Assembly (NCBI GenBank): GCA_021083345.1
Contig: JAJGRE010000001.1
Span: 124,001 to 188,000, forward strand
DNA: 64,000 bases
From: Calditrichales bacterium MX18-03
GTDB lineage: Bacteria; Bacillota; Clostridia; Lutisporales; Lutisporaceae
Direction: 5' to 3'
Part shown: piece by piece, positions 1 through 64,000 of the stretch
Numbering within the stretch: the first letter of the stretch is position 1
How the letters are laid out: each line of letters starts with the position of its first letter
Notes under the pieces: model-generated
The model's database searches: none
Seen by the model: only the letters and a program-made list of their open reading frames with translations
What the model was told of the DNA's origin: nothing
Made by a program: the position numbers and the translations under genes

Positions 1-1
1 A

Positions 2-214
2 TTGAAGATGATGAACATATGCAAATGCGAAAAATGCAGGTGCGACATAATGGCTATCGCCCTGAACGATTTGCCGGCCAGGTATGTGGTCACTGAAAAA
101 GGCGCACTTTTTACAAAGATGAGGGAATTGGAACAACAGTTCGAGGTGGATGTCGAAACAGCTGTAATCAAGGCAGCGGTATTTGTAGGCAAGAGCCCGC
201 GGCATGACAAGTAA
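2..214 (+). CDS. ComFB-like protein, 5' end outside window
   Basis: This is the C-terminal part of a small protein resembling the late-competence ComFB domain. Visible features are the cysteine cluster CKCEKCRC near the start, followed by the ALNDLPARYVVTEKG motif that marks the family. A TTG at base 2 could be read as a start, but ComFB domains normally have an N-terminal helix before the cysteines, so the real start is probably upstream of the window. ComFB has no settled biochemical role; the cysteines suggest metal binding. It ends 59 bases before the next gene. Confidence 0.7.
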   Translation: MKMMNICKCEKCRCDIMAIALNDLPARYVVTEKGALFTKMRELEQQFEVDVETAVIKAAVFVGKSPRHDK

Positions 215-273
215 CCGCACAATACTTATGGGTCTTGGCCGCATCATGACTTTTCAGAAAAGAGGATGACAAC

Positions 274-1152
274 ATGATTAAATTCGGCCCTGCGGGGAAT
301 TCGGACTCCTTCTATGCCCAAGGCTACAAAAGCTCGCTGGATATGCCGGCCTGGCTTCACAATATGTCACTGACAGCTTATGAGTACTCACTGGCCAGAG
401 GGGCGCGGCTGAGGCCGGAGCTCGCTGTGAGACTAGGTGAAAAAGCATTGGAGCAAGGCATTTGCGTTAGTGTCCATGCTCCATATTATATCAACCTTGC
501 CTCGGACGACCCAAGCGCTATACAAAAATCAGAAGGGTACATACTGGATACTTCCCAGACAGCTTCGCTGCTGGGTGCACGAAGGGTGGTGCTGCATCCC
601 GGCTCGGTCGGTCAAAACAGCCGGAAGCATGCCTTTGCCAATGTGAAGAGAAACCTGGAGCAGATTATTATTAAGCTGAAGCAAGCCAAGCTGGATGTAG
701 CACTGTGCCCCGAAACCATGGGAAAAAAGAACCAGATCGGTTCACTGGATGAAACATTGGAGCTGTGCCTGTTGGATCCGTCCATGATCCCTACCCTGGA
801 CTTCGGCCATCTGCATGCGGTAGACGGCGGCGCGCTGATTCATGAGCAGGACTACCGGCGGATTTTCGAGCGTCTGCTAGCGGTGCTTGGCGAAGAAAGA
901 GGCAGGACCATCCACATCCATTACAGCCGGATCGAGTTTACCGAAAAAGGCGGTGAGAAAAAGCACTGGACCTATTCGGATACAGCCTACGGCCCTGAAT
1001 TCGAGCCCTTGGCGCAGTGCCTGAACGAATACGGCATGTCGGCCACCGTTATTTGTGAATCAAGGGGAACCATGGCGGAAGATGCCATGACACTGAAAAA
1101 AATTTACGACAGAATTCGGGAGGACTACTTGTTCCGCTTGGAAAATATATGA
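274..1152 (+). CDS. TIM-barrel protein of the AP endonuclease 2 / endonuclease IV superfamily
   Basis: A 292-residue protein with the fold and motifs of the xylose isomerase-like/endonuclease IV TIM-barrel family. Metal-ligand style motifs are spaced along it: VHAPYYINLAS (about residues 67-77), VVLHPGS (about 109-115), CPETMG, TLDFGHLHA, and IHIHYSR. Endonuclease IV cleaves abasic-site DNA with three metal ions, and a DNA repair role is possible. Many clostridial members have not been tested and may act on sugars instead, so I do not assign nfo. The start is an ATG after an AGAGGATG-type ribosome binding site at about 259. Confidence 0.75.
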   Translation: MIKFGPAGNSDSFYAQGYKSSLDMPAWLHNMSLTAYEYSLARGARLRPELAVRLGEKALEQGICVSVHAPYYINLASDDPSAIQKSEGYILDTSQTASLLGARRVVLHPGSVGQNSRKHAFANVKRNLEQIIIKLKQAKLDVALCPETMGKKNQIGSLDETLELCLLDPSMIPTLDFGHLHAVDGGALIHEQDYRRIFERLLAVLGEERGRTIHIHYSRIEFTEKGGEKKHWTYSDTAYGPEFEPLAQCLNEYGMSATVICESRGTMAEDAMTLKKIYDRIREDYLFRLENI

Positions 1153-1205
1153 TATGATTAAGTAGGAATTTTAGGCCTTATAAAGTTTTTGAAAGGGGTA
1201 CAAGA

Positions 1206-2273
1206 ATGCATTTGAGATTGGAAAAGCTACGGCAGCATATGAGCGCAGCCGGGCTTGACAGCATGTTGGTGTATTCCAGGGAGAATAGAAGGTATTTAAG
1301 CGGCTTTACCGGCTCAGCCGGTTTCCTTGTTATAGGGATGCATAAAGCCTGTTTTGTGACTGATTTTCGTTATATGGAGCAAGCGAAGCAGCAATGCCAG
1401 GGCTATGAGATAACCAATCACAACAACCTCATTCACCAGACCATCTCACAGCTGCTTTCCTCTGCCGGTATTGCCCGGTTGGGGATCGAAGAAGACTTCA
1501 TGACAGTGAGCTTCTACAATGATCTGAGAAAAGCAGCCGGCGATGTGGAATTGACCGGTGGCAGAGCAATATTGGATAGCCTGCGCATTGTCAAGGACAG
1601 CGTAGAAATTGCTTGCATACGCAAAGCAGCAGAGATTACCGATGCTGCCTTCAGCCATATTTTGAACCATATCATGCCCGGCATGAAGGAGAAAGAAGTT
1701 GCACTGGAGCTTGAGATATTTTGCAAGAAGAACGGGGCATCGGCATTATCCTTTGACCCCATCGTTGCATCCGGGCATCGCTCAGCACTTCCCCACGGCA
1801 TTGCCTCAGAAAAAACAATAAAAGCGGGAGAGTTCTTGACACTTGATTTTGGTTGTGTTTATAATGGATATTGTTCAGATATGACAAGGACGGTGTTTAT
1901 TGGCAAAGCCACAGAGAAACACAGTGACATCTATGAGACTGTACTTCGGGCACAGCAGACCGCACTGCAATACATCAAGCCGGGTGCTGTGGGTAAGGAT
2001 GTGGATAAGGTGGCCCGTGACATCATATCGGATGCAGGCTACGGCCAGTATTTCGGCCATGGTCTGGGGCACGGCGTAGGACTTGCCGTTCACGAAGAGC
2101 CGCGGTTGAACACCCTGAGTGAAAAGACACTGGCTCCGGGCATGATCGTCACCGATGAGCCGGGTATCTATATACCGGAATTTGGCGGTGTCCGCATCGA
2201 AGACCTGGTTCTGGTAACCGATAGCGGCTGCGAGACGTTGAGTCGATCACCCAAGAATTTAATAGAAGTTTAA
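1206..2273 (+). CDS. Xaa-Pro aminopeptidase (M24B)
   Basis: A cytosolic metallopeptidase that removes N-terminal residues preceding proline. The 355-residue length and two-domain layout (creatinase-like N-terminus, pita-bread C-terminus from about residue 130) match the YqhT/PepP-short family. Metal ligands are visible: the two aspartates in LDFGCVYNGYCSDMTRT (about 214-225), the histidine in GHGLGHGVG, glutamate in DEPG and glutamate in VRIEDL. An AAAGGGG ribosome binding site precedes the ATG. The order peptidase-efp-spoIIIA is standard in Firmicutes. Confidence 0.93.
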   Translation: MHLRLEKLRQHMSAAGLDSMLVYSRENRRYLSGFTGSAGFLVIGMHKACFVTDFRYMEQAKQQCQGYEITNHNNLIHQTISQLLSSAGIARLGIEEDFMTVSFYNDLRKAAGDVELTGGRAILDSLRIVKDSVEIACIRKAAEITDAAFSHILNHIMPGMKEKEVALELEIFCKKNGASALSFDPIVASGHRSALPHGIASEKTIKAGEFLTLDFGCVYNGYCSDMTRTVFIGKATEKHSDIYETVLRAQQTALQYIKPGAVGKDVDKVARDIISDAGYGQYFGHGLGHGVGLAVHEEPRLNTLSEKTLAPGMIVTDEPGIYIPEFGGVRIEDLVLVTDSGCETLSRSPKNLIEV

Positions 2274-2345
2274 TCGGTATTTAACCATTTATACAGTTTC
2301 CAATTAAAAATCAACATATAAAATATCTTTGGAGGGATACGATTC

Positions 2346-2903
2346 ATGATTTCAGCAAGTGATTTTCGGAAAGGCATAACCTTTGAAATGGACGGACAAA
2401 TATATAGTGTGATTGACTTTCAGCATGTAAAGCCCGGCAAAGGCGCTGCATTTGTCAGGACCAAGCTGAGAAACATCATCTCCGGCTCAGTGACGGACAG
2501 ATCCTTCAACCCGTCCGACAAATTCCCACCAGCCCACATCGAAAGAAAAGAAATGCAGTTTCTGTATGAGGACGGCGGGCTATACTACTTTATGGACAAT
2601 GAATCCTACGAGCAGATTCCTTTGAACCACGACCAGGTGGAGGATGCCATCATCTATCTCAAGGCCAATGACATAGCCATCATCCGTTTCTACAAGGGCG
2701 CTGCATTCTCGGTTGAACCGCAGAACTTCGTCGAACTTGAGGTAACGGAGACCGAGCCAGGCTTCAAGGGAGACACCGCCACCGGCGCTACGAAGCCTGC
2801 AACACTTGAGACAGGCGCACAGGTCAGCGTTCCGTTGTTTGTCAACATCGGTGACAGGATCAGAGTGGACACAAGAACAGGAGAATACATGGAAAGAGTG
2901 TAG
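2346..2903 (+). CDS. efp: Elongation factor P
   Basis: Translation factor that binds stalled ribosomes between the P and E sites and rescues synthesis of proline-rich stretches. The 185-residue, three-domain length is exact for the family. The N-terminal domain carries the loop PGKGAAF with Lys32 at its tip, the position modified or contacting the P-site tRNA in other bacteria. The C-terminus has the [13 protein letters not shown] signature. A GGAGGG ribosome binding site lies 9 bases before the ATG. Confidence 0.97.
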
Positions 2904-2983
2904 CGGTATGACTCCAGTGTATATGATGCTTAATACTGGAGAAAATACAGACTATAGCACACAACAAAAGGAGGAGAGTACAT

Positions 2984-3409
2984 ATGGAATACTTATACGA
3001 GAGAGTCGCATACCTTAAGGGCCTGGCTGAAGGCATGAAGGTGGACGAGACCACCGATCAGGGCAAGCTGATGTCCAAGATCATCGATGTCCTGGGAGAT
3101 TTTGCGGATGCCATCAATGAGCTGAACGATACACAAAACGAGTTGGATGAGTATGTTGAAGCAATAGATGAAGATCTTTCTACATTAGAAGATGAAATAT
3201 ACGGTGACGACGAAGATGACTTCGAAGATGACGATGAAGACTACGACTATGTCGAAGTCGAATGCCCCCACTGCAAGGAGTTCGTCTATCTGGACGAAAG
3301 CCTGATCGACAGCGGCGAGCAGGTCATCTGCCCCAACTGTCATGAGCCCATCGAAGTAGAATTCGAGTGCGAGTGCTGCGGCTGCGGACACGATCACGAC
3401 CACGAATAA
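2984..3409 (+). CDS. CD1247-type protein with acidic linker, zinc ribbon and Cys/His tail
   Basis: A 141-residue protein of the clostridial CD1247 N-terminal domain family, function unknown. Three parts are visible: a helical N-terminus (1-70) with predicted coiled-coil character; an acidic run (about 74-90) of nearly pure Asp/Glu; and a zinc-ribbon-like module with CPHC (94-97) and CPNC (116-119). The last 15 residues are unusually rich in Cys and His (CECCGCG then HDHDH), which looks like a metal-binding tail. Start chosen after a strong AAAGGAGGAGAG site. It sits between efp and spoIIIA and ends before a good terminator. Confidence 0.75.
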   Translation: MEYLYERVAYLKGLAEGMKVDETTDQGKLMSKIIDVLGDFADAINELNDTQNELDEYVEAIDEDLSTLEDEIYGDDEDDFEDDDEDYDYVEVECPHCKEFVYLDESLIDSGEQVICPNCHEPIEVEFECECCGCGHDHDHE

Positions 3410-3440
3410 CGATTGTTATCGAAATAACTTTAGTTAAATG

Positions 3441-3470
3441 ACCTCCGGTAAAACCGGAGGTTTTTTCTTT
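3441..3470 (+). terminator. Intrinsic terminator after the CD1247-type gene
   Basis: Perfect 9-bp stem ACCTCCGGT / ACCGGAGGT with a 3-base loop, followed by a long T run. It separates the efp transcript from the spoIIIA operon. Confidence 0.9.
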
Positions 3471-3479
3471 TTTGCACAG

Positions 3480-3508
3480 TCATCATTTGAGATAAGCAGT
3501 CATATTAA
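3480..3508 (+). promoter_or_regulatory. Candidate sigma-E promoter of spoIIIA
   Basis: TCATCAT, 14 bases, then CATATTAA resembles the sigma-E pattern KMATATT-N14-CATACAMT (5/7 and about 5/8). It lies just after the terminator and about 25 bases of leader would precede spoIIIAA. The spoIIIA operon is sigma-E controlled in known spore formers. The -35 match is imperfect. Confidence 0.45.
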
Positions 3509-3536
3509 TAGTACAAATATTACGAAGAGGACAAAT

Positions 3537-4511
3537 ATGGAAAACACAAGTAAACTCAGTGAAGTGCTGCCTTTTCTGCCGCAGCATTTTCAAAGCATGA
3601 TCAAAAAGCTTCCATGGGAGATCCTAAACAGCATGGAGGAAATCCGGCTGAGACAGGGTAAACCCCTTATGGTGGTCTGCAGCAGAAACGACTATTTTGT
3701 CAGCGGACAGGGCTTGCCTGTCACCGCGCCGCACCAGGGCTATTCTGTTACCGAAGACGACCTGAGAAATGCCGTGCAGCTGGTATGCAATTTTTCTTTC
3801 TATTCGGTGGAAGAGGAGCTGAAAAACGGCTTTGTCACCATCAGCGGCGGCCATAGGGTCGGCATCTGCGGTAAAACCATACTGGAAAACGGAAGGATAA
3901 AGACCATCCGTGATATCTCCTTTCTCAATTATCGAATAGCCAGACAGGTCTTGGGGGCGGCTGATCCGGTCATCAGTCATGTCATCCGCTCTCCCGGTCT
4001 GATCTACAATACGTTGATCCTTTCACCGCCGCAATGCGGCAAAACAACGATCCTGCGGGACCTGGTACGCCAGCTGAGCAACGGCATCGGGCATAGCTTT
4101 GCCGGCTGCAAGGTCGGGCTGGTGGATGAACGGTCTGAAATCGCCGCCGCCAGCTTTGGGATCCCGAAAAATGACGTAGGTGTCCGCACCGATGTCTTGG
4201 ATAGCTGCCCCAAGGCGGAAGGCATTATCATGATGATCCGCTCCATGTCGCCTGATATCATTGCAACGGATGAAATCGGAAAGGCTGAGGATGCGGATGC
4301 CGTCGTAGCTGCAGTCAATGCAGGCGTCAAGTTGGTCACAACGATACATGGCAGCGGCATGGAGGATTTTTTCCGGAAGCAGGACCTTAAAAGGCTTCAC
4401 ACTCAGGTTTTTGAAAGATACATCATCCTAAGCAGACGGCAGGGACCCGGTACCATCGAAGCTGTTATGGACGGAGATTGCGGGCAAGTGGGGGGAGGTA
4501 ACGACACATGA
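3537..4511 (+). CDS. spoIIIAA: Stage III sporulation protein AA, AAA ATPase
   Basis: ATPase of the SpoIIIA-SpoIIQ channel that links mother cell and forespore after engulfment; related to type II/IV secretion ATPases. The 324-residue protein has a P-loop SPPQCGKTT at about residues 163-171 and LVDERSEIAA plus IIATDEIG as Walker-B-like segments. The ATG at 3537 is preferred because the upstream in-frame ATG at 3438 overlaps the terminator stem. It overlaps spoIIIAB by 4 bases (ATGA), indicating translational coupling. Confidence 0.96.
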   Translation: MENTSKLSEVLPFLPQHFQSMIKKLPWEILNSMEEIRLRQGKPLMVVCSRNDYFVSGQGLPVTAPHQGYSVTEDDLRNAVQLVCNFSFYSVEEELKNGFVTISGGHRVGICGKTILENGRIKTIRDISFLNYRIARQVLGAADPVISHVIRSPGLIYNTLILSPPQCGKTTILRDLVRQLSNGIGHSFAGCKVGLVDERSEIAAASFGIPKNDVGVRTDVLDSCPKAEGIIMMIRSMSPDIIATDEIGKAEDADAVVAAVNAGVKLVTTIHGSGMEDFFRKQDLKRLHTQVFERYIILSRRQGPGTIEAVMDGDCGQVGGGNDT

Positions 4512-5029
4512 TATTGAAGCTTTTCGGCGGTCTTTTGGTGGTTGCTGCAACGGGCGGCTTGGGTTTTCTTTTTTCTTATAGGTACAGCAGCAGACCTCGG
4601 GAGCTGAGATCCTTCCGAAGACTGCTTCAGATGCTGGAAACTGAGATCGTATATGGTGCAACCCCGCTTCCTCATGCATTGGTCAGCATCGCTGGCCGTC
4701 TTCAGGGGAGTTACAGTATTTTTCTGGAATACACGTCCCAGCTGCTCTCGAAAAGGACCTATAGCTCTGTGAGGGAAGCTTGGGTAAATGCTGTGGAGAC
4801 AATACTCGGCAAGACCGCTCTGACCGGTCCGGACAGGGAGCTGCTAAAAAGCTTTGGAAATGTGCTGGGTTGCTCTGACAGGGAAGACCAGCAGAAGCAT
4901 TTCAGCCTGCTGTATATCCAGCTGAAGCAGCAGGAGGATGCAGCCGAGGAAGAAAGGAAACGCAATGCCAGGATGTGCAAGAGCCTTGGCGTTCTCTTCG
5001 GTGCAGCTGTATTCATCCTGTTTGTATAA
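4508..5029 (+). CDS. spoIIIAB: Stage III sporulation protein AB
   Basis: Membrane-anchored component of the SpoIIIA channel, related to type II secretion GspF-like proteins. Length 173 residues fits. There is one hydrophobic segment at the N-terminus (about 5-23) and one at the C-terminus (LGVLFGAAVFILFV), with a soluble helical middle including PLPHAL. Its start overlaps the spoIIIAA stop. Unusually, it is followed by a 98-base gap containing a structured repeat before spoIIIAC, where tight spacing would be expected. Confidence 0.93.
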   Translation: MILKLFGGLLVVAATGGLGFLFSYRYSSRPRELRSFRRLLQMLETEIVYGATPLPHALVSIAGRLQGSYSIFLEYTSQLLSKRTYSSVREAWVNAVETILGKTALTGPDRELLKSFGNVLGCSDREDQQKHFSLLYIQLKQQEDAAEEERKRNARMCKSLGVLFGAAVFILFV

Positions 5030-5046
5030 AACTTGATGCTTATCAA

Positions 5047-5105
5047 AAAGGGACATTCCTTAGCGCAAAAGGAATACTTCTTACTCGAGCAAGGTGTGTC
5101 CCTTT
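5047..5105 (+). repeat. 59-bp structured repeat, copy A (spoIIIAB-spoIIIAC gap)
   Basis: The ends are inverted repeats, AAAGGGACA at 5047-5055 and TGTCCCTTT at 5097-5105. Inside is a second hairpin ATTCCTT / AAGGAAT, and a possible short third stem (CTT...AAG), giving a three-way-junction shape. It matches 52 of 59 bases of copy B at 41838-41896. The identity continues toward the ribosome binding site (TAATAAGGAGGA), which lies directly downstream of both copies. Confidence 0.85.
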
Positions 5106-5127
5106 ACATTAATAAGGAGGACCAAAA

Positions 5128-5322
5128 ATGGATGTGAATCTGATTTTCAAAATAGCTGCAATCGGTATCGTCGTTGCAGTACTGAACAGAGTTCTGAACC
5201 AATCCGGCAGAGAGGAAATGGCCATGATGACGACACTAGCAGGTACAGTCATCGTCCTTATGATGGTCATCAGCCTGATCAGCAGGCTCTTCGACAACGT
5301 CAGAACCATGTTTCAGCTTTAA
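5128..5322 (+). CDS. spoIIIAC: Stage III sporulation protein AC
   Basis: A 64-residue integral membrane protein with two hydrophobic helices (about 5-22 and 33-52) and the family motif RVLNQSGREEMAMM. It is part of the mother-cell side of the SpoIIIA channel. The ribosome binding site AAGGAGGA is 8 bases upstream and belongs to the conserved flank of the 59-bp repeat. spoIIIAD follows after 9 bases. Confidence 0.96.
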   Translation: MDVNLIFKIAAIGIVVAVLNRVLNQSGREEMAMMTTLAGTVIVLMMVISLISRLFDNVRTMFQL

Positions 5323-5331
5323 GGTGATGCC

Positions 5332-5718
5332 ATGGATATTTTCAAAATTGTGATGATCGGTATAATCGCAGCCGTCATGGCCGTCATCCTGCGGGAAGAG
5401 AAGCCGGAAATCGCGATGCAGGTCAGTCTCGTCACCGGCCTGATCCTCTTCCTATTCATTATATCCAAGCTGGACTCGGTCATAACGGTGCTGAAATATT
5501 TTGCCGGAAAGGCCAACATCGATATCCTGTACTTTTCAACCATCCTGAAGGTCATCGCTATTGCTTATATCACGGAATTCGGTGCGCAGGTCTGCCGTGA
5601 CGCCGGTGAGTGTGCCATAGCCTCCAAGATCGAATTGGCCGGCAAGGTCCTGATCATGGTATTGGCTATCCCCATTCTGGCTGCATTGATGGATATTATG
5701 ATCAAGATCGTGCCATGA
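5332..5718 (+). CDS. spoIIIAD: Stage III sporulation protein AD
   Basis: A 128-residue membrane protein with about four hydrophobic segments and the conserved stretch AYITEFGAQVCRDAGE near residues 77-93. It is a subunit of the SpoIIIA channel. It is closely spaced after spoIIIAC, with the weak AAGGTGATGCC region serving as ribosome binding site. Confidence 0.96.
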   Translation: MDIFKIVMIGIIAAVMAVILREEKPEIAMQVSLVTGLILFLFIISKLDSVITVLKYFAGKANIDILYFSTILKVIAIAYITEFGAQVCRDAGECAIASKIELAGKVLIMVLAIPILAALMDIMIKIVP

Positions 5719-5726
5719 GTGCAAAA

Positions 5727-5754
5727 GGCAATAGGCTAGAGGCTAAGGGCTCTA
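5727..5754 (+). repeat. Four degenerate 7-bp tandem units
   Basis: The spoIIIAD-spoIIIAE gap contains GGCAATA, GGCTAGA, GGCTAAG and GGCTCTA in direct head-to-tail order. This is a short heptanucleotide tandem array, the only one I see in the window. It ends just before the AGAGGGAG ribosome binding site of spoIIIAE. Confidence 0.75.
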
Positions 5755-5773
5755 TTAAAGAGGGAGAAAAACC

Positions 5774-6958
5774 ATGTTAAAGAGAATGATGCTGATCCTT
5801 ACAATCCTATTATGCTTTTCAACTGCCGTGTACTGCGATGACCCCGGCAATGCCGGCAGTGCCGTTACGGAGGACATCCTGGAGACGCAGCTGGATACGG
5901 TGGACACCATCGAGATCGAACAATTTATTGAAGCCATCAACAAAGAGTCTGGCGGTTATATTCCCAAGCTGGATTTGAAGTCCATGGTCATGGGGCTGTT
6001 TAGAAATAATCCCGTCAACAGCGTGCAAGATACTATAAAAGGCCTATTCCGCTTTTTTTTGAAGGAGGTTGTCCAGAATTTAAACCTGATGGGGAAAATC
6101 ATACTTCTGGCCGTGTTTTGTGCCATTATGCAGAACCTGCACAGTGCCTTTCAAGGAGAAGCCGTGGGCAAGCTGGCATACAACGTCTGCTATATCCTGG
6201 TGATCATACTGGCCATACAAAGCTTCAACACGGCGTTAGCCCTGGGCAACCATGCCATTCAGTCCATGGTTGGCTTCATGCAGGCACTTCTGCCCACCCT
6301 GATCGCGCTGCTGGCATCAGTGGGTGGTATTGCATCCTCAGCGCTTTTTCAGCCATTTATCTTCACAACCATTGCAGCGGTGGCCACGCTGGTCAAGACC
6401 GTCATCATTCCCCTGGTGCTGTTCTCGGCTGTGCTCAGCATTATGAATAACCTGTCGGATTCCATCAAGGTTTCCAAGCTGGCTTCCCTGTTGAGGCAGA
6501 CGGCTATCGGACTTCTTGGCGTCATTCTGACGGTTTTTACCGGCATCATCTCCGTTCAGGGCATCGCCGCTTCCTCACTGGACGGTGCAGCCGTAAAAAC
6601 TGCCAAATTTGCTGTGGACAATTTCGTCCCCATTGTAGGCAGCTTTTTATCCGATGCCTTTGATGCCGTCATCAGCTGTTCCCTGATCCTGAAGAACGGC
6701 ATCGGCGTAGCCGGCCTCTTGATCCTGCTCCTGATCTGCAGCTTCCCGCTCTTGAAAATGCTGTCCATCATCGTCATTTACAAGCTTTCCAGTGCGTTGA
6801 TCGAGCCCATTCTGGACAACCAGATCGTCCAATGCCTGAACGACATGAGCAACGCCATGCTGATCCTGATGACCTGCGTCATAGCTGTCGGCGTCATGTT
6901 TTTTATGGCACTGACAGTCATCATGGGCGTAGGCAATATGACCGTCATGCTGAGGTAG
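5774..6958 (+). CDS. spoIIIAE: Stage III sporulation protein AE
   Basis: A 394-residue polytopic membrane protein, the largest SpoIIIA subunit. It begins with a signal peptide-like stretch (MLILTILLCFSTAVYC), then an acidic extracytoplasmic segment, then about seven to eight hydrophobic helices. The family motif around ASVGGIASSALFQPF is present. The ATG follows GAGGGAGAAAAACC. spoIIIAF begins 8 bases after its stop. Confidence 0.96.
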   Translation: MLKRMMLILTILLCFSTAVYCDDPGNAGSAVTEDILETQLDTVDTIEIEQFIEAINKESGGYIPKLDLKSMVMGLFRNNPVNSVQDTIKGLFRFFLKEVVQNLNLMGKIILLAVFCAIMQNLHSAFQGEAVGKLAYNVCYILVIILAIQSFNTALALGNHAIQSMVGFMQALLPTLIALLASVGGIASSALFQPFIFTTIAAVATLVKTVIIPLVLFSAVLSIMNNLSDSIKVSKLASLLRQTAIGLLGVILTVFTGIISVQGIAASSLDGAAVKTAKFAVDNFVPIVGSFLSDAFDAVISCSLILKNGIGVAGLLILLLICSFPLLKMLSIIVIYKLSSALIEPILDNQIVQCLNDMSNAMLILMTCVIAVGVMFFMALTVIMGVGNMTVMLR

Positions 6959-6966
6959 GTGAAAAT

Positions 6967-7602
6967 ATGCTTGATTTCATAAGAAACTGGATCATTAATA
7001 TAACCGTTGTCATGATTTTTATCATGCTGCTGGAAACCATTCTTCCAAACAGTGATATGAAGCGTTATGTCAATGTCGTGGTGGGACTGCTGATTGTAGT
7101 CGTCATCATCCAGCCGCTGATGCTGGTGAAGGATATTTCACTTCAATTCAATAAAAATGTCCTGGAAGCAACGGCCTTTGTACAGCAAGGCAGTGTGGCA
7201 GCACAGGCTGTGGATCTGAACCGGTACCGAAAACAGGAAGCGCTACAGCTTTTCGAAGCACGGATCAAGGGTGAGATCGGCCGCCTTCTTGAACAAGAAG
7301 GCATAAAAAATGATAATGCCAGGATCGAGCTGGAGTTGGCCACCGACATAGACCAGCAGGATTTCGGAAGGATCCGGTCGGTGGATATTTATCTGGATGG
7401 CGGAGACAGCAGCGCCATTGAGGTGAATAAGATCAACGTAAGCATTTCCAAAGTTGATGACGGTGACGACAATAAATCAGTAATGAATAAAGACAACGGT
7501 GAATATAATTTCAGTGATAACAGTTTAACGTCTAAACTGAAAAACAGCATAAGCAAAGCGCTGGGTGTTGAAGAATCGGCTGTCAGCATCCGGGCGAAGT
7601 AA
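6967..7602 (+). CDS. spoIIIAF: Stage III sporulation protein AF
   Basis: A 211-residue protein with two N-terminal membrane helices (about 7-27 and 36-56) and a soluble C-terminal domain, as expected for the ring-building domain of SpoIIIAF. The start at 6967 follows TAGGTGAAAAT; a longer frame reading back into spoIIIAE is not supported. Typical motif: NSDMKRYVNVVVGLLIV. Confidence 0.94.
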   Translation: MLDFIRNWIINITVVMIFIMLLETILPNSDMKRYVNVVVGLLIVVVIIQPLMLVKDISLQFNKNVLEATAFVQQGSVAAQAVDLNRYRKQEALQLFEARIKGEIGRLLEQEGIKNDNARIELELATDIDQQDFGRIRSVDIYLDGGDSSAIEVNKINVSISKVDDGDDNKSVMNKDNGEYNFSDNSLTSKLKNSISKALGVEESAVSIRAK

Positions 7603-7622
7603 GATAACAAGGAGGAGGACCC

Positions 7623-8243
7623 ATGAAGCTACTTGATTGGTTGAAAGAGAAACTGAAGCTTGAGAATCTCCAAAAGCTGGCCCATTCAAAAAAAACAATC
7701 CCGAATCTGATCATCATCTTCTGTATCGGTCTGGCTTTACTCCTAATTTCCGACTTTTACAGCGATATCAAACCGAAGGAAACGGCTGAGGATGCGCAGA
7801 GCACCCAGGTTGCTGATGCTGCTTTGACGGGCAGCGATTCTGAGGCAGCTTATGTCAGGAACCTGGAAAACCAGCTTGCAAGCATCCTGAGCAAGATCGA
7901 AAATGCGGGTAAGGTTTCCGTCATGCTCACGCTGAAGGGCGGAGTGGAAATAATGCCGGCCAAAGACGCGTCCACCGCCGATAGGGTCACCAATGAAAAG
8001 GATGAAAATGGAGGAACCAGGACCATCAATGAAAAAACCATAGAGGATAAGGTGGTATTTGTCGCAACACAAGGGGGGCAGACAAAGCCTCTCATTATAA
8101 AGGAAACCAATCCTGAGATTAGGGGAGTGATCGTCGTAGCAGAAGGGGCGAGGGATGCAAAGGTCAAGCTCAGGATATCCGAAGCGGTACAGACTGTTTT
8201 GGATATACCGGCCTACAGGGTTACGGTATATGAGAAAAACTAA
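7623..8243 (+). CDS. spoIIIAG: Stage III sporulation protein AG
   Basis: A 206-residue single-pass protein. The membrane helix is at about 28-45 and is followed by a ring-building-motif domain. In B. subtilis this protein forms a large 30-fold ring in the intermembrane space. The motif ENAGKVSVMLTLKGG and the C-terminal AVQTVLDIPAYRVTVYEK match the family. A strong AAGGAGGAGGA ribosome binding site precedes it. Confidence 0.95.
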   Translation: MKLLDWLKEKLKLENLQKLAHSKKTIPNLIIIFCIGLALLLISDFYSDIKPKETAEDAQSTQVADAALTGSDSEAAYVRNLENQLASILSKIENAGKVSVMLTLKGGVEIMPAKDASTADRVTNEKDENGGTRTINEKTIEDKVVFVATQGGQTKPLIIKETNPEIRGVIVVAEGARDAKVKLRISEAVQTVLDIPAYRVTVYEKN

Positions 8244-8286
8244 GACGGTATAAAGAATCAGTAAGTCTAATGTGGGAGGTCGTCAT

Positions 8287-8898
8287 ATGCAAATAAAAAG
8301 AAAGAATATAATTATCTGTTCAATGATACTTTTGTTGTTCGTTGTAGGCTATGCTTATAATGCCTTTACAACAACCCGTTATACCGATACGGCTTTCAAT
8401 CTTGATTTCAGCGGTACCGAAGAGCCTGCCGCTGCATTGGAAAAGGCCGATCAACAGGATAAGGAAGCGCAAAACAACGAAACCAACGATATGAACAACG
8501 ACGTGCAGATCGTTCAGGAAAAGAATGATCCGGCCGTTCCTGCCTCCGGGTCTTCCTTCTTCTCGGAATACAGGCTGGAAAGAGACAAGAACAGAAGCAA
8601 GGAAGTTGAAATGTGGCAGGACATCATCAACAACGGCACAGCGGAAGAAACCTTCAAGAACATGGCTCAGCAGGAGCTGGTCAAGATCGTTGCCCTGACG
8701 GAAAAGGAAATGATCATCGAGAACCTGATCATTGCCAGAGGCTTCAATGATGCGCTGGTCTTCCTGGCTGATGACTCCGCAACCATCATCGTGGATGCCA
8801 AGGAGCTGACACCGGCCAATGTTGCCCAGATACAGGACATCGTTGTCAGGAAGACAAAACTTGAACCCAGCAACATCAAGATCATGAAGAAAAACTGA
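8287..8898 (+). CDS. spoIIIAH: Stage III sporulation protein AH
   Basis: A 203-residue single-pass protein that, in other spore formers, pairs with forespore SpoIIQ across the septum. It has an N-terminal helix (about 7-24), a low-complexity acidic linker, and the C-terminal ring-building domain with NLIIARGFNDALVFL and IIVDAKELTPANVAQIQD. ATG at 8287 is preferred over the earlier in-frame codon because GGGAGGT lies 7 bases upstream. It ends the operon before a strong hairpin. Confidence 0.95.
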   Translation: MQIKRKNIIICSMILLLFVVGYAYNAFTTTRYTDTAFNLDFSGTEEPAAALEKADQQDKEAQNNETNDMNNDVQIVQEKNDPAVPASGSSFFSEYRLERDKNRSKEVEMWQDIINNGTAEETFKNMAQQELVKIVALTEKEMIIENLIIARGFNDALVFLADDSATIIVDAKELTPANVAQIQDIVVRKTKLEPSNIKIMKKN

Positions 8899-8926
8899 TC
8901 TGGTACATAATGAGCAAGCTTACATA

Positions 8927-8964
8927 GGAGAACGTGCTGATATCGATTTTTCAGCGCGTTCTCC
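8927..8964 (+). terminator. Hairpin ending the spoIIIA operon
   Basis: A 14-bp stem (GGAGAACG... / ...CGTTCTCC) with one G-U pair and a 10-base loop. There is no strong T run after it, so it is a terminator or 3'-end stabiliser. Confidence 0.7.
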
Positions 8965-9055
8965 GTCATTATTCCGGTATTTGCATAATTTAATCCAATG
9001 CGTATACAATAAAAATGCACTGTGTCGCATTTTACGAAAAAAACCCTACATATAT

Positions 9056-9084
9056 TTGTAAATATTAGCGTGTTTTGTTATAAT
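9056..9084 (+). promoter_or_regulatory. Sigma-A promoter of the Asp23-family gene
   Basis: TTGTAA, exactly 17 bases, TATAAT. The leader to the ATG at 9130 would be about 40 bases. Confidence 0.75.
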
Positions 9085-9129
9085 AGTTACATAATTCGCA
9101 ACCCAACGCATTACAAGGGGGTGTTTTTT

Positions 9130-9525
9130 ATGGAAAAGGAGATAAAACTGGATAAATACGGCGCAGTAAAAATAGCCGATGATGTGGTAGCCATTATTGC
9201 AGAGCTGGCAGCTAAGGAAGTCAAGGGCGTGTATGCCATGAGCGGCGGAATTGCAGACAGTATCACCGAAATCCTTGGCAAGAAGAATCCGTCCAAGGGC
9301 GTCAAGGTGGAGGTCGGCGAAAAAGAAGCCGCTATAGATTTATATATCATCGTAGAATATGGCGTACGCATACCGGATGTCGCCTATCAGATCCAGGAAA
9401 ATGTCAAGAAGGCCGTGGAGACTATGACAGGTCTCAGTGTTGTTGAGGTAGACATCCACATTCAGGGTGTCAATATGGAAAAAGATCAGAAGGAAGAGGA
9501 AAATCCGGATACACGGGTCAAATGA
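9130..9525 (+). CDS. Asp23/Gls24 family envelope stress protein (YqhY-like)
   Basis: A 131-residue protein of the Asp23/Gls24 family. The signature VAIIAELAAKEVKGVYAMSGG and the closing AVETMTGLSVVEVDIHIQGV are present. YqhY-like members sit next to nusB in Firmicutes, as here, and are linked to acetyl-CoA carboxylase and membrane lipid balance in B. subtilis. The C-terminus ends in a charged tail. The start follows AAGGGGGTG. Confidence 0.92.
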   Translation: MEKEIKLDKYGAVKIADDVVAIIAELAAKEVKGVYAMSGGIADSITEILGKKNPSKGVKVEVGEKEAAIDLYIIVEYGVRIPDVAYQIQENVKKAVETMTGLSVVEVDIHIQGVNMEKDQKEEENPDTRVK

Positions 9526-9533
9526 CTTTTTTT

Positions 9534-9582
9534 AAACTAACCAACCAGCTATTGGCTTAACTGCAGTCTGGGGGGTTAGTTT
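9534..9582 (+). terminator. Hairpin between asp23-family gene and nusB
   Basis: Stem AAACTAACC / GGTTAGTTT extended inward by CCAG / CTGG across a 2-base interior loop. T-rich sequence follows. It likely reduces read-through into nusB. Confidence 0.7.
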
Positions 9583-9619
9583 AACTATTCTTTTATAAGA
9601 TGCACACATAGGAGGAAAT

Positions 9620-10066
9620 ATGAGCAGAAGACTAGCCCGGGAATATGCCGTACAGTTTCTATTCAGCATGGATTTCAATATGGGCGAAAACATGGATGAG
9701 GCCTTGGAGGTTTTTTTTGATTCCGAAGAAATGAACGAGGGCAGAAAGCTGAGCGATACCCTTAAGAAAAACGACCTGGCATTTGCAGAAACGATCATTC
9801 GCGGCTGCGTTTCAAACCTGGATGAGGTAGATGGGCTGATACGTGCAAATTCCCAAGGGTGGACCAAGGAACGTATTGCAAAGGTGGATTTGGCTATCCT
9901 GCGTCTCGCTTTGTTCGAAATATTGCATATGAACGATATCCCCGACAGTGTTGCTGTCAATGAGGCCGTTGAGCTTGCCAAAAAATACAGCACCGAGGAA
10001 TCAGGAAGCTTCATCAACGGAATACTGGGAAAGATCCTCCGGGACAAAGCAGTCAAAGGTGTATAA
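9620..10066 (+). CDS. nusB: Transcription antitermination factor NusB
   Basis: A 148-residue all-helical RNA-binding protein that partners with NusE (S10) on boxA in rRNA operons. Conserved features include SRRLAREYAVQFLFSMD at the N-terminus, KVDLAILRLALFEI, and the closing AVELAKKYSTEESGSFINGIL. AGGAGGAAAT precedes the ATG. It starts a long run of tightly spaced genes up to recN. Confidence 0.97.
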   Translation: MSRRLAREYAVQFLFSMDFNMGENMDEALEVFFDSEEMNEGRKLSDTLKKNDLAFAETIIRGCVSNLDEVDGLIRANSQGWTKERIAKVDLAILRLALFEILHMNDIPDSVAVNEAVELAKKYSTEESGSFINGILGKILRDKAVKGV

Positions 10067-10067
10067 C

Positions 10068-11063
10068 ATGCTTTCGGTAGGAATCGACACCAGTTGCTAT
10101 ACCTCCTCCATAGCGGTAATGGACAGCCAATACCGTTTGCTTTACGACAAACGGATCATGCTGGAGGTTCCCTCCGGATGCCGGGGACTGCGGCAGTCGG
10201 ATGCTGTTTTTCAGCACATGAAAAATATAAGCAGCCTGATGGCAGACTGCTTTAAAACCATTGATCCTGCAGATATCGTCTGCTTTTCGGTCAGCAGCAA
10301 GCCTCGCAATGGGCCGGACTCGTATATGCCCGTTTTTACAACAGGCATCCATGCAGCCAATATGGCGGCAAGCTGCCTGAAAAAACCGGTTTTTCAAGTC
10401 TCCCATCAGCAGAACCATATTCTTGCCGGCATTTGGTCATCCAAAGAGTCCTTTACGGCGCCTTTCGGTGCATACCATGTATCCGGGGGGACTACTGAGC
10501 TGTTGCTTGTGACGCCTCAGGAAGATGGAGAGTTGGAAATCCGCCTGATCGGCGGCAGCAATGACCTGAAAGCAGGGCAGTTCATAGACCGGGCAGGGGT
10601 CGCCATGGGATTCGGTTTTCCATGCGGTCAGGAGATGGACAATCTCTGCGCGGAAATGGAGACTGAAGGTGTCCCTATAAGTGCAATTCCGGTGCCGGTT
10701 TATATTACGGGGAGCTTCGCAAGCTTTTCCGGCCCTGAATCCCATATCCAGCGGATCATTTCTTCTGAGGAACCTGACCGGCTGAAGAAGGCTGCGCTGT
10801 CAGCGGGTATTTTTGACTGTATTGCCAAAGCAATAGAAAAGACAGCCTGCCATGCAAAAAAGGAGTACTGTTTCGACAGGCTGCTGCTTATCGGTGGCGT
10901 GGCTTCCAACAAGCGGATCAAGACATATCTGACGGAAAGCAGAAGCTTTCAGCAGTCCGGCATAGAACCTGTTTTTGCCCAGGCGCGCCATTCTTCCGAT
11001 AATGCAGTGGGTACCGCATTTTATGGTATGAACAAGTACTGCTGCACCCGGAATAAGGAATAG
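10068..11063 (+). CDS. TsaD-like (Kae1/Gcp) paralogue
   Basis: A 331-residue actin-like ATPase-fold protein related to the tRNA t6A factor TsaD. It keeps GIDTSCYTSS at the N-terminus, a metal-site HxxxH (HQQNH), LIGGVASN, and a late SDNA. It departs from true TsaD at the phosphate loop: SGGTT instead of SGGHT, and FIDRAG in place of FDKVAR. Clostridia carry this divergent copy between nusB and xseA while the canonical tsaD lies elsewhere, so another role is likely. It begins one base after the nusB stop. Confidence 0.8.
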   Translation: MLSVGIDTSCYTSSIAVMDSQYRLLYDKRIMLEVPSGCRGLRQSDAVFQHMKNISSLMADCFKTIDPADIVCFSVSSKPRNGPDSYMPVFTTGIHAANMAASCLKKPVFQVSHQQNHILAGIWSSKESFTAPFGAYHVSGGTTELLLVTPQEDGELEIRLIGGSNDLKAGQFIDRAGVAMGFGFPCGQEMDNLCAEMETEGVPISAIPVPVYITGSFASFSGPESHIQRIISSEEPDRLKKAALSAGIFDCIAKAIEKTACHAKKEYCFDRLLLIGGVASNKRIKTYLTESRSFQQSGIEPVFAQARHSSDNAVGTAFYGMNKYCCTRNKE

Positions 11064-11111
11064 TAAAATCGACTATTGGCATTTATGCCAGTATTTTTTT
11101 CGGGGGTTCAA

Positions 11112-12329
11112 ATGAGCAAGGAGAGAGTATTTACCGTTACGGAGATCAACAGCTATATCAAGCATATCATCGAAAATGACATACTGCTTTCCCATATCCA
11201 TGTCAAAGGCGAGATATCAAATTTCAAGCTGCATGGCTCAGGACACCTGTATTTTACACTGAAGGATGCGGATTCGAGAATCAAGTGCGTCATGTTCAGG
11301 GGAAATATGGGCAAGCTGAAGTTCCGACCGGAGGATGGCATGGCCGTTGTTGTCAGAGGCTACTTTTCCATCTATGAACGGGACGGTCAATACCAGTTCT
11401 ATGCAGAGGATATGGCGCCTGAGGGTACCGGATCCCTATATAAAGCCTACGAGCAGCTGAAGAAAAAGCTGTCCGATGCCGGCTGGTTCGATGCCGGCCG
11501 AAAGAAGAAGATCCCCTATCTGCCGCAGACCGTGGGGGTTGTTACCTCACCAACCGGTGCAGCGGTAAGGGATATCATCTCCATTATCCAACGCCGATGC
11601 CCCTGTGTGGATATCCTGCTTTATCCCGTGTTGGTGCAAGGAGAAAACGCCGAGCAGGACATAGCCCGCGCTATCCGCTTTTTCAATGAAAAGCAGAATG
11701 CAGACGTCCTGATTGTGGGAAGAGGCGGGGGATCCATCGAGGAGCTGTGGGCTTTCAACGAGGAAGCAGTAGCACAGGCCATCTATGAATCCCGTATCCC
11801 AGTGGTATCGGCGGTAGGGCATGAGACGGATTTCACCATTGCTGATTTTGTTGCGGACCTTAGAGCAGCAACCCCTTCTGCGGCAGCTGAGCTGGTTGTT
11901 CCGGACAGGCACACCCTGGAAAGCCGGATAAGCCAATACCGTCAGATCCTGAATGCTTCCATGAACCAGCTGCTTCAGGACAGGCGGGCGCGGGTTGAGA
12001 AGATTTCCAAAGACAATGTCTTCCGGCATCTGGAACGCAAGATACTCAATCTGAACCAAACCCTGGATACCCTCGACAAATATCTTCATTTTCATATAAA
12101 CGGCATTTTAAAGGAAAAAAAGTCCGGTTTGGAAAAAAACATGGAAAAACTGGAGATACTAAATCCGGAGTCAGCTTTATCAAGAGGCTTTGCTTATATA
12201 AAAGACAGTACGGGCAGCCGGCTGATCACATCCATTGCCCAACTGGACAGGGGAGAAAAAGCCGTTCTGGTACTGAAGGACGGTCATGCTCTCGTTTCCA
12301 TCGAGGAAATACATCGGTCGCAACCCTAA
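11112..12329 (+). CDS. xseA: Exodeoxyribonuclease VII large subunit
   Basis: A 405-residue catalytic subunit of exonuclease VII, which degrades single-stranded DNA. It has an N-terminal OB fold (VTEINSYIKHIIENDILLSHIHVKGEIS, split here for brevity at about residues 7-34), then the catalytic domain with VGVVTSPTGAAVRDI, GRGGGSIEELWAFNEE and SAVGHETDFTIADFVAD. The ATG at 11112 fits the family N-terminus. xseB follows immediately. Confidence 0.96.
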   Translation: MSKERVFTVTEINSYIKHIIENDILLSHIHVKGEISNFKLHGSGHLYFTLKDADSRIKCVMFRGNMGKLKFRPEDGMAVVVRGYFSIYERDGQYQFYAEDMAPEGTGSLYKAYEQLKKKLSDAGWFDAGRKKKIPYLPQTVGVVTSPTGAAVRDIISIIQRRCPCVDILLYPVLVQGENAEQDIARAIRFFNEKQNADVLIVGRGGGSIEELWAFNEEAVAQAIYESRIPVVSAVGHETDFTIADFVADLRAATPSAAAELVVPDRHTLESRISQYRQILNASMNQLLQDRRARVEKISKDNVFRHLERKILNLNQTLDTLDKYLHFHINGILKEKKSGLEKNMEKLEILNPESALSRGFAYIKDSTGSRLITSIAQLDRGEKAVLVLKDGHALVSIEEIHRSQP

Positions 12330-12355
12330 AAATATGATTTGGAATGGTGAAGCAT

Positions 12356-12592
12356 ATGAATGAAAAAATGAGTTTTGAGCAAGCCTTGTCCAGGCTGGAG
12401 GAAATCGTGGCAAAGCTGGAGCAGGGCAATATAGCCCTTGAGGAATCCCTGTCCATTTATCAGGAAGGCATGCAGCTTTCCAAAACCTGCTCCCAAATGC
12501 TGCAGGAAGTCGAAGGCAAGGTCATGGCGGTTATGAATAAAGGTGAAGGCACAGTCAGCGATTTCAGCATCAATACGGCTAAGGAGGCATAA
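12356..12592 (+). CDS. xseB: Exodeoxyribonuclease VII small subunit
   Basis: A 78-residue helical-hairpin protein that binds along the XseA coiled coil. Family motifs are SFEQALSRLEEIVAKLEQG and LEESLSIYQEGMQL. Start at 12356 is preferred; an in-frame ATG at 12344 would add four residues. Confidence 0.95.
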   Translation: MNEKMSFEQALSRLEEIVAKLEQGNIALEESLSIYQEGMQLSKTCSQMLQEVEGKVMAVMNKGEGTVSDFSINTAKEA

Positions 12593-12595
12593 GGA

Positions 12596-13477
12596 TTGGA
12601 CTTCAAGGGTTATACATCAGAAAAAAAGCAGCTAATTGATCAATATCTGAATACCCTGCTGCCGGAAGCAAACAACGTTCCGGTTATCATTGAAGCCATG
12701 CGGTACAGCCTGTCTGCAGGCGGAAAACGCCTGAGACCGATTCTGGCCTTGATGGCCTGTGATTTGTTTAAGGGTGATCCGGATGAAGTCATGCCCTTTG
12801 CCTGCAGTATTGAGATGATCCATACCTACTCCCTGATCCATGATGATCTGCCTGCCATGGACAACGATGATTTACGGCGGGGCAAGCCCACCAACCACAA
12901 GGTATTCGGTGAAGGCTTCGCTATCCTGGCAGGAGACGCGCTTTTAAACTATGCTTTTGAGCTGGTGCTGGAAAAGATATCCGAAAATCCCAGGCCGGAA
13001 TACATCAAGGCCGCACAGGCTATTGGAAACGCAGCTGGAATATCCGGCATGATAGGCGGCCAGTGCATTGATTTATATTATGAGAATAAGGAAATCAATG
13101 TAGAGCTTTTGAAAACCATGCATAATATGAAAACAGGCGCCCTTATTTCTGCGGCACTATATACCGGCGCAGTGATAGCCGGCGCAGCAGAAAAGGACCT
13201 GAACAATATACGGCGGCTTGGCAGCCTGCTTGGACTGGCTTTTCAGATTACAGACGACATATTGGATGTGGAGGGCTCTCTGGAAAAGATGGGAAAAGCC
13301 ACCCATAAGGATCAATCCCATCGTAAGTCCAATTTTATCAGCTTTTATGGCCTGGAACGGTCTAAAGCAATAGCAAAGGACTTGATTGAAGAAGCAAAAG
13401 CAATCCTGTTGGAGTACAAGGATGACGGCAGCCATCTGATTGCTTTGGCCGACTATATCCTGACCAGAGATCATTAG
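12596..13477 (+). CDS. ispA: Polyprenyl (farnesyl/geranyl) diphosphate synthase
   Basis: A 293-residue trans-prenyltransferase that condenses IPP with allylic diphosphates. The two aspartate-rich motifs are visible: DDLPAMDND after HTYSLIH (about residues 82-90) and FQITDDILD (about 217-225), plus GGKRLRP near residue 42. The start codon is TTG behind an AAGGAGGC site. It lies with dxs in an isoprenoid cluster, as in B. subtilis. Confidence 0.95.
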   Translation: MDFKGYTSEKKQLIDQYLNTLLPEANNVPVIIEAMRYSLSAGGKRLRPILALMACDLFKGDPDEVMPFACSIEMIHTYSLIHDDLPAMDNDDLRRGKPTNHKVFGEGFAILAGDALLNYAFELVLEKISENPRPEYIKAAQAIGNAAGISGMIGGQCIDLYYENKEINVELLKTMHNMKTGALISAALYTGAVIAGAAEKDLNNIRRLGSLLGLAFQITDDILDVEGSLEKMGKATHKDQSHRKSNFISFYGLERSKAIAKDLIEEAKAILLEYKDDGSHLIALADYILTRDH

Positions 13478-13492
13478 CAAGGGGGATAACCG

Positions 13493-13936
13493 GTGAATTT
13501 TTTTAACAAAGTGTCAGATAACAAAGTACTGATGACCTGCTTTACTGCCTGGTTGGTGGCACAGATCCTGAAGATCATGCTGACATACTACAGCAGCAAA
13601 AAAATAGATATAACGCGCTTTGTGGGCTCCGGCGGCATGCCCAGCTCCCACACCTCCTTTGTTATGGCGCTGTCTACGGCAGTAGGCAAGCTGCACGGCT
13701 GGGATTCGTCCATTTTCGCCATCGCCCTGGCCTTCGCCTTTGTCGTCATGTACGATGCTGCAGGTGTCAGGCGTGCAGCCGGCTATCAGGCCAGAATCCT
13801 CAATATCATCATCGAAGACCTTGCACACAACAAGCATCTGGAAAATGAGAAGCTGAAGGAGCTGATCGGTCATACGCCCAAAGAGGTATTGGCCGGAGCG
13901 GTTCTGGGTATCTTCATCGCAAATATTATGATCTAA
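13493..13936 (+). CDS. Divergent PAP2-family membrane protein (DUF212)
   Basis: A 147-residue membrane protein of the divergent PAP2 family, with GGMPSSHTSFVMALSTAVG as the acid-phosphatase-like motif (about residues 46-64). Start codon GTG after AAGGGGGATAACC. Substrate unknown; its position between ispA and dxs suggests prenyl or lipid phosphate metabolism, but this is inference only. Confidence 0.88.
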   Translation: MNFFNKVSDNKVLMTCFTAWLVAQILKIMLTYYSSKKIDITRFVGSGGMPSSHTSFVMALSTAVGKLHGWDSSIFAIALAFAFVVMYDAAGVRRAAGYQARILNIIIEDLAHNKHLENEKLKELIGHTPKEVLAGAVLGIFIANIMI

Positions 13937-13948
13937 GGTAGGGGTATC

Positions 13949-15808
13949 ATGTACAGAGTACTGAGCAGAATAAATACGCCGGCTGACTTGAAAAAGCTGG
14001 ATTACGACGATCTCAGGGTGCTTTGCACCGAGCTGAGGGATTATGTCATCAAAGTAGTCTCGGAAAACGGCGGACATCTTGCATCCAATCTCGGTGTTGT
14101 GGAGCTGACGCTGGCCATGCACCGGATTTTTGATTCACCCAGGGATAGAATCATATGGGATGTGGGACACCAATCCTATATCCATAAAATCATTACCGAA
14201 AGAAGAGAAGCCTTCAAGTCCATCCGGCAGTATCAGGGACTCAGCGGCTTTCCCAAGCGTTCCGAAAGCAGCCATGATGCCTTTGATACAGGGCACAGCA
14301 GCACTTCCATCTCTGCCGCCCTTGGAATGGCAAAGGCCCGTGACCTGGCAGGGGAGGATTATTCAGTCGTGGCTGTCATCGGAGACGGTGCCCTTACAGG
14401 GGGCATGGCTTTCGAAGCTTTGAACCATGCCGGTGATTTCCCGACAAACTTCATCGTTATTCTGAATGATAATGAAATGTCCATTGCACCGAATATCGGC
14501 GGCATGTCCAACTACCTCAGCAAGCTGAGAACGGAGCCGGCCTATTTCAGGCTGAAGCTGGAAATAGAAAACCTGCTGAACAAGGTGCCATTGGTAGGCA
14601 AATCCATGTTCCATACAGCTGAGAAGCTGAGGGACTGGTTCAAGTACCTGCTTGTACCTGGCGTCCTTTTTGAGGAGCTGGGCTTCAAATATCTTGGTCC
14701 CATCGACGGCCACGATATCAGGAAGCTGGAGGAAGTCCTGAAACGCGCCAGGGACTATAACGGTTATCCCGTTCTGATCCATGTGGTCACTACCAAGGGA
14801 AAAGGATATACCATTGCAGAGAACAAACCGGATAAATTCCACGGCATCAACCCCTTTTTTACCGAAACCGGAGAGTTGAAAAGTCGCAGTACGGATAAGA
14901 GCTATTCAGCCATCATGGGCGAGGCTCTGATGAGCCTTGCGGAGCACGACAGCCGGATCGTTGCGGTTTCTGCGGCCATGCCGGATGGAACCGGGCTTTC
15001 GGCATTTGCCGCTAAGTTCAAGGACCGTTTTTTTGATGTGGGCATCGCAGAGCAGCATGCGGTCACGTTTTGTGCCGGTATGGCTGCGGCGGGCTTCAAG
15101 CCCCTTTTTGCAGTCTATTCCACGTTTCTGCAAAGAGCTTATGATCAGATTATCCATGATGTCTGCATGCAGAACCTGCCGGTGGTATTTGCCATAGACA
15201 GGGCCGGGCTGGTGGGCTCTGACGGCGAGACACACCACGGCGTTTTTGATATCTCCTTCCTCCGGCATATACCCAATCTCACCATCATGAGCCCCAAAGA
15301 CGGGAAGGAAATTACGGAAATGCTGAAGTATGCCTTTTCGCTGAATGGACCGGTGGCAATCCGGTATCCCAGAGGCTGCGACATAAAAAACGGCTTAACC
15401 TCAGCACCGGTCGAGCATGGAAAAGCGGAAGTGCTGTCAGAAGGCAAGGATGGTATGATCCTTGCCGAAGGCAATCGGGTGGCCCATGGGCTGGAGGTAT
15501 GCCAGAGGCTGAAAGCAGCGGGAAAGGATTTCGGTCTCGTCAATTTGCGCTTTATCAAGCCGCTGGACTCGGTTCTGCTTTTAGAACTGGCAGCCAGGTA
15601 CGGCAAGTTATATGTCATGGAGGACAACGTCAAGGCCGGCGGTCTGGGCAGCAGCATCCTAGAATTTTTCAATGAGCAGCAAATCGATATAAAGGTACGG
15701 ATTTTTGCATATGCCGACCGGTTTGTTCCACACGGCGAAGTCAGCCAGCTGCACAAGCTGACCGGAGTGGACCCGGAGAGCATCTATCATGCAATCATGA
15801 AGGGATAA
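13949..15808 (+). CDS. dxs: 1-deoxy-D-xylulose-5-phosphate synthase
   Basis: First enzyme of the MEP isoprenoid pathway: joins pyruvate and glyceraldehyde 3-phosphate using thiamine diphosphate. The 619-residue length fits. Key motifs are IGDGALTGGMAFEALN and ILNDNEMSIAPN (cofactor binding), then DVGIAEQHAVTFCAG in the pyrimidine domain. tlyA starts two bases after its stop. Confidence 0.98.
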   Translation: MYRVLSRINTPADLKKLDYDDLRVLCTELRDYVIKVVSENGGHLASNLGVVELTLAMHRIFDSPRDRIIWDVGHQSYIHKIITERREAFKSIRQYQGLSGFPKRSESSHDAFDTGHSSTSISAALGMAKARDLAGEDYSVVAVIGDGALTGGMAFEALNHAGDFPTNFIVILNDNEMSIAPNIGGMSNYLSKLRTEPAYFRLKLEIENLLNKVPLVGKSMFHTAEKLRDWFKYLLVPGVLFEELGFKYLGPIDGHDIRKLEEVLKRARDYNGYPVLIHVVTTKGKGYTIAENKPDKFHGINPFFTETGELKSRSTDKSYSAIMGEALMSLAEHDSRIVAVSAAMPDGTGLSAFAAKFKDRFFDVGIAEQHAVTFCAGMAAAGFKPLFAVYSTFLQRAYDQIIHDVCMQNLPVVFAIDRAGLVGSDGETHHGVFDISFLRHIPNLTIMSPKDGKEITEMLKYAFSLNGPVAIRYPRGCDIKNGLTSAPVEHGKAEVLSEGKDGMILAEGNRVAHGLEVCQRLKAAGKDFGLVNLRFIKPLDSVLLLELAARYGKLYVMEDNVKAGGLGSSILEFFNEQQIDIKVRIFAYADRFVPHGEVSQLHKLTGVDPESIYHAIMKG

Positions 15809-15810
15809 AA

Positions 15811-16617
15811 ATGGCAGAAGCAAAAGAAAGACTCGACGTTCTGATCCATCAGCTGGGCCTGTCGCCAAGCCGGGAAAAGGCCAGCAGCCAGATCATGTCG
15901 GGGAATGTGTTCGTTAATGAAATAAGGATTGATAAGCCAGGGACCAAGGTGCCGATAAATGCCGAGATCAAGGTGAAGGGGGATGCAATACCCTATGTCA
16001 GCAGAGGAGGCCTGAAGCTGGAAAAAGCAATTGCCGCCTTCCAGCTGTCGCTGATCGGAAAAACCTGCATGGATGTCGGGGCATCCACCGGCGGTTTCAC
16101 GGACTGTATGCTGAAAAACGGTGCAGCCAAAGTTTTTGCCGTTGATGTCGGATACGGCCAGCTGGCATGGGAACTGAGAAGCGACAGCCGCGTCGTCTGC
16201 ATGGAGCGCACCAATATCCGTTATGTAACATCTGATATGATTGGCGAAGCGGTGGATTTCGTCTCTATTGACGTTTCGTTCATATCCCTTGCCAAAGTAT
16301 TGCCGGCTGTAAAGCCGCTGATGAAAGCAGACGGCCAGATCGTCTGCCTGATCAAGCCGCAGTTTGAAGCAGGCAGGGAGAAAGTTGGGAAGAAAGGCGT
16401 CGTGCGGGATAAAGAGGTCCATAAAGAGGTCATAGAGCGGATACTCCTTTTTGCAGAGTCGCTTCAGCTGAAGACGCTGGGCCTTACCTTTTCCCCAATA
16501 AAAGGACCGGAAGGTAATATCGAATATCTTCTATATTTGACAAAGGATGGCACCGCTGCGGGGTTGGATCTCACAATCACCATGCAATCTGTCGTTGATG
16601 CGGCACATAATATGTAG
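15811..16617 (+). CDS. tlyA: TlyA family rRNA 2'-O-methyltransferase / S4-domain protein
   Basis: A 268-residue protein with an N-terminal S4 RNA-binding domain (about 7-65) and an FtsJ/RrmJ-type methyltransferase domain with DVGASTGGFTDCML. TlyA modifies 16S and 23S rRNA in mycobacteria. The Firmicutes member YqxC sits in the same dxs-tlyA-nadK-argR-recN order. Confidence 0.94.
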   Translation: MAEAKERLDVLIHQLGLSPSREKASSQIMSGNVFVNEIRIDKPGTKVPINAEIKVKGDAIPYVSRGGLKLEKAIAAFQLSLIGKTCMDVGASTGGFTDCMLKNGAAKVFAVDVGYGQLAWELRSDSRVVCMERTNIRYVTSDMIGEAVDFVSIDVSFISLAKVLPAVKPLMKADGQIVCLIKPQFEAGREKVGKKGVVRDKEVHKEVIERILLFAESLQLKTLGLTFSPIKGPEGNIEYLLYLTKDGTAAGLDLTITMQSVVDAAHNM

Positions 16618-16701
16618 TTTGTGAAAAATGAGTAGATTAATGGCGCCCAATCGATTAAAATTAAAATTGATGGTTTATAAAAAGAATACAAATAAGCTTG
16701 G

Positions 16702-17580
16702 ATGGTGTTAAACTTGAAAATCGGCATTGTTCCAAACCTGAGCAAGGACCTGGACCTGCAACTGACCCGGGACATCATTGACTGGTTTGATAACAGGAAA
16801 GTAGACATCCTTCTGGAAGAAGAGATCGCCCAGAAAATCGGCAGGGAACGATCAGGTGCGGCGAAAGAACAGTTGTTCGGCAGCACTGACATCATTATCG
16901 CTCTCGGCGGGGACGGCACTTTTCTCAATGTAGCCCGGCAAGCCTCCACCTACGATGTTCCGATATTCGGCATCAACCTTGGCCATCTCGGCTTCCTGGC
17001 GGAAGCGGAGGTCAGTGATGTCTATACCTCCTTGGAAAAAGTGGTGGCTGGGGATTATCAGGTTGAAAAAAGGATCATGCTGGAAGCAACGGTGGAAAAC
17101 CACCAATCAAAGACACAAGAGTTTATCGCTTTGAATGATATTGGTATAACGCGTGGACCATTTTCCAGGATCTTCACCTACTCCATATTTATAAACGATG
17201 CCTTTGTTGACCTTTACTCGGCAGACGGGATCGTCATTTGCAGCCCTACCGGTTCCACAGGATACTCCCTGTCGGCCGGAGGCCCCATCGTCAGCCCGGA
17301 TGTAGACGTCCTGATTGTGACACCGGTATGTCCTCATACGCTTCATTCCAGGTCCATTGTTGTGTCCGGCAGTGATACGGTGCGGGTGGAGGTATGCGAC
17401 AACAATATGGAGGTCATGCTGACGGCGGATGGCCAGTTAGGCCACAAAATACAGCCCGGTGATGTCATTACCATCCGAAAGTCCTCTTGCATCACCAAAC
17501 TGGCACGAATGAGCGATCGGAACTTTTTTGACGTTCTGAGGCGGAAACTATCCGATAAGTGGAATTATAAGAATATATAA
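16702..17580 (+). CDS. nadK: NAD kinase
   Basis: Phosphorylates NAD to NADP. Motifs GGDGTFLNVAR (about residues 72-82), NLGHLGFLAE, ALNDIGITRG and SPTGSTGYSLSAGGPIV are all present. ATG at 16702 gives 292 residues; a TTG at 16714 (KIGIVPN) is also possible, as neither has a strong ribosome binding site. Confidence 0.96.
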   Translation: MVLNLKIGIVPNLSKDLDLQLTRDIIDWFDNRKVDILLEEEIAQKIGRERSGAAKEQLFGSTDIIIALGGDGTFLNVARQASTYDVPIFGINLGHLGFLAEAEVSDVYTSLEKVVAGDYQVEKRIMLEATVENHQSKTQEFIALNDIGITRGPFSRIFTYSIFINDAFVDLYSADGIVICSPTGSTGYSLSAGGPIVSPDVDVLIVTPVCPHTLHSRSIVVSGSDTVRVEVCDNNMEVMLTADGQLGHKIQPGDVITIRKSSCITKLARMSDRNFFDVLRRKLSDKWNYKNI

Positions 17581-17595
17581 CAAGGAGGCAGTTTT

Positions 17596-18045
17596 ATGAA
17601 AATATCCAGGCATGCAAAAATACTGGAAATTATCGAGAGGCATCCCATCGAGACTCAGGAAGAACTGGCAGAAGAGCTGAAAAAAAGCGGCTTTAATGTT
17701 ACACAAGCTACCGTATCCCGGGACATCAAAGAGCTGAAGCTGGTTAAAGTCTTGGACGAAAATGGCATTTACAAATATGCGGCACTCAAGGAACACGACA
17801 GTATGCTCAACGAGCGTCTTGTCAAGGTATTCGCAGAATCGGTGCTCAGTATAGATTATGCAGGGAACATAGTGGTCCTGAAGACTTTTTCAGGTGCTGC
17901 CAACGCAGCCTGCGAAGCCATTGATGTCATCGATTTCAAAGAAATCGTTGGGACCCTCGCAGGAGACGACACGATTTTTGCTTTGGTCAGGAGTGCCGAA
18001 AATGTGGAATATGTCATAGAGAAACTTAAAAAGCTGATGAAATAG
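17596..18045 (+). CDS. argR: Arginine repressor ArgR/AhrC
   Basis: A 149-residue arginine-responsive regulator. The N-terminal winged helix carries [19 protein letters not shown] and [11 protein letters not shown]; the C-terminal oligomerisation and arginine-binding domain carries [20 protein letters not shown] precedes the ATG. In Firmicutes it sits immediately before recN, as here. Confidence 0.97.
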
Positions 18046-18056
18046 GTGATTTGCAC

Positions 18057-19757
18057 ATGCTGCTTGAATTAAGTATCCGCAACTTCGTGATCATAGAGCA
18101 AGGCATCCTGCAATTTGATCCGGCACTGAACATCATTACAGGAGAGACCGGCTCTGGGAAATCTCTTGTAATCGATGCCCTGAGCGCCATATCCGGCGGC
18201 CGTTTCAGCAAGGACGACATACGGGCCGGTGCCTCAAAGTCTGTTATAGAAGCGCTTTTTTCCATAGAGGGTCAGGAAGAGCTGGCTCTCATCCTGGAGG
18301 AGTACGGTATCATGCCTGAAGAGGACGGCAGCCTTCTGATAGCGAGAGAGGTCAATCTGCAGGGCAAATCCACATGCCGTATAAATGGACAAATTGTCAC
18401 GCTGACAATGCTGAAACGCATTTCCCAGCATTTGATCGATATTGTCGGTCAGAATGAGCATCAGCTCCTTTTTAATCCAGCCAAGCACATCGCCTTCCTC
18501 GACAGCTTCATGGGATCAGAAGTCGCTCCGTTGAAGGCAGCACTGGCAAGCGCCGTCAAGTCGATCACAACAGCAGAGGAGCGTTTGGCGGTCCTTTGCG
18601 GCAACACGGCAGAGCGTGAAAGAAAGCTTGACCTTCTGAAGTTTCAGATTGACGAGATAGAGCAGGCAAAGCTGAAGCCCAATGAGGAAACAGATCTCAA
18701 GAGCAGGCGGCTGCTTCTGGTCAATGCAGAAAAGCTTTACAAAAGTGTTTCTCAGGCCTATCAAAGTCTCTATAAAGGGGACAACAAGGCGCAGGCTGCC
18801 ACCGATATTCTGAATGAGTGCCTCCACGGCATTCAGGAGCTGCTTACCATCGATTCACAGACGGAGCGGTTCAGGTCGGCCTTGGAAAGCGCCCTGCTGC
18901 AGCTGGAGGATATACAAGGCGATCTTCGCCATTACCGGGATAATATAGAGTTTAACGACTCCGAAACGGACCGTATTGAGGAACGACTGGACCAGATCAG
19001 CAAGCTGAAGCGTAAATACGGCCAGTCCATAGAGGAAATCACACACTATTTTGAGCAGATTAAGGATGAGTTTGAGACGTTGAAGAATAGCGAGGAAATC
19101 GCTTCGGCCTTGGAAAAGGAACTGGAGCAGCTGAAGTCGGCGTACGGGAAAACAGCTCTGGCCTTGTCCCAAAAGCGGAAAAAGTCCGCTGCCATCCTAG
19201 AGAAACTGATTGAGAAGGAGCTTCAAGACTTGAATATGTCCGGTTCCCGTTTCCTCATTCAGATAACCGACAATCTCCGCTCAATCAGTCCGAATGGGAC
19301 GGACAAAGCTGAGTTTCTGCTTTCTTCCAATCCCGGCGAACCGGAAAGGCCCCTGAGCAAAATCGCGTCAGGTGGAGAAATGTCAAGAGTAATGCTGGCT
19401 ATCAAAAACGCTTTTTCCAAGATTGAAAAGGCGCCCAGTATTGTTTTTGATGAAGTTGATTCGGGTGTTGGCGGGCATACCGCCAATATGGTGGGAATGA
19501 AAATTAAGGCAATCTCCCAGTCTGCCCAAATCCTTTGCATCACGCATTTGCCGCAGATTGCATGTCTGGCCGACAGCCATATCTACCTTGAGAAAGCTGT
19601 TGAGCAGGATAAAACGTATACGCAGATCCGGCTTCTGGATACCGAGGATCGCATCCTGGAGCTTGCACGCATGATGGGCGGAAGCAGCCAGGACCAGTCC
19701 ACACTGAGGCTTGCCAAGGAATTGTTAAGAAAAGGCGCTATCGAAACGACAGCATAA
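18057..19757 (+). CDS. recN: DNA repair protein RecN
   Basis: An SMC-like ATPase of 566 residues acting early in double-strand break repair. Walker A is GETGSGKS (about 29-36), the ABC signature is ASGGEMSRVMLAI, and Walker B is SIVFDEVDSGVGG, with a coiled coil between about 150 and 360. The start at 18057 (MLLELSIRNFVII) matches the family. The terminator begins within its last codons. Confidence 0.97.
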   Translation: MLLELSIRNFVIIEQGILQFDPALNIITGETGSGKSLVIDALSAISGGRFSKDDIRAGASKSVIEALFSIEGQEELALILEEYGIMPEEDGSLLIAREVNLQGKSTCRINGQIVTLTMLKRISQHLIDIVGQNEHQLLFNPAKHIAFLDSFMGSEVAPLKAALASAVKSITTAEERLAVLCGNTAERERKLDLLKFQIDEIEQAKLKPNEETDLKSRRLLLVNAEKLYKSVSQAYQSLYKGDNKAQAATDILNECLHGIQELLTIDSQTERFRSALESALLQLEDIQGDLRHYRDNIEFNDSETDRIEERLDQISKLKRKYGQSIEEITHYFEQIKDEFETLKNSEEIASALEKELEQLKSAYGKTALALSQKRKKSAAILEKLIEKELQDLNMSGSRFLIQITDNLRSISPNGTDKAEFLLSSNPGEPERPLSKIASGGEMSRVMLAIKNAFSKIEKAPSIVFDEVDSGVGGHTANMVGMKIKAISQSAQILCITHLPQIACLADSHIYLEKAVEQDKTYTQIRLLDTEDRILELARMMGGSSQDQSTLRLAKELLRKGAIETTA

Positions 19758-19773
19758 ACACTGTCGTTTTTTT
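19744..19773 (+). terminator. Terminator overlapping the recN stop
   Basis: Stem AAACGACAG / CTGTCGTTT with an 8-base loop and a T run. It closes the nusB-recN gene run. Confidence 0.85.
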
Positions 19774-19920
19774 ACATTTTTGGATTCCCTTTCTTTTTCT
19801 CTTGCCTTATTATTTGCTTGCATAGTCAACTATTAATAGAATAATGCCTCTTTAAAAAGGTTAACTTAAATAAGAGAAATAAATTTGAAGGAAAGACTCT
19901 TCTGGGGAAGCAGGAGAGTG

Positions 19921-21231
19921 ATGCTATTGCATAAAAAAAGCAGATTGTACTTTTTGGCGGTAATTTCGACGATAACAGTGCTCTTCTTGGTAAACAGTTT
20001 TATTATGTTGTATAGTTTCCCTAGCGAGATCAACGTGATACAAGGACAAAGCCAAAAACTGCAGGATAATCCGTTTTTTAGTCTCGAGATGAACAACAAC
20101 CTGCAAGACTGCATCAACGTCAACAATACCAGCAGGCTGTTGTCTTCAGTCTATATGCTGCAGGGCAACAAAATGGGTAAGACCAATGCACAGATCAAGC
20201 TTTTGGGACTCGTTCCCGTAAAAGCCATCACTCTGAATGTCATACCGGACATCCGAGTCATTCCTTCAGGCGAAGCTATCGGCGTAAAGATTGAATCAAA
20301 AGGGCTTTTAATAGTGGGTTTATCCAGCATTACCGATCTAAACGGAAAAAAAGTCAGTCCTGCAGCCGAAGCCGGTTTCGAAGTGGGTGACAAGATCCTG
20401 GAGCTGGACGGCAAGGCTGTTGAGACAGAAAGAGACATCATTGATTATCTGAATACCAGGCAGGATAAAACGAAAAAAATCAAATTCACGGTAGAAAGGC
20501 AGAAGGTCATGCAATCACTGATCGTCCAGCCCGTCCAATGCGAGGATGACAACATGTACCGTGTCGGGCTGTGGGTAAGAGATAACATCGCCGGTGTCGG
20601 CACTCTGACCTTTTACGATTCTAAAACGGGTGTCTTCGGCGCTTTGGGTCACGGCATCACGGATATTGACTCCGGCGTTCTGGTAGATATCAACAAGGGT
20701 TTCATCCTGAAATCAAAGGTTGCCACCGTTCAAAAGGCAAGAAAAACAGTACCGGGAGAGATTGTAGGCATATTTTATGATAATGGTGCTCCTTACGGGA
20801 TCATCGAAAAGAATACAAGCTTCGGTATTTACGGCAGGCTGCAAAACAGGAAGCTAGCCCCCAAAGAAAAAGCCATTTCCATCGGCTTGAACGGCCAGAT
20901 AAAGGAAGGGCCTGCAAAAATTCTCACCACCATCGAAGGGAATAAGGTTGAAGAATTTGATATAGAAATTCAGAAGGTGATCCGTCAAAATACTTCCGAC
21001 TCCAAAAGCATGGTCATTAAGATCACAGATACCAGACTTCTGGAAAAAACAGGGGGCATCGTACAGGGTATGTCCGGCAGTCCCATCATACAGAACAACC
21101 GGTTGATCGGTTCTGTCACTCATGTACTGATCAATGACCCCACAAAAGGCTATGGCATCTCCATTGAATGGATGCTGAAAGAGGCAAATGTCCAGTTCGA
21201 CAAAAATCTTAAGTCCGCAGTAGGCGAATAG
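19921..21231 (+). CDS. spoIVB: SpoIVB serine peptidase (S55)
   Basis: Forespore-secreted peptidase that signals activation of pro-sigma-K in known spore formers. It has an N-terminal membrane segment (about 10-33), a PDZ domain (about 110-180) and an S55 domain with catalytic His244 in GALGHGITD and Ser387 in GMSGSPI. ATG at 19921 is preferred, after GGAG; a TTG at 19885 is an alternative. It directly precedes spo0A, as in other Firmicutes. Confidence 0.94.
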   Translation: MLLHKKSRLYFLAVISTITVLFLVNSFIMLYSFPSEINVIQGQSQKLQDNPFFSLEMNNNLQDCINVNNTSRLLSSVYMLQGNKMGKTNAQIKLLGLVPVKAITLNVIPDIRVIPSGEAIGVKIESKGLLIVGLSSITDLNGKKVSPAAEAGFEVGDKILELDGKAVETERDIIDYLNTRQDKTKKIKFTVERQKVMQSLIVQPVQCEDDNMYRVGLWVRDNIAGVGTLTFYDSKTGVFGALGHGITDIDSGVLVDINKGFILKSKVATVQKARKTVPGEIVGIFYDNGAPYGIIEKNTSFGIYGRLQNRKLAPKEKAISIGLNGQIKEGPAKILTTIEGNKVEEFDIEIQKVIRQNTSDSKSMVIKITDTRLLEKTGGIVQGMSGSPIIQNNRLIGSVTHVLINDPTKGYGISIEWMLKEANVQFDKNLKSAVGE

Positions 21232-21241
21232 AATACAGGGC

Positions 21242-21287
21242 AGGGAGCGGAACATGAAAGGCAGTCCGCTCCCTTTGTCCTTTTTTG
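21242..21287 (+). terminator. Terminator after spoIVB
   Basis: Stem AGGGAGCGGA / TCCGCTCCCT with a 13-base loop, then a T-rich tail. Confidence 0.85.
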
Positions 21288-21345
21288 TTGAAGTTTGCTG
21301 TACAAATTTGTATGAAAATGTATTACGAATCTTAGGGTCCAAATG

Positions 21346-21374
21346 GCAGGAAATGAGAACCGTTTGTCGAATAA
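21346..21374 (+). promoter_or_regulatory. Sigma-H promoter of spo0A
   Basis: GCAGGAAAT, 11 bases, GTCGAATAA. Both elements fit the sigma-H patterns RNAGGAWWW and RNNGAATWW in every position, with the expected spacing. The spo0A start is 37 bases downstream. Sigma-H control of spo0A is established in B. subtilis. Confidence 0.85.
21365..21371 (+). promoter_or_regulatory. 0A box in the spo0A promoter
   Basis: TGTCGAA matches the Spo0A binding consensus exactly and lies across the -10 element of the sigma-H promoter. Bound Spo0A would be expected to affect its own transcription. Confidence 0.75.
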
Positions 21375-21410
21375 AAATATCAGAAATACAAAAATATAGG
21401 AGGAATGTAA

Positions 21411-22214
21411 ATGAATTTACAGAAAGTTAGGATATTGATTGCCGATGATAATAGAGATTTTTGTATAATTCTAAGTGAATACTTAGGAACACAGCCTGAC
21501 TTTGAAGTAGTAGGCGTTGCCAAAGACGGCCTCGAGGTCGTAGATTTAATCGAAAACACCTATCCGGATATCGTTATATTAGATATTATCATGCCGCATC
21601 TTGACGGACTTGGAGTATTGGAAAGACTCAACGCCATGCAGCTTGAGAAAATGCCCAAAATCATTGTATTATCGGCTGTGGGACAGGACAAGATCACTCA
21701 GAAAGCACTGACTCTGGGCGCAGAGTATTACGTCGTGAAGCCTTTCGACATGGAAGTCTTTGCAAAGCGGATACGTGAATGCGTCGGCCTGAACAGCGGT
21801 GAAACAGACAGAAAGAGTTACATCCAGCAGGTTTCAGTTCCTTTGGTCAGTTCATCACCACGGGAGCTGGAAACAGCCATTACCAATATCATTCATGAAA
21901 TCGGCGTACCGGCTCATATCAAGGGTTATGTCTATCTAAGAGAAGCCATCACCATGGTGGTCAACAATATGGAGCTCTTGAGCGCCATTACCAAGGAATT
22001 ATATCCTTCTATTTCCAGAAAGTTTAACACAACCCCCAGCAGAGTGGAAAGAGCAATCCGCCACGCCATCGAAGTGGCCTGGGGCAGAGGCAGAGTGGAT
22101 GTCATCAACAACCTGTTCGGCTACACCATACATAATGTAAAAGGTAAGCCCACCAACAGCGAGTTTATCGCCATGATTGCCGATAAGCTCCGGATTGAGA
22201 TGAAAATAAGCTAA
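21411..22214 (+). CDS. spo0A: Master sporulation regulator Spo0A
   Basis: Response regulator that starts sporulation. The receiver domain shows Asp12-Asp13, phosphoacceptor Asp58 in [12 protein letters not shown] and a late lysine in VVKPFD. The C-terminal DNA-binding domain carries the recognition helix [15 protein letters not shown], nearly invariant in the family. 267 residues. AGGAGGAATGT precedes the ATG. Confidence 0.99.
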
Positions 22215-22236
22215 GTTAGTAACAGTTATTCATACT

Positions 22237-22274
22237 CACAAAACCGCTTTAAAGCGGTTTTGTGTATTTTTTTT
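22237..22274 (+). terminator. Terminator after spo0A
   Basis: A perfect 14-bp palindrome (CACAAAACCGCTTT and its complement, no spacer beyond the turn) followed by a T run. Confidence 0.92.
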
Positions 22275-22332
22275 GTTAATTTCATAATAATAAGAACGGA
22301 AATCAAAATCTGCAATCACCGGAGATGATAAG

Positions 22333-23352
22333 ATGCGGCTTCACGGCAGGATAAAAGTCGGAGAGAGGACAAAAATTCTGGTTCGTCGGTTAGTCCGGGA
22401 CGACATTGCCGTCATCCGGCATGACGATATTGATGAGCTGGCTGCGGCATCGTTGATTGAAACGGGGATCAAGGCCATTATCAATACAGGCAGCAGCATG
22501 ACAGGCCGTTTTTTTTCGCGTGGAACTGAGATGCTGCTGAAGAGCCACATTGGCGTTTTTGACACAAAGCTTCGTCTGGATTACTTTTCTGATGGAGATG
22601 CTGTAACCATATACCACCAGGATCTGATTCTTAACCGAACGCTATACAAAGCTAGCTGCATCCCTGTGGATGCAGGCTATATCCGGAGCAGGACCGAGTT
22701 GTCGCAAAACCTGTACCAGAGCACGCTTTCTGGTTTTGTGGAGAACACACTGCAATATGCCGGAAGGGACAGAGAAAAGCTGATTTGCTTTGACCAATAC
22801 CCAAGGCTGAGCACACCCATAAAAGGAAAGCACGTACTGATCGTAGTCAGAAACCACGATACAATATCCGAGATGAACGCACTGATACATTATATCGACC
22901 GTTTCAAGCCAGTTCTAATGGGTGTGGACGGAGGAGCCGACATCATTCTGCAGCTGGGTCATTCACCGGACATTATCATAGGCGATATGGACAGTGTAAC
23001 AGATCTGGGAATTTACAAAAGCAGAGAACTCTTGCTGCATGCTTACGAAGACGGCTTTTGTCCTTGCCTGGACAGGGTCAGCAAGCTGTGCATTCCCTAC
23101 AAGGTTGTCGCCATGCCGGGAACCAGCGAGGATGTTGCCCTGCTGCTGGCCTATCATCATGAGGCTGAACTGATCGTTCTGGCCGGTGGACATAACTGTC
23201 CTCGGGATTTTCTGAGCAAGGGCCGTCAGGGTATGGGAAGCACACTGCTGGCCAGGCTGATTGTAGGAGACCGACTGGTGGATTGCAGGGGGCTAAGCCG
23301 TATTTCGGCATTTTATGAGCCGGAAAGGGAAAGATTATGTCTGCAAGTATAA
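22333..23352 (+). CDS. steA: SteA-like putative cytokinetic ring protein
   Basis: A 339-residue protein of the SteA family, with a thiamin-pyrophosphokinase-like core: GVDGGADIILQLGHSPDIIIGDMDS at about residues 197-221 (quoted only to locate it in two halves, GVDGGADIIL and IIIGDMDS). SteA partners with SteB in coryneform cell separation; in Clostridia its role is untested. It lacks the C-terminal membrane helix pair seen in some members. It overlaps the next gene by 16 bases. Confidence 0.85.
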   Translation: MRLHGRIKVGERTKILVRRLVRDDIAVIRHDDIDELAAASLIETGIKAIINTGSSMTGRFFSRGTEMLLKSHIGVFDTKLRLDYFSDGDAVTIYHQDLILNRTLYKASCIPVDAGYIRSRTELSQNLYQSTLSGFVENTLQYAGRDREKLICFDQYPRLSTPIKGKHVLIVVRNHDTISEMNALIHYIDRFKPVLMGVDGGADIILQLGHSPDIIIGDMDSVTDLGIYKSRELLLHAYEDGFCPCLDRVSKLCIPYKVVAMPGTSEDVALLLAYHHEAELIVLAGGHNCPRDFLSKGRQGMGSTLLARLIVGDRLVDCRGLSRISAFYEPERERLCLQV

Positions 23353-24017
23353 CGGCCATTATACCGGCATACAATGAGGCGGAACGCATTGAAGCAACCA
23401 TCCTGGCTGTCAGGGGACTCCCGGCTGTCGGTCAGACCATTATTGTGGATGACGGTTCTAAAGACAGTACCTGCAGCATTTTGGAGAAGATCAAAGGTAT
23501 CGAGGTCATCCGGAATCAGAAGAACCGCGGTAAAGGGTATTCGGTGGGCAGAGCTTTAAAACATGCAGAAAACAGCATTGTCCTGCTGATCGACGCGGAT
23601 CTGGGAGAAACGGCAGCAGAAGCCGAAAAAATGATTTCTGCCTTCCAATCATCAGGTTCCATAATGGTGATTGGCGCACTGCCCTCGCCCTCTGTAAAAG
23701 GCGGCATCGGCATTGTTAAGAGCTTATCCAGGAACAGCTTCTATATGCTGACTGCACGGGAGGTTCCGACCTTGCTCAGCGGACAGCGTCTCATGCCGGC
23801 CGATTTCATCCGGTCCTTTGAGCTTCCTGAGCGTTTCGGCCTGGAGCTGGCACTGACGTTGGAAGCCGCCAGACGCGGTTTGGAGATCGTTGAAATACCG
23901 GTGAATATGCAGCATAGGGAAACAACGAATACTATTCAGGGATTCTGGCATAGGGGAAGGCAGTGTGCCGATATCCTAAGGGTCGTACGCAGCGAGTACA
24001 GAAATATGAAGCAATGA
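23337..24017 (+). CDS. Family 2 glycosyltransferase
   Basis: A 226-residue GT-A enzyme. Motifs: AIIPAYNEAERI at the start, IVDDGSKDST (nucleotide-sugar site) and LLIDADLGE (metal-binding DxD-like). There are no membrane helices, so it is soluble or peripheral. It is translationally overlapped with steA and followed by a polyprenyl-phosphate sugar transferase-like gene, suggesting an envelope glycan step. Confidence 0.88.
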   Translation: MSASITAIIPAYNEAERIEATILAVRGLPAVGQTIIVDDGSKDSTCSILEKIKGIEVIRNQKNRGKGYSVGRALKHAENSIVLLIDADLGETAAEAEKMISAFQSSGSIMVIGALPSPSVKGGIGIVKSLSRNSFYMLTAREVPTLLSGQRLMPADFIRSFELPERFGLELALTLEAARRGLEIVEIPVNMQHRETTNTIQGFWHRGRQCADILRVVRSEYRNMKQ

Positions 24018-24060
24018 TCATGATAGAGATACAACGCTATATTGCTCTTAGGAGGTCAGC

Positions 24061-24933
24061 ATGCATATTTTTTTTATTGCTATGCTATTAGTAGTCGTTT
24101 GCCTTATTGACAGCATATTTATCCGCTATTTCATCAAGATGCTTTACAGCTCCGGCCTGCAAGCATGCTTTGCCAGCAATTATCATGGCAAGCGCATCCC
24201 CTGCATCGGCGGCGCCGTTTTTCTCCCTCTGCTGCTGGTTTCTCTGGTACTTTTTGAAGCCTATTTTCCCGAAAGCCTGCATTCCTTTCTCGAGTTCACC
24301 TTTCTGGCTGCGGTCATCGGATTCACAGGCATTTTGGATGATCTGGCGGGGAACGAGCAAGTCAAAGGCATTCTGCAGCACCTTCGGAGCACAGTGGAAG
24401 GCGACCTGACGACCGGCTTTCTAAAGGCTTTCATGACAGGGCTGGCTGCATTGCTTGTCAGCCTCAGCATGTCACGGTCTCTTCCGGATATGCTGCTCAA
24501 TCTGTTCTTATTGCTGCTTTTTACTAATCTGCTGAATTTGCTGGACTTGAGGCCGGGTCGGGCTATCAAATCCTTTTTCGTTTTCTTTCTGCCCTTGATA
24601 TATCTGATCGTCTTTCATGGTATGCTCACTTTCCTGCCGCTGATCAGTATGCTCCTGATCAGTCTCTTGTACCTTCGTTACGACTTGAGGGAAGTCTGCA
24701 TGCTGGGGGATTCAGGCTCAAACCTGCTTGGTGTATCTCTGGGTTATTATTATGCACTATGGGCTCCAATACCCTTGAAGGCTGTTTTGCTTGTTTTTCT
24801 CATCAGCATCCATATCGTTTCTGAAAGAATATCTCTGTCGGCCATTTTTGAAAGATCCAGCCTGCTGTCCTATTTTGATAATCTTGGAAGGAGTGCTGCA
24901 GCAGATGATGAATACCAGCCGCGCCGTTGTTAA
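24061..24933 (+). CDS. MraY/WecA-like glycosyl-1-phosphate transferase family protein
   Basis: A 290-residue polytopic membrane protein of glycosyltransferase family 4. It keeps FTGILDDLAG (catalytic aspartate pair), NLLNLLDLRPG and MLGDSGSNLLG, typical of enzymes moving a sugar-phosphate onto undecaprenyl phosphate. AGGAGGTCAGC precedes the ATG. Its end overlaps the next gene by 29 bases. Confidence 0.86.
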   Translation: MHIFFIAMLLVVVCLIDSIFIRYFIKMLYSSGLQACFASNYHGKRIPCIGGAVFLPLLLVSLVLFEAYFPESLHSFLEFTFLAAVIGFTGILDDLAGNEQVKGILQHLRSTVEGDLTTGFLKAFMTGLAALLVSLSMSRSLPDMLLNLFLLLLFTNLLNLLDLRPGRAIKSFFVFFLPLIYLIVFHGMLTFLPLISMLLISLLYLRYDLREVCMLGDSGSNLLGVSLGYYYALWAPIPLKAVLLVFLISIHIVSERISLSAIFERSSLLSYFDNLGRSAAADDEYQPRRC

Positions 24934-25969
24934 TCGTATTATTTCCAGAGAGGAAGGCCTGACAAGGTTCCATGCTGATCTGAACGGCAGCAGCGTGCCT
25001 TGCATCAATTATGATTATCTGACGGGTGAAGTCCGGGAAGGGGACCATCTGATCGTCAATACAACAGCCATGGACCTGAAACTGGGTTCCGGCGGTTTTC
25101 ATTTTGTGGTAGCCAACCTGTTCAATCCCGGTCAACCCAAAGGGGCAGAGGGGCATATCATGAAGCTGCGCTATACACCCATGCAAATGAACTGCTTGTG
25201 TTCAGAAGCACCGGAGAGTCCTTTTCATGAAATTTTCAACCGGTTTGAGTCCCTGAACGGCATGAAAGTGGTCATTGGCACACTGCACAGCATGCTAGCG
25301 CCCGTCGTGCTATGCATTCATGCTTTATTCCCGTATGCCAAGATTGCCTATATCATGACAGACGGAGGCGCACTTCCCATGTGGCTCAGCAACAACGTCC
25401 GAAAGCTGAAAAAGGATAAGCTTATCTGCAGCGCCATTACATATGGAAATGCTTTCGGCGGTGATCTGGAGTGCATCAATATTTATACGGCGTTGATCGC
25501 GGCCAAGGAAATTGCCGGTGCGGATATTGCCGTCATCACAATGGGACCAGGCATTGCCGGGACTGCCACCCCTTATGGCTTCAGCGGTGCGGAGCAAGGA
25601 TACTTGATCGATGCCGTCAACCAGCTTGGCGGCTTTCCTATTGCCATACCGAGGCTTTCCTTTTCCGATGTCCGGGACCGTCACAGGGGCATCAGCCACC
25701 AGAGCCTGACGGTACTGGGGAGACTCTGCAGCACAAAAGCCAACGTCGCTATTCCGGTCCTGGACTGCAATGAGAATGAGTATATCCTGTATCAGATCCG
25801 ACAGCATGGCTTGGATCTGAAGCACCTTATCACATACAGGGAAACAGCTGAAGTTGATTCGGTATTATCGAACAAGACGGCGTATCTGGATAAAATGGGC
25901 AGGGGGTATGAGGCAGACAGAGCCTATTTCCTGGCCTGCGGTGTTTCAGCCTTACTCTATGATAGTTAG
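24905..25969 (+). CDS. DUF3866-like protein
   Basis: A 354-residue protein that fits the DUF3866 family, found beside nudF and spoIIM in Clostridia; no function is known. Visible stretches are GGFHFVVANLFNPG, MTDGGALPMWLS, ITMGPGIAGTATPYGFSG and the late DRHRGISHQSL. It contains Rossmann-like glycine motifs but no clear catalytic set. ATG chosen after AAGGAGTGC inside the upstream gene. It ends 4 bases into the convergent small gene. Confidence 0.85.
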   Translation: MMNTSRAVVNRIISREEGLTRFHADLNGSSVPCINYDYLTGEVREGDHLIVNTTAMDLKLGSGGFHFVVANLFNPGQPKGAEGHIMKLRYTPMQMNCLCSEAPESPFHEIFNRFESLNGMKVVIGTLHSMLAPVVLCIHALFPYAKIAYIMTDGGALPMWLSNNVRKLKKDKLICSAITYGNAFGGDLECINIYTALIAAKEIAGADIAVITMGPGIAGTATPYGFSGAEQGYLIDAVNQLGGFPIAIPRLSFSDVRDRHRGISHQSLTVLGRLCSTKANVAIPVLDCNENEYILYQIRQHGLDLKHLITYRETAEVDSVLSNKTAYLDKMGRGYEADRAYFLACGVSALLYDS

Positions 25970-26103
25970 CACAGTTTCTTACGCTCTAGCTCCAGGTACA
26001 TCCTCAGTGTCATGGATTTATCCTTGATCTGTGAAAGCTGCAAGATCAAATCAGAAAACTTGCCTATAAAATGAAAACCGGTTTTTTCGATGACGCGTAC
26101 CAT
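25966..26103 (-). CDS. 45-residue MciZ-like small protein
   Basis: A short minus-strand gene. The product begins MVRVIEKTGFHFIGKFSD and continues with an amphipathic helix ending in LRMYLELERKKLC. An AAAGGGGTG ribosome binding site lies upstream of the ATG. Size, the G-x(4)-GK motif and the following helix resemble MciZ, the B. subtilis peptide that caps FtsZ in the mother cell; as I recall, mciZ also sits next to nudF there. A near-consensus sigma-E promoter lies upstream. Assignment is by eye only. Confidence 0.6.
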   Translation of the reverse strand: MVRVIEKTGFHFIGKFSDLILQLSQIKDKSMTLRMYLELERKKLC

Positions 26104-26167
26104 CTGCAACACCCCTTTCCTGCACTTGTACTATAAATTTGCCAAAGCTTTACTATTCCATTACAAT

Positions 26168-26195
26168 ATTATATGTAGCAGGGGATATAATATTC
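26168..26195 (-). promoter_or_regulatory. Sigma-E promoter of the MciZ-like gene
   Basis: On the minus strand: GAATATT, 13 bases, CATATAAT. This fits KMATATT fully and CATACAMT in 7 of 8 positions. The leader to the ATG at 26103 would be about 58 bases. The same segment on the + strand contains TATAAT, which may serve nudF. Confidence 0.65.
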
Positions 26196-26271
26196 CGGCT
26201 TGTACAAATAGGGCCCTTGTCCGGCCTTTTTACCGTTCAACCCGCTAGAATATGTGATAGGAGCTGGCAGC

Positions 26272-26805
26272 ATGAATATGAACGAAAAAACAGTCAAAAA
26301 GACGAATATCTACTCCGGCAGCATTATCAAACTGGATCTCCATGAGGTGGTGCTGCAAAATGACCGTCCGGCCTCAAGGGAGATTATCACGCACCCGGGT
26401 GGCGTTGCCGTTATCCCGGTATCAGAGAATCGTACGGTCAGTTTCGTAAAGCAATTCCGAAAACCCTATGATACCGAAATACTGGAAATCCCGGCCGGCA
26501 AGCTGGAAAGGGGTGAGGATCCTGAAGCTTGCGCCCGCAGGGAGCTGAAGGAAGAAACCGGTCTGACAGCCTGCTCCATTCAGTTCCTGACACAGATGTA
26601 TCCATCCCCCGGCTATACGGATGAAGTCGTTCATATTTATCTGGGTACCGGTCTGACCGAAGGAGATACCAGCCGGGATGAGGATGAATTCATGGAGGTT
26701 TGCCGGTATACCCTGGATGAAGCCTTAGAAATGGCGCTGAGCGGGCAAATCAGAGACGCAAAGACGCTGATTGCCGTTCTGATGGCGAAGCAGCTCCTGG
26801 GCTAA
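26272..26805 (+). CDS. nudF: NUDIX hydrolase, ADP-ribose pyrophosphatase type
   Basis: A 177-residue NUDIX enzyme hydrolysing ADP-ribose to AMP and ribose 5-phosphate. The Nudix box GKLERGEDPEACARRELKEE (about residues 77-96) is complete. The loop TQMYPSPGYTDEVVH is typical of the ADP-ribose class. ATG at 26272 is chosen because AGGAG lies 8 bases upstream. Confidence 0.92.
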   Translation: MNMNEKTVKKTNIYSGSIIKLDLHEVVLQNDRPASREIITHPGGVAVIPVSENRTVSFVKQFRKPYDTEILEIPAGKLERGEDPEACARRELKEETGLTACSIQFLTQMYPSPGYTDEVVHIYLGTGLTEGDTSRDEDEFMEVCRYTLDEALEMALSGQIRDAKTLIAVLMAKQLLG

Positions 26806-26816
26806 CCCATTTTCTA

Positions 26817-26845
26817 TCATATTGAACAGACCTTCTGCATATTAT
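26817..26845 (+). promoter_or_regulatory. Sigma-E promoter of spoIIM
   Basis: TCATATT, 14 bases, CATATTAT. The -35 fits KMATATT fully and the -10 keeps CATA and the final AT. spoIIM is sigma-E dependent in B. subtilis. Confidence 0.65.
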
Positions 26846-26903
26846 TATTGAGGCTTGTATTGTACAGCCCGAATCCGGAACAAAAGCAGAAGGGAGTGTC
26901 CTT

Positions 26904-27536
26904 ATGTTGAATAATTTGAATGACATCGCAAGAAGGCATCTGGCACAAAACCTCTGGGTATATACCATTATTCTATTCATGTTCATTGTGGGTGTCAGCC
27001 TTGGCGCCCTGACCGTCAATACGTTAGATGACGCCACGCGGGAAGACGCCAAGACCTATATCGAAGGTTTTCTCAACATAGCGGCCAATAATGAAATCAG
27101 CCAATCCAGCATACTGAGACAATCCATCAAGTTCAACCTGTATTTTTCCGTGCTGGTTCTTTTCAGCGGCCTATTCTATCTGGGCGTCGTACTGGTACCA
27201 GTACTTGCCGCCTTCAGAGGCTATTGCATCGGCTTTACCGTTGCCTTTCTGACCCAAAGCATGGGCAGCAACGGCTTTTACCTTGCATTGGCGTCGGTAC
27301 TACCCCAAAATCTCATCTACGTACCGGTCATCATCATCCTCTGCGCCTGTGCCCTTAACCAGGCTTTTTCGATTTTCAGGAACAAGTATTTCCGGAAATA
27401 CAGCGGTATACCTGGTCAGATATCCGCATATATCATTTCCATTGCCATCCTCTTTGTTCTTTTTGTGGCCGGAAGCATTGTGGAGTCATATATCACATCC
27501 ACCGTCATCAAGTTGATCACACCCTACCTGATTTAA
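26904..27536 (+). CDS. spoIIM: Stage II sporulation protein M
   Basis: A 210-residue polytopic membrane protein of the SpoIID-SpoIIM-SpoIIP machine that thins septal peptidoglycan and drives engulfment. It has about five hydrophobic segments and the motifs GVSLGALTVN and VPVLAAFRGYCIGFTVAFL. GAAGGGAGTG precedes the ATG. Confidence 0.95.
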   Translation: MLNNLNDIARRHLAQNLWVYTIILFMFIVGVSLGALTVNTLDDATREDAKTYIEGFLNIAANNEISQSSILRQSIKFNLYFSVLVLFSGLFYLGVVLVPVLAAFRGYCIGFTVAFLTQSMGSNGFYLALASVLPQNLIYVPVIIILCACALNQAFSIFRNKYFRKYSGIPGQISAYIISIAILFVLFVAGSIVESYITSTVIKLITPYLI

Positions 27537-27593
27537 TCTCTGCTGTAGTCTTGTAACATGATGATTACCGTATTACGATTTCAGGAGGTTGCT

Positions 27594-27815
27594 ATGCTGC
27601 GGTTAACTTGGCTCCAGCTTTTTATCAGAATTTTTTTTCTGCTGTTGATAATTCTGTTTATAATGCCAATACTAATCGATGACTGGTTTTTTTATCTGGG
27701 CGATAACCTTTTTCCCCGTGGAAATGCCGTTCTGGTTTACAAAAACTACACGGCTGAAAGCTGCTTTTGGATTGAATTCGCTGGAAGCATAAGAAAGCTC
27801 ATTTTATTTATGTAA
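27594..27815 (+). CDS. YqzK-like (DUF4227) single-pass membrane protein
   Basis: A 73-residue protein with one N-terminal hydrophobic helix (about 6-28) and a short tail with RGNAVLVYKN that resembles the DUF4227/YqzK pattern. In B. subtilis yqzK also lies directly before xerD. CAGGAGGTTGCT sets the ATG at 27594. Function unknown. Confidence 0.65.
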   Translation: MLRLTWLQLFIRIFFLLLIILFIMPILIDDWFFYLGDNLFPRGNAVLVYKNYTAESCFWIEFAGSIRKLILFM

Positions 27816-27914
27816 ATTTTTCAATTATTGGAGGATTTTCAAAGTATTTGTTGAATATTTAAAACAGTCGTCGTGCTGAAGATAATGGATATTCAGGAAA
27901 AGGGGATATGGCTC

Positions 27915-28796
27915 ATGAACTATATAGACGCATTCTTAAACTATCTGAGCAGTGAGAAGGAATTATCCGTAAACACTTTAGAGTCTTACAAGCGGGATAT
28001 CCGCCAGCTTGATGGCTATCTCAAGGATCTCAACCTCTCTTTGGAGAAGGTTACCAAAACTATCATCATTACCTATTTGATCTACCTGCAGAAAATTGGC
28101 AAGGCAACCTCTACCATTTCGAGGAATCTGGCTTCAATCCGTTGCTTTTATCAGTTCATGCTTCATGCCAGATATATGGACAACGACCCATCCACCAACC
28201 TGGAATCGCCAAAGGTGGAGAAGAAGCTGCCTTCCGTCCTGACCAAGAAAGAAGTGGAACAGCTCCTTGAGCAGCCGGCTCCTTTCGATGCAAAAGGTTC
28301 CAGGGATAAAGCCATGCTGGAGTTGTTGTATGCGACAGGAATCCGAGTATCCGAACTTGTTTCCCTCAGTCTGGGGGATATTGACACCAATAACGGCATG
28401 ATCTTATGTAAAAGCAGTGATTCCAAGATGCGGTCCATCCCAATCGGAAACATCGCGCTGAAGTACCTGCGCCTGTATATAAACGATTTCCGCAAGAAGC
28501 TCAGCCCCAGCCCTGAAGATTCATCCCTGTTCCTCAATTTTCACGGCAAAAAGATGACGCGGCAAGGCTTCTGGAAAATTATCAAATATTACACCAGCAA
28601 GGCCAAGATCAGCAAGACCATTACGCCCCATACCCTGAGGCACTCCTTTGCCGTCCATCTGATAGAGAACGGCGCCGACTTGCAGGTCATTCAGGAAATG
28701 CTGGGGCACTCCGATATATCCACCACACAGATTTACAGTAAAATGAACAAAAACAAGGTAAAGGAAGTATACAGCAAGACACATCCAAGGGCTTAG
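27915..28796 (+). CDS. xerD: Tyrosine recombinase XerD
   Basis: Site-specific recombinase that resolves chromosome dimers at dif. 293 residues with an N-terminal SAM-like domain (1-85). The catalytic set is visible: Arg in ATGIRVSEL, HTLRHSFAVHL (His-x-x-Arg), LGHSDISTTQIYSKM (His and nucleophile Tyr). Start at 27915 after AAAAGGGG. The genomic position before deoB identifies it as the housekeeping copy. Confidence 0.94.
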   Translation: MNYIDAFLNYLSSEKELSVNTLESYKRDIRQLDGYLKDLNLSLEKVTKTIIITYLIYLQKIGKATSTISRNLASIRCFYQFMLHARYMDNDPSTNLESPKVEKKLPSVLTKKEVEQLLEQPAPFDAKGSRDKAMLELLYATGIRVSELVSLSLGDIDTNNGMILCKSSDSKMRSIPIGNIALKYLRLYINDFRKKLSPSPEDSSLFLNFHGKKMTRQGFWKIIKYYTSKAKISKTITPHTLRHSFAVHLIENGADLQVIQEMLGHSDISTTQIYSKMNKNKVKEVYSKTHPRA

Positions 28797-28898
28797 AGCC
28801 CTTTTTCACTTTAAAGGCTTTCAATTTATGGATTTTCTACATATTAAAATAACAGGTTTTTATGTATAATATACTGGATGAAAAATAGGAGGTTAAAT

Positions 28899-30074
28899 AT
28901 GATTGATCGTGTGATTCTTATCGTTATGGACAGCGTCGGTGCCGGTGAGCTGCCGGATGCAGACCTGTATGGGGACAAGGGCAGCAACACCCTGGGAAAC
29001 ATCATGAGGCAGTCTGAAGGGGTAGTGCTGAAGAACCTGGCGATGCTTGGCCTGGGCAATATAGACAGCCGCTTGAATATTGAAAAGCACCCGGATCCCG
29101 CAGGCAGCTACGGAAAGGCTGCAGAGGTTTCTCCAGGAAAGGATACAACCACAGGCCATTGGGAGATCGCCGGCATCAAGCTGCAACAGGCCTTCCCCAC
29201 TTTCCCCCAGGGCTTCCCGGCGGAGCTGGTAGAAGCCTTTGAGCAGGCCATCGGAACAAAAACCATCGGCAACGAGGTTGCCTCCGGAACCGAAATCATA
29301 TCCCGGCTTGGCGATTTGCATACGGCAACCGGTTATCCCATCATCTACACCTCGGCGGACAGCGTTTTTCAGATTGCTGCCCATGAAGAGGTCATCTCCT
29401 TGGAAAAGCAGTATGAGATCTGTGCCGCCGCCAGAAAGCTCCTGACGGGGAAATTTGCCGTAGGCCGTGTGATTGCCAGACCCTTTACCGGCAAAAGCGG
29501 AAGCTATGTAAGAACTGCCAACCGCAGGGATTTCTCTCTCAAGCCTGTCGGCACTACCATGCTGGATGTTATCAAGGATAACGGACGCCATGTCATGGCA
29601 GTGGGCAAGATCGAGGATATCTTTACAGGCGTTGGCATTACCGAAGCAGTGCACACAAAGAGCAACATGGATGGCGTGGAGCAAACATTGGCATACCTGA
29701 AGCAGGATAAAAAAGGGCTCGTTTTCTCCAATTTGGTGGATTTTGACATGCTGTACGGACATCGCAACGATGTGCAGGGGTATGCCAATGCGCTGCAGGA
29801 ATTCGACAACCGCATTCCTGAGCTTCTGGAAGCCATGAAGGACAGCGATGTGCTGTTGATTACCGCCGATCACGGCTGTGATCCCACGACGTCCAGCACC
29901 GATCATTCAAGAGAATATATTCCCATTCTGGTCTGCGGCAAGCATATCCGAAAGGGCATCGATCTTGGAATTCGGAGTAGCTTCTGCGATATCGGCGCCA
30001 CCGTACTGGACTTGCTGGACCTGCCCATCGGGATAGAAGGAACTTCCTTCAAGAAGGAAATTCTCAGTCAGTAG
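28899..30074 (+). CDS. deoB: Phosphopentomutase
   Basis: Interconverts ribose/deoxyribose 1- and 5-phosphates. Alkaline-phosphatase-like fold of 391 residues with MDSVGAGELPDA (metal Asp), GKDTTTGHWEIAG (catalytic Thr), and ADHGCDPTTSSTDHSREY. AGGAGGTTAAAT precedes the ATG. It opens a nucleoside salvage run with two phosphorylases and pdp. Confidence 0.97.
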   Translation: MIDRVILIVMDSVGAGELPDADLYGDKGSNTLGNIMRQSEGVVLKNLAMLGLGNIDSRLNIEKHPDPAGSYGKAAEVSPGKDTTTGHWEIAGIKLQQAFPTFPQGFPAELVEAFEQAIGTKTIGNEVASGTEIISRLGDLHTATGYPIIYTSADSVFQIAAHEEVISLEKQYEICAAARKLLTGKFAVGRVIARPFTGKSGSYVRTANRRDFSLKPVGTTMLDVIKDNGRHVMAVGKIEDIFTGVGITEAVHTKSNMDGVEQTLAYLKQDKKGLVFSNLVDFDMLYGHRNDVQGYANALQEFDNRIPELLEAMKDSDVLLITADHGCDPTTSSTDHSREYIPILVCGKHIRKGIDLGIRSSFCDIGATVLDLLDLPIGIEGTSFKKEILSQ

Positions 30075-30095
30075 CAAAATGAAAGGAGCATCCAT

Positions 30096-30920
30096 ATGGA
30101 AAATAATCTGATGAAAAAAATAGACGAAGCAAGGGCTTATCTTGCAGATAAGCTGGGTTACACGCCGGAGATCGGCCTAATCCTCGGTTCCGGCCTGGGA
30201 GAATTGGGAGAAGAGGTAGAGGACAAGGTCTATATCAGTTACGGAGATATTCCTAACTTTCCGGTTTCCACAGTAGAGGGGCACAAAGGCCGCTTCGTTT
30301 TCGGCACCCTGATGGGCCGGAAGGTAGCGGTCATGCAAGGCCGCTTCCATTTCTACGAAGGCTATAAGATGCAGGAGGTTGTCTTTCCGATCTGGGTCAT
30401 GAAAGCTCTTGGAATCGGCAAGCTGATCGTCACCAATGCAGCAGGGGGAATCAATACGGGTTTTGTACCGGGGGACCTGATGATCATTAAGGATCATATC
30501 AACTACACAAACCTGAATCCGCTGATCGGTCCCAACAATGAAGCTTTCGGCCCCAGATTCCCCGACATGTCCGCTGCTTATTCCAGGGAGATGATCCAGA
30601 TCATCAAGGATAGTGCCGCTGCTCTAGAGCTGAAGCTTCAGGAAGGCGTATATGTCCTGTTGACCGGACCCAGCTATGAGACCCCCGCCGAAATAAAGGC
30701 GCTTCGCATATTGGGAGCAGATGCCGTGGGTATGTCCACTGTACCGGAAGTGGTAACAGCCAATCACTGCGGTATGGCAGTAGCTGGCATATCCTGCATT
30801 ACCAATATGGCTGCCGGTATACTGGATCAGCCGCTTGATCACAATGAGGTCATGGAAACAGCCGAGAAAGTCAAGGTACGGTTCTCCAGCCTGATCAAGA
30901 CTGTTGTCGGCAGACTATAA
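30096..30920 (+). CDS. punA: Purine nucleoside phosphorylase I
   Basis: Cleaves purine nucleosides with phosphate to base and (deoxy)ribose 1-phosphate. 274 residues, trimeric PNP class. Motifs: LGSGLGEL (phosphate), VEGHKGRFVFG, MQGRFHFYEGY, TNAAGGIN, and VGMSTVPEVVTANHCG with the base-contact region. AAAGGAGC precedes the ATG. Confidence 0.96.
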   Translation: MENNLMKKIDEARAYLADKLGYTPEIGLILGSGLGELGEEVEDKVYISYGDIPNFPVSTVEGHKGRFVFGTLMGRKVAVMQGRFHFYEGYKMQEVVFPIWVMKALGIGKLIVTNAAGGINTGFVPGDLMIIKDHINYTNLNPLIGPNNEAFGPRFPDMSAAYSREMIQIIKDSAAALELKLQEGVYVLLTGPSYETPAEIKALRILGADAVGMSTVPEVVTANHCGMAVAGISCITNMAAGILDQPLDHNEVMETAEKVKVRFSSLIKTVVGRL

Positions 30921-30939
30921 TAGGGCAGGAGGTAAGGAA

Positions 30940-31779
30940 ATGGATCAGACAAACCGATTGCGGGAAAGGATATCAGCCGCAACACATTACATAGAAAGCA
31001 AAATCGACTTCAAACCGGAGATCGGCATTATACTGGGCACCGGCCTGGGTTCTCTGGCAGATTTTATCGAAGACCCTGTGACCATCGATTATACCGACAT
31101 CCCCGAGTTTCCTGTCTCAACTGTTTTCGGCCATGCCGGCAGGCTGCTGCTGGGTACGCTGGAGGGCAGGAAAGTCGTTGCCATGCAAGGCCGCTTCCAT
31201 TACTATGAAGGTTATTCCATGCAGGAAATCACCATTCCGGTCAGGGTCATGAAGCAACTGGGCATCAAGCTGCTGGTTGCCAGCAATGCCTGCGGCGGTC
31301 TGAACCCGTCTTTTAAAGCGGGTGACATCATGATCATAACGGACCACATGAACTTCATGGGTTCCAATCCGCTGCTGGGTCCCAACCTGAATGAGTTCGG
31401 TCCCAGGTTCCCCGACATGTCGGAGATATACGACAAATCACTGGTCAGGCAGCTGGAATTGGCTGCACAAACCCTGGGGATACACGTTCAGAAAGGGGTC
31501 TACAGTGCCGTCAGCGGTCCCAACTATGCCACCAAGGCCGAGCTCGGCATGTTGATCCGCCTGGGTTCCGATACCATAGGAATGTCCACTGTCCCCGAAG
31601 CCATCGTGGCGAAGCACTGCGGCTTAAAGGTAGCCGGCGTTTCCTGCATCACGGATATGGCGATTCCGGACAGCATGACCGCCCCCAGCCATGAGGAGAT
31701 CGTTAAAGTAGCCGAATCGGTGAAGCCGAATTTCGTCAAGCTGGTCAAGGAATTTGTCAAAGAGGTGTTGCTGTCATGA
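30940..31779 (+). CDS. Second purine nucleoside phosphorylase
   Basis: A 279-residue tandem paralogue of the preceding gene. It keeps [32 protein letters not shown] and [16 protein letters not shown], but has SNACGGLN in place of TNAAGGIN and ITDMAIPDS where the first copy has ITNMAAGIL. These base-pocket differences suggest a different purine preference. CAGGAGGTAAGG sets the ATG at 30940; it overlaps pdp by 4 bases. Confidence 0.94.
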
Positions 31780-33101
31780 GAATGTACGACATTATTATCC
31801 GGAAGAGAAACGGGCATGAATTGACAAAAGAAGAAATCGATTTTTTCATAAAGGGTTATACCGACGGAACCATACCGGATTATCAGGCATCCGCCCTGCT
31901 GATGGCCATATACTTCAGAGGCATGAACAAGCGGGAAACAGCTGACCTGACCATGGCGATGGTGAACTCCGGTTCCAAAATGGACCTTTCCGCCATTGAT
32001 GGCGTAAAGGTCGACAAGCATAGCACCGGCGGCGTGGGCGATAAAACCACGCTGGTACTGGCGCCCCTGGTAGCATCGGCCGGCGTGCCGGTTGCAAAGA
32101 TGTCGGGCAGAGGTCTGGGGCATACCGGAGGGACCCTGGATAAGCTGGAGTCCATAGACGGCTTCCAGGTCCAGATCTCCATGGCGCAATTCATCCAGAA
32201 TGTCAACCGGCATAAAATCGCTGTGGTAGGGCAGACCGGCGACCTGGCTCCGGCAGACAAGAAACTATATGCCCTTCGGGATGTTACAGGTACCGTTGAC
32301 AATATTTCCCTGATTGCCAGCAGTGTCATGAGCAAGAAGCTGGCGGCCGGCGCCGACGCCATCGTGCTGGATGTGAAGGTGGGCAGCGGCGCTTTTATGA
32401 AAGGCACGGAGGACGCCTTCCTGCTGGCACAGGAAATGGTGGATATCGGAACCAATCTGGGACGTAATGTCGTGGCTTTGATTACCGAAATGAATGAACC
32501 TTTAGGCTATGCCGTCGGCAATGCCCTGGAGGTAAAGGAAGCCATCGACACGCTGAAAGGAAAAGGCCCGGAAGACTTCATGCAGCTCTGTATTGAGCTT
32601 GGTGCCGTCATGCTGGTACTGGGCGGCAAGGCAAAGGATTATGATGCTGCCAGACAGATCCTTCAGGCGAATATCAAATCCGGTGCCGCACTGGCCAAGC
32701 TGATAGAAATGATCGAAGCACAGCAAGGGAACGGCGTCCAGATCCGCAATCCTGAAATGCTGCCCAAAGCTGAGCATATGATAGAAGTCAGGGCCCAGGC
32801 AAGTGGATATGTCAGTAGCATTGATGCGGAAGGCATCGGCATTGCAGCCCTGCTTCTTGGCGCTGGAAGAGAGACAAAAGAATCAGCCATAGATTATGCA
32901 GTTGGCATCGTGCTATCCAGGAAAGTCGGAGACCTGGTAGAAGAAGGCGACACACTGGCCTGGTTGCACGCCAATGATCTTTCCAGACTTGAGGAAAGCA
33001 GGGCCCGGCTGCTGCAGGCCTACACTTTGTCAGAAAGCAATCCAGCCAAACGGCCGCTTATTTTTGGAATGGTCGACAAAAACGGAATCACAAGATATTA
33101 G
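31776..33101 (+). CDS. pdp: Pyrimidine-nucleoside phosphorylase
   Basis: Phosphorolyses uridine, thymidine and related nucleosides. 441 residues with the family signature [16 protein letters not shown] (about residues 110-125) and [14 protein letters not shown] (phosphate site). The first ATG overlaps the previous stop (ATGA); an alternative ATG is 6 bases on. With deoB it channels nucleosides to pentose phosphates. Confidence 0.96.
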
Positions 33102-33107
33102 CAAACC

Positions 33108-33147
33108 ATAAGAGACTCTTAATATCGTTATATTTAGAGTCTCTTAT
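33108..33147 (+). terminator. Hairpin after pdp
   Basis: Perfect 12-bp inverted repeat ATAAGAGACTCT / AGAGTCTCTTAT with a 16-base A/T-rich loop. There is no T run, so termination is uncertain. Confidence 0.6.
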
Positions 33148-33156
33148 CGTTAGAAT

Positions 33157-33212
33157 AACAAATCCTCCCTTAGATAATAATAGTATTAAATTATGAGAAT
33201 GGGAGGATTGTT
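33157..33212 (+). promoter_or_regulatory. Hairpin that pairs with the dacF ribosome binding site
   Basis: AATCCTCCC at 33161-33169 is fully complementary to GGGAGGATT at 33201-33209, and pairing extends to TGTT with a one-base bulge. GGGAGG is the Shine-Dalgarno of dacF, whose ATG is at 33213. The loop is 31 bases. Confidence 0.7.
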
Positions 33213-34403
33213 ATGTTTCAACTGCTTTATACTTATAAATCCTGCAGCAAGCTGCTCTGTTTCCTGCTGTGCGCCGTATTGGCCGCCGGGCTGTTGATCG
33301 TTCCTGCCGCTGCAGACACCAGCATGGAGCTTAACTGCAGGGCAGCGGTGCTTATGGATGCGGGCACCGGAACCGTCCTGTATGAAAAGAACGCCCACGA
33401 AAAATTGCCTCCTGCCAGTGTGACCAAGATCATGACCATGCTTCTGATCATGGAAGCCGTCGACTCAGGGAAGATCACCCTTGAGGACAAAGTAACCATC
33501 AGCCCCCAGGCAGACAGCAGGCATAACGAAGGTACCATGCTTCTGTTGGATGCCGGAGAGGTCCGTACAGTGAAGGAACTTCTCACCGGTATCGCGGTAG
33601 AGTCTGCCAATGATGCCTGTGTGGCCATGGGGGAATATATCTCGGGAAGCGCTGAAGAATTCGTCAAGCTGATGAACAGCCGCGCCAAAGAACTGGGCAT
33701 GGTTGATACCAATTTCGTCAACACCAACGGCCTGCATATTGAAGGCCATGTGACCTCAGCCCACGATATCGCCGTCATGTCCAGGGAGCTGGTCAAGCAC
33801 GACAAGATATTTGAGTTTATATCCCAGTATATGATTACCGTCTATGTAGGCAAAAACAACAATGTCAAGCGGGATCTGGTCAACAAGAACAAGATGGTCC
33901 GCTTCTTCAGCGATGTGGACGGCATCAAGACCGGCTTTACAAAGGAAGCCATGTACTGTATCTCTGTATCGGCAAGAAGGAATAACCTAAGGCTGATCAG
34001 CGTCATACTGGGTGCACCCGATATCAATACCCGGACACGGGAAGCCCGTAAGCTGATTGATTACGGCTTCGCCAACTACAGCAGCCAGGTAATCGCAAAA
34101 AGGGGAGATGCCCTTCAGGAGGTGCCGGTATCCAAAGGCAGCAGTGATGTCGTCAGGGCTATAACCAACGAGAACATTACAGCCCTCGTCAATAAGGGTG
34201 AGGAAAAGAGTATCCGCAAAGAAGTGCATGTACCTGCGAAGCTGTTTGCCCCCTTGAAGAAAGGTGAAAAAATAGGCGAACTTATCGTATATAAAGGCGA
34301 TACCGAAGCAGGAAAATATCCGCTTGTCTGTGACCGGGATGTAAAAGGCTCCTCTTTCTTCAATAATGTAAAACGTGCATTTGATTTCTGGTTCGGAAAA
34401 TGA
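33213..34403 (+). CDS. dacF: D-alanyl-D-alanine carboxypeptidase, DacF-like
   Basis: A class C penicillin-binding protein that trims the terminal D-Ala from peptidoglycan stem peptides. It has a signal sequence (about 12-34), the active site PASVTK (Ser69, Lys72), SAN and KTGFTKEA motifs, a C-terminal beta domain and an amphipathic end (FFNNVKRAFDFWFGK) for membrane attachment. 396 residues. Position after the deo/pun genes matches B. subtilis dacF, which is forespore-expressed. Confidence 0.92.
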   Translation: MFQLLYTYKSCSKLLCFLLCAVLAAGLLIVPAAADTSMELNCRAAVLMDAGTGTVLYEKNAHEKLPPASVTKIMTMLLIMEAVDSGKITLEDKVTISPQADSRHNEGTMLLLDAGEVRTVKELLTGIAVESANDACVAMGEYISGSAEEFVKLMNSRAKELGMVDTNFVNTNGLHIEGHVTSAHDIAVMSRELVKHDKIFEFISQYMITVYVGKNNNVKRDLVNKNKMVRFFSDVDGIKTGFTKEAMYCISVSARRNNLRLISVILGAPDINTRTREARKLIDYGFANYSSQVIAKRGDALQEVPVSKGSSDVVRAITNENITALVNKGEEKSIRKEVHVPAKLFAPLKKGEKIGELIVYKGDTEAGKYPLVCDRDVKGSSFFNNVKRAFDFWFGK

Positions 34404-34407
34404 CAAT

Positions 34408-34437
34408 AAAAGCCCGGCAGCGCCGGGCTTTTATTTG
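34408..34437 (+). terminator. Terminator after dacF
   Basis: Stem AAAAGCCCGGC / GCCGGGCTTTT with a 3-base loop, followed by T-rich sequence. Confidence 0.93.
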
Positions 34438-34444
34438 TCATCTA

Positions 34445-34473
34445 TTGTATATGGCCTATAAATATATTAGAAT
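34445..34473 (+). promoter_or_regulatory. Sigma-A promoter of the M50 protease gene
   Basis: TTGTAT, 17 bases, TAGAAT, about 30 bases before the GTG at 34510. Confidence 0.6.
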
Positions 34474-34509
34474 AGATAAGAACAATATTATTGATAGAGG
34501 TATGAAAAC

Positions 34510-35193
34510 GTGCAGGATTTTTTGACCAGGCTTTTCTATAACCTGAATGCTGAATTTCAGTTTATATCGCTCTTGTATGCTTTGCCGGGCATCATTATCG
34601 GCCTTACCATCCATGAGTTTTCCCATGCCTATGCGGCATATCTGATGGGAGACAAGACCGCCAAACTGAACGGCAGACTGACCCTGAACCCTGTGGCCCA
34701 TTTTGATCTGCTGGGGTTCTTGTGTCTCATCGTTACAAGGAAGTTCGGCTGGGCAAAGCCCGTGCCCGTGAACGAGCTGAACTTCAGGAACAGAAAGTAC
34801 GGTATGCTTCTGGTGGCACTTGCCGGACCTTTATCCAATTTTATAACGGCTTTTGCCGTGATCTGTCTCTATTACTTTATGATGCTGCGGCAGAATGGCC
34901 AGGTGACAGCCTTTACTGAAATGCTGATCCTGGTCTATGCGGTCAATATCGGATTGGGCGTGTTCAACCTGCTGCCCATTCCCCCGCTGGACGGCTCAAA
35001 TGTGGTCAGTGCCTTCCTGAGCAACAGGCAGCGGATGCTATACCGCCAATACAGCCATTATTTCAACATTATCGCAATCGTTCTGATATTCAGCGGCGCC
35101 ATCCGTATTGTCCTTAACCCCATGTTCGAATTGATGAGCACCGCCATCAGCCGTTTTGCTTTATTATTATTTCAGCTAGGAGGTTCATTATGA
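34510..35193 (+). CDS. Site-2 protease family (M50) membrane metalloprotease
   Basis: A 227-residue intramembrane zinc protease with HEFSHAYAAYLMGD (HExxH equivalent with catalytic Glu), a second zinc ligand in LLPIPPLDGSNVV, and about five to six membrane helices. It is the YwhC/rhomboid-neighbour type without a PDZ domain. The GTG start lacks a strong ribosome binding site. The stop overlaps trpS by 4 bases. Confidence 0.92.
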   Translation: MQDFLTRLFYNLNAEFQFISLLYALPGIIIGLTIHEFSHAYAAYLMGDKTAKLNGRLTLNPVAHFDLLGFLCLIVTRKFGWAKPVPVNELNFRNRKYGMLLVALAGPLSNFITAFAVICLYYFMMLRQNGQVTAFTEMLILVYAVNIGLGVFNLLPIPPLDGSNVVSAFLSNRQRMLYRQYSHYFNIIAIVLIFSGAIRIVLNPMFELMSTAISRFALLLFQLGGSL

Positions 35194-36182
35194 CAAGAAA
35201 AAGGATCATGAGCGGCATGCGGCCGACAGGCAGCCTGCACCTGGGGAATTACTTCGGTGCTTTGGATAATTGGGTCAAGCTGCAGGATGAATATGAGTGC
35301 TTCTTTTCCATTGTGGACTGGCATGCCCTGACAACCGGTTATGAAGATACCGCCAGTCTCAAGGATCATATAATCGACATCGCCGTTGACTGGATCAGCG
35401 CAGGCTTGGATCCCGAACGCTCCACCATCTTTCTTCAGTCCAACATCAAGGAGATTGCAGAGCTGCACCTGCTGCTGTCCATGACCGTACCGCTGTCATG
35501 GCTGGAGCGTTGCCCCACCTACAAAGACCAGCTATTGCAGCTTCGAGAGAAAAACATCGCAACCTACGGGTTCTTGGGATATCCCAACCTGCAGGCAGCC
35601 GACATATTGGTTCACAAGGCCGATGTGGTACCTGTAGGCGAGGACCAGCTCCCCCATCTGGAGCTTTCAAGGGAAATCGCCCGGCGTTTCAATTACATCT
35701 ATGGCGAAACCTTTCCCGAGCCCCAGGCAAGATTGAACCAGATCAAGCTGCTGCCCGGCCTGGACGGACGCAAAATGAGCAAAAGCTATGAGAATACCAT
35801 TGCACTGTCCGATTCACCGGACAGCATCCGTGAAAAGGTACGGCAGATGATCACCGATCCGGAAAAAATCAGGAAAAACGATCCGGGTCATCCGGATATC
35901 TGCTCGGTCTACGCCTTCCACAAGGTTTTTTCCGAGCTGCAGCATGACGAGATCAGTGAGACCTGCAAAGCGGGAGGCTTTGGCTGTGTTCAATGCAAGA
36001 AAAACCTTGCCGAGAATATTGTCCATTTTATGGCGCCCATGTATGAAAGAAGGCAGGATCTGTTGAAGGACACCGGCCGTATTTACGAAATCCTGACCCA
36101 TGGAACACGTCATGCAAGGAAGATCGCACAAGACACCCTTGCGCAGGTCAGGGATAGAATGAATCTGCTTGAATTGGAGTAG
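35190..36182 (+). CDS. trpS: Tryptophanyl-tRNA synthetase
   Basis: Class I synthetase of 330 residues charging tRNA-Trp. The HIGH-type motif is HLGN (17-20) and the KMSKS motif is intact in GRKMSKSYEN (about residues 192-201). A CAGCTAGGAGG ribosome binding site lies inside the upstream gene. No T-box is present because there is no leader. Confidence 0.97.
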   Translation: MTRKRIMSGMRPTGSLHLGNYFGALDNWVKLQDEYECFFSIVDWHALTTGYEDTASLKDHIIDIAVDWISAGLDPERSTIFLQSNIKEIAELHLLLSMTVPLSWLERCPTYKDQLLQLREKNIATYGFLGYPNLQAADILVHKADVVPVGEDQLPHLELSREIARRFNYIYGETFPEPQARLNQIKLLPGLDGRKMSKSYENTIALSDSPDSIREKVRQMITDPEKIRKNDPGHPDICSVYAFHKVFSELQHDEISETCKAGGFGCVQCKKNLAENIVHFMAPMYERRQDLLKDTGRIYEILTHGTRHARKIAQDTLAQVRDRMNLLELE

Positions 36183-36187
36183 CGCCT

Positions 36188-36919
36188 ATGGCTATTAGCG
36201 TCAAACTGCAAGCCTTTGAGGGACCTTTGGACCTCCTGCTGCACCTCATTGATAAGGCAGAAGTCGATATTTACGACATTCCCATTGCCGAAATAACCGA
36301 TCAATACCTTCAGTACCTGCAGATGATGGAGATCCACGACCTGGAGTCCTCCAGCGAGTTTCTGGTCATGGCCGCAACACTGCTGGAAATCAAGTCTAAA
36401 ATGCTGCTTCCCAAGCCCAGGAAAGAGGAAAGCGGCATGGAGGCCATAGACCCCAGAGCGGAGCTGGTACAGAAGCTTCTGGAATACAAGAAGTACAAAG
36501 AGATTACTTCAGAGCTCAAGGACAAGCTGTGCATCTATGAAAAGGTCTTTTACAAGACGCCGGACCCAATAGAGGACTACATAACGGATGCGGCATCCAT
36601 CTCCAACGTCTCATTGGATGCATTGGTCATCAGCTTCAAGAACATCCTCTTGAAGCAGCAGTCCAAAAAAAGAAGCAGCTACCGCGAGATATACAGGGAA
36701 GTGGTCACAGTAGAAGACAAAATGCAGCTGATCGGCAAGCTTCTGATCAACAAACCTTCCTTTTTCTTCGATGATCTCTTTATGAACTGCTTCAACCGTT
36801 ATGAGGTTATCGTCACCTTTATGGCGGTATTGGAGCTGATCAAGCGAAAAAGCATTTTTGTAGAGCAGGATAGAAGCTTCACACGCATCCTGATCAAAAG
36901 AAGGGGAAAGGGCATTTAG
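36188..36919 (+). CDS. scpA: Segregation and condensation protein A
   Basis: Kleisin subunit of the SMC-ScpAB condensin. 243 residues with the N-terminal VKLQAFEGPLDLLLHLID motif and the C-terminal winged helix (TFMAVLELIKRKSIFVEQ). It overlaps scpB's frame region by adjacency and is co-transcribed with it. Confidence 0.96.
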   Translation: MAISVKLQAFEGPLDLLLHLIDKAEVDIYDIPIAEITDQYLQYLQMMEIHDLESSSEFLVMAATLLEIKSKMLLPKPRKEESGMEAIDPRAELVQKLLEYKKYKEITSELKDKLCIYEKVFYKTPDPIEDYITDAASISNVSLDALVISFKNILLKQQSKKRSSYREIYREVVTVEDKMQLIGKLLINKPSFFFDDLFMNCFNRYEVIVTFMAVLELIKRKSIFVEQDRSFTRILIKRRGKGI

Positions 36920-36939
36920 TGCACCAAGGGGGAAAGTGG

Positions 36940-37479
36940 ATGGATATTAGGGAAATCAAATCGATTATAGAAGGACTGCTTTTTGTTGCCGGTGATGCTG
37001 TACCCATCAAGGAATTGTGCACTATCATCAGCATAGATGAGACGACGCTGAGGCGGATCGTCAACCAGATGATGGACAATTACAGCGATGAAAAACGAGG
37101 CCTCCAGATTATTGAAGTCAACAACTGCTACCAGTTTTGTACCCGCCCTGAGCATTATGAGTATATCGAACAGATGGTGAAGCCCCAGACGCGGCAAGGC
37201 CTTTCACAGGCATCCCTGGAAACCCTGGCAATCATTGCATACAAGCAGCCGATTACCAAAGCCCAGATCGATTATATCCGGGGTGTCAAATCGGAAAGCT
37301 GCGTCAGCAGACTCCTTGACAAGGAACTTATAATTGAAGCAGGCAGACAGGAGGGTCCGGGGCGTCCGATCCTGTACAGGACCACAGACAACTTCCTGAG
37401 GCTTTTCGGCCTGAAGACCCTGATGGATTTGCCGCCTCTGAAAGAGCTTTCGGAGGATGGACTGGACCTTGCCAAATAA
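36940..37479 (+). CDS. scpB: Segregation and condensation protein B
   Basis: A 179-residue winged-helix partner of ScpA. Motifs: IIEGLLFVAGDAVPIKEL, SQASLETLAIIAYKQPITK and IRGVKSESCVSRLLDK. ATG at 36940 is chosen after AAGGGGGAAAG; an upstream GTG at 36919 would give a non-family extension. Confidence 0.96.
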   Translation: MDIREIKSIIEGLLFVAGDAVPIKELCTIISIDETTLRRIVNQMMDNYSDEKRGLQIIEVNNCYQFCTRPEHYEYIEQMVKPQTRQGLSQASLETLAIIAYKQPITKAQIDYIRGVKSESCVSRLLDKELIIEAGRQEGPGRPILYRTTDNFLRLFGLKTLMDLPPLKELSEDGLDLAK

Positions 37480-37514
37480 TCATACATCCCAAGGATGTAT
37501 GATTATTTATTTTT
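37478..37514 (+). terminator. Terminator after scpB
   Basis: Stem AATCATACATCC / GGATGTATGATT with a 3-base loop, then a T-rich tract. It includes the scpB stop codon. Confidence 0.88.
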
Positions 37515-37573
37515 TGTGAAAAAATAGTAACAGCAGGGTATTCCCGTGCCGAAAAAAGCCAGGAGGTAAAAAG

Positions 37574-38233
37574 ATGATTCTCATAATGATCCTGGTCATC
37601 AGCTTTGTCTTGATTTATGCCATGCCGATCCATGTCAAGCTGGAAGCAAAAAGGGATGAGCAATATGATACCATCGTCATACGGCTTCAGACCCTCTATG
37701 GTTTGCTTAAACTAAAGACTGAAATACCTTTTATCAACCTCACCATCGAAAACGGCAAATTGGTCATAAAATATAAAGCCAGGATCAAATCGGTAAAAAC
37801 AAATAGACTCATGCAATACTTCAATAAAATGATGACCCCGCAGGAAATGGAAAATTCCATCAGCTTGTTGAAGCGCGGCTACCGCTACAAAAGTGCCTTT
37901 ATATATCTCCTCTCCAAAACCAGAGTCAGAAGCATGAAGCTCCATCTGGCTTTCGGCGCCGGAGATGCTGCTCTCACAGGCATACTGGCTGGGCTTTCCT
38001 GGATTGTGGTCGGCAGCATTCTGTCCATCCTTATGAATCGTGTGGATACAAGAACGGAAGACATCGCAGTGCACCCATCCTTTGACAGGGTATTCTTCAG
38101 CCTGGCATTAGGTTGTATAATCCATGTAAAAATGGGTCATATTATTAATACTGTAATCAAGATGCTTTTGATATATAGGCGGTTGACGATAGGCAGCAGG
38201 CAGCAGGGTCAAAAGATGAAAGCAAAAATATGA
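37574..38233 (+). CDS. DUF2953 protein (YtfI-like)
   Basis: A 219-residue protein with an N-terminal membrane helix (1-17) and a C-terminal hydrophobic segment, resembling the DUF2953 family represented by B. subtilis YtfI. It precedes a ytfJ homologue, the same pairing as in Bacillus, supporting a sporulation link. AGGAGGTAAAAAG precedes the ATG. Confidence 0.85.
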   Translation: MILIMILVISFVLIYAMPIHVKLEAKRDEQYDTIVIRLQTLYGLLKLKTEIPFINLTIENGKLVIKYKARIKSVKTNRLMQYFNKMMTPQEMENSISLLKRGYRYKSAFIYLLSKTRVRSMKLHLAFGAGDAALTGILAGLSWIVVGSILSILMNRVDTRTEDIAVHPSFDRVFFSLALGCIIHVKMGHIINTVIKMLLIYRRLTIGSRQQGQKMKAKI

Positions 38234-38248
38234 AAAGGAAGTGTTATT

Positions 38249-38686
38249 GTGCAGCAGCCGGTAGAAAGCTTAATGAAAACAACAATGGAGAATATCAAGA
38301 ACATGATAGATGTCAATACGGTGGTGGGAGATGCGGTAGAAACAAAGGACGGAACCGTCATCGTTCCAGTCTCCAGGGTTTCCTTTGCCTTTGTTGCGGG
38401 AGGTGGTGAATTTCCCGGAAGCCAGGATAACAATGGGAGCAACCCTCAGCAGGGAGACGCCCAAGGCACCAAGCTTCCATTCGCCGGCGGAAGTGGCGCA
38501 GGCGTAACCGTACAGCCTATCGGTTTTCTTGCAACTTCCAATGGTCAATTGAAGGTGCTTCCGGTAAATTACAACAACACCATGGAACGATTGATTGACA
38601 TGGTACCCACCTTCATCAGCAATTTAGAGGAAGTCATGACAAAAAGGGCGGATAAAAAAGAAGAGATGCAGCAAGAAGGAGAATAG
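38249..38686 (+). CDS. ytfJ: GerW-family sporulation protein YtfJ
   Basis: A 145-residue protein of the YtfJ/GerW family (spore germination with lysozyme in some species). It shows the N-terminal VGDAVETKDGTVIVPVSRVSFAFVAGG segment (residues about 28-54), a Gly-rich loop, and VQPIGFLATSNGQLKVLPV. Start codon GTG after GGAAGTG. The last codons form part of a terminator. Confidence 0.93.
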   Translation: MQQPVESLMKTTMENIKNMIDVNTVVGDAVETKDGTVIVPVSRVSFAFVAGGGEFPGSQDNNGSNPQQGDAQGTKLPFAGGSGAGVTVQPIGFLATSNGQLKVLPVNYNNTMERLIDMVPTFISNLEEVMTKRADKKEEMQQEGE

Positions 38687-38703
38687 GCCTCCTTCTTTTT
38701 TTA
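38674..38703 (+). terminator. Terminator overlapping the ytfJ stop
   Basis: Stem AGAAGGAG / CTCCTTCT around the stop codon, followed by T7. Confidence 0.88.
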
Positions 38704-38757
38704 TTGTACAGGAAAGCATGTGACTCTGTAGAATGGGGTTGCAAGGGGTATGACCCA

Positions 38758-38787
38758 TTGCCGTTGAAGGAGGGTGCATGGTATAAT
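38758..38787 (+). promoter_or_regulatory. Extended -10 promoter before the MazG-like gene
   Basis: TTGCCG, 18 bases, TATAAT with an extended TGG just before it. Confidence 0.65.
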
Positions 38788-38843
38788 GAGCCTATAATAG
38801 TGCGTTTAATTATTTTATCATATGGAACATGGGGGTACGCAAG

Positions 38844-39242
38844 ATGGAAATGAAGACAGCTGTAGACCTGATCTGGGAGAACCGTAAATATGCAACGGAC
38901 GACCCAAAGGAAGTATTGAGCCATTTGAACGAAGAAATAGCAGAATCCTTAAAGGCCCTGCTGAAGGGAGACTCGGACAAGGCAAGGCGGGAGCTGGAGG
39001 ATGCATTATCTTGCATCTTTATCGCATTGAGGGTATTTGACGTCGACATTGAGGAAGCCATTGAACGGCAAATCGTTCAAATGAAAAAAAGGTACGACAA
39101 ACTTATGATTTTTAAGAAGGACAAGGTTGAAATTTATGTGGACGGCACACTGAAAGGCGGCTGGACCATCTGGGGCGAAGAAGATGTCAAGGAGGCCGAA
39201 AAAATCGCCAAGGAGTTTGGCTGCAAAATCATTTACAGTTAA
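38844..39242 (+). CDS. MazG-like nucleotide pyrophosphohydrolase-type protein
   Basis: A 132-residue protein. The first two thirds have MazG-like helices: HLNEEIAESLKALLKGD, then ELEDALSCIFIALRVFDVDIEEA with the acidic residues expected to bind Mg2+ (ExxE and ExxD). The C-terminal part (VEIYVDGTLKGGWTIWG then a helix) is not typical MazG and may be a separate small fold. ATG at 38844 follows GGGGG; an in-frame ATG lies 15 bases upstream. Housecleaning of non-canonical NTPs is a guess. Confidence 0.6.
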   Translation: MEMKTAVDLIWENRKYATDDPKEVLSHLNEEIAESLKALLKGDSDKARRELEDALSCIFIALRVFDVDIEEAIERQIVQMKKRYDKLMIFKKDKVEIYVDGTLKGGWTIWGEEDVKEAEKIAKEFGCKIIYS

Positions 39243-39345
39243 ACCGCAAAGTATTATATTTATCATTCTGTCAATAATAAGGAGTAGGTTGCCGCAGTGC
39301 AAGCTTACTGGATAATTCTACTATAATGATTGACGGAGTGGTAAA

Positions 39346-40470
39346 ATGAAAAAGTTCGTCTCTTGCTTGATAGCCGTTGCAATTGCAATATCGCCTCTGT
39401 CCGTATCGATCCTGCGACTGGAGGCCGATACCAGTGCACGTTCGGCTGTCGTCATGGATGTTCAGACAGGCAGAGTCCTTTATGCCAAGAATATGCAGGA
39501 AAAAAGGGCCATGGCAAGCACCACGAAGATTATGACCACCCTTGTAGCCATAGAAAGCGGCAAACTGGGTGAAACCGTAAAGGTAGACCAGGGCTCCACC
39601 CTGGTAGAAGGTTCCTCCATTTATCTGAAGGCAGGAGAACAGCAAACCGTTGAAAACCTTTTGTTCGGCGTGATGCTCCGGTCCGGCAACGATGCCGCTC
39701 TGGCTGTAGCCACGCATGTAGGCGGTTCTATTCCCGGTTTTGTGGAGATGATGAACCGCAAAGCGTCGGAGATAGGGGCAAAGGATACGCATTTTGCGAA
39801 CCCCCACGGTCTGGATGCATCGGACCATTATACCACCGCTTACGATTTGGCGCTGATTGCCAGTCATGCCCTAAGGAATGCCAAATTCGCAGAAATCGTC
39901 AGAACCAAGAGTAAGACCATTCCGGGGCCACCTGATGTCAGTTGGAGCAGAACCATGATCAACAAGAACAAAATGCTCTGGCAGCTGGAGGGCGGTGACG
40001 GTGTCAAAACAGGCTATACCGGAAAGGCAGGCCGCTGCTTGGTATCTTCCGCTACCCGGAACGGCATGCAGCTGGTTTGTGTGGTTCTGGATTGCGGACC
40101 TATGTGGGAGGATTCTACAGCCCTGCTGGAATACGGCTTCAAGAACTTTGCGCTGGAAACCGTTATCAGGAAGGATAAGGTGGCAAAGGTCCTGAATGTA
40201 AAGGACGGAAAATCGGACTTTGTATCAGTAAAGCCTTCGGCAGAAGTTAAAGCCGCACTGTCCCAAGGCGAAAAGGAAAAGCTTGTTACCAAGACCTACT
40301 TGCAGGAGACCGTCAAGGCGCCCATACATGCCGGTGACGAGGCCGGCAAGCTGGAGGTTTACCTGAATGATGTCCTTTTGGGCAGCGTCATGCTGGTATA
40401 CTGCGAGAGCATTGAATCCAGCAGCCCGCTGTATCATATAAAGAGAATCTTTTCCATATGGTTTCAATAA
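39346..40470 (+). CDS. dacB: D-alanyl-D-alanine carboxypeptidase, DacB-like
   Basis: A second PBP5-type carboxypeptidase (374 residues). Signal peptide 1-25, active site MASTTK (Ser58, Lys61), SGND and KTGYTGKAG. The beta-rich C-terminal domain ends in a YHIKRIFSIWFQ amphipathic anchor. In B. subtilis dacB (spore cortex) lies just before rluB, with spmAB between; here spmAB is absent and rluB follows directly. Confidence 0.9.
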   Translation: MKKFVSCLIAVAIAISPLSVSILRLEADTSARSAVVMDVQTGRVLYAKNMQEKRAMASTTKIMTTLVAIESGKLGETVKVDQGSTLVEGSSIYLKAGEQQTVENLLFGVMLRSGNDAALAVATHVGGSIPGFVEMMNRKASEIGAKDTHFANPHGLDASDHYTTAYDLALIASHALRNAKFAEIVRTKSKTIPGPPDVSWSRTMINKNKMLWQLEGGDGVKTGYTGKAGRCLVSSATRNGMQLVCVVLDCGPMWEDSTALLEYGFKNFALETVIRKDKVAKVLNVKDGKSDFVSVKPSAEVKAALSQGEKEKLVTKTYLQETVKAPIHAGDEAGKLEVYLNDVLLGSVMLVYCESIESSSPLYHIKRIFSIWFQ

Positions 40471-40491
40471 TATAGGTTTTAAGGGGTAAGA

Positions 40492-41229
40492 ATGTTGGAA
40501 AGACTACAGAAGGTCATGGCGGAATTCGGAGTGGCTTCCCGCCGCAAGTGTGAGGAGCTGATCACAAGCGGCGCTGTCCGCGTAAACGGCATCGCAGTTA
40601 CAACGCTTGGCTTTAAGGTGGATAAGGAAAAAGACCTGATCGAGGTGGGTGGAACGTTATTGAAGCCTGCCGAAAAAAAGGTATATATCCTGTTGAATAA
40701 ACCTGTCGGTTACATAACCAGTGCCAAGGATCAATTTGGAAGACCTACGGTCCTGGACCTCGTCAAGGAGGTTCACGACCGGGTTTTTCCGGTTGGCCGC
40801 CTGGATTATGATACCGAAGGTTTATTAATTTTGACCAATGACGGCGAGCTGACCTACCGCATCACACATCCGAAGCATCAAGTGAATAAGACCTATACCG
40901 CCGTCGTCACGGGCATAATGGATTCCCGTGATATTACCGCTTTTCAGGAGGGGCTTGCCGTTGAAGATTATGTAACGGCTCCCGCAAAGCTGGAAATCCT
41001 TAAGACACTAAAGCATAGCACTGTAGTCAATATCACCATCCATGAGGGGCGGAACCGGCAGGTCAGGAAAATGTGCGCGGCAGTTGGACATCCCGTCAAG
41101 AGCCTGACACGGATCCGCATTGGACAGATCCGTTTGGACGGCCTGGAAAGAGGGACTTACCGTCATTTGACAGAACCTGAGGTTCAATATTTATACAGCC
41201 TGGGAGGAGAACAAAATGATCAGGATTAG
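40492..41229 (+). CDS. rluB: 23S rRNA pseudouridine synthase RluB
   Basis: A 245-residue enzyme with an S4 domain (1-60) and the RsuA/RluB catalytic segment GRLDYDTEGLLILTNDGEL (catalytic Asp in RLDYD). Also KTYTAVVTG and GRNRQVRKM. AAGGGGTAAG precedes the ATG. It overlaps the next gene by 14 bases. Confidence 0.95.
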   Translation: MLERLQKVMAEFGVASRRKCEELITSGAVRVNGIAVTTLGFKVDKEKDLIEVGGTLLKPAEKKVYILLNKPVGYITSAKDQFGRPTVLDLVKEVHDRVFPVGRLDYDTEGLLILTNDGELTYRITHPKHQVNKTYTAVVTGIMDSRDITAFQEGLAVEDYVTAPAKLEILKTLKHSTVVNITIHEGRNRQVRKMCAAVGHPVKSLTRIRIGQIRLDGLERGTYRHLTEPEVQYLYSLGGEQNDQD

Positions 41230-41659
41230 ACGGCTGCTGCCGATGGACTTGACAGCACTGGAGCAGATTCTCAGGAAGGCGGATCTTCCTTTGAACAAAG
41301 CAATCGGGCTACTGCCGGATTTCATGGTATGCGAATCGGATGGGGTCATCGTGGGAATAGCCTGCCTCAAGGCGGAAGCAGAAAAGGGCTATCTGAACTG
41401 GGTCTATGTGGATGAGGAAAGTCGCCGCCGCAAGCTGGGCAGCGCGTTAGTGAAAGCACTTCTGAATTCTGCAGAGCTAGAGGGCGTGAGGACAGTATAT
41501 ACAGCTGGAGACTGCAGCGCCTTTCTTGCTAGCGTGCGTTTCGAGCCTCTCACTTCACCTTCACCTGCAGTAAGCGACGCGTTTGCCGTTATATTTGGTC
41601 AGGAGACTTCTTTGCTTTTTAGTGTTTCATTGGTTGACTATTTCAAGTCCTGCTGCTGA
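41216..41659 (+). CDS. GNAT family N-acetyltransferase
   Basis: A 147-residue acetyl-CoA-dependent acyltransferase. The acetyl-CoA motif is degenerate but readable as YVDEESRRRKLGSALVKALL (about residues 64-83). Substrate unknown. GGGAGGAGAACAAA precedes the ATG within rluB, so translation is likely coupled. Confidence 0.82.
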   Translation: MIRIRRLLPMDLTALEQILRKADLPLNKAIGLLPDFMVCESDGVIVGIACLKAEAEKGYLNWVYVDEESRRRKLGSALVKALLNSAELEGVRTVYTAGDCSAFLASVRFEPLTSPSPAVSDAFAVIFGQETSLLFSVSLVDYFKSCC

Positions 41660-41670
41660 GCTATTTGTGA

Positions 41671-41714
41671 TAACCAATAAAGCTGAATGCATTTTTCAGC
41701 TTAGCAATTGGTTA
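41671..41714 (+). terminator. Hairpin after the GNAT gene
   Basis: Outer stem TAACCAAT / ATTGGTTA and inner stem AAGCTGAA / TTCAGCTT. No T run follows; probably a 3'-end hairpin or weak terminator. Confidence 0.6.
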
Positions 41715-41752
41715 TCTTCATTATGACGGTTTAATTGCAAGACGAATTATTT

Positions 41753-41780
41753 CTGACATTAATAATGCAAAATTTATAAA
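41753..41780 (+). promoter_or_regulatory. Sigma-A promoter of oadA
   Basis: CTGACA, 16 bases, TATAAA. The transcript would have a leader of about 130 bases that contains repeat copy B. Confidence 0.5.
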
Positions 41781-41837
41781 TATCTATATATTTTTTCGCT
41801 GAAATATGTTATAAATTAGAATATAAACCCAAATCTA

Positions 41838-41896
41838 AAAGGGACATTCCTTAACATAGAAGGAATACCGCTTACCCGAGCAAGGTGTGTCCCTTT
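41838..41896 (+). repeat. 59-bp structured repeat, copy B (oadA leader)
   Basis: Outer stem AAAGGGACA (41838-41846) / TGTCCCTTT (41888-41896), inner hairpin ATTCCTT / AAGGAAT, same length as copy A. The 7 differences from copy A avoid both outer arms and the ATTCCTT and AAGGAAT arms. It ends 8 bases before the AAGGAGGAGG ribosome binding site of oadA. Confidence 0.85.
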
Positions 41897-41919
41897 ACCT
41901 AATAAGGAGGAGGTTCCAC

Positions 41920-43317
41920 ATGGCAAAAATTAAGATAACTGAAACGGTACTGAGGGACGGACACCAATCCTTGATCGCAACCAGAATGAAGACAGAAGAG
42001 ATGCTTCCTATTCTTGATATAATGGATAAAGTAGGGTATCACTCCGTAGAGATGTGGGGTGGTGCTACCTTTGACTCCTGCCTGAGATTTCTTGATGAAG
42101 ACCCGTGGGAGAGGCTCCGTGAGATCAGGAAGCACCTGAAGAACACCAAGCTCCAGATGCTGCTGAGGGGTCAGAACATATTAGGATACAAGAACTATGC
42201 CGATGATGTGGTAGATGAATTCGTCAAGCTTTCCCTGAAAAACGGCATTGACATTATTAGGACCTTTGACGCATTGAATGACCTGAGAAACATCGAGACA
42301 GCCATCCGTGCCACAAAAAAATACGGCGGCCATGCCCAGGGCACCGTAGTTTATACCATCAGCCCTGTACATAATATCGAGCTTTATGTGGACCTTGCAA
42401 AGAAGATTCAAGCCATGGGCGCAGACTCGCTGTGCATCAAAGATATGTCCGGCATCCTGACGCCTTATTACGGCTTTGAACTGATCAAGGCATTGAAGCA
42501 GCATATCAGCATACCGATCCAGCTTCATACGCATTTTACCAGCGGCATGACGGATATGACCTATCTGAAGGCTATTGAAGCAGGTGTTGATATCATTGAC
42601 ACAGCTATATCGCCCTTCGGACTGGGTACCTCACAGCCGCCTACCGAGCCTATCGTGGCCACTCTGCAGGGTACGGAGTACGACACCGGCTTGAATCTTG
42701 AGCTGCTGTGCGGAATCGCTGAGCACTTCAAGAAAATCAGAGAGAAATATATCGCTAACGGCATCCTGAACCCCAATGTATTTAATGTGGACACGAACGT
42801 TTTGTCTTACCAGGTACCTGGCGGCATGCTCTCCAATTTGATGTCCCAGCTGGCCGCACAAAACGCTTTGAACAAATATGACGATGTGTTGAAGGAAGTC
42901 CCGCGGGTCAGGGAAGACCTGGGCTATCCGCCTCTGGTTACGCCTTCCAGCCAGTTTGTAGGTACGCAGGCCGTATTCAACGTATTGGCCGGCACGCGGT
43001 ACAAGATGATACCCAACGAGATAAAGGATTATGTCAGAGGCAAGTATGGCAAGTCTTCCGTACCGATCTCAGACGAAATCAAGCGGACCATCATCGGAGA
43101 TGAGGAAGTCATTACCTGCAGACCGGCAGATCTCCTGCCGCCGCAGTTGGATAGCATAAAGGAAGAAATGAAGGAGTACTACGAGCAGGAAGAGGACGTC
43201 CTGAGCTATGCCTTATTCCCGCAGGTCGCACTGAAGTTCTTCAAGGACCGTCAGGCCAAAAAATACAGCATCGACAGCAACCTTGCTGATAAATCGGAAA
43301 AGACATATCCGGTATAA
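41920..43317 (+). CDS. oadA: Oxaloacetate decarboxylase alpha / pyruvate carboxylase subunit B, carboxyltransferase domain
   Basis: A 465-residue carboxyltransferase with a DRE-TIM barrel. It begins ITETVLRDGHQSLIATRM, then MWGGATFDSC, the catalytic lysine region LCIKDMSGIL, and HTHFTSGMTDMTYLKA (zinc ligands). A biotinyl domain is absent, so a separate biotin carrier must serve it. It either carboxylates pyruvate with a partner biotin carboxylase or decarboxylates oxaloacetate; the sequence does not decide. ATG at 41920 follows AAGGAGGAGG. Confidence 0.92.
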   Translation: MAKIKITETVLRDGHQSLIATRMKTEEMLPILDIMDKVGYHSVEMWGGATFDSCLRFLDEDPWERLREIRKHLKNTKLQMLLRGQNILGYKNYADDVVDEFVKLSLKNGIDIIRTFDALNDLRNIETAIRATKKYGGHAQGTVVYTISPVHNIELYVDLAKKIQAMGADSLCIKDMSGILTPYYGFELIKALKQHISIPIQLHTHFTSGMTDMTYLKAIEAGVDIIDTAISPFGLGTSQPPTEPIVATLQGTEYDTGLNLELLCGIAEHFKKIREKYIANGILNPNVFNVDTNVLSYQVPGGMLSNLMSQLAAQNALNKYDDVLKEVPRVREDLGYPPLVTPSSQFVGTQAVFNVLAGTRYKMIPNEIKDYVRGKYGKSSVPISDEIKRTIIGDEEVITCRPADLLPPQLDSIKEEMKEYYEQEEDVLSYALFPQVALKFFKDRQAKKYSIDSNLADKSEKTYPV

Positions 43318-43330
43318 TCCACGAAGCAGG

Positions 43331-43361
43331 CGGCACGGCAAATCCAATGCCGTGCCGTTTT
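43331..43361 (+). terminator. Terminator after oadA
   Basis: Stem CGGCACGGC / GCCGTGCCG with a 9-base loop and T4. It sits between convergent genes. Confidence 0.88.
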
Positions 43362-43368
43362 CATCCCT

Positions 43369-44007
43369 TCAGCAGTTTTTATGGATATACACATAATTCA
43401 CCTTGTCTGTAAAGAACTTGATGACCTTCACCCTTGAATTATCCGGAATCCGGTTCCCGCATTTCAGGCAGACATAGTTGCTCCGGAGCAGCTTGTCATA
43501 GTAAACATTCCGCGCCATACCGCTGCATTTGCCCCAGCTTTTCCATCCAGTCTTGCAAAGTGCGGTCCTGTTTTCATAATCGGCATAGACCCACTTCAGG
43601 AGCCTGTGAAAATGAAAGGGGTATTTGGTATAGGCAATGAAATCCCTAGGGAGACCCAGCGAAATGGTGTAATCCTCGAAGGTTTTTTCGATCAGGGGCT
43701 GTAAGGGGTCGCCGATCTTTCCGCTTTCAACGTTGAACCCGTTTTCTTTCAGATACACCCTGGCATCCTCGAACATATAGCCCTGGCATATGGCTATTTC
43801 TTCACTCCGGCTTACCCCCATATGATTGAAAGCATTTTTTATGACATTCGTCGTATAATAAATATATTCCTTTTTCTTGAAGTTTTCTTCATTGTAAAGC
43901 CGGACCGGTATGATTTCATAGTAAAACTCGCCGGACTCCGGTCTGAGTACGCCTATGCAGGTTCCGCCAACCAAGCTGCCGCTTCCTGCATCGTCAATCT
44001 GAATCAT
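43369..44007 (-). CDS. RNase H-like fold protein with C-terminal zinc-binding Cys pair (predicted)
   Basis: A 212-residue minus-strand protein of unknown function. It starts MIQIDDAGSGSLVGG and continues with two beta strands (TCIGVLR, FYYEIIPV), which resembles the first hairpin of an RNase H-like fold with acidic residues at 4-5. Later it has ICQGYMFEDARVYLKENGF. The C-terminus has CLKCGN and further Cys/His residues. Start at 44007 follows AGGTGATGA. It is divergent from surE and convergent with oadA. A fold guess only. Confidence 0.6.
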   Translation of the reverse strand: MIQIDDAGSGSLVGGTCIGVLRPESGEFYYEIIPVRLYNEENFKKKEYIYYTTNVIKNAFNHMGVSRSEEIAICQGYMFEDARVYLKENGFNVESGKIGDPLQPLIEKTFEDYTISLGLPRDFIAYTKYPFHFHRLLKWVYADYENRTALCKTGWKSWGKCSGMARNVYYDKLLRSNYVCLKCGNRIPDNSRVKVIKFFTDKVNYVYIHKNC

Positions 44008-44063
44008 TTCATCACCTGCATCTGTTTTGATAAGAGTATTATTCACTGAGGGAGGCTGATTTA

Positions 44064-44846
44064 TTGAAAATATTAATTTCCAACGATGACGGCATACAGG
44101 CCAACGGCCTGTATGCGCTTGCCAAAAGGCTGACGGACCTGGGAGAAGTCTATGTCGTAGCGCCTGACCGTGAACAAAGCGCCATCGGACATGCAATCAC
44201 CATGCACCAGCCGCTGCGCTGCAAGAAAATCAATTTTCACGACTTGGATGTGGATGCCTGGTGGGTATCCGGTACGCCGGCGGATTGCATCAAGCTGGGC
44301 ATCGAATCCCTGCTGCCTGTGCGGCCGGACCTTGTGATATCCGGCATCAACAATGGCGAAAACCTAGGCACCGACGTCATATATTCCGGCACGGTGTCTG
44401 CAGCTATAGAGGGGGCTATTTTCGGCATCCCTTCCATTGCAGTCTCCTATGCCCGATACGGCAGCACTGATTTTTCCGTTGCAGCCCAAGCGGCTGAGCA
44501 GATCCTTCGAAGCCTGCTGAAAGATATGCAGCGGGATATAACCTTGCTGAACATCAACATTCCACCGCTGGACACCCTGGCAGACATTCGCGGCGTGCGC
44601 TTCACCAAGCTGGGTGTAAAGCGGTACCGCAACAATTTTGAGGAGCGGAAGGATCCGAGGGGAAACAGCTATTTCTGGCTTGCCGGAGAACTGATTGACG
44701 GTAAGCTGGATCCGGACTGCGATATTGCTGCTATTAAGGAGGGCTATTTGTCCGTTACACCCATCCACTTCGACCTGACGGATTACAAACGCATCGAAAA
44801 AATCAAGCAGTTAAAACTGTTTGCCGAGGAGGGAGCTAATGAATGA
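44064..44846 (+). CDS. surE: 5'/3'-nucleotidase SurE
   Basis: A 260-residue survival protein E that dephosphorylates nucleoside monophosphates. Metal ligands are in ILISNDDGIQA; VVAPDREQSAIGHAIT, VSGTPADCIKLG and SGINNGENLG are the family motifs. The start is TTG after GGGAGGCTG. It overlaps the next small gene by 8 bases. Confidence 0.96.
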   Translation: MKILISNDDGIQANGLYALAKRLTDLGEVYVVAPDREQSAIGHAITMHQPLRCKKINFHDLDVDAWWVSGTPADCIKLGIESLLPVRPDLVISGINNGENLGTDVIYSGTVSAAIEGAIFGIPSIAVSYARYGSTDFSVAAQAAEQILRSLLKDMQRDITLLNINIPPLDTLADIRGVRFTKLGVKRYRNNFEERKDPRGNSYFWLAGELIDGKLDPDCDIAAIKEGYLSVTPIHFDLTDYKRIEKIKQLKLFAEEGANE

Positions 44847-45003
44847 GGATACTTTGAAGCTTTTGGCCATCAAGGAGTTCAACGAATCGGAGGACCTTTA
44901 CCTTATCGTGGATTTTCTGAACAAAGCCCTGAAGGATAAGAACCTGATTTTCGGCATCCGTAAAAAGGATTCCAAAATGTCGGTCAGCATATATGAGGCA
45001 TAA
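44839..45003 (+). CDS. DUF4264 protein (YpmA-like)
   Basis: A 54-residue protein resembling B. subtilis YpmA. The core EDLYLIVDFLNKALKDKNLI, then FGIRKKD and a final beta strand, matches the DUF4264 pattern. Function unknown. The ATG at 44839 lies within the surE end (ATGAATGA) with GAGGAGGG upstream. After it is a 195-base gap without a gene. Confidence 0.85.
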   Translation: MNEDTLKLLAIKEFNESEDLYLIVDFLNKALKDKNLIFGIRKKDSKMSVSIYEA

Positions 45004-45198
45004 TGAGGCAAATTCTATGTATTGCGTAATCACATAAAACTTTTTCTGGATATTCTTATAAAAATCTAATTCTGTATTGCATTATAATGGAATATCATAT
45101 ATACTAAAAAATGAAGGGAAAGTTGCAGATTTATCAGATTGACTTTCAAAAATGAATTTTTAATTGCATAATAAGTACGATTTTGGAGGTTGGGGAGA

Positions 45199-45438
45199 AT
45201 GGAAAAGAAGGATGTAAAGGCGGGAGAAATCGACCACGGGAAGCTTGTCATCAAGCCTGCCTGGTGCAAGGGCTGCGGCATATGCGTCGCTTTCTGTCCT
45301 GTAAAGGCACTTGCATTGGAGAATGATAAGGTTGTGGTCGCGGATATCGACAAATGCACACAGTGCGGCATGTGCGAGCTGCGGTGCCCTGATTTTGCCA
45401 TCTACGTGGGGAGGAGAAAAAATGAAAAGAAAGCATAG
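45199..45438 (+). CDS. korD: 2-oxoacid:ferredoxin oxidoreductase, delta (ferredoxin) subunit
   Basis: A 79-residue polyferredoxin with two 4Fe-4S motifs: CKGCGICVAFCPVKAL and CTQCGMCELRCPDFAI. It relays electrons from the TPP subunit to ferredoxin. Start at 45199 is chosen from GGAGG at 45185. It overlaps korA by 17 bases. Confidence 0.94.
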   Translation: MEKKDVKAGEIDHGKLVIKPAWCKGCGICVAFCPVKALALENDKVVVADIDKCTQCGMCELRCPDFAIYVGRRKNEKKA

Positions 45439-46555
45439 ATTGATGCAAGGAAACGAAGCTTGTGTAGAAGGGGCTATTGCAGCCGGGATGAAATTTTACG
45501 CCGGCTACCCCATCACGCCTTCTACCGAAATCGCGGAGATCTCCGCAGAAAAGCTTCCCCTGGTGGGAGGAAAGTTCATCCAAATGGAAGATGAAATTGC
45601 GGGAATGGCTGCCATCATCGGCGCATCCCTGACAGGTCTTAAGAGCATGACAGCTACCAGCGGTCCCGGCTTCTCCCTGAAGCAAGAGAACATCGGTTAT
45701 GCTGCCATTGCTGAGATTCCCTGCGTTATCGTCAATGTACAAAGAGGCGGCCCAAGCACAGGACTGCCCACATCACCGGCTCAGGGCGATGTCATGCAGG
45801 CGCGCTGGGGTACCCACGGCGATCACCCCATCATTGCATTGACACCCTCTTCAGTCCGCGAAACCTTCGATCTGACGGTCAGGGCCTTTAACTTGACCGA
45901 AAAATACAGAGTGCCCGTCATCCTGCTGATGGATGAGGTCATAGGCCACATGCGTGAAAAAGTTGAACTGCCCGATCCTTCGGAGCTTACCATCATAGAC
46001 CGCAAGCGGCCGACCTGCAGCAGCGAAGACTATCTGCCTTTTATGCCAGAGGCGGACCTTGTTCCCCCTATGGCTGATTTCTGCACCGGATACCGCTACC
46101 ATGTCACCGGATTGATTCATGACGAAACCGGTTTCCCCAGCAACAGCTACCAGGTTGCTGACCAGTTGATCAGAAGACTGATGGATAAAATAGAAATGCA
46201 CAAAGAGGATATCATCACTTGGGAAGAGGAAAACACCGAGGATGCGGAAATCCTCTTACTGGCATACGGCTGCACCGCAAGGGCTGCAAAAGCAGCTGTC
46301 AAAGCGCTGCGCAGCAAAGGCGTCAAGGTCGGCTTCTTCCGACCCATCACCATTTGGCCTTTCCCGGAAGAAAGAGTCCGTGAACTGGCTGAAAAAGTCA
46401 AGACCATCGTCGTACCTGAGATGAATCTCGGCCAGCTGGTGCTGGAAGTCGAACGGCTTTGCAACAACGTGACGAAGGTGGAAAGAGTCAACAAAATCAA
46501 TGGTGAGATCATTTATCCCGAAGAGATCATCAGAAAGGTAGAGGAGGTGCTTTAG
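45422..46555 (+). CDS. korA: 2-oxoacid:ferredoxin oxidoreductase, alpha subunit
   Basis: A 377-residue subunit that carries the pyrimidine end of the thiamine site and the transketolase-C-like domain. Signature stretches are GMKFYAGYPITPSTEIAE, TSGPGFSLKQENIGYA and QRGGPSTGLPT. Adjacent gdhA produces 2-oxoglutarate, which favours that substrate, though related enzymes use branched-chain oxoacids. GGGAGGAG precedes the ATG. Confidence 0.93.
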   Translation: MKRKHRLMQGNEACVEGAIAAGMKFYAGYPITPSTEIAEISAEKLPLVGGKFIQMEDEIAGMAAIIGASLTGLKSMTATSGPGFSLKQENIGYAAIAEIPCVIVNVQRGGPSTGLPTSPAQGDVMQARWGTHGDHPIIALTPSSVRETFDLTVRAFNLTEKYRVPVILLMDEVIGHMREKVELPDPSELTIIDRKRPTCSSEDYLPFMPEADLVPPMADFCTGYRYHVTGLIHDETGFPSNSYQVADQLIRRLMDKIEMHKEDIITWEEENTEDAEILLLAYGCTARAAKAAVKALRSKGVKVGFFRPITIWPFPEERVRELAEKVKTIVVPEMNLGQLVLEVERLCNNVTKVERVNKINGEIIYPEEIIRKVEEVL

Positions 46556-46556
46556 C

Positions 46557-47378
46557 ATGCCAAGCGCATTAGTTGAAAAATACTTCAGAGCCGATAAACT
46601 GCCCCAGATCTGGTGCCCGGGCTGCGGTCACGGTATCGTCACCAGAGCCATTGCAGCAGCAATCGAGAAGGCCGGCCTTGACAAAGACAAGGTCTGCGTG
46701 GTTTCCGGCATCGGCTGCTCTTCAAGAGCACCCGGATACCTGGATTTTAATACGCTGCACACCACCCACGGCCGCGCACTGGCGTTTGCTACTGGCGTCA
46801 AGCTTGCCCATCCGGAGCTGAAGGTTATCGTCATAACCGGCGACGGAGACTGCACGGCGATCGGCGGCAACCATTTCATCCATGCCTGCAGAAGGAATAT
46901 AGGCATTACGACGATTCTCTATAATAATAATATATACGGCATGACAGGCGGGCAGTACTCGCCTACCACGCCCAAGTTTGAAAAGGGTACTACAGCACCA
47001 TACGGCAATATAGACAAAGCCTTTGATGTCTGCAACCTTGCTTCATCCGCAGGTGCAACTTATGTCGGCAGGTCAACGGCTTATCATGCGGCGCTCTTAA
47101 CCTCCCTGGTGCAAAACGGTCTGAACAACGACGGCTTCTCACTGATTGAAGCCATCAGCGGCTGCCCCACCTATTATGGAAGAAAGAACAAAAAAGGGGA
47201 TGCTGTCAACATGATGGAGTGGTACAAGAACCATGCCGTCAATATCGCCGCTGCTTCCAAAATGACGCCTGAAGCCCTTGAGGGCAAATTCCTCATCGGT
47301 GAGTTCAAGAATAGTCCCGAACCGGAGTATACCAGCGAATACCAGAAAATTATCGATAGAATGAAGAAGGAGAGATAG
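46557..47378 (+). CDS. korB: 2-oxoacid:ferredoxin oxidoreductase, beta (TPP) subunit
   Basis: A 273-residue thiamine diphosphate-binding subunit. The cysteines for an Fe-S cluster are in WCPGCGHG and GIGCSSR; TPP-Mg site is GDGDCTAIGGNH with NNNIYGMTGGQ. It starts one base after korA stops, and korC follows. Confidence 0.95.
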   Translation: MPSALVEKYFRADKLPQIWCPGCGHGIVTRAIAAAIEKAGLDKDKVCVVSGIGCSSRAPGYLDFNTLHTTHGRALAFATGVKLAHPELKVIVITGDGDCTAIGGNHFIHACRRNIGITTILYNNNIYGMTGGQYSPTTPKFEKGTTAPYGNIDKAFDVCNLASSAGATYVGRSTAYHAALLTSLVQNGLNNDGFSLIEAISGCPTYYGRKNKKGDAVNMMEWYKNHAVNIAAASKMTPEALEGKFLIGEFKNSPEPEYTSEYQKIIDRMKKER

Positions 47379-47381
47379 TTT

Positions 47382-47927
47382 ATGGAAAAGTACGAAGTGC
47401 GGTTGAGCGGTTCAGGGGGACAGGGACTTCTGCTTGCAGGCATCATCCTGGCAGAAAGTGCCATCAATGAAGGCAAAAACGCCATTCAGACGCAATCATA
47501 CGGGCCTGAGGCAAGGGGCGGCGCCAGCAAGTCGGAAGTTATCATCTCCAATGCGGAGATTGACTTTCCGAAAGTCAGGAACTGCGATATCCTTTTGTCG
47601 CTGACTCAGAAATCCTATGACCAGTATCATGAAGGGCTTAAGGATGGCGGCATCCTGATCATAGATAGCTCCGTCAATGTGGGTGAAGACCACGGCATGC
47701 ACCAGGTATACAGCGTACCGATACTGGAAACGGCTGTACTTGTACTGAATAAACCCATGGTAACCAATATCGTTGCCCTGGGTGCAATCGTTGCCATTAC
47801 AAAAGTTGTCTCCCATGATGCCTTGGAGCAGGCGGTACTCTCCAGGGTACCCAAAGGCACCGAGGAATTGAATAAAAAGGCCTTGGCATTGGGCTATGAA
47901 ATAGCGAACAATGCTTCAAGGCAATAA
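47382..47927 (+). CDS. korC: 2-oxoacid:ferredoxin oxidoreductase, gamma subunit
   Basis: A 181-residue gamma subunit with GSGGQGLLLAGIILAE near the start and QSYGPEARGGASKSEVIIS, both diagnostic for the 2-oxoacid oxidoreductase gamma family. It completes the D-A-B-C order seen in Clostridia and archaea. Confidence 0.94.
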   Translation: MEKYEVRLSGSGGQGLLLAGIILAESAINEGKNAIQTQSYGPEARGGASKSEVIISNAEIDFPKVRNCDILLSLTQKSYDQYHEGLKDGGILIIDSSVNVGEDHGMHQVYSVPILETAVLVLNKPMVTNIVALGAIVAITKVVSHDALEQAVLSRVPKGTEELNKKALALGYEIANNASRQ

Positions 47928-47944
47928 TTGGAGATGGATAGAGT

Positions 47945-48820
47945 ATGAGTGAAATTGTAGACTTGATGCGCATAATTCAGACGAATTTCCATAAGTTAAG
48001 TAAAGGCCAGAAGATTATCGCGCAATACATCATGAACAATTATGATAAGGCAGCCTTTATGACGGCGGCCAAGCTGGGTGAAAAGGTAGGCGTCAGTGAA
48101 TCCACCGTGGTGCGCTTTGCCAATGCCATCGGTTATATCGGATACCCGCAGCTGCAGAAGCAGCTTCAGGAGATGGTGAAGACAAAGCTGACAACCGTTC
48201 AGCGTATAGAAATGTCTTCAGACTATTCCAACGAAGACAGCGTACTGAAGAATGTACTGAAGGCAGATATGGAGAACATACGTTCCACCCTGGAGGAACT
48301 GGATCACAAGACCTTTGAAACGGCAGTCAGGAGCATCATCGAGTCCAAGAGCATCTACATCATTGGTCTGAGAAGCTCCACCGCCCTGGCAGAGTTCCTG
48401 GGGTTTTACCTCAACCTGATCCGTGACAATGTTCATGTAGTCACCTATACCATCGGCGACATATTCGAACAGTTGTTCCGTATCGGTCCCAACGATCTGG
48501 TGATCGGTATGGGCTTTCCCAGATATTCTTCAAGAACCATCCGTGCGATGGAATACTCAAAGACACGCGGCGCCCGTACCATTGCGATCACGGACAGCCT
48601 GCTGTCGCCGCTTTGTGCTAATGCCGATTATACGCTGATCGCCAAGTCCAATATGGAATCCTTCGTTGACTCCATTGTAGCACCGCTCAGCGTTTTGAAC
48701 GCTCTCATCATTGCTGTGGGCATCAAGGAAAAATCAAATCTTTCCTCTACCTTCTCACGTTTGGAGGAAATCTGGGATCGGTACAGTATCTTCTCTATCG
48801 ATCAGGAAAACAACCGTTAA
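47945..48820 (+). CDS. RpiR/MurR family transcriptional regulator
   Basis: A 291-residue regulator with an N-terminal helix-turn-helix (AKLGEKVGVSESTVVRFANAIGY) and a C-terminal SIS sugar-isomerase domain (GLRSSTALAEFLG then GMGFPRYSSRTIRAMEYSK, cited in parts). Such proteins sense phosphosugars. It lies between kor and gdhA and may regulate them; no operator was identified. Confidence 0.92.
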   Translation: MSEIVDLMRIIQTNFHKLSKGQKIIAQYIMNNYDKAAFMTAAKLGEKVGVSESTVVRFANAIGYIGYPQLQKQLQEMVKTKLTTVQRIEMSSDYSNEDSVLKNVLKADMENIRSTLEELDHKTFETAVRSIIESKSIYIIGLRSSTALAEFLGFYLNLIRDNVHVVTYTIGDIFEQLFRIGPNDLVIGMGFPRYSSRTIRAMEYSKTRGARTIAITDSLLSPLCANADYTLIAKSNMESFVDSIVAPLSVLNALIIAVGIKEKSNLSSTFSRLEEIWDRYSIFSIDQENNR

Positions 48821-48849
48821 CATTGCGTTATCTTTAGGAGGTAAACAAA

Positions 48850-50103
48850 TTGTCCAACAAAGAAACACTGAACCCGTTTTTGAGTGCTCAAAAGCAGGTA
48901 AAGGAAGCTTGCGACCGGCTGGGCTTGGAGCCTGCGGTATATGAGCTTTTGAAGCAGCCCATGCGGGTACTGGAGGTTGCTATACCGGTCAGAATGGATG
49001 ACGGCAGCATCCGTGTATTCACCGGCTACCGTTCCCAGCACAACGATGCTGTAGGTCCCACAAAAGGCGGCATTCGCTTTCATCCCGACGTCACAAAGGA
49101 TGAGGTTATGGCTTTATCCATCTGGATGACTTTCAAATGTTCCGTCGTAGGAATCCCTTACGGCGGCGGCAAAGGCGGCATTATCGTGGATCCCAAGACC
49201 CTTTCCCAGGGTGAATTGGAAAGGTTGAGCCGCGGCTACATTGACGGCATCTACAAGCTTATCGGAGAAAAGGTTGATGTACCGGCGCCGGACGTCAACA
49301 CCAACGGCCAGATCATGGCCTGGATGGTTGACGAATACAACAAGCTGGTTGGCCACAGCGCCATCGGCGTCCTGACGGGCAAGCCCCTGGATTTCGGCGG
49401 CTCCAACGGCAGAACAGCAGCGACGGGTCTGGGTGTAGCGCTGATCGCCAGAGAAGCGGCAAAAAAGCTCAATATAGACATGAAGCAGGCTAAGGTTTCC
49501 ATTCAAGGCTTTGGCAACGTCGGAAGCTATACGGCCATTAATATACAGAAGATGTTCGGCAAAGTGGTTGCCATTTCCGAATGGAACGGCAGCATCTACA
49601 AGGAAGACGGCATCGATGCCTATTCCCTTCTGGATTATGTGAAAAAGAACAAAACCATTATCGGCTTCCCGGGTTCCAAAGAAATCACCAGGGAAGAATT
49701 CTTCGCACTGAACGTCGACATCCTGATTCCGGCAGCACTGGAAAACGCCATTACGGCAGATATTGCACCCGCAGTCAATGCCAAGCTGGTGGTAGAAGGC
49801 GCCAACGGCCCCATCACACCGGAAGCCGATGCCATTTTGAACGAAAAAGGCATCATGGTGACGCCGGATATCCTCTCCAACGCAGGGGGCGTAACCGTTT
49901 CTTACTTCGAGTGGGTCCAGAACCTGTATGGTTACTACTGGACCGAGAAGGAAGTGGAGGAGAAGGAAGAAAGAGCGATGGTTGAAGCTTTTGAAGCCAT
50001 TTACAAGATCATGGGCGAGTACAAGGTACCCATGAGAGCCGCAGCCTATATGCACTCCATCAAACGCGTGGCAGCAGCAATGAAGCTGCGGGGCTGGTGC
50101 TAA
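48850..50103 (+). CDS. gdhA: Glutamate dehydrogenase
   Basis: A 417-residue Glu/Leu/Phe/Val dehydrogenase interconverting glutamate and 2-oxoglutarate. Motifs: GGIRFHPDVTKDEVMALS (glutamate site), GIPYGGGKGGI (catalytic Lys region), and QGFGNVGSYTA (dinucleotide-binding). TTG start after AGGAGGTAAACAAA. Neighbouring korDABC would oxidise the 2-oxoglutarate. Confidence 0.96.
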   Translation: MSNKETLNPFLSAQKQVKEACDRLGLEPAVYELLKQPMRVLEVAIPVRMDDGSIRVFTGYRSQHNDAVGPTKGGIRFHPDVTKDEVMALSIWMTFKCSVVGIPYGGGKGGIIVDPKTLSQGELERLSRGYIDGIYKLIGEKVDVPAPDVNTNGQIMAWMVDEYNKLVGHSAIGVLTGKPLDFGGSNGRTAATGLGVALIAREAAKKLNIDMKQAKVSIQGFGNVGSYTAINIQKMFGKVVAISEWNGSIYKEDGIDAYSLLDYVKKNKTIIGFPGSKEITREEFFALNVDILIPAALENAITADIAPAVNAKLVVEGANGPITPEADAILNEKGIMVTPDILSNAGGVTVSYFEWVQNLYGYYWTEKEVEEKEERAMVEAFEAIYKIMGEYKVPMRAAAYMHSIKRVAAAMKLRGWC

Positions 50104-50146
50104 GCAAGACTCTTTATCATATATTGTCAATTTTGTGATATAATAA

Positions 50147-50176
50147 AAGACAGCGACAGCTGTCTTCTTATTTTTG
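50147..50176 (+). terminator. Terminator after gdhA
   Basis: Stem AAGACAGC / GCTGTCTT with a 4-base loop, followed by a T-rich run. A TATAAT lies immediately upstream, so it may also act as a leader hairpin for the next gene. Confidence 0.75.
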
Positions 50177-50205
50177 TTAAACTTATTAAATTCTTGGGGG
50201 TAAGA

Positions 50206-50820
50206 ATGGCATATTTATACTTGGTACGGCATGGCGAGACGGAATGGAACAGACTGAGCAAGGTGCAGGGACAGACGGATACGGCATTGAGCGAATTGGG
50301 TATCCGGCAGGCCCATGCACTGGCAGAGCGGCTCAGCGACGTGGATATCGACGTTATATACTCCAGCGGCCTGAAAAGGGCCAAGCTGACGGCAGAGATC
50401 ATCGCAGCCCACAAAAAGCATCAGGTAAACGAGCATGCGGACTGCCGGGAGATCAATTTTGGTCCCTGGGAAGGGCTGACCATCCATGAAATCAAAGCAA
50501 GGTACCAGGAGCACTACAGGGTATACCGTGAAGATCCAAAACGCTTTGCGCTTCCGGGTGCCGAAACCTTTTCCGACGTGGCCCGGCGGACTTATACCGC
50601 TATTTCGGACATCATCCTGCAGCACCGGGGCAAGAATGTCCTACTGGTATCCCATAGTACGGCGCTGAAAGCAGCCATTATGATGATACTGGACATTGAC
50701 CTTCATAACTATACAAAGTTCCGGATAGACAACGCTTCCCTGACGACGCTGTATTTTCACGAGGACGATCCAAGGAAAGCAGTCGTCATGTCCATGAACG
50801 ATACCTGTCATCTGAAATAA
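50206..50820 (+). CDS. Histidine phosphatase family protein
   Basis: A 204-residue phosphoglycerate mutase-like enzyme with LVRHGETEWN (phosphohistidine) and LLVSHSTALKA (second His). Substrate not determinable; candidates include alpha-ribazole phosphate and small sugar phosphates. ATG at 50206 follows GGGGG. Confidence 0.9.
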   Translation: MAYLYLVRHGETEWNRLSKVQGQTDTALSELGIRQAHALAERLSDVDIDVIYSSGLKRAKLTAEIIAAHKKHQVNEHADCREINFGPWEGLTIHEIKARYQEHYRVYREDPKRFALPGAETFSDVARRTYTAISDIILQHRGKNVLLVSHSTALKAAIMMILDIDLHNYTKFRIDNASLTTLYFHEDDPRKAVVMSMNDTCHLK

Positions 50821-50834
50821 AGGAGCGTGACACT

Positions 50835-52067
50835 TTGAAATACGATGTGGTCGTCATCGGCGGCGGTCCAGCCGGCATACTTGCTGCCGGTGCTGCCGGG
50901 AACAGAGGACGCAGTACGCTGCTGCTGGAAAAAAACGAAAAGCTGGGCAAAAAGCTTTTCATCACAGGGAAAGGGCGCTGCAACATCACCAATAGTGCTG
51001 AGTTTGACGAATTCATGAAAAACCTTCCCCAGAATTCAAAATTTTTCTACAGCGCATTCAGGGGCTTCTCCAACCAGGAGCTCATTGCGCTTTTGAACCA
51101 GTTGGGGCTAAGAACCAAGGTAGAGAGGGGAGGCCGGGTATTTCCCGAGTCGGACAAATCCAGCGATGTCATAAAAGCGCTGGAAAAATATCTTGCTGCC
51201 GGCAATGTCTCCGTGCGCCTTCAATCGAAGCTAAAGGACATTTCGGCAGAAGACGGCCGAATTACTGATGTGACCCTTGAAAACGGCGAGGTCATCCAAT
51301 GCAGTTCCGTGATCCTCTGTACCGGCGGCATGTCCTACCCCCAGACGGGCTCAACCGGCGAAGGCTATGGGTTTGCCGGAAAGCTGGGACATACGGTCAG
51401 CCCGCTGCTGCCCTCATTGGTGCCGCTGGTGACAAAAGAAGACCATGTCAAAGCGCTGCAAGGCTTATCGCTGAAAAATGTGGCAGTAAAAGCCGTCGTC
51501 GATGGCAAAACGGTTTATGAGGACTTCGGCGAAATGCTTTTCACGCATTTCGGTCTGACAGGCCCCATCATCCTATCAACCAGCTTTTTTATTGTTGAGC
51601 CAGTGCGCAAAGGCAGGATCGTCAAGGTGCTCATCGATCTGAAACCTGCTTTGAGCGAGGAAGAGCTGGACAAACGGCTGCTGCGGGATTTTGAAAAGAA
51701 TTACAACAAGCAATTTAAGAATGCTTTAGATGAGCTGCTGCCGCAGAAAATGATTCCGGTAGTGGTCTCGCTTTCAGGCATCAATGAAGCCAAAGAGGTG
51801 CACCAGATCACCAAGGCGGAGAGAAAGAACCTGGTGAAGCTCCTGAAGGGCTTTGAATGTACAGTGATCGATACCCGGCCCCTATCGGAGGCAATTGTGA
51901 CCTCGGGCGGCATCAGCCTGAAGGAGATCAACCCAAAGACCATGGAATCCAAGCTGGTTAAGGGTCTGTATTTTGCCGGCGAAATCATGGACCTGGATGC
52001 CTTTACAGGAGGATTTAACCTGCAGATTGCCTTCTCCACCGGTTATGCGGCAGGGATGGACGCATGA
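50835..52067 (+). CDS. NAD(P)/FAD-dependent oxidoreductase, HI0933/BaiN-like
   Basis: A 410-residue flavoprotein with VVVIGGGPAGILAAGAAG (FAD Rossmann motif), GKGRCNITN, and the C-terminal GGISLKEINPKTMESK and GGFNLQIAFSTGYAAG. BaiN is a bile-acid related reductase in C. scindens, but most clostridial members are untested, so no substrate is assigned. TTG start. Confidence 0.9.
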   Translation: MKYDVVVIGGGPAGILAAGAAGNRGRSTLLLEKNEKLGKKLFITGKGRCNITNSAEFDEFMKNLPQNSKFFYSAFRGFSNQELIALLNQLGLRTKVERGGRVFPESDKSSDVIKALEKYLAAGNVSVRLQSKLKDISAEDGRITDVTLENGEVIQCSSVILCTGGMSYPQTGSTGEGYGFAGKLGHTVSPLLPSLVPLVTKEDHVKALQGLSLKNVAVKAVVDGKTVYEDFGEMLFTHFGLTGPIILSTSFFIVEPVRKGRIVKVLIDLKPALSEEELDKRLLRDFEKNYNKQFKNALDELLPQKMIPVVVSLSGINEAKEVHQITKAERKNLVKLLKGFECTVIDTRPLSEAIVTSGGISLKEINPKTMESKLVKGLYFAGEIMDLDAFTGGFNLQIAFSTGYAAGMDA

Positions 52068-52094
52068 CAGACTGAATAAAAATCCGGATTTCTA

Positions 52095-52151
52095 GAAATA
52101 TTTATAGGTAGCAATAAATGAAGGTTTCGCGTTGCCTATTATCAATATTTC
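52095..52151 (+). other. Long imperfect hairpin next to a ribosome binding site
   Basis: Arms pair as GAAATATT / AATATTTC, ATAG / CTAT and GCAA / TTGC with small bulges. The 3' arm ends on the base before GGAGGG of the next gene. Confidence 0.6.
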
Positions 52152-52163
52152 GGAGGGATGCCC

Positions 52164-52643
52164 ATGTCCGGCAGAAGGTCCTTCAATCAAAAGCCATTGG
52201 TGACCTGGTTCAACCAATGGGAGAAAATCATCATCAGGCTTCTTTACCTTATGCTTCCCATTCTTTTTGTCATGCAGGTCGTTCTGCTGAACCAGGAAGT
52301 CAGTGTATTTGTCAGCAGGACTGCCAAGCTGGAAGGAAAAGCGATAGAGGAAAGCCAGCTGCTCATTTCCAGAGGCCAGGTAGAGCTGAGCATCGAAAAC
52401 GAAAGCTCCCTTTCAGGCTGCCTTTTTTATCTGAACGGTGAAGCATTGCCTGAAACAAAGGCAAAAACTCTCAAGCTGACGGTTAAAGCCAACGATATTA
52501 TTGAGGCCAGCGGCATTGGGTCCAATAAGATTTCAAGGATTACAGTGACGGGGGTTTCTGATAACATTTCTGTTCCCGAGTTAGGAAAAAGCATTATTTT
52601 ACATAATAATCTTGTCCTGATCGATAGGGTCAAGATGAAATAG
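52164..52643 (+). CDS. Single-pass membrane protein of unknown function
   Basis: A 159-residue protein I do not recognise. It has one hydrophobic segment (about 22-40, IIIRLLYLMLPILFVMQVVL) and a soluble, beta-rich remainder ending in LHNNLVLIDRVKMK. It sits between a flavoprotein and aroH. Start at 52164 is preferred over 52158 from the GGAGGG spacing. The upstream hairpin may influence its translation. Confidence 0.6.
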   Translation: MSGRRSFNQKPLVTWFNQWEKIIIRLLYLMLPILFVMQVVLLNQEVSVFVSRTAKLEGKAIEESQLLISRGQVELSIENESSLSGCLFYLNGEALPETKAKTLKLTVKANDIIEASGIGSNKISRITVTGVSDNISVPELGKSIILHNNLVLIDRVKMK

Positions 52644-52652
52644 GAGGTAGCC

Positions 52653-53015
52653 ATGATTGCAATCCGAGGTGCAACGACCATCGAAGAAAATGAACAGGAG
52701 GCTGTATTCGACAGCACGATCCTGCTGCTGGATCAGATCATTCGAAGCAACCGATTGGAGAAGGACAGGATCACCAGCATTTTTTTCTCATGTACCCGTG
52801 ACATTACTGCCGCTTATCCGGCAAAGGCAGCCCGAATGATAGGCTTGAACGAAACGGCGCTGATGTGCTTCCAGGAGATGCATGTAGAAGAAAGCCTGAC
52901 AATGTGTATCCGGGTCTGTCTTTTTTATGATGGAGACTTGGACAAGAACCGTCTGAAGCATGTTTACCTGAATAAAGCCTCTTCGCTGAGGCCGGACTGG
53001 AGTATAGGAAGCTAG
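52653..53015 (+). CDS. aroH: Chorismate mutase, AroH class
   Basis: Converts chorismate to prephenate for Phe and Tyr. 120 residues of the monofunctional trimeric class. RGATTIEEN (active-site Arg5), FFSCTRDITAAYPA and EMHVEESLTMCIRV match the family. TAGGAGGTAGCC precedes the ATG. It is 9 bases after the previous gene. Confidence 0.95.
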   Translation: MIAIRGATTIEENEQEAVFDSTILLLDQIIRSNRLEKDRITSIFFSCTRDITAAYPAKAARMIGLNETALMCFQEMHVEESLTMCIRVCLFYDGDLDKNRLKHVYLNKASSLRPDWSIGS

Positions 53016-53048
53016 GAGGACTTGTACAACAAAATTATCTGCAATACC

Positions 53049-53077
53049 TGTTCATCTATATCTTATTTTGGTAAAAT
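53049..53077 (+). promoter_or_regulatory. Possible promoter before cmk
   Basis: TGTTCA, 17 bases, TAAAAT with a TGG extension. The -35 is poor. Confidence 0.4.
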
Positions 53078-53136
53078 GTAATTGCGTTTCCTTATAAAGA
53101 GGTTCGTATGAATCTGGATTCAGGGGGTTGCCCTTC

Positions 53137-53802
53137 ATGAACAACAAAGTCATTGCCATTGACGGACCTGCCGGTGCAGGCAAAAGTACCATCGCCAGGA
53201 AGCTGGCCAAGCTTCTGAATTATACGTATATCGATTCCGGTGCCATGTACCGGGCACTGACCTTAAAGGTATTGCTGCAGGACGCAGATGTGCAGGATCA
53301 GGATGCGGTTGTCAGAATAGCTGCTGAGACGGATATTGATTTCCATCACAACAGCATTTTTTTGGATGGCCGGAATGTCGATCAGGAAATCCGTGAAGAA
53401 GGAATCAACCGGAATGTTTCCTGCATCGCCGCGGTACCTGAAGTCAGAAGGATCATGGTGGAGCTGCAGCGAAAGGCTTCAAAGGGAAAAAACGTCGTCA
53501 TGGACGGCCGTGATGTGGGCACCGTCATTTTTCCCAACGCCAGCTTCAAGTTTTTTATCACTGCTTCAGTTGAGGAACGTGCCCTGCGGCGATATGCCGA
53601 GACCCTTGAGAAGAACAGTCAGGCCGATTTGGAGGACATCAAGCTGCAAATTGAGCAAAGGGATAATGTGGACTCCACACGGGTGGATTCCCCATTAAGA
53701 ATGGCAGAGGACGCCACTTGCATCGATACCACCGGAAAGACGGTGGAGCAAGTCCTGGAAGAAGTCATAAAAAGTATGAATTTGATGGGGGGAGAGTATT
53801 AA
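53137..53802 (+). CDS. cmk: Cytidylate kinase
   Basis: Phosphorylates CMP and dCMP. 221 residues with the P-loop AIDGPAGAGKSTIARKLA (8-25), the NMP-contact region DSGAMYRALTLK and GRDVGTVIFPNA. ATG at 53137; the upstream TTG gives only three extra residues. Its stop shares a base with plsC. Confidence 0.96.
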   Translation: MNNKVIAIDGPAGAGKSTIARKLAKLLNYTYIDSGAMYRALTLKVLLQDADVQDQDAVVRIAAETDIDFHHNSIFLDGRNVDQEIREEGINRNVSCIAAVPEVRRIMVELQRKASKGKNVVMDGRDVGTVIFPNASFKFFITASVEERALRRYAETLEKNSQADLEDIKLQIEQRDNVDSTRVDSPLRMAEDATCIDTTGKTVEQVLEEVIKSMNLMGGEY

Positions 53803-54389
53803 TGCTGTATCAATTTGCAAAACTACTGTTAAAACCGTACTTTTCCCTTTTTTACCGGATTAAAGTCGAGGGAATGGAAAACATACCGGAAAGCGGTGCT
53901 TATATCGTGTGTGCCAACCATTACAGCGCGGTGGATCCTTTCATGATCGGCGTCATGCTGCCTCACCGCATTGCCTTCATGGCTAAAGCAGAGCTGTTCA
54001 AAAACAGGATTCTCCGCTTCTTATTGACGAATGTCGGCGCGTTTCCCATAAAAAGGGGTGAGGCGGATATACGCAGTATCAAGACGTCATTGAAAATTCT
54101 GAGTGAAGGCAAAGTCCTGAGCCTTTTTCCCGAGGGGACTCGCAACCGGTCCGACGAGGTTCGTGCAGAACCCGGTATTGCCATGCTTTCAATCAAAGCA
54201 AAGGTGCCTGTACTGCCGGTAGCTGTCATCAGCGATTATAGATTTTTACATCAGTCTGTCATAAAAATAGGAAAACCTATCAATCTGACTCCTTATTATG
54301 AGCAAAGACTGCATAATGAAGACTATACCCGGGTCAGCGTTGATATCATGAAAAATATCTGGGAACTGAAAAGGAATGAAAAGCAGTGA
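53802..54389 (+). CDS. plsC: 1-acyl-sn-glycerol-3-phosphate acyltransferase
   Basis: Makes phosphatidic acid. 195 residues with the acyltransferase motifs NHYSAVDPF (H-x4-D) and FPEGTRNR, plus an intervening GAFPIKRGEADI. The N-terminus is hydrophobic. GGGGGGAGAG precedes the ATG. cmk-plsC-ispH-rpsA is a standard clostridial order. Confidence 0.95.
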   Translation: MLYQFAKLLLKPYFSLFYRIKVEGMENIPESGAYIVCANHYSAVDPFMIGVMLPHRIAFMAKAELFKNRILRFLLTNVGAFPIKRGEADIRSIKTSLKILSEGKVLSLFPEGTRNRSDEVRAEPGIAMLSIKAKVPVLPVAVISDYRFLHQSVIKIGKPINLTPYYEQRLHNEDYTRVSVDIMKNIWELKRNEKQ

Positions 54390-56305
54390 AGATAATTCTT
54401 GATGAAAATGCCGGCTTCTGCTTCGGCGTAAAAAAGGCTGTCGAGCATGCATTTAAGGAAGCTGCGGATAATAAAGGCACGCAAATCTTTACATACGGTC
54501 CTTTGATCCATAACCAGCAAGTGATCAGGGAACTGGAGGCGCATCATATCCATGCATCGGATGACATAAACGCATTGCCGGAAGAAAATGTCAAGCTGAT
54601 CATCCGTTCCCACGGCATCGGTCAGGAGCGGTACAGGGAGATCGAAGCCAAGGGTATCGCATACAGTGATTGCACCTGTCCCTATGTCAAAGACATCCAT
54701 AAGAAAGTGGAAGCCGCTTTCCGGGAAGCGTATCAGATTTTTATCGTCGGAGACAAAGCGCATCCGGAGGTAATCGGAACCAACGGCTGGTGCAATAATC
54801 TTGCATTGGTCATCGATGATGAAAAAATAGTAGACAAACTTCCTAATTATGATAAAATATGTTTAGTTGCACAAACTACTATTACAAAGAAATTATGGGA
54901 TAGTGTTGTCGATGCGGTCATAAAAAAATATGAAAACGTCATGGTGTTCAATACAATCTGCAGCGCCACCGAGCGAAAACAGGCTTCAGCCGAAGCGCTT
55001 TCGAAGAAAGTGGATTGCATGATTGTCATCGGAAGCCGCGGCAGCTCAAACACCAACAAGCTTTACCAAATCTGCAAGAGCAGCTGCGGGAAGGCACTGC
55101 ACGTTGAAACAGCGGATGAACTGCCTCTCGACGAGCTCAAGGCGTATCAGACAATCGGTCTTACTGCAGGTGCATCTACACCTGATTGGATAATTAAGGA
55201 GGTAATTGAAAAAATGGAAACCAACGAGAACATGATGGAAAATCAGGCTAGTCTAATGGAAGAATATGAAAAGACCATGAAGACGCTCACTCCGGGCGAA
55301 ATAGTTAAAGGAACGGTCATCATGGTAACGGACGATGAGGTCATGGTCAATATTGGATATAAGGCCGACGGAATCATCAAAAAAGAAGATTATACCTGGG
55401 AATCCGACGCAAAGCTTAAGGATCTGATCAAGGCAGGGGATGAACTGGAAGTCGCCATCGTCAGCATCAACGACGGTGAAGGCAATGTCGTTTTGTCCAA
55501 GAAGGCCGTTGATGCGGAAAAGAACTGGTATAAGATTGAATATGCTTTGAATGAGAAGAGCCCTATTGACGGCGTTGTCAGGGAATTGGTAAAAGGCGGT
55601 GCCATCGTAGAAGTATTTGGCATTAAGACCTTCATGCCGGCTTCACAATTCGATCTCAGATACGCAGAAGACCTTACAGGCTACCTGAACAACAAGGTTA
55701 AGGTGCATGTATTGGAATACGATAAAGATAAGAGAAAAGTCATCGTATCACGCAAGGAATACCTGAAGAAGGAAAGAGAAGAGAAAGAGAAGGCTGTCTG
55801 GGGCACAATCGAGGCAGGCCAGAGGATTACAGGAGAAGTCAAGCGTCTGACTGACTTCGGTGCCTTCGTTGATATCGGCGGCGTCGACGGTTTGATCCAT
55901 ATTTCCGAGCTTTCCTGGTCCCGCGTCAAGCATCCTTCCGAGGTTGTAAAGGTAGGCAATAAGGTAGAAGTGGTTGTTCTCGGTGTTGACGCTGAGAAAA
56001 AGAAAATTTCCCTGGGTCTCAAGCAGACGCTGCCTGAGCCTTGGACTGCAGCTGCAGACAAGTATCACGTAGGTGATGTCGTCAACGTAAAGGTATTGCG
56101 GTTCTCCAACTTTGGTGCTTTTGTGGAATTGGAACCCGGCATAGATGGTCTGGTCCATATTTCCCAGATTTCCGACAAGCGGATTGCAAAACCTTCCGAT
56201 GCCCTGAATCTCGGTGATATCGTCAAAGCCAAGATACTGGACATCAAGCTGGAAGAAAAGAAGATCAGCCTGAGCATCAAGGAATGCCTTGAGCCTCAGG
56301 AATAA
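54386..56305 (+). CDS. ispH-rpsA: Fused IspH (HMBPP reductase) and ribosomal protein S1
   Basis: One 639-residue frame joining two functions. IspH (1-276) makes IPP/DMAPP from HMBPP; its 4Fe-4S cysteines are Cys12 (GFCFGVKK), Cys96 and Cys192 (NTICSATE). From about residue 303 there are four S1 domains: GEIVKGTVIMV, IDGVVRELVKGG, GEVKRLTDFGAF and VKVLRFSNFGAF mark their starts. This fusion is known in Clostridia. GTG start, overlapping plsC by 4 bases. A second ribosome binding site lies inside the joint. Confidence 0.96.
   Translation: MKIILDENAGFCFGVKKAVEHAFKEAADNKGTQIFTYGPLIHNQQVIRELEAHHIHASDDINALPEENVKLIIRSHGIGQERYREIEAKGIAYSDCTCPYVKDIHKKVEAAFREAYQIFIVGDKAHPEVIGTNGWCNNLALVIDDEKIVDKLPNYDKICLVAQTTITKKLWDSVVDAVIKKYENVMVFNTICSATERKQASAEALSKKVDCMIVIGSRGSSNTNKLYQICKSSCGKALHVETADELPLDELKAYQTIGLTAGASTPDWIIKEVIEKMETNENMMENQASLMEEYEKTMKTLTPGEIVKGTVIMVTDDEVMVNIGYKADGIIKKEDYTWESDAKLKDLIKAGDELEVAIVSINDGEGNVVLSKKAVDAEKNWYKIEYALNEKSPIDGVVRELVKGGAIVEVFGIKTFMPASQFDLRYAEDLTGYLNNKVKVHVLEYDKDKRKVIVSRKEYLKKEREEKEKAVWGTIEAGQRITGEVKRLTDFGAFVDIGGVDGLIHISELSWSRVKHPSEVVKVGNKVEVVVLGVDAEKKKISLGLKQTLPEPWTAAADKYHVGDVVNVKVLRFSNFGAFVELEPGIDGLVHISQISDKRIAKPSDALNLGDIVKAKILDIKLEEKKISLSIKECLEPQE
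55196..55216 (+). promoter_or_regulatory. Internal ribosome binding site and ATG at the IspH/S1 junction
   Basis: AAGGAGGT at 55196-55203 is a full match to the anti-Shine-Dalgarno sequence. The in-frame ATG (Met277) at 55214 lies 11 bases after GGAGG. Translation from here gives a 363-residue S1 alone, close to the normal length of stand-alone clostridial or Bacillus S1-like proteins. Confidence 0.65.
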
Positions 56306-56326
56306 TAGAAGCAGAAAAACGATGAA

Positions 56327-56359
56327 AAAAGCCCTTCCTTACAGGAAGGGCTTTTAAAT
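56327..56359 (+). terminator. Terminator after ispH-rpsA
   Basis: Stem AAAAGCCCTTCCT / AGGAAGGGCTTTT with a 3-base loop. Confidence 0.93.
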
Positions 56360-56660
56360 ATTGTTGTCACATTTCGAAGAACATGCATATTCTATATCAT
56401 AATAAACCCGAATCATGCGTAGAAAACGAAAGTATTTTCGAACAAGAGCAAACAATCCGGAGACTAACGTAGCGCCATTTGGATTTTTGCTTGAATTTAA
56501 GCATTTATCATGAATACTATTGACTTTTCGGACAAAAGTAGTAGAATTATATTCATTGATAATATTACGGTAAAGTACCTTGAAGCCCTTGACACCAACG
56601 AAAACTTTACAGTATGGACTTCTGCAGTCAGACACTGATTAAAAGGAGGAATTGTTAAAA
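56360..56660 (+). other. speD upstream region
   Basis: This 301-base gene-free stretch holds a sigma-A promoter (56520-56547) and a leader of about 110 bases before the AAGGAGGAATTG ribosome binding site. The segment 56360-56515 shows no clear coding frame; a 93-codon minus-strand frame there lacks a ribosome binding site and overlaps the promoter. I see no recognised riboswitch fold. Confidence 0.5.
56520..56547 (+). promoter_or_regulatory. Sigma-A promoter of speD
   Basis: TTGACT, 16 bases, TAGAAT. Confidence 0.65.
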
Positions 56661-57035
56661 ATGAATACTTTGGGTCGTCATATTTTGGCAGAGATCTACG
56701 GATGCAGCTTTGATATCCTAAACAGCAAGGATAAGATTCAGCAGATCATGGTGGATGCTTCTTTGGAAGCCGGTGCTGAGGTCAGAGAAGTCGCCTTCCA
56801 TAAATTCAGTCCCCAGGGCGTTAGTGGTGTGGTTGTCATTTCGGAGTCCCATCTGACCATTCATACGTGGCCGGAATTAGGATATGCCGCTGTTGATGTT
56901 TTTACCTGCGGCGAGAGTGTTAATCCCTGGGATGCATGCAATTACCTGACCGAGAAGCTTAAGGCCAAGCATATGACTGCAACCGAAGTAAAGCGGGGCA
57001 TATTTGAGCAGCCGGTCAATGTCGCAAACCTTTAG
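56661..57035 (+). CDS. speD: S-adenosylmethionine decarboxylase proenzyme
   Basis: Supplies the aminopropyl donor for spermidine. A 124-residue class 1B proenzyme that cleaves itself between Glu62 and Ser63 ([14 protein letters not shown]), with Ser63 becoming the pyruvoyl group. [13 protein letters not shown] holds a catalytic Cys. ATG at 56661 follows AAGGAGGAATTG. The gene stands alone; speE is not in view. Confidence 0.96.
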
Positions 57036-57072
57036 CCTCGGTTTTTTAATGAGACCTAAATCGATTTTTGAG

Positions 57073-57110
57073 CGCACAATCCGTTCACAGGACAAATTGT
57101 GCGTTTTTTG
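57073..57110 (+). terminator. Terminator after speD
   Basis: Stem CGCACAAT / ATTGTGCG with a 15-base loop, then T6. Confidence 0.88.
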
Positions 57111-57218
57111 ATTTTTCTGACCAAAATTTTATTGACATCATGTATAATATTCTTCTATCTGTCAACACTATATAATGACCTCACAAAATACATTGAGACC
57201 CCCTTTACATTATATTTT

Positions 57219-57249
57219 CGTGATATTTGCATATCACGGTTTTTTTTTG
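57219..57249 (+). terminator. Second terminator in the speD-cheR gap
   Basis: Perfect 8-bp stem CGTGATAT / ATATCACG with a 4-base loop and a run of T9. Since speD already has a terminator, this one implies a short transcript from the 57111-57218 interval or read-through protection; I see no coding frame there. Confidence 0.88.
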
Positions 57250-57292
57250 CCCGGATACCGGACGCTTCATGCATGCTGAGTTAAATGTTCTA

Positions 57293-57322
57293 TTGAAGCC
57301 CTTCGCGTTTTTGTGTTATGAT
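57293..57322 (+). promoter_or_regulatory. Sigma-A promoter upstream of cheR
   Basis: TTGAAG, 18 bases, TATGAT. The transcript would run through the whole MITE-like element. Confidence 0.5.
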
Positions 57323-57385
57323 AAATACATGCATCTTAAACTGAGGACCTTTCCTTATCAACAGCTTTTTTTATTGTACAAGCCA

Positions 57386-57524
57386 AGGAACAACTAAATA
57401 GTAATACCGGTTTTCAAGCGAGATAGTTTTTGTCAAGACACCCGTCAAACCAAGGCGGAAGAAGGCGTAATAGTGGTGCTATTGCAACTAAGGCCAATTG
57501 GGAATTTTCTATTTAGTTGTTCCT
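57386..57524 (+). mobile_element. 139-bp MITE-like element with 16-bp terminal inverted repeats
   Basis: The ends AGGAACAACTAAATAG (57386-57401) and CTATTTAGTTGTTCCT (57509-57524) are perfect inverted repeats. Inside is a further hairpin GTAATAG / CTATTGC (7 bp with one G-U). No protein is encoded. A CA dinucleotide flanks both ends and might be a target duplication. It ends 18 bases before the cheR ribosome binding site. No second copy is in this window. Confidence 0.75.
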
Positions 57525-57554
57525 CAACAAATCATAAATGCAAGGAGTATTGTC

Positions 57555-58328
57555 ATGCTGGTAGATTACGAAGGCTTCAAACTAAAGGTATTAAAGCTTA
57601 CAGGGATTGACCTGTCCAGTTATAAGGAGCGCCAGATGAGGCGCCGAATCGATTCCCTGATACGCCGCAACAATTATGACGATTATGATGAGTATCACAA
57701 AGCGCTGGTTCAGAATCCCAAGTTATACGATGAATTCATCAATTACCTGACCATCAATGTGTCTGAATTCTATCGCAACCCCATGCAGTGGGAAATGCTT
57801 GAAAAGGAGATCATGCCGGCTCTGCTGAAGGCAAACAAGAAGCCCAGGATCTGGAGTGCTGCCTGTTCTACCGGGGAAGAGCCCTATTCGCTGGTCATGA
57901 TGATGACACGCTTTATGGATTTGTCCAATATCAAAATCCTAGCCACCGATATCGACGACGGTGCCGTCAACAAGGCCAAGAAAGGCATTTACGTACCCAA
58001 GAGCCTTGTCAATTTGCCGAAGGAGTTCATCAGCAATTATTTTGAGAAAAGCGGGGAAAATTACAAGATCAGCGATAAGATCAAGAGTAGTGTGGAGTTT
58101 CGCCGCCACAACCTGTTAAGCGACAAGTATCCTGACGGCTGCGACCTGATCGTTTGCCGCAATGTCATGATCTATTTCACCGAAGAAGCAAAATCCGAGA
58201 TGTACCACAAGTTCAGAGAAGCGCTGACTGATCAAGGCGTCCTTTTCGTCGGCAGCACCGAACAGATCATACTCCCTTTGCGCTATAAGCTGGAGCCAGT
58301 CAAAACCTTCTTTTATCGAAAAGCTTAA
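57555..58328 (+). CDS. cheR: CheR-type chemoreceptor methyltransferase
   Basis: Methylates glutamates on chemoreceptors using SAM. 257 residues: N-terminal helical domain (SSYKERQMRRRIDSLIRRNN), then the SAM domain with WSAACSTGEEPYSLVMMM, ILATDIDDGAVNKAKKGIY and DLIVCRNVMIYF. ATG at 57555 follows AAGGAG. No other chemotaxis gene is nearby. Confidence 0.95.
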   Translation: MLVDYEGFKLKVLKLTGIDLSSYKERQMRRRIDSLIRRNNYDDYDEYHKALVQNPKLYDEFINYLTINVSEFYRNPMQWEMLEKEIMPALLKANKKPRIWSAACSTGEEPYSLVMMMTRFMDLSNIKILATDIDDGAVNKAKKGIYVPKSLVNLPKEFISNYFEKSGENYKISDKIKSSVEFRRHNLLSDKYPDGCDLIVCRNVMIYFTEEAKSEMYHKFREALTDQGVLFVGSTEQIILPLRYKLEPVKTFFYRKA

Positions 58329-58354
58329 TTGCACAAAACTTAATAAAAACAGAA

Positions 58355-58384
58355 AAAGCCATCCGAAGATGGCTTTGTTATTTT
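58355..58384 (+). terminator. Terminator after cheR
   Basis: Stem AAAGCCATC / GATGGCTTT with a 4-base loop and T-rich tail; symmetric enough to serve the convergent tRNA transcript too. Confidence 0.85.
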
Positions 58385-58387
58385 GTA

Positions 58388-58463
<76 letters not shown>

Positions 58464-58466
58464 AAA

Positions 58467-58543
58467 TGGTGGGCCTTCAGGGACTCGAACCCCGGACCAA
58501 CCGGTTATGAGCCGGTTGCTCTAACCAACTGAGCTAAAGGCCC
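58467..58543 (-). tRNA. tRNA with CAT anticodon (Met elongator or Ile2)
   Basis: 77 bases including CCA. Acceptor GGGCCTT / AAGGCCC, anticodon loop CTCATAA. Anticodon CAT could be elongator Met or lysidine-modified Ile; the GGCTCATAACC arm resembles Ile2 of Bacillus as well as clostridial Met, so I leave it open. Confidence 0.93.
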
Positions 58544-58722
58544 AAATGCAACAACGAGCTTTATTTTATAACATTTTATCTCTTTTGTCAACTGGATTTT
58601 GCAGTGAGGCTGTCTATCTGATCAGATATGAAAGAAATACTTTCAACATTGTAGTGTGTTAGCTATATATTGCTTTGACAGTAAATATAATATAGCGATA
58701 ACCTGTTTTAAGGAGTGGTTGG
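58544..58722 (+). other. Gap between tRNAs and the CotS-like gene
   Basis: No gene. It must hold the promoters of the minus-strand tRNA pair and of the CotS-like gene. An ATATT, 14 bases, TATAATAT arrangement at about 58665-58695 is a loose sigma-E-like candidate. Confidence 0.4.
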
Positions 58723-59808
58723 ATGTTTGGAAAGACAGCATATCCTTATCCTGCCGGTATGACCGATAAAGAAAGGTCTCTTCTGGACCTGGTGCTGCCA
58801 AAATATGATTTTGATGTCCTGGCTCTGGAACAAGTCAGAAGTGCCTATAAGGTTTATACGGATAAAGGTGTTTTTTGCCTGAAAAAGGTCGGGAACGGTT
58901 ACCGGCGCGCCAAGAAAGGCTATTATGTGGCACAGCATCTGAAAGCCGGAGGCTTTGACAATATAGCCGATTATTATTTTACCCGGGATGGTCAGTTATT
59001 CATCAAGCACAGGAAATCAACCTTTTACGCCACTTATTGGATTGAAGGCCGCGAAGTCAGCTCCGACCTGAAAGAAGATGTCATCAAATGCGCAGAGCTG
59101 CTGGCAGATTTTCACAACCATGCAAGGGGCCTGAAGCCGGATAAGCACATCAAAATCAGCTCCCATTACAGGAAATGGGATAAAACCTTCAGGAAATGCA
59201 TCGAGCAAATGCAGCTTTTTAAAAAAAACATCGACAAAATGAAGCTGAAAAGCGAATTTGATTATGCTTACCGAAACCATATCGATTATTTCTGCGCCGA
59301 GGCAAAGGCTGCCGTCGATATCCTGGAAAAAAGCCTTTACATCCCCGTCAGCGGCTATATGGAGCAGGAAGCCTTCGTATGCCATGACAGCTTCTACTAT
59401 CAGAATATTCTGATGGACCGAAACGGAAAGCTGTTCATCATCGATCTGGAGTCCTGCCTTCTGGACATTCCCATCAGCGACTTAGGAAAATTCATCCGCC
59501 GCATCATGACTAAAAGAAAACACCAGTGGGATTTTGACATTGGCCGAAAAATCATAGAAAGTTACAACCAGGTAAGGCCGATCTCTCAGGAAGAGTATAA
59601 GCTGCTTTTTGCCATGCTGCTTTTTCCGCATAAATTCTGGAAGCTGGGAAGAAAGCGGTATGTAAAAAATAAGAACTGGCCGGAGGAGAAATACAAGCGC
59701 AAGATCCGGAAGCTTTTAAGGCTGAGGGAGCATAAGAATGAGTTCCTGAGGTGCTTTATTGAGTTTTACCACCTGGATATCGTGTATGACGGCATCCATG
59801 CTGCCTGA
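58723..59808 (+). CDS. CotS-family spore coat protein (kinase-like fold)
   Basis: A 361-residue protein of the CotS/YsxE/YutH family, which has an aminoglycoside-phosphotransferase-like fold. It shows VYTDKGVFCLKKV (kinase-like lysine strand), FVCHDSFYYQNIL (catalytic-loop equivalent with H-D) and LFIIDLESC (metal Asp). AAGGAGTGG precedes the ATG. Expected in spore coat assembly; kinase activity is uncertain. Confidence 0.88.
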   Translation: MFGKTAYPYPAGMTDKERSLLDLVLPKYDFDVLALEQVRSAYKVYTDKGVFCLKKVGNGYRRAKKGYYVAQHLKAGGFDNIADYYFTRDGQLFIKHRKSTFYATYWIEGREVSSDLKEDVIKCAELLADFHNHARGLKPDKHIKISSHYRKWDKTFRKCIEQMQLFKKNIDKMKLKSEFDYAYRNHIDYFCAEAKAAVDILEKSLYIPVSGYMEQEAFVCHDSFYYQNILMDRNGKLFIIDLESCLLDIPISDLGKFIRRIMTKRKHQWDFDIGRKIIESYNQVRPISQEEYKLLFAMLLFPHKFWKLGRKRYVKNKNWPEEKYKRKIRKLLRLREHKNEFLRCFIEFYHLDIVYDGIHAA

Positions 59809-59829
59809 GGTTCAAGGACAAAAAAAATC

Positions 59830-59862
59830 AAAGGCTTTATAGCATCTATAAAGCCTTTTTTC
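59830..59862 (+). terminator. Terminator after the CotS-like gene
   Basis: 13-bp stem AAAGGCTTTATAG / CTATAAAGCCTTT, 3-base loop, T run. Confidence 0.92.
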
Positions 59863-59869
59863 ATTCAGA

Positions 59870-59946
59870 TGGTCGGGGCGACAGGATTTGAACCTGCGAC
59901 CTCTTGGTCCCGAACCAAGCGCGCTACCAAGCTGCGCTACGCCCCG
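59870..59946 (-). tRNA. tRNA-Pro (CGG)
   Basis: 77 bases on the minus strand including CCA. Acceptor CGGGGCG / CGCCCCG, anticodon stem CTTGG / CCAAG, loop TTCGGGA giving anticodon CGG. T arm GGTTCAAATCC. The 179 bases downstream (59947-60125) contain no gene beyond the leader of the next one. Confidence 0.96.
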
Positions 59947-60125
59947 AAAATTTAAACAACAATAATAATATATACTTTTCGCCCCTTATTGTCAATAGTT
60001 ATTATTTCAAAAAATAGGTCGGATTATAAAGGGATATGGCTGAAAACGTAGAATATATATTAAAAATAATAGATGAAAATCATGCCAATCAGCCGCTACA
60101 GGCTATCTGTACAAGGAGGTGCTCT

Positions 60126-61742
60126 ATGCGAATTACTTTTTTAGGCGCAGCAGAAATGGTGACCGGTTCCTGTTATCTTCTGGAATTCGAAAAATCAAAA
60201 ATACTGGTGGACTGCGGCATGTTCCAGGGTGGAAACGAAGCAGTGGAGCTGAATCAGAAGCAATTTGCCTTTGATCCTTCCGAGATCTCCCATTTGATTT
60301 TGACTCATGCCCATATCGACCACACCGGAAGAGTCCCTCAATTGGCAAAATTGGGCTTTAAAGGAAAGATCATCTGCACGAAGCCCACCCACGAGCTTTG
60401 CAAGATCATGCTGCCGGACAGTGCATTCATACAAGAGATGGAAACAGAATGGCAGAACCGAAAGCGCCTCCGTGCCGGCAAGAAGCCCATCGAGCCGTTC
60501 TATACGGTGGCTGATGCCCAGGAGTCCCTGAAGTTTTTCGAGGCTTTTCCATACGATACCATGATCAGCATCAATAACCAGCTCAGCATCCGTTTCAGGG
60601 ATGCAGGGCATATATTGGGCTCCGCCATTGTCGAGATGTGGGTCACGGAAGGCAGCGATTCGTTCAAGATCGTTTTTTCCGGAGACCTGGGCAACAAGGG
60701 CGCCGCCATTTTGAAGGACCCTACCCTGATCGAAGAAGCGGATTATGTCATCGTGGAGTCCACCTACGGCAACCGCTTTCATAAGGATACCAAATACAAG
60801 GCCCTGGCCCTTCTGGAAATCATCAATGATACGATCGAGAGAAACGGCAATGTAGTCATCCCCTCTTTTGCAGTAGAGCGGACGCAAGAGATCCTGTACG
60901 AGCTGAACACACTGAAGGAAGCCAAGACCTCCAAGCTCAAATCCGTTCCTGTTTATGTGGACAGCCCGCTGGCCATCCATGCCACCAAGATATTCCAAAG
61001 CTTCCAGGAATACATGGACGATGAGACCCTGGCCTTGGTCCAATCGGGAGATAACCCCTTTGAATTTGCCAACCTGATCTTTACCGAAACGGCAGATGAG
61101 TCCAAGGCAATCAATTTCACCAAGGAAAGCAGCATTATCATATCGGCCAGCGGCATGTGCGACGCCGGCAGGATCAAGCACCATCTCAAGCACAACCTGT
61201 GGCGTGAGGACAGCAGCGTCGTTTTTGTCGGCTACCAGGCCAAGGGCACACTGGGCAGACGGATACTGGACGGTGAAAAAACCGTCAAGATCTTTGGGGA
61301 AGAAATCAATATCAAATGCAAGATTTTTTCCATTGAAGGCTTTTCGGGCCATGCTGATCAGAAAGGTCTGATGGAATGGCTGGGCAGCTTCAAGAATAAA
61401 CCAACCAAGGTCTTTTTGGTTCACGGCGAAGAAGAGGCCCTGAGTACCTTCTCAGAGTTGATCCATCAGGAGTTGGGCTATGAAAATGAAATCGCCCGCC
61501 TGGGTCAGACCATCGAGTTGACTACCGGTTCTCAGATCCAGGTCGTAGCCGAACGTTACACCACTCAGAAACAAACGGTGCTCAGTTCCCTTGAGGTCAT
61601 CAAGAACGGCTTCAACAATACCTTTGACAGGCTGCAAAAGCATATTCAGGAAAATGACAGCGTTAAACTGGATATGCTGAGATATATGCTGGAAAAAATC
61701 GATGATACCTTGCAGGATATGGAAAAAGAGATAAAGAAATAA
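60126..61742 (+). CDS. Metallo-beta-lactamase fold, beta-CASP nuclease family protein
   Basis: A 538-residue protein with the zinc motif THAHIDHTGR, further ligands in DAGHILGSAIVE and FSGDLGNKG, a beta-CASP insert (SFAVERTQEILYELN), and the RMMBL end with GFSGHADQKGL and VFLVHGEEEAL. This is the CPSF-like RNA-processing nuclease group (YsxJ/RNase J-like without the RNase J C-terminus). ATG at 60126 follows AAGGAGGTGCTCT. The final 60 residues form a helical extension. Confidence 0.9.
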   Translation: MRITFLGAAEMVTGSCYLLEFEKSKILVDCGMFQGGNEAVELNQKQFAFDPSEISHLILTHAHIDHTGRVPQLAKLGFKGKIICTKPTHELCKIMLPDSAFIQEMETEWQNRKRLRAGKKPIEPFYTVADAQESLKFFEAFPYDTMISINNQLSIRFRDAGHILGSAIVEMWVTEGSDSFKIVFSGDLGNKGAAILKDPTLIEEADYVIVESTYGNRFHKDTKYKALALLEIINDTIERNGNVVIPSFAVERTQEILYELNTLKEAKTSKLKSVPVYVDSPLAIHATKIFQSFQEYMDDETLALVQSGDNPFEFANLIFTETADESKAINFTKESSIIISASGMCDAGRIKHHLKHNLWREDSSVVFVGYQAKGTLGRRILDGEKTVKIFGEEINIKCKIFSIEGFSGHADQKGLMEWLGSFKNKPTKVFLVHGEEEALSTFSELIHQELGYENEIARLGQTIELTTGSQIQVVAERYTTQKQTVLSSLEVIKNGFNNTFDRLQKHIQENDSVKLDMLRYMLEKIDDTLQDMEKEIKK

Positions 61743-61757
61743 AGCCTTGCAATCGTT

Positions 61758-61814
61758 CCTCCTTAAGCATATATTTTTCATGACTGAAAAAAATATACTT
61801 GAGGAGGTTTTTTT
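61758..61814 (+). promoter_or_regulatory. Terminator-like hairpin containing a ribosome binding site
   Basis: A 21-bp arm (61758-61778, starting CCTCC) pairs with the 3' arm ending GAGGAGG at 61807, with two mismatches and one G-U. T7 follows and runs straight into the ATG at 61815. The 3' arm holds the GAGGAGG ribosome binding site. Confidence 0.8.
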
Positions 61815-62423
61815 ATGCTGAATACATTCAAGAACGAAGAACTGGTCAAGGTGCAGGGAAAGGTCTATCCGGTTGTGGGCGGCAGGCTGCGACTGGCCCA
61901 TGATGAGAATAAAAGCCTTACCATTGAAACCAGCGTTATTTTTTATAAAGAAGAATCAACTGTGATCCAGGCAACGGTTCGGACGGAAAAAGGCAGCTTT
62001 ACAGGCCTTGGCAACGCCTCTGTCAAACGGGACAGGGTATTGTCCAACGCCATACTGGAGCTGGCGGAGACCAGAGCCATTGCCCGCGCGCTGCGCTTTG
62101 CGGGCTACGGTGTGGAGTATACCGGCTTTGAAGAGGTGGGGGACGGCAAAGCCCTACCGGAAGGCGTACAGCCCCCAGGGGAAGAACCTGCTTTGGAGCC
62201 GCCAAAAGCTGATATGGATCATGCGACCAAAGCACAGATCAATACTATTTTTTCCATTGCCAAGAACATCAATATGTCCAGCGAGGACCTGAGGCTCCTG
62301 ATTCAGGAAAAGACCGGCAAGTCCTACAGCAAGGACCTTTCAAAAAAAGATGCAAGCCAGGTGATCGGCATCCTGAAGGAAAAGGAAATGCTGCGCAAGG
62401 AAGGCAGCGATATGGTTCAATAA
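61815..62423 (+). CDS. Candidate single-strand annealing-like protein
   Basis: A 202-residue protein. The N-terminal part (about 10-110) has beta strands then GNASVKRDRV and AILELAETRAIARALRFAGY, a pattern I associate with phage Rad52-type annealing proteins. A Pro-rich linker follows, then a C-terminal helical module (TKAQINTIFSIAKNINMSSE and DLSKKDASQVIGILKEKE) of the kind seen at the ends of phage annealing proteins. No phage genes surround it. Function is inference; it could be an uncharacterised chromosomal family. Confidence 0.55.
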   Translation: MLNTFKNEELVKVQGKVYPVVGGRLRLAHDENKSLTIETSVIFYKEESTVIQATVRTEKGSFTGLGNASVKRDRVLSNAILELAETRAIARALRFAGYGVEYTGFEEVGDGKALPEGVQPPGEEPALEPPKADMDHATKAQINTIFSIAKNINMSSEDLRLLIQEKTGKSYSKDLSKKDASQVIGILKEKEMLRKEGSDMVQ

Positions 62424-62461
62424 ACTGCCGCTTACCTATATCCATGTCATGAAAACCGAAA

Positions 62462-62510
62462 GGCCATCAGCTGGAAAGCGCTTTCAACTGGCGGCTTTTT
62501 GTTTTTGCCA
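62462..62510 (+). terminator. Terminator after the annealing-like gene
   Basis: A nested hairpin centred on GAAAGCGCTTTC with GCC / GGC at its base, followed by T-rich sequence. Confidence 0.75.
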
Positions 62511-62544
62511 ACATGCAAACATCGTACCGGATCTGGTATTTTTA

Positions 62545-62553
62545 TGGTATAAT
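62545..62553 (+). promoter_or_regulatory. Extended -10 promoter of miaB
   Basis: TGGTATAAT is a full extended -10 element; the -35 region is not recognisable. The transcript would begin inside the truncated repeat. Confidence 0.6.
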
Positions 62554-62572
62554 GTTAAGGAATGTCCCTTTT
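62552..62572 (-). repeat. Truncated, inverted copy of the 59-bp repeat
   Basis: These 21 bases are identical to the reverse complement of 41837-41857, one outer arm plus the first inner arm of repeat copy B. The remaining two thirds are missing. It lies in the leader of miaB. Confidence 0.75.
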
Positions 62573-62636
62573 TTAATTAGGGTAAACTAACACCATATAT
62601 ATAAATGACATTATAAGAAACCAGAGGGAGATGCCA

Positions 62637-64000
62637 TGTCAGAAAGAAAAGCAACCATCCAGGTGGATAGCCTGGAGCTGTCCCGCCAACATGAGATCAT
62701 GGACAGGATCCGGGAAAATAACGAAATGGAGTATGCCAAAACCGGTAAAAAACCTGCCATGCATGTACTAACCTTCGGCTGCCAGCAGAACAATGCTGAC
62801 TCGGAAAGAATCAAAGGCATGCTGAATCAGATGGGCTATGCGGAAGCACCTAGCACCCAGGCTGCCGACGTCATCATCGTCAATACCTGCTGCGTCAGGG
62901 AAAACGCTGAGTTGAAATTATACGGACATATCGGCACGTTGAAGCACCTGAAGAGGAATAATCCAAGGCTCATCATCGGGGTATGCGGCTGCATGATGCA
63001 GCAAGAGCATGCGGTGGAAATGATCCGCACCAAATACCGTTATGTGGACATTATTTTCGGAACCCACAACCTGTACAAGCTCCCTGAGCTCTTGGAGCGC
63101 TCGAAGAATGAAAAATACACGCTGATCGATATCCTGAATACCGAGGGTATGATCGTTGAAGATATTCCCGTAAAACGGGAAGACAAATATAAGGCCTGGG
63201 TCACCATCATGTACGGCTGCAACAACTTTTGCTCTTATTGCATCGTTCCCTTTGTTAGAGGAAGGGAGCGTAGCCGGAAGCCCCAGGATATTCTGGAAGA
63301 GATCCGCAAGCTGGCTCAAGAGGGCTGTAAGGAAGTCACCGTGCTGGGTCAGAATGTCAATTCCTACGGCAAGGACCTGGAGGACACAGTGGATTTTGCT
63401 GATCTGCTCAGAATGGTCAATGATGTTGACGGGATAGAGCGGATCCGCTTCATGACCTCCCACCCTAAAGATATCTCCGACAAGCTGATCGAAACCATGC
63501 GGGACTGCAAAAAAGTCTGCGAGCAGCTGCACCTGCCTTTTCAGGCCGGCAGCAACACCATATTGGATAAAATGAACCGCAAATATACCAAGGAGTCTTA
63601 CCTGGAGAAGGTGCGGAAGGCCAAGGAGGCCATGCCCGGCATTGCACTGAGCACCGATGTCATCGTAGGCTTCCCTGGCGAAACGGAAGCGGATTTTGAA
63701 GAGACATTGGACGTCATCCGCCAGGTGGAATACGACCAGGCATTTATGTTCATTTATTCCAAACGCAAGGGAACACCTGCCGCAGAATTGTCGGAGCAGG
63801 TTGATGAAGAAGTCAAGCACAAGCACTTTGACCGCCTGGTGAAGCTTCAGAACAGCGTCTCCAGAAAGCTGAACGAGGCATATATGGACCGTATTGTGGA
63901 AATACTGGTAGAGGGGCCCAGCAAAAATGATCCCGAGAGGCTGACCGGCAGGACCCGTACCGGGAAAGTCGTCAACTTTGACGGTTTTGACAAGCCGCAA
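62637..64000 (+). CDS. miaB: tRNA-2-methylthio-N6-dimethylallyladenosine synthase, 3' end outside window
   Basis: Radical SAM enzyme adding a methylthio group to i6A37 of tRNAs. The first 454 residues are present. The MTTase domain has FGCQQNNADSE and VNTCCVRENA cysteines and GVCGCMMQQ; the radical SAM motif is CNNFCSYC in YGCNNFCSYCIVPF; GRERSRKP and LGQNVNSYG are diagnostic for MiaB. The TRAM domain begins near the window end (EILVEG, LTGRTRTGKVV). ATG after AGAGGGAGATGCC. Confidence 0.97.

Follow-up and report, generated by a model that had tools for sequence, protein, structure and literature searches.

The small gene considered here lies on the minus strand of the window (the whole 64-kb stretch of DNA that was analysed), between a DUF3866 gene, with which it is convergent, and a nudF-like gene, from which it is divergent. 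The initial annotation had placed nudF, spoIIM and a SteA-like division gene in its vicinity, and all three were confirmed by HMM searches. The features of the locus are as follows.

22333-23352, plus strand: steA, putative cytokinetic ring protein (NF040608, 327 bits; cut-off 150)
24791-25969, plus strand: DUF3866 gene, convergent neighbour (PF12982, E = 3e-123); its stop codon and the TAA of the small gene overlap
25966-26103, minus strand: MciZ-like small gene of 45 codons, start ATG at 26103, stop TAA at 25966-25968
26112-26120, minus strand: ribosome binding site GGAAAGGGG, 8 nt 5' of the small-gene ATG
26139-26167, plus strand: putative sigma-70-type promoter of nudF, TTGCCA-17-TACAAT, recognised by consensus only (a single match against a chance expectation of 1.4)
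26168-26175, minus strand: -10 element CATATAAT of the putative sigma-E-type promoter of the small gene, spacer 13
26189-26195, minus strand: -35 element GAATATT of the same putative promoter
26254-26805, plus strand: nudF-like NUDIX hydrolase gene, divergent neighbour (PF00293, E = 2.5e-21); likely true start ATG at 26272
26817-26845, plus strand: sigma-E-type promoter of spoIIM, TCATATTG-N13-CATATTAT
26904-27536, plus strand: spoIIM (TIGR02831, 149 bits; cut-off 100)

Further along the window, XerD-, DeoB- and PNP-like genes were annotated from their sequences. Two adjacent purine nucleoside phosphorylase-like paralogues occupy 30096-31779 on the plus strand; in the longest reading of the second, the two share 17 bases.

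The frame at 25966-26103 is a real, previously unannotated protein gene, whose 45-residue product is MVRVIEKTGFHFIGKFSDLILQLSQIKDKSMTLRMYLELERKKLC. A protein search of 61 relatives recovered in-frame copies, full-length or nearly so, from the genomes of 16 further members of its GTDB family; these share 29-53% identity, all have the same start, and most carry a purine-rich ribosome binding site at an equal distance from it. In the 17-member family set made up of these relatives and the window copy, the other two sense frames (+1 and +2) contain stops in every copy (17/17), and the antisense frames contain stops in 14-15 of 17. Pairwise dN/dS is about 0.04-0.15, as calculated only for pairs with unsaturated dS. 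The complete minus-strand gene with ribosome binding site that had been read from the sequence is thus present as claimed, down to its ATG, TAA and GGAAAGGGG, and the suggested check of small-ORF conservation found the frame kept in all 17 family members, with a substitution pattern of purifying selection. Five family genomes gave no match; since the flanking DUF3866 gene is likewise missing in all five, this absence is uninformative. The very short length of the ORF and its lack of annotation would fit a chance frame, or a non-coding transcript under a sigma-E-like promoter, but the low dN/dS, the frame conserved together with ribosome binding sites and the stops in the other sense frames led us to reject such a reading, to which we assign next to no probability.

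Promoters between the small gene and nudF

The promoter of the small gene has the form that sigma-E promoters take in its own genome. The GAATATT-N13-CATATAAT match reported earlier has exactly the sequence and spacing described, and its geometry is that of the spoIVA promoter of the same genome, TAATAATA-N12-CATATAAT. With a two-block matrix trained solely on family spoIVA and spoIIIAA promoters, the site ranks second of all positions in the window. The highest score goes to the promoter just 5' of spoIIM, a gene for which sigma-E control is expected independently and which serves as an internal positive control; in third place comes the spoIIIAA promoter, which had been among the training sites for that scan. 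When the sites of the own genome were left out of training, the small-gene promoter scored 14.8, and no site in 12 shuffled windows scored as high. In most family copies CATATAAT or CATATA lies about 40 nt 5' of the start and is preceded, at a spacing of 20 or 21, by a -35-like block; three copies (L008, L010 and L016) have no convincing sigma-E-type site upstream of the small gene. In the own genome, ftsZ, spoIIGA, sigE and sigG are consecutive. The fourth-ranked window site, TAATCTTT-N12-CATAAAAT at 23337 on the minus strand, faces no obvious minus-strand gene.

The sigma-A-like -10 element of nudF abuts the small-gene -10 element on the opposite strand (26139-26175), and in many relatives the bases that follow CATATAAT give TGnTAnAAT when read along the strand of nudF. 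Because the two -10 elements abut in this way, the nudF and small-gene promoters may be mutually exclusive.

Relationship to MciZ and distribution of the gene

Taken alone, the window peptide had no PF13072 match by Pfam hmmscan, and a search of the own genome gave none at its position; the cut-off serves detection and does not define the family. Nor did the peptide find a match in the Pfam/NCBIfam scan or, by phmmer, in the PDB; against a strict MciZ HMM it scored E = 0.41, within the decoy scores. The case for homology to MciZ therefore rests on its relatives. The profile of the window family matched a set composed of B. subtilis MciZ and the over-cut-off PF13072 MciZ sequences with a probability of 97.2 (E = 3.9e-11), and the profile-profile comparisons overall gave probabilities of 97.2-97.6 and E-values of about 4e-11 to 1e-12, ungapped over 40 columns; the best of 200 column-shuffled control profiles reached E = 0.004. 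Against the strict MciZ HMM, 15/17 family members scored above all 5,100 decoys. The clostridial PF13072 matches by themselves put B. subtilis MciZ first among 5,001 (E = 7.4e-11). A profile of 27 clostridial relatives did not retrieve MciZ from the PDB sequences.

The MciZ HMM and the HMM of the window family were each run over the 8,950 small frames of 80 named DUF3866 loci. Independently of one another they found essentially the same antisense ORFs adjoining DUF3866, and neither gave a match below E = 0.1 away from this slot. The slot ORF of Geosporobacter ferrireducens matches both profiles and so bridges the two families. These comparisons support the small gene as a divergent MciZ homologue at the family level. 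The proposed identification through PF13072 thus holds for the family profile (97%, with 15/17 members above the decoys) and fails for the lone peptide, while the MciZ-like size and GK motif, earlier matched by eye, are borne out by the ungapped profile alignment, which puts Gly14-Lys15 in register.

PF13072 members scoring over the cut-off were found in several clostridial families in a phylum-wide search, most of them in the same place: convergent with DUF3866 and divergent from nudF/spoIIM where these were detected. The small gene sits in this slot of the Pfam-recognised clostridial MciZ genes. If a small sporulation protein without kinship to MciZ had arisen at this intergenic position and merely resembled MciZ, that would account for the missing PF13072 match of the window peptide and for its identity of only about 13% to B. 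subtilis MciZ, but we regard this as very improbable in view of the ungapped 40-column profile match far beyond the shuffled controls, of intermediates such as Geosporobacter that match both profiles, and of a locus and orientation identical to those of clostridial MciZ genes.

The slot is occupied in the window relatives, Geosporobacter and Syntrophomonadaceae. Where the gene is present and nudF was detected, the gap between DUF3866 and nudF is about 180-390 nt; in loci without the gene (most Peptostreptococcaceae, Tissierella) it is usually 9-62 nt. Six loci (L168, L169, L175, L177, L180 and L187) have gaps of about 140-290 nt with no MciZ-like ORF detected, L177 giving a weak match at E = 0.11, and such larger gaps may hide more divergent MciZ copies or remnants. 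In the Peptostreptococcaceae loci L128-L186, which include Clostridioides, there is no MciZ-like gene and no spoIIM match between DUF3866/nudF and xerD, which suggests that the two genes were lost jointly.

With a combined profile that is not expected to be complete, the gene was found in 109/398 genomes of the phylum (E <= 0.003). Nearly all of its occurrences are in genomes that also carry the spore gene spoIVA, which is present in 108/109 gene-positive genomes vs 231/289 gene-negative ones; conversely, only 1/59 of the spoIVA-negative genomes has the gene. The Fisher p-value for this co-occurrence is 5e-8, uncorrected for phylogeny, and is based on species counts, which are not independent events.

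Predicted fold and proposed role in the mother cell

The initial annotation had expected a single helix. The AlphaFold2 monomer model instead predicts a beta-hairpin followed by two helices (E2-6, E9-13, H16-24 and H33-44; pLDDT 87, pTM 0.53). Foldseek found no PDB match for this very small, 45-residue model, and a VIA search with it likewise gave none. When bound to FtsZ, MciZ extends that protein's C-terminal sheet by a beta-hairpin and caps its filaments (PMC4929429; PMC7430163; PMC11938149), and the hairpin and helices predicted for the window peptide agree with the published FtsZ-bound hairpin (PMC4929429). The FtsZ of the own genome is strongly similar to B. subtilis FtsZ along the globular domain, including the 4U39 chain. 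By homology, the window peptide would be expected to bind and inhibit FtsZ.

At the position of Arg20 in B. subtilis MciZ, a residue that we take to be critical for FtsZ binding, the window peptide has Ile, and several over-cut-off PF13072 members have Val, Leu or Gln. This replacement, the divergence of the window sequence and the proximity of steA and spoIIM would be in keeping with a MciZ homologue whose target has changed, that is, a sigma-E-driven mother-cell peptide that binds some other protein of division or sporulation, such as SteA or an engulfment factor, rather than FtsZ. We consider a changed target improbable, however, as the hairpin/helix pattern of FtsZ binding is predicted to be retained, including the invariant Gly14 and near-invariant Lys15, and the own FtsZ is so similar to that of B. 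subtilis.

Most probably, then, the gene is a divergent clostridial mciZ orthologue, driven by sigma-E in the mother cell, whose product caps or sequesters FtsZ; we infer the binding, the capping and the timing. Once asymmetric septation is done, sigma-E in the mother cell would transcribe the small gene from GAATATT-N13-CATATAAT. The 45-residue peptide would fold on FtsZ as a beta-hairpin with helices and add to the sheet in the C-terminal subdomain of FtsZ, at the polymerisation face, and FtsZ so capped or sequestered would form no further Z-ring in the mother cell.

There is perhaps an even chance that mother-cell shutdown of the MciZ type goes back to the ancestor of endospore formers and is no Bacillus speciality. 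On this view it would be kept at a single locus in Clostridia, where the sigma-E promoter and the nudF promoter stand back to back; it would have been lost, for example, in Peptostreptococcaceae, and in the window clade Ile in place of Arg20 would alter the contact with FtsZ. A conserved sigma-E-driven clostridial branch, if true, would make active shutdown of mother-cell division a general and ancient step of sporulation. The slot, occupied in some lineages and closed in others, offers a natural presence/absence comparison, and the divergent natural peptides would be new FtsZ inhibitors to study.

Comparison with known MciZ proteins

In the open-access literature we found no report of MciZ outside Bacillus. 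Some clostridial members are already recognised by Pfam, and on the profile evidence the window gene belongs to the family as a divergent clostridial representative. B. subtilis MciZ is a 40-residue, sigma-E-controlled FtsZ inhibitor (PDB 2MRW and 4U39) that halts division of the mother cell in sporulation, and its gene presumably adjoins nudF, as the window gene does; a search with it against plasmids and phages for Bacillus synteny gave no match. The window peptide resembles it in size, in the ungapped profile alignment with its Gly14-Lys15 register, in the sigma-E-type promoter and the context of mother-cell sporulation, and in the hairpin and helices predicted here. It differs in its low identity, in Ile for Arg20 and in a C-terminal tail about 5 residues longer, and its neighbour DUF3866 was not detected in B. 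subtilis in a control search. With clostridial PF13072 members (for example L025-L034) it shares slot, length and motif, whereas the window clade falls below Pfam detection; this clade has an Ile-rich helix 1 (sDLI) and a linker of the form I-x-x-K-x-[IM]-[TS]-L, unlike the Tyr/Thr-rich linker of the clostridial PF13072 members.
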